This document shows, piece after piece, positions 1-24,534 of a stretch of DNA of 24,534 nt (the stretch's first letter is position 1; each line of letters starts with the position of its first letter). The position numbers and the translations under genes are program-made. The notes beneath the pieces were generated by a model. The model saw only the letters and a program-made list of their open reading frames with translations, did no database searches and was not told the origin of the DNA. The stretch covers positions 1 through 24,534 of IMG/VR virus record IMGVR_UViG_3300014501_000073. The stretch is one strand, 5' to 3'. Source of the stretch: a virus.

Positions 1-63
1 CGGGCAGGCACGGCCGATGCGGCGTCGAGTGCGCCATCGGAGATGATCAGGACCCCGAAATGA
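1..63 (+). CDS. C-terminal end of an upstream phage gene (probable DUF2213-type prohead protease), partial
   Basis: An open frame enters from the left edge and encodes 20 residues ending MIRTPK before TGA. The stop overlaps the ATG of the next gene as ATGA, the same coupling used throughout this operon, so this is very likely a real gene end. The visible residues carry no domain. In phages with a DUF2184 capsid, a DUF2213 protease-like protein usually precedes the cement and capsid genes, and the following gene resembles the C-terminal half of such proteins. The protease assignment is therefore inferred from position only. Confidence 0.5.
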   Translation, partial: RAGTADAASSAPSEMIRTPK

Positions 64-818
64 CAGAAGCCGCCGTCAAGACCGACACCCAGGCCCCGAA
101 TTTCGCCGAGACATTCCTGAGCTTCCTGATGGGTGGCGCGTCGAAGCCTGCCGCCGCCGCCGCTACAGGCGACACGGCGGCGGTAAGCAAAGCCGACTTC
201 GATAAGCTGACCGGCGACGTGGCGAGACTCACCGAAGCGATGACGAAGATCGCCAAGCGCATCACCGGCGACGCCGAGAAAGACGAGTGGGGCGAAGATC
301 CCGACGACAAGAGCGACGAGGCCGAAGGCCGCCGCAAGAAGGCCAAGGCGAAGAAAGACGACGACGGCGCGAAGACCGGGGACGTCGGCGTGCAGCTCGC
401 GACGCTCCTGAGCCGCGCCGAAATCCTCGCGCCGGGTACGAAATTCCAGACGTTCGACGCCGCCGCCGCGACGGGAGCTGCCGTCGCGGACCACATCTGC
501 GCCTGTCAGCGCCAGGTTCTCACGTCGGCATGGGCGCAGCCGAAGACGCGCGAGTCGGTCAAGCCGTTCGTCACCAGCGACGCGCCCGACTTCGCCAATC
601 TGGATCCGAGGGCGATCGAGATCGCTTTCATGGGCGCGAGCGAGGTCGTGCGGCAACTCAACAACGCCGCTGTAGCGCTCGCCAGCGCCGGCGCCCCGCG
701 CCAGGCGACAGGCGATGACGGCCGATATCGCGCCGGCTCGACGGCGGCGATGGCCGAAGACTTCAACCGCGCCGCCGCCGAGGGATGGGCAGCGCGCGGC
801 GGTCTGACGAAAAACTGA
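60..818 (+). CDS. Head assembly scaffold-like protein (resembles C-terminal part of DUF2213 phage proteins)
   Basis: 252 residues, starting at an ATG that overlaps the previous stop (ATGA). Residues about 42-68 are a likely coiled coil. Residues about 70-108 are a very charged linker (Asp/Glu/Lys-rich, including RRKKAKAKK). Residues about 110-250 form an Ala-rich helical domain with a motif like LLSRAEILAPGTKFQTFD followed by a FMGASEVVRQLNN segment. I recognise that C-terminal pattern from the rear half of DUF2213-type phage proteins, which lie just before cement and capsid genes. The charged, helical make-up fits a scaffold. The role in procapsid assembly is inference; the split from the upstream gene may be a natural variant of a normally fused protease-scaffold. 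Confidence 0.6.
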   Translation: MTEAAVKTDTQAPNFAETFLSFLMGGASKPAAAAATGDTAAVSKADFDKLTGDVARLTEAMTKIAKRITGDAEKDEWGEDPDDKSDEAEGRRKKAKAKKDDDGAKTGDVGVQLATLLSRAEILAPGTKFQTFDAAAATGAAVADHICACQRQVLTSAWAQPKTRESVKPFVTSDAPDFANLDPRAIEIAFMGASEVVRQLNNAAVALASAGAPRQATGDDGRYRAGSTAAMAEDFNRAAAEGWAARGGLTKN

Positions 819-847
819 GCGAGCACCCACAAGGGAAACGATCGACA

Positions 848-1711
848 ATGAACGCTTTCGGTAAGATCGGCCTTCTGATGGGCGCGGCGCGCGCTGCGCT
901 GTCGCGTGGCTCGATCACGCGCGGCTGGATGACGAGCGATATCTCTTTCACCTACCGCATGCCCGCCGGCATCCCCGGTGCCGTCTCGCGTATCGAAGCC
1001 TTCATCGGCGATTCGGTGGTGATCGACGCGACGGCCGCGCTGACGGCGCCGATTCGCTACGGCTTCCCGATCAAGACGTCGGCGGCCGGCTTTATGCAGG
1101 CGCTCGTGAGCGGCGATCTGCCGAACCTGATCACCGGCTTCGCGGTGCGCGCCTACCCCGCCGGCGGCCCGGTCAACGACGCGCTCGGCACGTCGACGGC
1201 TCTGACGAGCGGCCTGATCACGCGGATGCGCAAGGGCTTCATGACCACGACGCTGAGCCTGGGCACGGCGGCGAAGGATGCGCCGGTCTTCTATCGCACG
1301 ACGGCGAACGGCGCCGGCAAGGCGGTAGGGCAGATCGAGGCCGCCGCCGAGTGGGGCACGACTGTCGCGGCGGCAGGCGCCGGCGGCGGCGGCTCGAACA
1401 CCGGCAACGGCACGCTGACGGCCGTCGTCATGGGCCCGAAGGCGAACGTCGGCGCCTATACGCTCAAATTCCTGACGGCGACGACGTTCACTCTCGTCGA
1501 TCCCAACGGCGTCGAGCTGGCGAACGGCGCGGCGCTCGGCGCCTACAGCGACGCGCAGATCGCCTTCACCACGACGGCGGGAGGCACCGCGTTCGTCGCC
1601 GGCGACGGCTTCACTGTCACGACGGTCGAAAACGCCGGAGCGATCCCAGGCGCGGTCTTCACCGGCCCGGCCGATGCTGTCGGCAACGTCGAGATTTCCT
1701 ACAACAACTAG
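848..1711 (+). CDS. Head decoration / structural cement protein (Gp24-like)
   Basis: 287 residues. I chose ATG 848 because an AAGGGAA ribosome site lies just upstream and an earlier in-frame start at 785 would overlap the previous gene. The body is beta-rich, with the pattern RMPAGIPGAVSRIEAFIGDS near residues 38-57 typical of phage structural cement proteins placed directly before the major capsid gene. Residues about 177-255 form a separate Gly/Thr-rich beta module (NTGNGTLTAVVMGPKANVG, then TFTLVDPNG), a repeat module I know from decoration proteins. It would bind the outside of the capsid shell. The N-terminus has a hydrophobic stretch (IGLLMGAARAAL) that resembles the start of the next protein. 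Confidence 0.7.
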   Translation: MNAFGKIGLLMGAARAALSRGSITRGWMTSDISFTYRMPAGIPGAVSRIEAFIGDSVVIDATAALTAPIRYGFPIKTSAAGFMQALVSGDLPNLITGFAVRAYPAGGPVNDALGTSTALTSGLITRMRKGFMTTTLSLGTAAKDAPVFYRTTANGAGKAVGQIEAAAEWGTTVAAAGAGGGGSNTGNGTLTAVVMGPKANVGAYTLKFLTATTFTLVDPNGVELANGAALGAYSDAQIAFTTTAGGTAFVAGDGFTVTTVENAGAIPGAVFTGPADAVGNVEISYNN

Positions 1712-1736
1712 AGCCGCGTCACGGAGTTCTGATCCA

Positions 1737-2888
1737 ATGCTGAAACTGCCGAGCCGCAAGCTCCTGATCGGCGCGATGGCTGGGGTGATGAGCCTACAGG
1801 CCGCCGCCGCATCGGCGTTCGCGCACGCCTACGAGCGAGGCAAGGCGCGTGGTCGCTTCACGCCCGACTGCTTTACGACCGACGAGATGTTCACGATCGA
1901 CAGCGCGATCGCGCAGGCATATCCCGGCTGCGGGGTCACCGGCGACTCGTCCGGTGTCTTCCTCGTCAGCGAGCTGGAGCGTCTCGACCGCACGCTCAAC
2001 GCGCCGCTCTACAGTACGACATGGTCGCGCGATATCATCCTGCGCACAGACGTTTCGCTCGGCGATGAGATCGCGTCTTGGACGCTGACCAACTATGCGT
2101 CGCCCGGCCTGGGCGGCGGCCTCTATCCGAGCGGCGTCAACTGGGCGGCGAGCAACGCCAACGCCAACCCGGGCCCCGCCGTCGACATCGGTCGCTATCC
2201 GCAGCCTCTCTATCCGTGGGTGAGCGAGCTGAGCTGGACTGTCTTCGATCTCGCGAAGTCGATGATCCTCGGCATCCCGATCGACGTCGAGAAGTACGAA
2301 GCCATGAACACGAAGTGGGACATGGACGTCGATCAGGTGGTTTACACCGGCGAGGCGGCTTTCGGGCAGTACGGCTTCATGAATTCCCCGTCGATCACGG
2401 CGACGGCTGTCGCCAACGGCGGCTCGGGAACGGCCTGGACGACGAAGACGCCGCAACAGATCCTCGCCGATCTGAACACGGCGCTGAACACGACCTGGGC
2501 GGCGAGCGGCTACAAGGTCATGCCGAGCGAGGTTCGCCTGCCTCCGGCCAATTTCACTTACATCAACGGCACGGTCATGAGTGTCGCCGGCACCACCGGC
2601 GGGTCGTCGATCCTGCGCTTCCTGCGAGAGAACAACGCCAGCGAGGCGATCAGCGGCAAGCCGCTGAACATCCAGCCGCTGAAGTGGGCGATCGGCGCCG
2701 GCGCCGGCGCGACGAACCGGATGGTGGTGTACGAGAGGGACGCGAAGTTCATCCGCTATCCGATGGTGCCGCGCCAGCGCACGCCGCTGGAGCTGCGCTC
2801 GATCTTCCAGGCGGTCACCTATTACGCGAAGCTCGGCTTCGTCGAATGGCGCTACCCCGAGACCGCGTCTTATTGGGACGGCATCTGA
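1737..2888 (+). CDS. Major capsid protein (DUF2184 type)
   Basis: 383 residues from ATG 1737, which has GGAG about ten bases upstream. From about residue 45 the sequence (DEMFTIDSAIAQAYPG, then STTWSRDIILRTDVSLGDE, then a C-terminal YPMVPRQRTPLELRSIFQAV) fits the DUF2184 family of HK97-fold major capsid proteins, and the length is right. It follows the cement gene and precedes connector genes. The odd part is residues 1-32: a basic start (KLPSRK) and a 20-residue hydrophobic Ala-rich stretch that looks like a signal peptide, unexpected for a cytoplasmic capsid protein. It may be a cleaved pro-segment or a shell-targeting helix. Confidence 0.85.
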   Translation: MLKLPSRKLLIGAMAGVMSLQAAAASAFAHAYERGKARGRFTPDCFTTDEMFTIDSAIAQAYPGCGVTGDSSGVFLVSELERLDRTLNAPLYSTTWSRDIILRTDVSLGDEIASWTLTNYASPGLGGGLYPSGVNWAASNANANPGPAVDIGRYPQPLYPWVSELSWTVFDLAKSMILGIPIDVEKYEAMNTKWDMDVDQVVYTGEAAFGQYGFMNSPSITATAVANGGSGTAWTTKTPQQILADLNTALNTTWAASGYKVMPSEVRLPPANFTYINGTVMSVAGTTGGSSILRFLRENNASEAISGKPLNIQPLKWAIGAGAGATNRMVVYERDAKFIRYPMVPRQRTPLELRSIFQAVTYYAKLGFVEWRYPETASYWDGI

Positions 2889-2903
2889 GTTAAACCAGAG
2901 AGC

Positions 2904-2932
2904 GCCCCGGCGTCTGACGTCGGCGCCGGGGC
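2904..2932 (+). terminator. Hairpin after the major capsid gene (possible attenuator)
   Basis: A perfect nine-base-pair stem, GCCCCGGCG pairing with CGCCGGGGC around an 11-base loop, lies 16 bases after the capsid stop. No T-run follows, so it is not a classic intrinsic terminator. It may slow transcription or protect the 3' end of the highly expressed capsid message. The structure is read from sequence; the role is inferred. Confidence 0.4.
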
Positions 2933-2964
2933 CACGCATCGCTGGTCATTTAGGAGAACGGAAC

Positions 2965-3333
2965 ATGCGCGCAGCGCTGCGCTTCGGTATCTGCCGCGAC
3001 GACGGCTCGCACGTCACCTATGAGAAAAATCAGGTGATCGAGCCGCGGGACGAAGACCATTGGTTCACGAAGGCGGTCCACGAAGATCACCGCGAGCCCG
3101 GCGAGCCAATCCCAGCCGCGCCGACGCACACCGGCGCCGATGGCGCGGGGAGGGTAAGCAGCGCCGAGCTGATGCAGGACGAGGCGAGAGCGCGCGGCTT
3201 CTCCGGCGCCGTGAGGCCAGAGCCGCAGGCCGGCGCGATAGAGCCGGCCAAGGGAGCGTCAGACGCATCGAAGGCCGGCGCAGCCGCGGCCGCCGCTGGC
3301 CGCGCCGCCGCCCAGGCTCGACGCCCCGCCTAG
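2965..3333 (+). CDS. Small phage protein after the capsid gene (DUF7210/HI1506-like), function unknown
   Basis: 122 residues, ATG preceded by an AGGAGAACGG ribosome site. Residues 1-45 form a small beta-type domain (MRAALRFGICRDDGSHVTYE, then KNQVIEPRDEDHWF) similar in layout to short HI1506/DUF7210-like proteins found between capsid and connector genes. Residues 50-122 are low-complexity Ala/Pro/Gly sequence ending in an Ala-rich run and RRPA. The gene lies in the connector module, but nothing in the sequence fixes a function. Coding potential is supported by the start site and frame spacing; the tail may be disordered. Confidence 0.6.
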   Translation: MRAALRFGICRDDGSHVTYEKNQVIEPRDEDHWFTKAVHEDHREPGEPIPAAPTHTGADGAGRVSSAELMQDEARARGFSGAVRPEPQAGAIEPAKGASDASKAGAAAAAAGRAAAQARRPA

Positions 3334-3366
3334 CGAAGCACGCTCGCGCGGGTGTAGGGTCCGCCA

Positions 3367-3813
3367 ATGGACCTTCCGACCTGGCGCTCGACATTTCCCG
3401 AATTCGGCGACGTCAGCGCCTACCCTTCGGCGCAGGTGAGCTTCTATCTCGGCATCGCGACGATCCGCCTGAACGCCGCCCTTTGGGGCGAGCTGTTCGA
3501 TTACGGGATGGGCCTCTACACGGCTCACTGCATGGCGCTCGCGCGCCGTCGCGGCGTCTCGGCGGCTCGGGGGCTCATCCCTGGCGTCGCGACCGGGCTG
3601 GTGACGGCTAAGAGCGTCGCCGACGTCAGCCAGAGCTTCGATGTCGAGGTCGGTACGATCGAGGGCGCCGGCAACTACAATCTGACCGACTATGGAACGG
3701 AGTTCTATGAGCTGATGCAGATCGTCGGCATGGGCGCGATCCAGCTCGGCGGCTGCGCTGCGCTGCCCGGGCCGCTCATCGGCGGCTATCTTGGGCTGGT
3801 CGGCTATCTCTGA
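3367..3813 (+). CDS. DUF4054 head-completion (adaptor) protein
   Basis: 148 residues. The pattern WRSTFPEFGDVSAYPSAQV, then an Ala-rich helix with WGELFDYGMGLYTAHCMALA and a C-terminal GTEFYELMQIVGMG, matches the DUF4054 family, which sits between portal and tail as a head completion/adaptor protein. The length is normal for the family. The gene starts 33 bases after the previous stop with AGGG upstream, and its stop directly abuts the next ATG (TGAATG). The C-terminus is unusually Gly/Leu-rich after residue 120. Confidence 0.75.
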   Translation: MDLPTWRSTFPEFGDVSAYPSAQVSFYLGIATIRLNAALWGELFDYGMGLYTAHCMALARRRGVSAARGLIPGVATGLVTAKSVADVSQSFDVEVGTIEGAGNYNLTDYGTEFYELMQIVGMGAIQLGGCAALPGPLIGGYLGLVGYL

Positions 3814-4335
3814 ATGGCCGTCACGATCGTCAAAGACCGGCTGAAAGAGGTTCAGGCGACGATCAAGGCGCTGGCGGCCAAGCGCGTGCTCGTCGGCATC
3901 CCCGGCGACATGGATACGCGAAAGCGCGAGCCTGGAGAGAAGGGCGAGCCGATCGGCAACGCGGCGCTCGGCTATATCCAGGACCGCGGTTCGCCGGCGG
4001 CCAATATTCCGGCTAGGCCGTTCCTGATGCCCGGCGTACAGTCGGTGCGCGCGGAGATCGCCGGCCGCTTCGAAGGCGCGGCGCGAGGCGCACTTGCGGG
4101 CAAAAGCGCGAATATCGAACAGACGCTCAACGCCGTCGGACTGATCGCATCGAGCGCGGTCAAGAAGGTCTTCGATGCCCAAGGGCCCGGCTGGGAGCCG
4201 CTGAAGCCCGGCACTCTGGCCGGCCGGAAGCGTCGCGGTCGCACCGGGACGAAGATTTTGCTCGATACGGGGCAGTTGAGGAATTCGATTACCTACGTCG
4301 CGCGCGACGCCTCTGACGCCAAGGCGTCGCCGTGA
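3814..4335 (+). CDS. gp10/virion-morphogenesis-like tail completion protein
   Basis: 173 residues, ATG immediately after the preceding stop. The signature KRVLVGIPGD near residue 25, then IGNAALGYIQDRGSPAANIP and ARPFLMPGV, and a C-terminal LLDTGQLRNSITYVAR is typical of the HK97 gp10 / Mu gpG-like group, which caps or completes the tail at the head-proximal end. Order (adaptor, this protein, joining protein, terminator) agrees. The last four bases overlap the next gene's GTG start. Confidence 0.75.
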   Translation: MAVTIVKDRLKEVQATIKALAAKRVLVGIPGDMDTRKREPGEKGEPIGNAALGYIQDRGSPAANIPARPFLMPGVQSVRAEIAGRFEGAARGALAGKSANIEQTLNAVGLIASSAVKKVFDAQGPGWEPLKPGTLAGRKRRGRTGTKILLDTGQLRNSITYVARDASDAKASP

Positions 4336-4763
4336 CGATCGACGTCAGCGATAACCTGATCGATCCAGACTTCGCGATTCCGATGCTCGTTCAGCGGCGG
4401 ATCGAAGTCGTCGGCAACGACGGGCTCGCCGTGATCACGCCGACCGTGGTGCGCCCCTGGCCGTTCGGCGTCGTCGTGCCGAAGGACTCGGCGATCGGCG
4501 GCAACGAGCTGACGCGATCGCCAGAAGCCGACTATCGCGGCGCGGCGCTCGTCGTACGATCGACGTTCGCCTTTCGCAGCGCCGCCGAGACGATCAACGG
4601 CGTCAGCTACAAGCCCGACGTGCTATGGTTTCGAAACGATCCTTACCTCTGCACGCTGGTGAACAATTATCTCGATTGGGGCGCGGGGTGGATCGAGGCC
4701 GAATTCATCAGCATGGATTCGATCGACGCGCCCCCCGACGAGAGACCCGACTATGGCATCTGA
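4332..4763 (+). CDS. Probable head-tail joining protein
   Basis: 143 residues beginning at GTG 4332, which overlaps the preceding TGA as GTGA. The sequence is beta-rich with an NGLAVIT-like segment (NDGLAVITPTVVRPWPFGVV) and ends in an acidic, Pro-rich tail. I see no diagnostic motif. Small proteins of this size between gp10-like and neck-terminator genes generally act as stoppers/joining proteins in contractile-tailed phages. The assignment rests mainly on position and size. Confidence 0.5.
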   Translation: MTIDVSDNLIDPDFAIPMLVQRRIEVVGNDGLAVITPTVVRPWPFGVVVPKDSAIGGNELTRSPEADYRGAALVVRSTFAFRSAAETINGVSYKPDVLWFRNDPYLCTLVNNYLDWGAGWIEAEFISMDSIDAPPDERPDYGI

Positions 4764-4890
4764 CGCGCGCCTAGAGAGCCGCCTGAGCCCATCGAGCGCC
4801 TGGAACGATAGAGCGCCTAGCCTGGCGCGCCGTCTGGCGATCGGAGCCCGATCACGATTGGCGCGCTCACCTGGACGTCGCGCCACATGA
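4753..4890 (+). CDS. Possible 45-residue ORF bridging two tail genes
   Basis: The 124-base gap between the joining and terminator genes holds an ORF whose ATG lies inside the end of the previous gene (ATGGCATCTGA) and whose TGA overlaps the next ATG as ATGA. The peptide is Arg/Ser/Ala-rich (MASDARLESRLSPSSAW, later ARSRLARSPGRRAT), basic and without a domain. Codon choice (AGA, CGA, CCT, CTA) is unlike the neighbours. It may serve only to carry ribosomes across the gap, or be chance. Confidence 0.22.
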   Translation: MASDARLESRLSPSSAWNDRAPSLARRLAIGARSRLARSPGRRAT

Positions 4891-5480
4891 CCGGCAACGA
4901 CAGCTCTACCGGCGGCTACCTCGCCCCATCGCCGCCACCGATCACCGATGACGTGTCGCTCGAGGTCTTCTTGCAGGCGATCGTCGTCGCGATCACGAGC
5001 CTGCCGGGAAACATGGTGCGACCGCGTTGGCAGCCCGAGCCGCCGAACCTCCCGGACTACGGGACCGACTGGTGCGCGATCGGCATCACCAACTCGACGC
5101 CCGATACCTTCGCCTACGAGGACGACACCAACGTCGGCGCCGAGCAGGGCGGCGCCGAGTTTCAGCGTAACGAGGTCTTCGATCTCGATTGTTCGTTCTA
5201 TGGCCCCAACGACGACGGCTTCGCCGACACGCTGCGCGATGGCCTGGCGGTGGCGCAGAACCGCGAAGTGCTGTTCCTGAACGCGATGGGACTCGTCGGC
5301 GTCGGCGAGCGCGTGCGAGGCTCTGAGCTCATCAAGGGAAGGTGGTTGCGGCGCGCCGACCTTACAGTTACCTTCCGCCGTCAAATTCGACGCACCTATC
5401 AGGTGTTGAGCTTCCTATCGTCGGCAGGCGCCGTCTCTGACGGGACGCACAGCTCGCCGTTCGAAGCAGCGGCGGAGTAG
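4887..5480 (+). CDS. Neck/tail terminator protein (gp12-like, LIC_12616 family)
   Basis: 197 residues. After a short Pro-rich start, the core TDDVSLEVFLQAIVVAITSL followed by a region MVRPRWQPEPPNLPDYGTDWCAIGI matches the neck-terminator group that precedes DUF3383 sheath genes. A later segment FQRNEVFDLDCSFYGPNDDG is a conserved beta hairpin in the family. It would cap the finished tail and join it to the head connector. Its last codons run straight into the sheath gene with two bases between. Confidence 0.75.
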   Translation: MTGNDSSTGGYLAPSPPPITDDVSLEVFLQAIVVAITSLPGNMVRPRWQPEPPNLPDYGTDWCAIGITNSTPDTFAYEDDTNVGAEQGGAEFQRNEVFDLDCSFYGPNDDGFADTLRDGLAVAQNREVLFLNAMGLVGVGERVRGSELIKGRWLRRADLTVTFRRQIRRTYQVLSFLSSAGAVSDGTHSSPFEAAAE

Positions 5481-5482
5481 AA

Positions 5483-6985
5483 ATGGGCGCTGGTCTCTCT
5501 GTCTCTGACGTCATCAGCGTCACCGTCAATCTCTCGCCGCCGGGCGCTCAGTTCGCCAACCTCGACACCGCCGTCATCATCGGCGACTCGCCCATTATCG
5601 ACACCGGCAGCCGGCTGCGCACCTATGCGACGCTTGCCGAAGTCGCCGCCGACTTCGGCACGAGCGCGCCAGAGTACGCCGGCGCGGCGCTTTTTTTCGC
5701 TCAAAACCCCACGCCGCAACAGCTCTATATCGGCCGATGGGCGGCGGAGCCGACGAACGGCCTGCTCATCGGCGGCACGCTCTCGGCGCCTGCGCAGATC
5801 ATCGGTGACTGGACGTCGATTACCGCCGGCGCGTTCAAGATCCAGGTCGACGCAGCCGCATCGCCCGTCGAGGTGGGGCCGATCAATTTCTCCGGCGCGA
5901 CGACATTCCCAGGCATCGCCGCGCTCGTCTCGACGGCGCTGACGACGGCCTCCGTAGGCGCGACGTGCACATACGACGCGCTGCGTACACGCTTCATCTT
6001 CACGTCGGCGACGACGGGGGCCGCGTCGAAGGTAAAGGCGCTGACGACTCCCAGCAGCGGGACGGATATTTCGTCGTACATCGGCGGCTCTGTCGCCGGC
6101 GGCGGCGATGAAGTCGACGGGCTCGCCGGCGAGTCGGCGCTCGCGGCCGTCGAGGCGATCGACGCGCTGCCGACGTCTGTCTATGGGATGACGTTCGCGA
6201 CGACTTCGGCGCTCGCCAACTCGGATCACGAGGCGATCGCGGCCTATATCCAGGCCAATTCGAAGCCTCACATCTACGGGATTTCGACGGCCGATCCAGC
6301 CGCGACCAACCCTGGGCTCTCCACCGATATCGGCTCGATCCTCATGGGGCTCGGCTACACCCGCACCTTCCTGCAGTACTCCAGTCTCACGTCATGGGCC
6401 GCGTGCTCGATCTTCGGCCGCACGGTCACGGTCAACTTCCAGGGCTCGAACACGACGATCACGCTGGCGTTCCAGACCGAGCCGGGCATTGTCGCCGAGA
6501 CGCTGACAGAGACGCAGGCGGCGGCGCTCAACGCCAAGCGCTACAATTACTTCGCCAACTTCAACAACGGCACCGCGATCCTGATGAATGGCTGGTGCGC
6601 CGGGCCGGCCTATATCGACGAAATCTTCGGCCTCGACTGGCTGGCGAACGAAGTGCAGGTCGATCTCTTCAACTTCCTGGCGACGGTCGGCACGAAAGTG
6701 CCTCAGACGGACGCGGGCAACAATGCTCTCGCTTGCGAGGCCGAGGGCGCGCTCGAACAAGGCGTCGACAACGGTCTGATAGCGCCGGGGTATTGGAACA
6801 GCGGCGGCTTCGGTGCGCTCAACCCTGGCGATTTCATGCCCAAGGGCTGGTACGTCTATCCGAATCCGATGGCGACGCAGGCCGCCGCCGTACGCGCCAC
6901 GCGCGCCGCGCCGCCGCTTCAGATCGCCGTCAAGCTCGCCGGCGCGATCCAGAGTGCCGACGCGCTGATCAACGTGAATAGGTAG
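5483..6985 (+). CDS. Contractile tail sheath protein (DUF3383 family)
   Basis: 500 residues with GGAG five bases before the ATG. The N-terminus (LSVSDVISVTVNLSP) and the segment GDSPIIDTGSRLRTYATLAE followed by FFAQNPTPQQLYIGRW are hallmarks of the DUF3383 sheath family. The middle (about residues 85-200) is the variable surface domain. The C-terminal part, with FGLDWLANEVQVDLFNFL and GYWNSGGFGALNPGDF, is the conserved core that interlocks sheath rings. The length is normal. A tube gene follows four bases later. This gene is the main evidence that the tail is contractile. Confidence 0.9.
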   Translation: MGAGLSVSDVISVTVNLSPPGAQFANLDTAVIIGDSPIIDTGSRLRTYATLAEVAADFGTSAPEYAGAALFFAQNPTPQQLYIGRWAAEPTNGLLIGGTLSAPAQIIGDWTSITAGAFKIQVDAAASPVEVGPINFSGATTFPGIAALVSTALTTASVGATCTYDALRTRFIFTSATTGAASKVKALTTPSSGTDISSYIGGSVAGGGDEVDGLAGESALAAVEAIDALPTSVYGMTFATTSALANSDHEAIAAYIQANSKPHIYGISTADPAATNPGLSTDIGSILMGLGYTRTFLQYSSLTSWAACSIFGRTVTVNFQGSNTTITLAFQTEPGIVAETLTETQAAALNAKRYNYFANFNNGTAILMNGWCAGPAYIDEIFGLDWLANEVQVDLFNFLATVGTKVPQTDAGNNALACEAEGALEQGVDNGLIAPGYWNSGGFGALNPGDFMPKGWYVYPNPMATQAAAVRATRAAPPLQIAVKLAGAIQSADALINVNR

Positions 6986-6989
6986 GCCG

Positions 6990-7448
6990 ATGGGCACTTA
7001 CAGCTTCCTTGACGTTCAGGCGACGCTCAGCGGCCCCGGCGGCTCGATCAATCTCGGCAACGGCGCGGCGGCGGCCGACGAAGGGATCACCGTCGAATTC
7101 GACGAAGACCGGGACACGATGACGACTGGCGCCGACGGTACGCCGATGCACTCGCTGCACGCCAGCAAGGCCGGCAAGATGACGGTGCGGCTGTTGAAGA
7201 CGTCGCCGGTCAACGCGCAGCTCTCGCAGATGGCGGCGGTTCAGTTTTCGAGCGCCGCCCTGCACGGTGCCAACACCTTGACGGTCAACGACACGTCGCG
7301 CGGCGATAACGTGAGCGGGCGGCAGGTCGCGTTCGCCAAACATTCGCCGGTGACGTACGCCAAGGACGCCGGCATGAACGAATGGCCGTTCAACATCGGC
7401 GTGCTGGACATCACGCTCGGCGCCGGGATTCAGATCGCCACCGCATGA
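6990..7448 (+). CDS. Tail tube protein (DUF3277 type)
   Basis: 152 residues. The start MGTYSFLDVQATLSGPGGSI, then VEFDEDRDTMTTGADGTPMHSLHASKAGKMTVRLLKTSPVN split by short loops, fits the DUF3277 tube family, which always follows the DUF3383 sheath. It would form the inner tube through which DNA passes. The GNGAAAADEGI segment is a typical loop. The stop overlaps the next start as ATGA. Confidence 0.85.
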   Translation: MGTYSFLDVQATLSGPGGSINLGNGAAAADEGITVEFDEDRDTMTTGADGTPMHSLHASKAGKMTVRLLKTSPVNAQLSQMAAVQFSSAALHGANTLTVNDTSRGDNVSGRQVAFAKHSPVTYAKDAGMNEWPFNIGVLDITLGAGIQIATA

Positions 7449-7846
7449 TCGACGTCGAGATCAACGGCTCGGCCTATCAGGTGGGCAGGCTCGACGTCTT
7501 CGCTCAGTTTCACGTCGCTCGGCTGATGGGCCCACGCATCGGCGCGCTTAGCATGATCGATCTGCCGCCCGAGGCCGCCGGCGCTCGTGTCGGCTCGGTA
7601 CTGACGGCCGTCATGGGCTCGATGAGCCGTGAAGACAGCGATTTCGTCGTTAACGCCTGCCTCGCCGTCGTCAAGAAGCGCCAGGGCCAGGCGCTCTCCC
7701 CCATCACCGCACCGAACGGGGCGATAATGTTTCAGGATATGGATCTCGACGAGTTGATGCAGATCGTCGCGAAGGTGCTCGAGGTCGCGAAACTCCCCGA
7801 TTTTTTTCGCGCCGACTCCCCAAACTCGGGCGACGCGCCGAAATAG
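7445..7846 (+). CDS. Tail assembly chaperone, zero-frame product (G-like)
   Basis: 133 residues from ATG 7445, which overlaps the tube gene stop (ATGA); an in-frame start farther upstream would lie inside the tube gene. The protein has an early IDVEINGSAYQVGRLDVFAQ stretch followed by helices, typical of small chaperones that lie between tube and tape measure. Near the 3' end the frame reads GAT TTT TTT CGC, creating a -1 slippery heptamer. The main product ends at TAG 7846; a minority of ribosomes should make the longer product described separately. Confidence 0.75.
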   Translation: MIDVEINGSAYQVGRLDVFAQFHVARLMGPRIGALSMIDLPPEAAGARVGSVLTAVMGSMSREDSDFVVNACLAVVKKRQGQALSPITAPNGAIMFQDMDLDELMQIVAKVLEVAKLPDFFRADSPNSGDAPK

Positions 7847-8046
7847 GCGTCGATCTCGTCGGCCTGCCTAGCGGCGAAGACTGGCTGTTGCGGCCCGTCA
7901 TGCGCGGCAAGCTGATGTTCGAAAGCCTGAAAAACGGCACCCTCGATCTTGTGGACGTCGCGCTTTTGAACGACGCTCTCGACTGCTCAGACGAGAACGA
8001 TCGCCGCGTCGCGGCCGAGCTGGAGGCGCAGAAGCGCAATGGCTGA
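7445..8046 (+). CDS. Tail assembly chaperone frameshift fusion (GT-like)
   Basis: After slipping back one base at 7807, translation continues for 79 codons to TGA 8046, giving about 200 residues in total. The added part contains GVDLVGLPSGEDWLLRPVMR and ESLKNGTLDLVDVALLND, a conserved-looking fold that I associate with DUF6889-type chaperone extensions. This frame lacks a credible start of its own, is rich in host-like codons, and its end overlaps the tape-measure ATG (ATGGCTGA). In the lambda model the fused part recruits tube protein to the tape measure. Its expression ratio cannot be read from sequence. Confidence 0.7.
7801..7832 (+). promoter_or_regulatory. Programmed -1 ribosomal frameshift site: T TTT TTT heptamer plus hairpin
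   Basis: Seven consecutive T at 7801-7807 are phased X XXY YYZ relative to the chaperone start, the canonical -1 slippery arrangement. Two bases downstream, CGCCGA (7810-7815) can pair with TCGGGCG (7826-7832) with one bulged G and a ten-base loop, a plausible stimulatory hairpin. The -1 frame is then open to 8046. Lambda G/GT and many other phages use this logic between tube and tape-measure genes. Confidence 0.75.
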
Positions 8047-9769
8047 CGACACCGCGGTCATCAAAGAATTCCTCGTTTCGCTCGGCTTCGCGATCAAAGA
8101 GGGCGACTGGAAGAAATTCACCGACGCCGTAAATCGCGCGAACAAGCCCGTCGCCGACGCCGACAAGCGCTTCGCCTCTCTGACGAAGACGATCGAGGGC
8201 CTGAAGAATTTCGTCGGCGCCGCCGCAACGCTAGGGGGGCTCGATCGCTTCGTCGTCGCCGTCGACAAGGTCGCGACGAACCTCGACAACCTCTACTGGC
8301 AGTCGATCAGGACATCGACGAGCGCGCAGAATCTAAAGGCCCTCGGCTATTCGATGGGCCAGACCGGCTCGTCGGCGCAGGCGGCGGCGCAGGCGATCGA
8401 GGCGTTCACCTATGCGCAGAAGGCGAACCCCGGCCTTACGGGCCTACTCGCCGGCTTTGGGATACAGACCCATACGGTGAGCGGCGCGCTGCGCGATCAG
8501 AGCGCCGTCATGCTCGACTTTTTCGCCAAGCTGAAGTCGATGCCCGAGTACCTGGCGATCCGCTACGCCGCGCTTTTCGGCATCGGCGATATCAAGACGA
8601 TCGAGTCGCTGATGCGAAATCAGAAGCGATTCGGCGATCAACATAAGGCGTTCGCGCGCTCGATCGGCCTCGACATGGAAACGGCGACGCGCCAGGCGAA
8701 CGACTTCAAGACAGCCGAGGGCGAGCTGTTCGGTGATCTCGATCTGCTCGTGCTCAAGGGGGGCGCCAGCCTCATCGCGTGGCTGGAGGACGTCGGCAAC
8801 GCGAACGGCGGTCAGCTCGGCCAGCTCGCGTCGGATATGCAGGCGCTCAGCGCCGCGTTCAGATCGCTCGGCGACGCCTTCGGCCTCGAAGGCAAGACCA
8901 TCAGCGGCGCGATCGCCGCGGGCTTTCGCGGCGCGCTCGCCTTTCTCGACGAGTTGCTGAAGCAGATCACCCACACGGCGCTTGCGCTTTCGGCGCTGCG
9001 CAAGGGCGATTGGGCCGGCGCCGCCAAAGAGGCCGGGCTTGCTGTCTCGACGAGTCCGCTAGGCACGCTCGCCAAGTATGCGACGGGGCGCCTTCCTGGG
9101 CAGACGGGGTTCGTCGGCGCGCAACCGCTGCCCACGGCGCGCCCGGGGCCGGCGGGAACGGTCGCGGGGCCGAGCGCTCCCGCCGCGCATGGTCTGACAG
9201 ATCCTCTAGGCACCGTCAGCCAGCGCGGCTCGGCGATCCTGCGCCTCTTGACGGGCTATGGAGTCAGCCTGGAGCGTGCGCGAGGTATCGTCGCCGGCAT
9301 GTTCGCTGAGAACAACACGCTCGACCCAAATCGCCGCAACTCGATCAGCGCCGGCAAGTCGCACGCCTATGGCCTGGGCCAGTGGCTCGGCGCGGGACAA
9401 CGCGAATTCGCCAGCGTCTTCGGCCACGATATCCACAAGTCGAACCTCGGCGAGCAGATCGCCTTCATGATGTACCAGTGGCAGAAGGGCAGCGAGCGTC
9501 CCGCCGGCGGGATGATCTTGGGCGCGGCGAGCGCCGGCGACGCGATGACGGCGTATCTCGCCAACTACATGCGGCCGGGGACAGGGCTCGGCGGCGATCT
9601 CGATCGAGGTGGTCGCGCGCTCACCTCGCAGCCGATCTTGATCAGCCAGAAGACCGAGATCCACATTCACGGCGTTAGCGACGCGAAAGCCGCCGGCGCG
9701 TACGTCGCCGACCAACAGACGGCCGTGAACGCGCGCCTGGCGCGAAACTTCAAATCGGCCGTGCAATGA
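8039..9769 (+). CDS. Tape measure protein with C-terminal tail-lysozyme domain
   Basis: 576 residues. Residues 1-350 are mostly helical with few charged breaks, including FKNFVGAAATLGGLDRF-like segments, as in tape measures. A Gly/Pro-rich linker covers about 355-380. Residues about 395-520 look like a phage tail lysozyme (PF18013-like): AGMFAENNTLDP with candidate catalytic Glu424, then HAYGLGQWLG with Trp449, and FMMYQWQKG. The gene follows the chaperone and precedes the baseplate genes. It is short; at about 0.15 nm per residue the tail would be under 90 nm. The lysozyme would open peptidoglycan locally during injection. The first step MADDTAVIKEFLVSLGF is a common start in this group. Confidence 0.85.
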   Translation: MADDTAVIKEFLVSLGFAIKEGDWKKFTDAVNRANKPVADADKRFASLTKTIEGLKNFVGAAATLGGLDRFVVAVDKVATNLDNLYWQSIRTSTSAQNLKALGYSMGQTGSSAQAAAQAIEAFTYAQKANPGLTGLLAGFGIQTHTVSGALRDQSAVMLDFFAKLKSMPEYLAIRYAALFGIGDIKTIESLMRNQKRFGDQHKAFARSIGLDMETATRQANDFKTAEGELFGDLDLLVLKGGASLIAWLEDVGNANGGQLGQLASDMQALSAAFRSLGDAFGLEGKTISGAIAAGFRGALAFLDELLKQITHTALALSALRKGDWAGAAKEAGLAVSTSPLGTLAKYATGRLPGQTGFVGAQPLPTARPGPAGTVAGPSAPAAHGLTDPLGTVSQRGSAILRLLTGYGVSLERARGIVAGMFAENNTLDPNRRNSISAGKSHAYGLGQWLGAGQREFASVFGHDIHKSNLGEQIAFMMYQWQKGSERPAGGMILGAASAGDAMTAYLANYMRPGTGLGGDLDRGGRALTSQPILISQKTEIHIHGVSDAKAAGAYVADQQTAVNARLARNFKSAVQ

Positions 9770-10320
9770 TCGAGACGATCACGATCTCAGCTCAGCGCTC
9801 GATCGGCTCGATCGTCATGGACGTCACGGTGCGCGAAAGTGGCGTCGACGAGCTGACGATCACTCAGCACCCCGTCGAGCAGGGTGCGCAGATCACCGAC
9901 CACGCCTACAAGAATCCGGCGCAGCTCTCGATCGAGTGCGCCGCGTCGAATTCGAGCGGCGCTGCCGGCGGCGACCCGACTTATGTCCAGGACAAGTACA
10001 ACGCCCTGCTCGCGCTTCAGCTCAGCCGACAGCCTTTCACGATCGTCACCGGCAAGCGCACTTATCAGAACATGCTCTTTCGCACGTTGGCGATCACGAC
10101 TGAGGAGACGAGCGAAAACGCGCTGATAGTCTCGGCGAGTTTCCAAGAGATCATTATCGTGTCGACGTCCTCGACGAGCCTACCGGCGACGGCGAATCAG
10201 GCGACACCGGCGGCGACGCAGGCGACGGCGCAGCAAGGTACGGTTCAACCTGTCCCCGCGACGCTGCCGACCGGCTCGGGGCCGGCGGCGGCGGTCCAGG
10301 CGAGCCTGGCGCTTCTATGA
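9766..10320 (+). CDS. Dit-like baseplate protein
   Basis: 184 residues, ATGA overlap with the tape measure. Residues 1-130 form a beta-rich domain with the pattern VRESGVDELTITQHPVEQGA, then ITDHAYKNPAQLSIECAAS and RTLAITTEETSENAL, which fits the Dit-like phage tail N-terminal domain found just after tape-measure genes in Pam3-type baseplates. The last 45 residues are a low-complexity Ala/Thr/Pro/Gln tail. It probably forms the ring that connects tube and baseplate. Confidence 0.75.
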   Translation: MIETITISAQRSIGSIVMDVTVRESGVDELTITQHPVEQGAQITDHAYKNPAQLSIECAASNSSGAAGGDPTYVQDKYNALLALQLSRQPFTIVTGKRTYQNMLFRTLAITTEETSENALIVSASFQEIIIVSTSSTSLPATANQATPAATQATAQQGTVQPVPATLPTGSGPAAAVQASLALL

Positions 10321-10628
10321 GCGCGACGTTCATTATCCCGCTTGCAGCGCCCCCTCAGGCGTTCACCTGCTCGCTCAACGGCGTGACCTATCGGCTGACG
10401 GTGATTTGGCGCAATGCGGCGCCCGGCTGGTTTCTCGATATCGCCGACGATCAGGGCGATCTCATCGTCGGCGGTATCCCGCTCGTGACCGGCGCCGATC
10501 TGCTCGCGCAATACGAATATCTGGGCATCGGCGGGCAGCTCGTCGTCGCGTCATCGAGCGACGTCGACGCGCCACCGACTTTTGCTGGTCTCGGCACGGC
10601 GACGCTGCTCTATTACGTCGCGCCGTGA
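10317..10628 (+). CDS. Baseplate plug protein (Pam3 gp18-like)
   Basis: 103 residues, ATGA overlap with the Dit-like gene. The pattern FTCSLNGVTYRLTVIWRNAA followed by GWFLDIADDQGDLIVGGIPL, LLAQYEYLGIGGQLVV and a final TLLYYVAP matches the baseplate-plug family seen in cyanophage Pam3 and many related contractile phages. In those genomes the hub gene usually comes next; here about 2 kb of other sequence intervenes. Confidence 0.75.
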   Translation: MSATFIIPLAAPPQAFTCSLNGVTYRLTVIWRNAAPGWFLDIADDQGDLIVGGIPLVTGADLLAQYEYLGIGGQLVVASSSDVDAPPTFAGLGTATLLYYVAP

Positions 10629-10669
10629 ATTCGCTGGACTTGCATGGGCGCGAAAGGGAAACTCGTAAA

Positions 10670-11251
10670 ATGAACGATCATCTCAGCGCTCGCGCGCAAG
10701 TGTCGGCCAAGATGCGAACCGGCGCCGGGCTCGGCGAGTACGTCAGGATTAAGGGCCTCTATCGCTGGCAGCTCCGCGCACGCGCCGGCGGCAGGATCAT
10801 CCGGGCCGGCGAGTTCGACAACGTCGTCACCTATGTCGGTCAGAATCAGCTTCTGGCCGCCGCGCTCCAGGGGGCGGCCTATAGCGTGACCGGGCCCTAC
10901 ATGGGCCTGATCTCATCGGTGAGCTACAGCGCGGTGGCGGTCGGCGATACGATGGCCTCCCATGCTGGATGGCTGGAGGCCAACGCGACCAACGCGCCGC
11001 CCTACGGGACCACGCGGCCGACGATCGCCTTCAGCGCCCCATCGGCAGGAGCAATCGCCAGCTCGGCCGCCGGGGCTTTCACCTTCACCGGCTCCGGGAC
11101 TGTCGAAGGCGCGTTCCTGGTCTTCGGGGCCGCCGCCACGTCGTCGAACACCGGCACGGTCGGGACGCTGCTGTCGGCCGGGGCCTTCGGAACCGGCCAG
11201 CCGGTCATAAGTGGCAACGTGCTGAGTGTCAGTTATTCCCTGACGCTGTAA
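10670..11251 (+). CDS. Fibre/adhesin-like virion protein inserted in the baseplate operon
   Basis: 193 residues. I chose ATG 10670, preceded by AAAGGGAAA, because the upstream in-frame extension overlaps the plug gene. A basic N-terminal part is followed by FDNVVTYVGQNQLLAAALQG, then PYMGLISSV, VGDTMASHAGWLEANA and a C-terminal beta-rich Gly/Thr domain ending VISGNVLSVSYSLTL. I know this pattern (GLI..., GDTMASHAGW..., GAFLV...) from phage proteins of unknown role that are probably exposed on the virion. A 41-base gap precedes it, unlike the tight packing around it. Codon choice has more GGG, TCC and ACC than the flanking genes. Confidence 0.65.
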   Translation: MNDHLSARAQVSAKMRTGAGLGEYVRIKGLYRWQLRARAGGRIIRAGEFDNVVTYVGQNQLLAAALQGAAYSVTGPYMGLISSVSYSAVAVGDTMASHAGWLEANATNAPPYGTTRPTIAFSAPSAGAIASSAAGAFTFTGSGTVEGAFLVFGAAATSSNTGTVGTLLSAGAFGTGQPVISGNVLSVSYSLTL

Positions 11252-11282
11252 AGGGGGGGCGGGCCCAGGCCCAGGCCTCTAG

Positions 11283-13532
11283 ATGACCACCGTCCTTCTG
11301 ACGACCACCGGCGCGGGGACCTGGACCCCTCCGGCCGGGGTCACAGTAATCCAGACCATGTACGCCATGGGTGCGGCGGGCAACGGCGCGGCGGGCTCGT
11401 CGCTGACCGGCGGCGGCGGGGGCGGGTCGGGGCGCCTTATGTCGGCGAGCAACCTGACGGTCACGCCAGGAACGCCTGTAAACCTCCAGGTCGGGATCGG
11501 CGGGGGGACCACGGGGTCCAGCGGCACCGGCGCGACTTGGTTCAACGGAACCCAAGTCACCGGATCGACGGTCGGCGCCGGGGGCGCGGCATCAGGGACG
11601 GCCGCAGGCGTAGGCGGCGCGGGTAGCGGAAACGCTGCTGGCACTCTGGTCACCAACCCGTCCACCGGTGGGGCCGGCGGGTCGGCAAAGGGCGGCGGCG
11701 GCGGCGCGGCTAACGGGGGTACTCCCAACGCGGGCACGGCAACCGCCGGGGGCGCCGGCGCCAACGCGGCCAGCGGCGGCGGCGTGGGAGGGGCCGGAGG
11801 TACGACGACCACCGCTGCGGTCGCCGGGACCGCCGGGACTGAGCTTCCTGGAGGGATCGGGCGCGGGGGCGGTGGCGGCGGTGGGTCGCTCACCGTAGGC
11901 GACACCTCGGGGGCCAACGGCGCCCTCTACGGCGGCGGAGGCGGCGGAGGCTACGATGGCGCCGCCGGGGGCCTGGGCGGCCATGGCTTCATCATCCTTG
12001 TCTACTACGACGCGCTCGTAGCGGAATCGGTCACCGCGACCGATGCTCTGACGGCGCTGCTCGCGGCTGCGGCTACCGTAGCCGAGCTGATCACCGCCGC
12101 CGACGCGCCGACGGCGTCGCTCGCGGCCACGGCCACCGACAGCGAGTCCGTCAGCGCGACCGACGCCCTCACCCCGATGGCCCTGGCGAGCGAGGTTGAG
12201 AGCACGTCGGCGACCGATGCTCTGGTGAGCGCGATGGCCGCCCCGGCGGTGATCGCCGAGATGGCATCGGCCACGGACGGATATGGCGGCGCGCTCGCGG
12301 CAGCGGCCACCGAAGCCGAGAGCGCCGCCGCGACCGACGCCCTCGCCGCACTGGCGATCTTCGGGATATCGATTGGAGAAGACGTCCCGGCGACCGACGC
12401 CCTTACAGCGTCGCTGCTCAGTTACCTCACAGCCTCGATCGCCGAGAGCTGCTCGGCTGGTGACGGCTATACCACAACCATATCGCCGCCGACTCCTCCA
12501 CCGTCGCCGCCGTCGCCGCCGCTCCCGCCGTTCCCGCCGCCCCTATCCACGTCGGAGGGGGTGTCCACATCTGCTAGTTCCAGGGGCCAAGAGTACCTTC
12601 GAACGTGGTCCCTCGTCGTGTCCGGCGCGAGTGATGCTGTCGATCTTTCGCCGCTACGCATCAAGTTCACGGTCAAGCAGATGGACAATCAGTCGCCGAA
12701 TTACGCGACGATCCGCGTCTACAACCCATCGGCGTCGACCGTCGCCAAGGTCGCCGAATTCACGTCGGTGACGCTACAGGCCGGGTATCAGGGCGGGCCG
12801 CTCGGCGTGATCTTCCAGGGCACCGTCAAGCAGTTTCGGCGCGGGCGAGAAAGCCCGACTGACACATATCTCGAATTCATGGCCGCCGATGGCGATCCCG
12901 GCATCAACTTCGCCGTCCTCAATCAAAGCTTGGCGGCCGGCTCGACGCCAGCGCAACAGCTCAGCGCGGCGCAACAGGCGCTCGCCGCCTATGGCGTGAA
13001 GGCGGGATCGACGCCGGCAGGGCTCGGCACGACGGCGCTACCTCGAGGCAAGGTGCTGTTCGGCATGGCGCGCGACAAGCTGCGATTTTTCGCGGCTTCG
13101 CAGGGGATGACCTGGAGCGTTCAGAATGGGACGCTGACGCTGATCCCCCTGCAAGGCTTCCTGCCCGGCGCCGCGCCGGTGCTCTGCAACTCGACGACGG
13201 GCATGATCGGAATGCCCGAGCAGACGCCAACGGGGATCAAGGTGAGGATGCTGATCAACCCGCAACTCGCGATCGGCTCGCGCCTTCAGATCAACCAAGG
13301 CGACATTCAGCAAGGCGTTCAGGATCCGCAATTCACGGCGCTGCCGCTGAGCCAGGTCGATCCAGGCATCGCCGCGAACGATGGCGTGTATCGAATCTAT
13401 GTGATCGAGTACACCGGCGACACCAGGGGCAACGATTGGTATGCCGACATCATCACTCTAGCGATCGATCCGACCATCTCGCAGGGCCTTCAGCCAGAGT
13501 ACATCAACCGCCTTCTAGGACCGCCGCAATAG
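11283..13532 (+). CDS. Baseplate hub fused to glycine-rich adhesin head and repeat stalk
   Basis: 749 residues, one uninterrupted frame. Residues 1-95 are a Gly-rich beta-sandwich start (TTTGAGTWTPPAGVTVIQ, later TVTPGTPVNLQVGIGGG) as in PF21722-like tail-fibre domains. Residues 95-240 are Gly/Ala-rich with several runs of five to seven Gly. Residues 245-398 hold eight repeats centred on ATDAL. Residues 402-420 are a polyproline hinge. Residues 437-749 look like a complete baseplate hub (YLRTWSLVVSGASDAVDLSP, then NYATIRVYNPSASTVAKV, and a C-terminal AADGDPGINF region), which is normally a free protein of about 320 residues. It sits where the hub is expected, before the spike gene. Fusion of an adhesin-like arm to the hub is unusual; function of the arm is inferred. 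Confidence 0.75.
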   Translation: MTTVLLTTTGAGTWTPPAGVTVIQTMYAMGAAGNGAAGSSLTGGGGGGSGRLMSASNLTVTPGTPVNLQVGIGGGTTGSSGTGATWFNGTQVTGSTVGAGGAASGTAAGVGGAGSGNAAGTLVTNPSTGGAGGSAKGGGGGAANGGTPNAGTATAGGAGANAASGGGVGGAGGTTTTAAVAGTAGTELPGGIGRGGGGGGGSLTVGDTSGANGALYGGGGGGGYDGAAGGLGGHGFIILVYYDALVAESVTATDALTALLAAAATVAELITAADAPTASLAATATDSESVSATDALTPMALASEVESTSATDALVSAMAAPAVIAEMASATDGYGGALAAAATEAESAAATDALAALAIFGISIGEDVPATDALTASLLSYLTASIAESCSAGDGYTTTISPPTPPPSPPSPPLPPFPPPLSTSEGVSTSASSRGQEYLRTWSLVVSGASDAVDLSPLRIKFTVKQMDNQSPNYATIRVYNPSASTVAKVAEFTSVTLQAGYQGGPLGVIFQGTVKQFRRGRESPTDTYLEFMAADGDPGINFAVLNQSLAAGSTPAQQLSAAQQALAAYGVKAGSTPAGLGTTALPRGKVLFGMARDKLRFFAASQGMTWSVQNGTLTLIPLQGFLPGAAPVLCNSTTGMIGMPEQTPTGIKVRMLINPQLAIGSRLQINQGDIQQGVQDPQFTALPLSQVDPGIAANDGVYRIYVIEYTGDTRGNDWYADIITLAIDPTISQGLQPEYINRLLGPPQ
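12015..12479 (+). repeat. Eight degenerate 18-22-residue ATDAL-type coding repeats
   Basis: Repeats inside the hub fusion follow the pattern E-S-x-S-A-T-D-A-L-T-A-x-L-A-A-A, for example ESVTATDALTALLAAAAT, DSESVSATDALTPMALAS and GEDVPATDALTASLLS. At DNA level the core GCGACCGA(C/T)GC recurs with third-base drift, so they are old protein repeats, not recent tandem copies. They probably form an elongated stalk. Confidence 0.75.
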
Positions 13533-13533
13533 A

Positions 13534-14163
13534 ATGGTCGATCGAAGGGAGTACCTGGACGAGACCGAAGAGGCGGTTCGCATGGCGCTCGACGAGCGCC
13601 TCAAAGAGGTCTGGACGGCGATGCCGGGGATCGTTCAGAGCTTCAACGCGACGGCGATGACGTGCGTCGTCCAGCCGGCGATCAAGGCGAAGGTCACGAA
13701 TTTCGATCGCACGACGAAGCTCGTCGCGCTGCCGCTCTGCCTCGATTGCCCGGTGATGTTCCCTGGCGGGGGCGGCGTGACCCTCACCTTCCCCGTCAAG
13801 AGGGGCGATGAATGCCTGCTCGTCTTCGCCAAGAGCTGCATCGACGCCTGGTGGCAGCAAGGCGGCGTTCAGCCGGCGGCCGAATATCGCATGCACGATC
13901 TGAGCGACGGCTTCGCCCTCGTCGGCGTGCGCTCGAAAGTGCGCGCGCTCAGCGCTGTCTCGATGACGCTCGCGCAGCTTCGCACCGACGACGGCTTGAC
14001 CTTTGTCAGTCTCGATCCGACCGGGCAAATTGTGAACATCACCGCGCCGGGTGGTATCGTGCTCGATGGGCCGGTCGCCGTCACCGGGCCGATCGTGGCG
14101 ACGGGTACGATCAGCTCGGCGCTCGGGCTCTATGTCGACGGCGTTGAGGTGACAATCCCATGA
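13534..14163 (+). CDS. Baseplate central spike protein (Gp138 N-terminal-like)
   Basis: 209 residues, starting one base after the hub stop. The region SFNATAMTCVVQPAIKAKV, then PLCLDCPVMFPGGGGVTLTF, PVKRGDECLLVFAKSCIDAW and QPAAEYRMHDLSDGFALVG matches the Gp138 N-terminal OB-fold domain of membrane-piercing spikes. The C-terminal 60 residues (GQIVNITAPGGIVLDGPVAV and following) are a short beta-helix-like repeat that probably forms the spike tip. Its place directly after the hub fits. Confidence 0.85.
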   Translation: MVDRREYLDETEEAVRMALDERLKEVWTAMPGIVQSFNATAMTCVVQPAIKAKVTNFDRTTKLVALPLCLDCPVMFPGGGGVTLTFPVKRGDECLLVFAKSCIDAWWQQGGVQPAAEYRMHDLSDGFALVGVRSKVRALSAVSMTLAQLRTDDGLTFVSLDPTGQIVNITAPGGIVLDGPVAVTGPIVATGTISSALGLYVDGVEVTIP

Positions 14164-14513
14164 GAGTACGCGCGCAGACGCCGAGCGGGGATATGACCTT
14201 CGGGGCGAACGGCGCGAATTTTCTCGTCAATTCGCCCGCGGCTGTCGCGCAGATCGTCTTGACGCGGCTGAAGCTGCTCGCCGGCGAGTGGTTCCTAGAC
14301 GTGACGGCGGGGATGCCGTGGAAGGGCCAGGTAATCGGCGCCCACACCCAATCGACGCGCGACGAGGCGATCAAGAGCTGCATCCTGGGCACGCAAGGCG
14401 TCACGGCGATCGCGGCGGGCACCTATTCGAGCACCGTCAGCGGCCGAAATCTTCAGGTGGCCGCGACGCTCGTGACGGCATACGGTGCGATCCCCTTCGC
14501 GGCGGTGCTGTAG
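14160..14513 (+). CDS. Baseplate wedge protein (gp25 / gp46-like)
   Basis: 117 residues, ATGA overlap with the spike gene. The pattern NSPAAVAQIVLTRLKLLAGE followed by WFLDVTAGMPWKGQVIG and a region EAIKSCILGTQGVTAI fits the gp25/Mu gp46-like wedge group. It would tie the inner baseplate to the sheath. The stop is directly followed by the next ATG, which suggests translational coupling. Confidence 0.8.
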   Translation: MRVRAQTPSGDMTFGANGANFLVNSPAAVAQIVLTRLKLLAGEWFLDVTAGMPWKGQVIGAHTQSTRDEAIKSCILGTQGVTAIAAGTYSSTVSGRNLQVAATLVTAYGAIPFAAVL

Positions 14514-15701
14514 ATGACAATCCTCGCGACGCTGGCTTGCACGATCGGCCCCAACGGGATCACCGCGCCGACGTACGACCAGATCATCGGCAGTCTCGTC
14601 AGCTCATATCAGGCCGTCTATGGCGCGGACGTCTCGATCGATCCGTCGACGCAAGACTATGAAATGCTGGCGATCTTCGCCGCCGCGATCAATGACTGCA
14701 ACGCGGCGACGATCGCGACCTACAACGAATTCTCGCCGGCGACGGCGGTAGGCGTGGGGCTGTCGAGCGTCGTCAAGATCAACGGGCTGCAACGAGATAT
14801 CCCGACGAATTCGACGGCCGATCTTCTGCTCGTCGGTACGGCCGGCCTGGTGATCGGAGGCGGACAAGTAGGAGACGACCAGAACCTCGGCACGAGCTGG
14901 GCGCTCGATCCCCTGGTGACGATCAGCAACGCCGGCACCGTCGTCACGACGGCGACGTGCACGACGCAGGGCGCGGTGGCGGCGGCGGCGGACACGCTGA
15001 CGAACATCCTGACGCCGACGAATGGATGGATCTCGGCGAACAACGCGGCGGCGGCGACGCTCGGGGCCCCCGTCGAGAGCGATGCTGCGCTGCGTCGGCG
15101 ACAGAGCGTGTCGACGAGCCTGCCGGCGCTGACGCCGCTCGCGGCGATCGTCGCCGCAGTCGAAAACGTCGTCGGTGTCGAGAGCGTCGTACCTTACGAA
15201 AACGTCACCGGCTCGACCGATTCCAATGGCCTTCCGGCGCACTCGATCTGTCTCGTCGTCGCCGGCGGCGATGCTCAGACGATCGCCAATGCCATCGGCG
15301 CGAAAAAGGGGCTCTGCGATACCTACGGCTCGACGAGCGAGACGTATGTGGACCCCGGCGGCGTGAGCGTGACGATCAACTTCCAGCGGCCGGGCGCGAC
15401 GCGCCTGATCGCGGCGGTGACGATCGCGCCGCTCGCCGGCTACACTTCGACGACGGGCGTAGCGATCCTAGCGGCGATGAGCGCCTATGTCGCGAGCCTG
15501 CCGGTGGGCGCGCTTGTCTCGCTCAACGAGTTGACGGCGGTAGCTCTACTGCCTGGGACCGGCCTCGGCTCGACGTACAATATCGCGCCCGGGGAAGTCA
15601 CTCAGGCCCTCTTCGGCAATAGCTTGCTCGCGCAAGACCTCCAGATGACGTTCGACGAGGAAGCCGATCTCGCCGTGGCCGATATCACCCTGACGATATG
15701 A
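14514..15701 (+). CDS. Baseplate J-like wedge protein (gp47-like)
   Basis: 395 residues, ATG abutting the previous stop. The N-terminus (TYDQIIGSLVSSYQAVYGAD, then TQDYEMLAIFAAAINDCN) and the later region PVESDAALRRRQSVSTSLPA followed by VENVVGVESVVPYENVTG are typical of baseplate J / gp47 proteins. The C-terminal part (YNIAPGEVTQALFGNSL) is the usual conserved end. It forms the outer wedge with the gp25-like and DUF2612 proteins. Confidence 0.88.
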   Translation: MTILATLACTIGPNGITAPTYDQIIGSLVSSYQAVYGADVSIDPSTQDYEMLAIFAAAINDCNAATIATYNEFSPATAVGVGLSSVVKINGLQRDIPTNSTADLLLVGTAGLVIGGGQVGDDQNLGTSWALDPLVTISNAGTVVTTATCTTQGAVAAAADTLTNILTPTNGWISANNAAAATLGAPVESDAALRRRQSVSTSLPALTPLAAIVAAVENVVGVESVVPYENVTGSTDSNGLPAHSICLVVAGGDAQTIANAIGAKKGLCDTYGSTSETYVDPGGVSVTINFQRPGATRLIAAVTIAPLAGYTSTTGVAILAAMSAYVASLPVGALVSLNELTAVALLPGTGLGSTYNIAPGEVTQALFGNSLLAQDLQMTFDEEADLAVADITLTI

Positions 15702-16267
15702 GCGGCGACATCGCGCCATATCTCGGCCTGGTCGCGTCGGAGCACGCGAGCCAGCCCAATTTCATCGCCAGCTTGTCGGCGCTCTTGCAGCCGATCGCCG
15801 ACGAGATCGAGGTCCTCGATTCGATGCCGGGGCTGTACGATCTCGACGCCGCCGTGGGCGCGCAGCTCGATACAGTCGGCCTGTGGGTGGGGCTGTCTCG
15901 ATACGTCGAAGTCCCGATCACCGGGGTTTATTTTAGCTTCGATATCTCGGGGCTCGGCTTCGATCAGGGTGTGTGGTTCGGCCCCTATGACGCCGGCGTC
16001 GGTGTGCAACGGCTCGACGACGCCACCTATCGCCTGGCGCTGAATGTCCAGATCGCCGCCGACAACTGGGATGGCACGATCGCCGGCGCCTACGCGGCGC
16101 TGACGCCGCTGCTCGATCCGTACGGCACGACGCTGACGATCACCGGCGACGTGACGCTGATGACGCTCGCCTTCGGCGGGACCGCGCCCCCGCCGATCAT
16201 CAAAGCGCTGTTCACCGGGCAGTACATTTCGCTTCGCCCGGCAGGCGTGCCACAGTCGGGGCCGTAA
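15698..16267 (+). CDS. DUF2612 baseplate protein (tail protein I-like)
   Basis: 189 residues, ATGA overlap with the J-like gene. The pattern FIASLSALLQPIADEIEVLD, DLDAAVGAQLDTVGLWVGLS and a mid-protein FDISGLGFDQGVWFGPYD is diagnostic of DUF2612. The segment YRLALNVQIAADNWDGTIAG is also conserved. It normally lies between the J-like wedge gene and the fibre gene and probably anchors the fibre. Confidence 0.88.
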   Translation: MSGDIAPYLGLVASEHASQPNFIASLSALLQPIADEIEVLDSMPGLYDLDAAVGAQLDTVGLWVGLSRYVEVPITGVYFSFDISGLGFDQGVWFGPYDAGVGVQRLDDATYRLALNVQIAADNWDGTIAGAYAALTPLLDPYGTTLTITGDVTLMTLAFGGTAPPPIIKALFTGQYISLRPAGVPQSGP

Positions 16268-16276
16268 GGAGCGCCA

Positions 16277-17290
16277 ATGCCTATCAACGACTTCCTCCCA
16301 TTCGCCATCGGCGGCGGCGCGAACGTCAGATCGCAGGCGAGTTATGTCGCCGACCCGACGACAGCCGAGGGCTTCGCTACGGGCGTCGCGCTATCGGCAG
16401 ACTGCAACAAGGTCTGGCGTCAATCGAGCTTCGTCAGCGCCGCCGTCGCGGCGTTCATGATGAACGTGCTCGGTATCGATATCAGCGATGACGGCGATCT
16501 CGCCGAATTCACCACCAACCTGACCGACGCGATCATGCAGTGCGTCCGTGGCGGCGACTACGGGGCCGACACTGGCGCGGTCAACGCGCTGGTGGTGACG
16601 CTGAGCCCCGCGCCTACGGCTCTCGTCGTGGGACAGCCGGTGCTGACGAAGGTGGGGAACACCTCGACCGGCGCCGCGACGCTCAACCTGAACGGCTTGG
16701 GCGCGGCGCCGATTACCTACAACGGCGCGGCGCTCGGCGCCGGCGCGCTCGTCGCCGGCCGGCTCTATCTGATGTTCTACGACGGGGCGGCGTTCGAGAT
16801 GGTGTCCGCCCCGAGCGGCGGGAGCGCGTCGCTCCCGACTTTCTTCGCGCAGCATCAGCTCGCGAGCGGCAGTTATGACGCTACGGCCATCATGTCGGCG
16901 ACGCCGACGCAGCGCGCCCTTAATACGTCCGTCGTGAACACGATCGCCGGCGCGTCGCTGTCGGGCAATCAGGTGTTGGGCTTGCCTGACGGCATATATA
17001 ATTGCACGGCGACGACGCCGATCGCAGGCGGAGGGCTAGTTACCGCCTGGAAGTCTTGGGTGCGGAATGCGACGACTGGAGCTTATCTGCTTATTAGTCC
17101 TAACGGTGGCGTGAATAGTGGGGCTAATACCTTTGCGACACTCACCTTTTCGGGCCAGTTCTCATTGAGTGGTTCGCCACCGGTGGATATCTTTACCTAC
17201 GCGACCCAAAACGCGACGGGCGGCGACCCAGTAGGTGCGCCGGTCATCGACGAGATTTACAGCTCGATCCTTCTGCAAAAGGTAGGGTGA
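16277..17290 (+). CDS. Tail fibre / receptor-binding protein
   Basis: 337 residues with a TAAGGAG ribosome site. The N-terminus (FLPFAIGGGANVRSQASYVA) is the standard baseplate-attachment domain of such fibres. A central beta module follows (VLTKVGNTSTGAATLNLNGL, then GRLYLMFYDGAAFEMV). From about residue 210 the DNA changes: more A/T, with tracts such as ATATATAATTG, and TTA/AGT/GGT codons, unlike all neighbours. The C-terminal 125 residues are the likely receptor-binding tip. It would be exchanged by recombination between phages; that is inference from composition. Confidence 0.8.
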   Translation: MPINDFLPFAIGGGANVRSQASYVADPTTAEGFATGVALSADCNKVWRQSSFVSAAVAAFMMNVLGIDISDDGDLAEFTTNLTDAIMQCVRGGDYGADTGAVNALVVTLSPAPTALVVGQPVLTKVGNTSTGAATLNLNGLGAAPITYNGAALGAGALVAGRLYLMFYDGAAFEMVSAPSGGSASLPTFFAQHQLASGSYDATAIMSATPTQRALNTSVVNTIAGASLSGNQVLGLPDGIYNCTATTPIAGGGLVTAWKSWVRNATTGAYLLISPNGGVNSGANTFATLTFSGQFSLSGSPPVDIFTYATQNATGGDPVGAPVIDEIYSSILLQKVG

Positions 17291-17324
17291 CGGCGCCCCT
17301 AAATCGGCATACACCCCTCGCCCT

Positions 17325-17789
17325 ATGAGCGAACGCCGCGAAACGCTGAAGCGTGAGCTCCTAGAGCTGGCGGAGAACATGATGGCCGTTTCGGACAAAT
17401 TCCAAGCCGCGCTGACGGCGATCATCGAAGCCTATGAGACAGAGCTGGGCAGCGTGAATTCGCAGGTCACGGATCTGCAAACGCAGCTCGACGCCGCGAC
17501 GCAGGCCGCCTCCGATGTCGACGACGAGGACACCGCCGCGCTCGTCGCCGCGATGCCGACCTTCGCGGGTACTGGAAGCGTCGCCGGCGCCGGCAGCGTT
17601 GCTTCGACCGGCTCCGTGTCCACTACGGGCAGCGTCGACAATACCGGCTCGGTGGACAACACCGGCTCAGTCGACGAGAGCGGGAGCGTCGCCGGCGCCG
17701 GCAGCGTGACGAACACCGGCAGCACCACGAGCGGCCCGCAGCCGTTCGCGCCGCTGACCGACGCCGCCGGCAACCCCATCGTCACCTAG
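17325..17789 (+). CDS. Coiled-coil protein with GSV hexapeptide-repeat tail
   Basis: 154 residues. Residues 1-65 are helical with a likely coiled coil (LKRELLELAENMMAVSDKF, later LQTQLDAATQAA). Residues 82-135 are nine six-residue repeats of the form x-T-G-S-V-x (TGSVAG, TGSVST, TGSVDN and similar). The end is PQPFAPLTDAAGNPIVT. There is no clear ribosome site before the ATG. It lies between the fibre and lysis genes, so it could be a virion accessory protein, a fibre chaperone or an assembly factor. I do not recognise a named family. Confidence 0.6.
   Translation: MSERRETLKRELLELAENMMAVSDKFQAALTAIIEAYETELGSVNSQVTDLQTQLDAATQAASDVDDEDTAALVAAMPTFAGTGSVAGAGSVASTGSVSTTGSVDNTGSVDNTGSVDESGSVAGAGSVTNTGSTTSGPQPFAPLTDAAGNPIVT
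17568..17730 (+). repeat. Nine 18-base (hexapeptide) coding repeats
   Basis: Tandem 18-base units encode variants of TGSVxx; two adjacent units both encode NTGSVD with only synonymous changes (ACCGGCTCGGTGGAC and ACCGGCTCAGTCGAC), and two GAGSVx units share GCCGGCGCCGGCAGCGT. Unit number may vary among relatives by slippage or recombination. The regular small-residue pattern suggests a beta-solenoid or extended rod. Confidence 0.8.
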
Positions 17790-17810
17790 CAATCCATCTC
17801 GCGTTGAGCC

Positions 17811-18341
17811 ATGGCTAAAGACACCGTGGTGAAGACGGACCCGGACCCGACTGAGAATGTCCGGGCCCTGGTTGTCTCTGGCCTCCAGAGGCAAGACGAT
17901 CTTCGCGGAGCCGAATCCAGGCGCGTTGACGACGCGCTGCGCTGCATCAACGAGACGTTGGTAGCGGCCGCCGCCCACTCTGACGATCTGAGGGTGGCCG
18001 AGGCCAAGCGGATCGACGCTATCCGCGCGGTCGACGTGGCCGCCGTCGCCGTCGCCAATGAGCGCGCCACGGCGCAGGCTACGGTGCTCGCCAATCAGGT
18101 TGCGATCTCCGCCGAGACGCTGCGCGCGCTCGTCGCGGCGACCGCCTCCACGACGGCCCAACAGTTCAGCACGCTCACGACGCAGATCACCGATCGCCTG
18201 GCGCTGCTGGAAAAGAGCCAGAACCGAGGCGAAGGCGCCGGCGGGGGCATGCGCGACCTCTACGGCTGGCTTGTTGGCGTGCTGATGTTCGTTGTCGCCA
18301 GCGGAAGCGTACTCTGGAACATATTCGGGGCGCATCGTTGA
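17811..18341 (+). CDS. Coiled-coil protein with C-terminal membrane anchor
   Basis: 176 residues. Residues about 20-140 form a long helix with heptad character (RRVDDALRCINETLVAAAA, then AEAKRIDAIRAVDVAAVAVA and LVAATASTTAQQFSTLTTQI). Residues about 151-172 form one hydrophobic segment (YGWLVGVLMFVVASGSVLW) followed by a short tail. I recognise the AEAKRIDAIRAVDVAAVAVA type from proteins next to phage lysis genes in Rhizobiales and Burkholderia. No enzymatic motif is visible. It may be a spanin-like or holin-associated membrane protein. The stop overlaps a TTG start of the next small gene. Confidence 0.65.
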   Translation: MAKDTVVKTDPDPTENVRALVVSGLQRQDDLRGAESRRVDDALRCINETLVAAAAHSDDLRVAEAKRIDAIRAVDVAAVAVANERATAQATVLANQVAISAETLRALVAATASTTAQQFSTLTTQITDRLALLEKSQNRGEGAGGGMRDLYGWLVGVLMFVVASGSVLWNIFGAHR

Positions 18342-18496
18342 CGCCGATCGCGTATCTGCTCATCGGCGCCGCGCTCGGCGCCGGCGCCGTCGCTGGCTGG
18401 CTCGTCGCCAAGTGGGATAACCTATCTAAGGGCCCCGAGGTCCGCGAGCGCGCCGAGCGCCGGGGTCGAAGCGTCGGCCGCTCGATCTATGATTGA
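18338..18496 (+). CDS. Small membrane protein, TTG start (holin candidate)
   Basis: 52 residues starting at TTG 18338 inside the previous stop (TTGA). Residues 4-24 are one membrane helix rich in Gly/Ala (PIAYLLIGAALGAGAVAGWL). The rest is strongly basic and polar (EVRERAERRGRSVGRSIYD). This is the layout of small single-TM phage lysis proteins. The TTG start is supported by the same TTGA junction before the endolysin gene. It is too short for many gene finders. Confidence 0.5.
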   Translation: MTPIAYLLIGAALGAGAVAGWLVAKWDNLSKGPEVRERAERRGRSVGRSIYD

Positions 18497-18529
18497 CGGG
18501 GATATCTGAAAGATGGATGTTCGCGCCCC

Positions 18530-18973
18530 ATGACCGCGCTGTGCTCGATCTGGACCTGGATCACCAAGAATCCGATCGTCATCACCCAGGCGATCGCCGC
18601 CGTCTTGACGCTCTCTGCATCCTTCGGTCTTAAGCTCAGTCCGACGACGGCGGCGGAGATCACGACGCTCGGCCAGATGGTCGCCGCCTTCATCGCCCGC
18701 GCGTTCGTCACGCCGAACCCGACTGTCGGCACGCTCATTCAGACGGCGCTCAGCATGACGGCGCCAGCGAATATGCCGGTCCCGAGCGTTCAGGCCCAGG
18801 CAGCCGTAATCACGGCGGCGGCCAAGGCGCCGCTTCCAGACGGAACGCTGAGGCTGACGCCCGCGATGGTAGTACCTCCCTCGCCGCCGGCCATCGCGCC
18901 GCAAAGGACGATGGCTCCCATCGCCGACCCTGCCGCGCCAGCGACAACGACTCTCGGAGGACTGCCCGCATGA
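18530..18973 (+). CDS. Small protein with hydrophobic N-terminus and Pro/Ala-rich tail (holin-like candidate)
   Basis: 147 residues. Residues 16-34 are hydrophobic (VITQAIAAVLTLSASFG) and 40-60 are a helix ending IARAFVTPN, a layout that I have seen in small phage membrane proteins (ending VTPN) beside endolysins. Residues 75-147 are low complexity: Ala/Pro-rich with PPSPPAIAPQ. The function is not established. The stop overlaps the next ATG (ATGA). A 33-base gap separates it from the TTG-started gene. Confidence 0.5.
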   Translation: MTALCSIWTWITKNPIVITQAIAAVLTLSASFGLKLSPTTAAEITTLGQMVAAFIARAFVTPNPTVGTLIQTALSMTAPANMPVPSVQAQAAVITAAAKAPLPDGTLRLTPAMVVPPSPPAIAPQRTMAPIADPAAPATTTLGGLPA

Positions 18974-19245
18974 CGGCTCTCGCCATGATCGCCCACCTTC
19001 TGCTCGGCCTCTTTCACGCGCTGACGCCGGCGCTCGTCTTCGCCCACATTCACGCGCTCTCGGGCGTTAGCGACCATCCCCTGATCGTGGTGATCATCGT
19101 CGTGCTGCTATTCGTGTTCCTACTGCCGCGATGGGGGTACAATCGCGGCTGGTCGACACAGGCTTATGGCGGCTACGGGCCGAGCTTCGGGCTCGGCGGC
19201 CTGCTATTGATCCTGCTTATTCTCTGGCTCCTGGGGATCATTTGA
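18970..19245 (+). CDS. DUF3309-like multi-pass membrane protein (holin candidate)
   Basis: 91 residues with three hydrophobic segments: about 4-25, 38-52 (LIVVIIVVLLFVFLL) and 75-91 (LGGLLLILLILWLLGII). The motif PRWGYNRGW followed by GGYGPSFGLGG between helices two and three matches the DUF3309 layout (PxWPxSRxWGYGPSGGLG) seen in many Rhizobiales proteins. It ends one base from the endolysin TTG (TTTGA), so holin use is plausible by position. It could also be a host-derived membrane protein of unknown role. Confidence 0.55.
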   Translation: MTALAMIAHLLLGLFHALTPALVFAHIHALSGVSDHPLIVVIIVVLLFVFLLPRWGYNRGWSTQAYGGYGPSFGLGGLLLILLILWLLGII

Positions 19246-19895
19246 CCGCCTCCAACTTCCCCGCCGAGCTGGCTGACGTCCTCGTCTTCGAAGGCGGCTT
19301 CGGCGATAACCCCGCCGATCCCGGCGGCGCAACCGACTTCGGGATCACGCTGCCGACGCTTTCGCACTGGCAGGGCTCGCCGGCGACGATCGCGCAGCTT
19401 CAAGCGCTCACCGACGCGCAGAAGCGGGCGATCTATCGCACGCTGTTCTGGAGCGTGATCAGCGGTGATTTTCTGCCGAGTGGCATCGATCTGATGGTGT
19501 TCGACATGGCCGTGAACGGCGGCCCTGGCCGCGCGGCGATGATGCTGCAAGGCTGTCTCGGCGTCGAAGTCGATGGCGATATCGGCCCGCTGACGCTCGC
19601 CGCGGTCAACGCGCTCGGCGGCAATTCCCGCGTCGCGATGATCGACAGCTACGCCGCGCGGCGCGAAGCTTTCTATCGCTTGTTGCCAACCTTCGCGACG
19701 TTCGGCCACGGCTGGCTGGCTCGCGTCAACACTGTCGCGCAGGAGGCGATCGACATCGCCAATGCGCCGCCCCCGTCGCCCGCGTTGTCGCCTCCCCTCG
19801 GCGCGGGCGATACCACCGCCAGCGGCAACACCTTCGTCAACACCGGCTCGATCACGAACGGCATCCAGACGAACGATCAGGGGAACGGCCAATGA
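19242..19895 (+). CDS. Endolysin, glycoside hydrolase family 108 with PG-binding domain
   Basis: 217 residues from TTG 19242, which overlaps the preceding TGA; an upstream in-frame start lies inside the membrane-protein gene. Residues 9-32 carry the GH108 signature (VLVFEGGFGDNPADPGGATD) with catalytic Glu17 predicted. Residues about 75-110 and 100-165 include DLMVFDMAVNGGPGRAAMML and VEVDGDIGPLTLAAVNALGG, a PG_binding_3-type domain. The enzyme cleaves the glycan strands of peptidoglycan. There is no signal peptide, so a holin is required. The C-terminal 35 residues are an unusual Pro/Gly/Asn tail ending NDQGNGQ. Confidence 0.9.
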   Translation: MTASNFPAELADVLVFEGGFGDNPADPGGATDFGITLPTLSHWQGSPATIAQLQALTDAQKRAIYRTLFWSVISGDFLPSGIDLMVFDMAVNGGPGRAAMMLQGCLGVEVDGDIGPLTLAAVNALGGNSRVAMIDSYAARREAFYRLLPTFATFGHGWLARVNTVAQEAIDIANAPPPSPALSPPLGAGDTTASGNTFVNTGSITNGIQTNDQGNGQ

Positions 19896-20302
19896 GGCGT
19901 GTCGGTATCATCGCGGCGTTCGCGCTCGCGCTCGGCGGTTGCGCCGTGACCTCGAGCGCCGTTCAGGTCGACAGCATTAAGGCGATCGACGTCGCCAATA
20001 CCGCCTACGTCGCGGTCGGCAGCGCGTATCTCGCCGTCGAGTCGACGCTGCCGCCGGCGACGAAGGCGACGATCAAGGCCGATCTGGCGAAGGTGATCAA
20101 CTGCACCGGCGCGCCAGGCGCTTACGTCTGTACCGGCTATCTGCAAGCGGCGCGCAACGCGGCGAAGATCGGCGATCAGACGACGCTCGCCGCTCAACTG
20201 ACCCTCGCCACCCAGGTGCTCGCCGAGATCAACGGCCTTATCCATCCGCCGCCGGTCGCCGCGAGCGACCCGATCGGCGACCTGATCCCGGTGAGCACAT
20301 GA
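19892..20302 (+). CDS. Phage lipoprotein (spanin-like candidate)
   Basis: 136 residues, ATGA overlap with the endolysin. A signal peptide with lipobox is clear: basic MRR, hydrophobic VGIIAAFALA, then L-G-G-C with Cys17 as lipid-modified residue. The mature part is Ala-rich and helical (IDVANTAYVAVGSAYLAVES), with two later Cys residues near 73 and 82 and a Pro-rich end. An outer-membrane lipoprotein directly after an endolysin fits an o-spanin/u-spanin-type or lysis-accessory role. No embedded second spanin frame was recognised. Confidence 0.6.
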   Translation: MRRVGIIAAFALALGGCAVTSSAVQVDSIKAIDVANTAYVAVGSAYLAVESTLPPATKATIKADLAKVINCTGAPGAYVCTGYLQAARNAAKIGDQTTLAAQLTLATQVLAEINGLIHPPPVAASDPIGDLIPVST

Positions 20303-20568
20303 TCAACTGGACTAAGATTGCCGCGACGGTGAAGACGATCGCCGGCGACATTGCGGAGGTCGCGCCGCTCGCCGCCGTCGCTGGCCCCGAAGGCGCGGCG
20401 ATCGGCGCGCTGGTCGCCAAGGCGGCGCAGTACACGAGCGCCGTCGTCGACGCCGCCACTGCCGCCGGCGCGGCCGTGACGAGCACTGATCTAGCGACGA
20501 TCACGGCGGCTAACGCCAGCGTCGAGGCGCAGGCCGACGCTTTGAGCGAGAAGATCGCCGAGAGCTAA
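20299..20568 (+). CDS. Small hydrophobic/Ala-rich protein, unknown
   Basis: 89 residues, ATGA overlap with the lipoprotein gene. The protein is amphipathic and Ala-rich (IAEVAPLAAVAGPEGAAIGA) and ends in a charged helix with DALSEKIAES. There is no signal peptide. It may be a late accessory or membrane-interacting protein; I do not recognise a family. It is the last gene before the terminator. Confidence 0.55.
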   Translation: MINWTKIAATVKTIAGDIAEVAPLAAVAGPEGAAIGALVAKAAQYTSAVVDAATAAGAAVTSTDLATITAANASVEAQADALSEKIAES

Positions 20569-20589
20569 AAACTAGAGTAGGTTTGGGTT

Positions 20590-20615
20590 CGCGGTCGCTC
20601 CCCCCGGCGACCGCG
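20590..20615 (+). terminator. Hairpin at end of the late operon
   Basis: A perfect nine-base-pair stem: CGCGGTCGC pairs with GCGACCGCG around an eight-base loop, 22 bases after the last late gene. No T-run follows. It may act with the next terminator or protect the 3' end. Confidence 0.5.
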
Positions 20616-20644
20616 CCCCTAACTTGGCCGAATTCAACTGGCCC

Positions 20645-20683
20645 CCGCCCGCCCGGTCCCAAACGCCTAGCGGGCGGTTTTTT
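20645..20683 (+). terminator. Intrinsic terminator of the late operon
   Basis: CCGCCCGC (20645-20652) pairs perfectly with GCGGGCGG (20670-20677) around a 17-base loop and is followed directly by six T (20678-20683). This is a textbook rho-independent terminator on the plus strand and ends the structural/lysis transcript. Confidence 0.85.
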
Positions 20684-20734
20684 GTCCCTCCAGCCGCGCC
20701 TAGAGCCTGTTCGAATTGGACGACGCTAGATCGC

Positions 20735-20758
20735 TCACGCCGAGCGCTCGCCGCGTGA
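20735..20758. promoter_or_regulatory. Imperfect 24-base palindrome (possible operator)
   Basis: TCACGC, then the ten-base palindrome CGAGCGCTCG, then CC and GCGTGA: outer arms pair with the inner palindrome apart from a two-base bulge. It lies about 80-100 bases before the zinc-finger gene, upstream of a possible promoter. It may bind a regulator. Read directly from sequence; function inferred. Confidence 0.4.
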
Positions 20759-20773
20759 TCGGTATCTCATCAC

Positions 20774-20802
20774 TTTACAGCAGTTAGGGATATCGATAAG
20801 GT
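20774..20802 (+). promoter_or_regulatory. Possible sigma70-like promoter before the zinc-finger gene
   Basis: TTTACA (20774-20779) and TAAGGT (20797-20802) are separated by 17 bases, 34 bases before the ATG. The -35 is good and the -10 weak. A short hairpin GGTGGC-TCC-GCCACC (20800-20814) follows at the start of the predicted transcript. It is after a terminator and before a new gene, so some promoter is expected here. Confidence 0.3.
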
Positions 20803-20835
20803 GGCTCCGCCACCACGGCAAACAGGACAGAGACC

Positions 20836-21171
20836 ATGAAGACGACCCCACTTTCCGAACAGCGCCGCACCTGCCCAGAGTGCGCGAGCGAGTTTACCCC
20901 GACGAACGGCCGGCAGGAGTTTTGCACCGGCGAGCACCGCGAAGCGCACTACGCGCGGCAGGCGAACCGGGGGAAGATTCTCGTCGATCTCGCGCAAGCC
21001 TATCGGCTCGGCAAGCGACAGAGCGGCGAAGTCTCGACGTTCGCCTTTCGCGAGATGTGCTCGCTGCTCGATACCTACAACGCCGAAGATCGCGACGCCG
21101 GCCGGCTTCCAGCCGCCGTCGCCGAGCGCCGCATGAACGCCGGCTGGCGCGCTTGCGACGTCGGCCGATGA
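20836..21171 (+). CDS. Small zinc-finger protein
   Basis: 111 residues, preceded by AGGACAG. Residues 13-34 form a treble-clef-like zinc site: Cys13-x2-Cys16, Cys30 and His34 (CPECASEF, then QEFCTGEHREAHY), as in short phage CPxCGxxF...FC proteins, with His in place of the usual fourth Cys. The rest is helical and basic (AQAYRLGKRQSGE, later AERRMNAGWRACD). The role is likely nucleic-acid or protein binding; I cannot specify it. It is the first gene after the late terminator and probably early or independently transcribed. Confidence 0.6.
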   Translation: MKTTPLSEQRRTCPECASEFTPTNGRQEFCTGEHREAHYARQANRGKILVDLAQAYRLGKRQSGEVSTFAFREMCSLLDTYNAEDRDAGRLPAAVAERRMNAGWRACDVGR

Positions 21172-21506
21172 ACGAGTTTCAAGCTGTCGCGATGCTTCTG
21201 GCCCAGGACGCTCGGCGCAGTCTCGCGGCTTCCCGCCTCGAATCCCTAAAGCGGCCGATAGGAGAGATACGGCTGGATATCGATTTCAACCATCGACGCG
21301 ACGCCAAGCTGCCGAGCGAGGATTACGACTTCCGCGCCCACGGCCTGCACTACAGGGGGCGCGGTGCTCGTTGGGCTGTGTGGCGCGTTCGCTGGAACGG
21401 CGAGGAGTGGAGGCACGTTCGCAAGCTCGCCGGGCCGCTTCTTTACGAGACGGCTCTAGAGCGCCTGACCGAAGAATGTCGACGGTTAGGGTTGGATCGC
21501 GCTTAG
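21168..21506 (+). CDS. Small phage protein, unknown
   Basis: 112 residues, ATG overlapping the preceding TGA (ATGA), so likely in one operon with the zinc-finger gene. The N-terminal half is helical (FQAVAMLLAQDARRSLAAS). The C-terminal half has a Trp-rich region (WAVWRVRWNGEEWRHVRKLA) and ends in an acidic-basic helix. Charge and Trp/Arg content suggest a soluble binding protein. No family is recognised. Confidence 0.5.
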   Translation: MNEFQAVAMLLAQDARRSLAASRLESLKRPIGEIRLDIDFNHRRDAKLPSEDYDFRAHGLHYRGRGARWAVWRVRWNGEEWRHVRKLAGPLLYETALERLTEECRRLGLDRA

Positions 21507-21634
21507 ACGCCTACGCGCTGGAGCCCAGGCGAGGCGCTAGGGCGGTCGCGGACACCGGGTGGGCTAGGATACCGCTCGACGCTCGCGGCCGTGTAGCGGC
21601 TTCCTAGAGGCCCGATGCAGTCTGTGAAACCGTT
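21507..21634. other. Intergenic region between convergent transcripts
   Basis: 128 bases between the ends of the plus-strand and minus-strand operons. I looked for a bidirectional terminator and found only short imperfect stems (for example GCCG and CGGC) and no T-run long enough on either strand. No ORF here has both a plausible start and host-like codons. Confidence 0.5.
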
Positions 21635-21916
21635 TTAGGCGTCGAACGCGCCGAGCAGCTTCATCGCTTCATCGTTAGGAAGAAACGCCAGAAGCTCAGC
21701 CGCCGCGCTGTTTTCCCCTCGTTGGAGCAGCGTCACGGCGCGGGAGCCAATAAGATATCGCAGCGCGTCGCGCTCGACGCTCGGCGGTATAGCGGCAAAC
21801 GCCGTTCGCGCGGCTGCGATATGCGCGATCTCATCGCCTGTGCGCTCCGCGAAGTCCTGCTCCCATGCCGCTTGTAGTTTGTGATCGATATCGCGTCGGC
21901 TCACTTTAGACCCCAC
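21635..21916 (-). CDS. Small helical protein, unknown
   Basis: 93 residues from GTG 21916, preceded on the minus strand by GAGGGG. The protein is all-helical in look (KLQAAWEQDFAERTGDEIAH, later LRYLIGSRAVTLLQRGENSA) and ends LLGAFDA. There is no motif. It is the last gene of the leftward operon, 30 bases after the DUF1367-like gene. Confidence 0.5.
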   Translation of the reverse strand: MGSKVSRRDIDHKLQAAWEQDFAERTGDEIAHIAAARTAFAAIPPSVERDALRYLIGSRAVTLLQRGENSAAAELLAFLPNDEAMKLLGAFDA

Positions 21917-21946
21917 ACATCCCCTCGCACCTCGACAGTGGCACCG

Positions 21947-22528
21947 TCACGTCTTCGGCCCCTCTAACCTACGCGGCCCATCGTAATCCGGCCCGGCGAT
22001 CATCTCCATCGCCTGGCGCTCGAAAGCCTGCCGGCCGATGCCGGGAATGATCTCGACGAGTACGAGCTTCACGAAGTCCTCGAAATAAGTCGAGAATTCG
22101 TCCTCGCCCATTTCCTCGAAAGAGATCGACGCCGGGATCGTGACGATCCGCAGCCGCGAGGCGGCGTCGCGGATATCGGCGGCGAGCGCCGGCGAGACGC
22201 CTTCCATCACCTTCGCGGCCTGGGCGAGCCGAATGATCAGATCCTCGTGGGGGCCGCGCTTCGTTCGAACAGAGATCGTGTAGCCGAGCTTTGCCTTGAT
22301 GATTTTGTGGAGCTTTTCGACTGACGGCGAGCCCTCGACGTTCTCGCGAATGATCGCGAGCATCGCCCAATACAGTCGGTGCTTCCCGACGTTCCTCGGC
22401 ATCGTAACAACAGCGCGCAGGCGCGTATTCGCGGGGAAACGTCGGATCAACTCTCCGTCGAGCGGGGCCTCAGCGACAAGATGCTCACCGACGCGATGGA
22501 CGTAGGTCAGAGCGCGTTCGCGCGCCAT
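21947..22528 (-). CDS. DUF1367/NinB-like phage protein
   Basis: 193 residues. The motif TMPRNVGKHRLYWAMLAIIR near residues 42-61, followed by SPSVEKLHKIIKAKLGY and a C-terminal ISFEEMGEDEFSTYFEDFVK, fits the DUF1367/NinB-like group of lambda-type recombination or replication-accessory proteins. NinB (Orf) is a recombination mediator; DUF1367 has no assigned function. I cannot separate the two with certainty. The start overlaps the preceding gene's stop (ATGA). Confidence 0.7.
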   Translation of the reverse strand: MARERALTYVHRVGEHLVAEAPLDGELIRRFPANTRLRAVVTMPRNVGKHRLYWAMLAIIRENVEGSPSVEKLHKIIKAKLGYTISVRTKRGPHEDLIIRLAQAAKVMEGVSPALAADIRDAASRLRIVTIPASISFEEMGEDEFSTYFEDFVKLVLVEIIPGIGRQAFERQAMEMIAGPDYDGPRRLEGPKT

Positions 22529-22776
22529 CAGCCGCTCCGAGTCTGCCGCTTATAGTCGGCGAGCGCCCGACTCAGCTTGTCAATCGCACCGCAATCCGCC
22601 GCCGCCTTGAGCGCCTTTGGACGAACCACCCAAAGCCGGCCAAACCATGAAACGGCGGCAATGCGGTCATTGACCGCGAGGAAGCTGAGTCGCGGGACGA
22701 GCCAGACGAGGGCCGATAGGAGCCTGACCTCGGCCAACCCAAAAGCGTCGCAAAGCCCCCCAGGTTTCCTGGCCAT
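22528..22776 (-). CDS. Small protein, unknown
   Basis: 82 residues from ATG 22776, three bases after the previous stop. A longer reading in the same frame from 22899 would overlap the upstream gene out of phase and encodes Arg-rich, unlikely sequence. The chosen product has a hydrophobic part (LLSALVWLVPRLSFLAV) and a basic C-terminal helix (DKLSRALADYKRQTRSG). No family is recognised; weak membrane or DNA-binding character is possible. Confidence 0.5.
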   Translation of the reverse strand: MARKPGGLCDAFGLAEVRLLSALVWLVPRLSFLAVNDRIAAVSWFGRLWVVRPKALKAAADCGAIDKLSRALADYKRQTRSG

Positions 22777-22778
22777 CG

Positions 22779-22955
22779 TCAGAACCCCGCCGGCTTGAGG
22801 CGCACGAACCTCGACATAATCCCTTCGACCTTGACCTCGATGAGCCCGCGCCTTTCGAGCACGTCTAGTGTCGGCGACGCCACGAAGGTGTGCGCCCACT
22901 CGCGACCGATCGAGCGCAGAGCGTCGGCCTGCGCGTAGCTGAGGCGCACGCTCAT
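22779..22955 (-). CDS. Small winged-helix-like protein
   Basis: 58 residues from ATG 22955, which overlaps the preceding stop as ATGA; a start 42 bases earlier would give 72 residues but overlap the previous gene. The pattern LSYAQADALRSIGREW, then SPTLDVLERRGLIEVKVEG and RFVRLKPAGF fits a compact winged helix in which a RRGLI helix end is followed by a beta wing. Such proteins often act as transcription regulators in phage early operons. The assignment is from layout only. Confidence 0.5.
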   Translation of the reverse strand: MSVRLSYAQADALRSIGREWAHTFVASPTLDVLERRGLIEVKVEGIMSRFVRLKPAGF

Positions 22956-23230
22956 CGATATGGGTTCGATCGCATCGAACCGTCCTTCCTGGGCCACGAG
23001 CTACCTTGGGGAAGGCTCTCGCGGGTCTCCATGCCCTTGAGACCGCGCCGATTGAGCACGCCGGCGACGGTGTTGCGGGTAATGCTGAGCGTCTGAGCGA
23101 TCTTGCCGGCGCTGTAGCCGAACCGGCGTAGCTGTTCGATCGCGGCGTTGCGCGCTTCGTTCCCTGAGAATCGCTCTAACGCCTTCCTCATTGTTGCCCG
23201 GACGTGGGGCGCGCGGGGTGCGCGGGCCAT
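22952..23230 (-). CDS. GcrA-like helix-turn-helix protein
   Basis: 92 residues, ATG overlapping the preceding stop (ATGA). Residues about 28-66 read IEQLRRFGYSAGKIAQTL, then SITRNTVAGVLNRRGLKG, a helix-turn-helix close to the N-terminal DNA-binding part of GcrA, an alphaproteobacterial sigma70-associated cell-cycle regulator. The GcrA C-terminal domain is absent; the C-terminal 25 residues are polar and basic. It may regulate phage genes or compete at host GcrA/methylated-DNA sites; that is inference. An internal ATG at residue 14 is an alternative start. Confidence 0.55.
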   Translation of the reverse strand: MARAPRAPHVRATMRKALERFSGNEARNAAIEQLRRFGYSAGKIAQTLSITRNTVAGVLNRRGLKGMETRESLPQGSSWPRKDGSMRSNPYR

Positions 23231-24219
23231 CAGGTCGCTACCGGCTCGTTGACGACTTCGCAGCCGGGGATCGTGCGGGCGCCGTTCTTGACGTCGACCT
23301 GGGCGAGCCGCAGCGCTTCGGCTTCCAGATCAGCGCGCCGCGTGGTCCACAGGTGCCGCAGGAGCGCCGTCGCGTCGGTGATCTTGACGACCCAATTATC
23401 CCGCAGGATCACGCGCCGGTGCGCCCCGCCGCCCGCCGCCGCTCGATCCTTGACGGCGGCCGCCGCGTCCTTCTCCGCAGCCTTCGCGTCGGTGAACATT
23501 TCCTCGACCCGCTCGACGGCGCCGAGGTTCGACTGGTCGACCTTCGCCTTGGCGTCGCGCGCCGCGTCGAGCCTTTCGCGCGCGTCCTGCTCCTGGGCGT
23601 CGGCGAGCGCCTGCCGCTCCGACTCCAGCCGGCGCAGCCAGGGGCCGAGCGCCGCGCGGCAGGCGCCGCGAATTTTCGTCGTCAGACCTATCTCGCTCTT
23701 GGTATCGGCGATGAGCGGCGCATACTTCGCCTGGACGGCGCGCTTGCCGGCGTCGAAGCTCTCGTTTTCCTTCTTGCGCAGCTCGTCGGCTTTTTTCTCG
23801 GCCGCTTCGGTGAGACGCAGGAGGCGAGAGACCTCATCGGCCTGGGCCTGGGACTCGATCTTGGAGCCGTCGAGCCAATTCGCCGCCTCGATACGCAGGT
23901 CGCGAATGTGCTCATCGATCGCCTCGAACGTGGTGAGCTCGTCGAGCGACGGCGGCTGGTTATCGCCGATCTGCGCCGGGCCCACGGCGACGATCGTCAT
24001 TCCCTCCGTCTGTAGGGGCGGCGACGTCGCCGCGATCCGCGCCGCGTCGTCTGGCATCGCGTCCAGCTCGGCGAGTCGGGCGGCCATCGCCTCGATCTCG
24101 CCGACGCGATCGGGGGCGTCGCGCCGCAGTTTCGCGAGCGCAGCCTTCAGATGATAGTGCGGCATCCTGGCGATCTCGACGAGGCCGCTACTCGACGATC
24201 GATAGATGGTCGCGGCCAT
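23230..24219 (-). CDS. Coiled-coil phage protein, unknown
   Basis: 329 residues from ATG 24219, five bases after the LRR gene stop. A longer frame to 24444 lies over the LRR gene and is rejected. Residues 130-270 hold long charged helices (QADEVSRLLRLTEAAEKKAD, then SERQALADAQEQDARERLDA), and a block LIADTKSEIGLTTKIRGACR near 175 is familiar from phage proteins close to recombination genes. The last part carries RVILRDNWVVKITDATALLR. The familiar family starts near MTIVAVGPAQIGDNQPP, so ATG 24000, with GGAGGGA just upstream, is a serious alternative (256 residues). Function is unknown. Confidence 0.65.
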   Translation of the reverse strand: MAATIYRSSSSGLVEIARMPHYHLKAALAKLRRDAPDRVGEIEAMAARLAELDAMPDDAARIAATSPPLQTEGMTIVAVGPAQIGDNQPPSLDELTTFEAIDEHIRDLRIEAANWLDGSKIESQAQADEVSRLLRLTEAAEKKADELRKKENESFDAGKRAVQAKYAPLIADTKSEIGLTTKIRGACRAALGPWLRRLESERQALADAQEQDARERLDAARDAKAKVDQSNLGAVERVEEMFTDAKAAEKDAAAAVKDRAAAGGGAHRRVILRDNWVVKITDATALLRHLWTTRRADLEAEALRLAQVDVKNGARTIPGCEVVNEPVAT

Positions 24220-24223
24220 CGTC

Positions 24224-24534
24224 TTAGCCGCGCGCCGCGATCTGTTCGGCGATAGTCTCGACCAACGCGAGAATCCCCTTGTGCGCTCTTGTACCGGCCC
24301 CCCAGTGGGTGCGCGCATCGTCGATGTTGAAATTTCGGCAACCGGCGATGATGCGCCATTGGCCGCGGAGCTTGACGGCATACATCGCATATCCGCGAGC
24401 GTTGTTGCCGACGTCGATAAAATCTTTGAGCGCCGTGCACCCACTGGCGTCGACCGTCTTCGCCTGCGGCAGATCGAGCTTGTCGAGCGCCGTGCACCCT
24501 CTGGCGTAGACCCATTCCGCCTGCGGCAGATCGA
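24224..24534 (-). CDS. Leucine-rich-repeat-like phage protein, partial at the right edge
   Basis: 103 codons enter from the right edge and end at TAA (24224). Two 19-residue repeats start DLPQAEWVYARGCTALDKL and DLPQAKTVDASGCTALKDF, typical of short phage/BspA-like leucine-rich repeats. The rest (YAMYAVKLRGQWRIIAGCRN, then IDDARTHWG and ILALVETIAEQIAARG) is the conserved end of such proteins. More repeats are expected beyond the edge. The frame is chosen over two competing minus frames because of repeat structure and codon choice. Binding of a protein partner is likely; target unknown. Confidence 0.65.
   Translation of the reverse strand, partial: DLPQAEWVYARGCTALDKLDLPQAKTVDASGCTALKDFIDVGNNARGYAMYAVKLRGQWRIIAGCRNFNIDDARTHWGAGTRAHKGILALVETIAEQIAARG
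24419..24532 (-). repeat. Two 57-base tandem coding repeats (LRR units)
   Basis: Units 24532-24476 and 24475-24419 share GATCTGCCGCAGGCG at the start and GGTGCACGGCGCTC near the end, with changes between. They encode the two 19-residue repeats of the partial leucine-rich protein. The array continues beyond the window. Confidence 0.75.

Follow-up and report, generated by a model that had tools for sequence, protein, structure and literature searches.

In this work, we showed that one uninterrupted reading frame of 749 codons (11283..13532, + strand) in a metagenomic virus record encodes a baseplate hub that carries a long additional arm at its N-terminus. The hub is intact and of the E217/Pam3/PhiTE type. 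The arm is made of a glycine-rich domain, a repeat region and a polyproline linker, and the glycine-rich domain is, as judged by sequence comparison, homologous to the tips of the tail fibres that phages of this tail type carry. On balance, we consider it somewhat probable that the product of this frame is a hub whose N-terminus bears an arm of fibre-tip type, which arose by capture of a gene cassette and displays a putative binding domain.

Results

The reading frame and its place in the tail module

The window, by which we mean the whole analysed stretch, is a virus record of 24.5 kb with a GC content of 66%, and contains the tail module of a small phage whose contractile tail is of E217/Pam3 type. 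The genes for the sheath (5483-6985), the tape measure (8039-9769) and the tail protein phrog_817 (9766-10320) are followed by those for the baseplate plug of the Pam3 gp18 family (10317..10628, +; PF22479, E = 1.8e-26) and a phrog_8123 protein of 193 aa (10670..11251, +). The 749-codon frame comes next, and the baseplate spike (xxxxx_N, PF18352; 13534..14163, +) and the wedge genes (14160-15701) lie downstream of it. The gene order plug-hub-spike agrees with a hub placed between tube and spike. The tail fibre of the phage (16277..17290, +; phrog_11303) has an N-terminal type common to the fibres of relatives L052 and L070, and is without a glycine-rich tip.

Several other genes of the window were also recorded. 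The product of 17325-17789, adjoining the fibre gene, has a coiled-coil-like start and then about 10 GSV/TGSVDN repeats. An endolysin of the Glycosyl hydrolase 108 type, which also has a peptidoglycan-binding domain, is encoded at 19131-19895, and its annotated start overlaps the membrane-protein gene ahead. A small protein (22952-23230, −) gave a weak GcrA-like/HTH match, which hints at an alphaproteobacterial host.

The first-pass annotation had put the arm and the hub in the same frame at 11283-13532, and this was confirmed, with no stop codon inside. Third-position GC was 0.81 in the arm and 0.79 in the hub, and the sheath and wedge genes had similar values (0.84 and 0.83). The frame and the codon-position pattern were clean across the arm, and signs of decay were absent. 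Since the fusion is known from a single metagenomic contig, GC reaches 76% at 11401-12000 and a (CCGTCGCCG)n repeat immediately precedes the arm-hub join, the glycine and proline repeats might have been misjoined during assembly, with loss of a real stop and start. However, the frame stays open and well behaved over the join and the operon order of the phage is otherwise intact, and we regard an assembly artefact as highly improbable.

A tblastn search of the arm against phage records gave no match. When viral contigs were scanned with the arm, with the proteins of sheath and wedge and with a DNA pattern of the hub start, no close relative came up, in results from which records very near the window may be absent. 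The single contig and this lack of close relatives weigh against the reading that we prefer.

The hub domain

The claim of a complete hub domain at about aa 437-749 (12591..13529, +) held up in both sequence and structure. These residues alone matched PHROG 196 'baseplate hub' with E = 1.3e-59, and scored 26.6 bits against PF22759 (E217_GP41), for which the curated cut-off is 27. The hubs of phi92, Pam3 and PhiTE (9cuy) were retrieved from the PDB by a profile built from relatives. For aa 440-730, an AlphaFold model with 74 relatives in the alignment had pLDDT values that were mostly about 88-98 and fell to 60-67 around residues 640 and 690, and its fold matched the PhiTE, Pa193, Bas63 and E217 hubs with Z of 22.8-25.5. 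The free hubs of E217 (gp41), Pa193, PhiTE and Pam3 (gp19) have the hub fold, the sequence family and the plug-hub-spike order of the window; unlike the window hub, they are without an N-terminal arm. The first residue of E217 gp41 (287 aa in the structure) is equivalent to aa 436 of the window protein.

Hub starts and extra domains in relatives

Hub starts were compared over two overlapping sets of 80 and 79 viral contigs, 80 bacterial-genome loci and 7 phage records. Proteobacterial relatives have a hub that begins 2-15 codons before its first strand and usually lies 10-50 bases from the plug gene, or behind an inserted gene. An arm like that of the window was absent from every Proteobacterial relative examined. 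In a survey of 385 genomes of one class, none of the seven hub matches had a frame longer than 421 aa from stop to stop. In other high-GC loci, among them L014, L044, L117 and L130, long in-frame stretches ahead of the hub were considered as fusions and rejected, as they overlap the plug gene, which is read in another frame.

Five relatives from Firmicutes genomes carry in-frame N-terminal domains of about 165-200 residues on a hub directly after the plug gene. L176 and L177 have a Glucosaminidase, L182 and L185 a Phage_lysozyme2 domain and L173 a lysozyme-like domain of the SLT_3 family; among solved structures, FlgJ comes closest to the L177 arm. These hubs share with the window the hub family and the N-terminal in-frame site; they have hydrolases, without repeats or polyproline linker, where the window has a fibre-type domain. 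Two further arrangements were seen: the L170 hub has an SH3 domain behind its first strand, and the L185 hub also has an NlpC/P60 domain near its C-terminus.

Enlarged hubs are also known from published systems. The hub gp15 of cyanophage A-1(L) contains a lysozyme (56-265), an endoglucanase (266-430) and a peptidase (736-899) (PMC10966104), and is enlarged by several hundred residues like the window hub. Its extra domains are enzymes, and two of them are inserted after residue 55 according to structural alignment, which led us to reject gp15 as a case of an N-terminal arm such as that of the window. The diffocin hub-hydrolase CD1368 carries C-terminal hydrolases (PMC11329794); as in the window hub, a functional module sits on a linker, and in CD1368 the module is C-terminal and hydrolytic.

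In the first-pass annotation, the hub of such a baseplate was taken to be normally a free protein of about 320 residues. This fits the Proteobacterial relatives examined in that they are without such an arm, and is too strong as a general rule, since the five Firmicutes relatives bear N-terminal hydrolase domains and A-1(L) and diffocin hubs carry extra domains as well. The first-pass annotation also named relatives with a stop between the two parts as evidence against the fusion. Such stops were seen for the hub alone, and as no relative has the arm, the fusion is not refuted. A hub with an extra module is therefore a known architecture in which the N-terminus is one accepted site, and the modules found so far on other hubs are wall hydrolases or wall-related, rather than a binder of fibre type.

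A probable old hub start at the junction

A GGAGG motif followed by GTG (12554..12563, +) was overlooked in the first-pass annotation. The GTG at 12561 is aa 427 of the frame and lies 10 codons ahead of the first conserved hub residue, where relatives start their hubs. The hub start of L035, MTTSASNKEEKESGR-QWLRK, can be compared with VSTSASSRGQ-EYLRT, which is read from GTG 12561 in the window. Pairing of the Shine-Dalgarno (SD) sequence of GTG 12561 with the anti-SD was the strongest among 28 starts tested (-10.0 kcal/mol), and the SD of ATG 11283 was weak (-3.2 kcal/mol). This GTG is probably the ancestral start of a free hub gene, and a free hub may still be made from it in some amount, alongside the armed hub.

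Two products could thus come from one frame, namely the 749-aa arm-hub protein and a free hub from GTG 12561, with only some of the three hub subunits armed. The position and pairing strength of the GTG speak for this, whereas its SD spacer of 1-2 nt, far shorter than the usual 5-9 nt, and the use of mostly ATG as hub start codon by relatives speak against it. We consider this arrangement rather unlikely. The SD of this GTG is strong, if poorly spaced, and a large share of the hub may be produced in free form.

A glycine-rich domain of fibre-tip type

The first 242 residues of the arm (11283..12008, +) form a domain that is probably of the tail-fibre-tip (Gly_rich_2 / Pam3 gp24) type. The earlier suggestion of a glycine-rich fibre-type domain ahead of the hub was borne out: glycine makes up 35% of aa 1-242, and the domain aligned collinearly to 3 fibre tips of relatives with z of 6.7, 6.4 and 5.4 against composition shuffles. 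A similar glycine-rich domain is the C-terminal tip of the fibres in relatives L005, L047, L052, L070, L140, L129 and others. The fibres of L140, L070, L047, L129 and L020 pass the cut-off of PF21722 (Gly_rich_2); among the aligned fibre tips, L070 does so, as does L047, which is near-identical to L005. Against the same profile, aa 7-242 of the window protein span positions 1-226 with 12.3 bits, below the cut-off of 24.3, and the window domain is for this reason termed Gly_rich_2-like.

The domain surfaced only through the fibres of relatives and with a trimmed query. At default filters, scans of the arm with Pfam and PHROG were uninformative, PF21722 had no match in the record of the window itself, and phmmer with the glycine-rich domain alone found nothing in the PDB. 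When eleven fibre tips were combined with the window domain in one profile, the Pam3 tail fibre was retrieved from the PDB with E = 1.8e-6. The structural model of the domain was of low confidence (mean pLDDT 54.5); its top folds were the Pam3 fibre, with Z of 8.7 (175 residues) and 8.0, and then the Bxb1 tail-tip protein with Z of 7.6, the next row being at 3.5. In Pam3, the TNF-like and glycine-rich domains of the fibre have been described as recognising the host receptor (PMC9608196). The Pam3 fibre gp24 and the L047, L070 and L140 fibres share the glycine-rich domain with the window arm; these peripheral fibres have the domain as their C-terminal tip, whereas the window hub has it at the N-terminal end. 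More generally, the domain ends the protein in most Gly_rich_2 ORFs placed in other genomes, and begins it in the window.

As every other N-terminal hub arm found carries a peptidoglycan-hydrolase fold, the arm might instead be a structural or wall-penetration module, which takes the place of the hydrolases of other hubs and is not an adhesin. However, no match to peptidoglycan-hydrolase or other enzyme families was found when the arm was compared with Pfam, which makes wall cutting unlikely, and the only recognisable domain of the arm probably has the fibre-tip fold. Such a module is in our judgement improbable.

Repeats and linker

The glycine-rich domain is followed by eight units of about 20 aa with the consensus E-x-x-[ST]-A-T-D-A-L (aa 248-400; 12024..12482, +). 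The period-20 autocorrelation was 0.32, a value reached by 0 of 2000 shuffles, and a 60-bp DNA repeat was found at 12030-12166. The eight ATDAL repeats announced in the first-pass annotation are therefore present as units, with literal ATDAL in only five (aa 252, 292, 310, 350 and 370); the other three read AADAP, ATDGY and AGDGY. AlphaFold gave low-confidence helices over aa 248-400. The polyproline hinge, which had been noticed as well, is present by sequence as a linker at aa 401-421 (12483..12545, +).

Two stand-alone proteins of 520 and 851 aa, at 2497-4059 of L101 and 7141-9696 of L103, have many ES-x-[ST]-A-x-D repeats, and their genes sit downstream of phrog_8123 genes. The likeness of these ESxSAxD repeats to those of the window is by eye only, and we rejected their identity, as the unit profiles failed to cross-match either way.

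The plug-hub junction as an insertion site

Extra genes, 0.3-2.3 kb in size and often encoded on the other strand, lie between plug and hub in L010, L015, L020, L026, L033, L048, L061, L079, L088 and others, and as read by eye these genes include small Arc-like and Bro/KilA-like regulators. In the window, the site is occupied by the phrog_8123 gene (10670-11251) and then the arm. Unrelated phages (L091-L107) have phrog_8123 genes upstream of a range of tail or adhesin-like genes, and no match was obtained when the phrog_8123 protein of the window was searched against phage records with tblastn. As a separate observation, phrog_8123 proteins are possible partners of tail or adhesin-like proteins. 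In the window, the phrog_8123 gene and the arm gene were probably acquired together, in a single cassette.

We infer that a cassette of two genes, phrog_8123 and a glycine-rich repeat protein, would have entered the plug-hub junction, and that its second gene would then have lost its stop and run in frame into the hub at the old start codon. Considering the junction at the old hub start and the phrog_8123 context, a cassette running into the hub is the simplest account. The fusion could also be accidental: an independent adhesin gene would have lost its stop, and the arm would be removed by cleavage or be carried along with no function at the hub. This agrees with an arm at a site of frequent gene inserts, with the junction at the old hub start, and with a fusion shared by no other phage examined; but the clean frame and codon-position pattern of the arm, the absence of decay and the retained period of the repeats argue against it. 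We hold such an accident to be distinctly unlikely.

Discussion

We return to the reading that we prefer, a hub with a fibre-tip-type arm that was gained from a captured cassette. In solved relatives, and in solved baseplates such as that of Mu (PMC11915804), the hub forms a trimer, and each virion would accordingly carry three arms. On flexible stalks made of the repeats and linker, the putative binding domain would extend outwards from the centre of the baseplate, next to the spike. The arms would then add a second, central and weak cell-surface contact to that of the six peripheral fibres. A further step, in which the hub of a simple contractile tail took over a fibre-tip receptor-binding domain from the peripheral fibres and three central arms read the cell surface, is proposed tentatively, as a possibility of less than even chance.

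If this further step is true, the window hub would be a contractile counterpart of the central fibres of siphophages, placed at the opposite end of the hub protein. The lambda gpJ protein binds the receptor. Like the window hub, lambda gpJ and T1 gp33 are central tail-tip proteins that form a fibre too, as described for T1 gp33 (PMC11945409), but they belong to siphophages and their fibre is C-terminal.

If the arm and hub are made as one protein, the hub N-terminus of small contractile tails takes binding modules besides wall-cutting enzymes, and the hub would be a second, three-fold platform for host contact. The window also offers a concrete example of genes inserted at the plug-hub junction that were possibly recruited into the baseplate. 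It raises the question whether hub contact, besides that of the peripheral fibres, affects when a contractile tail fires.
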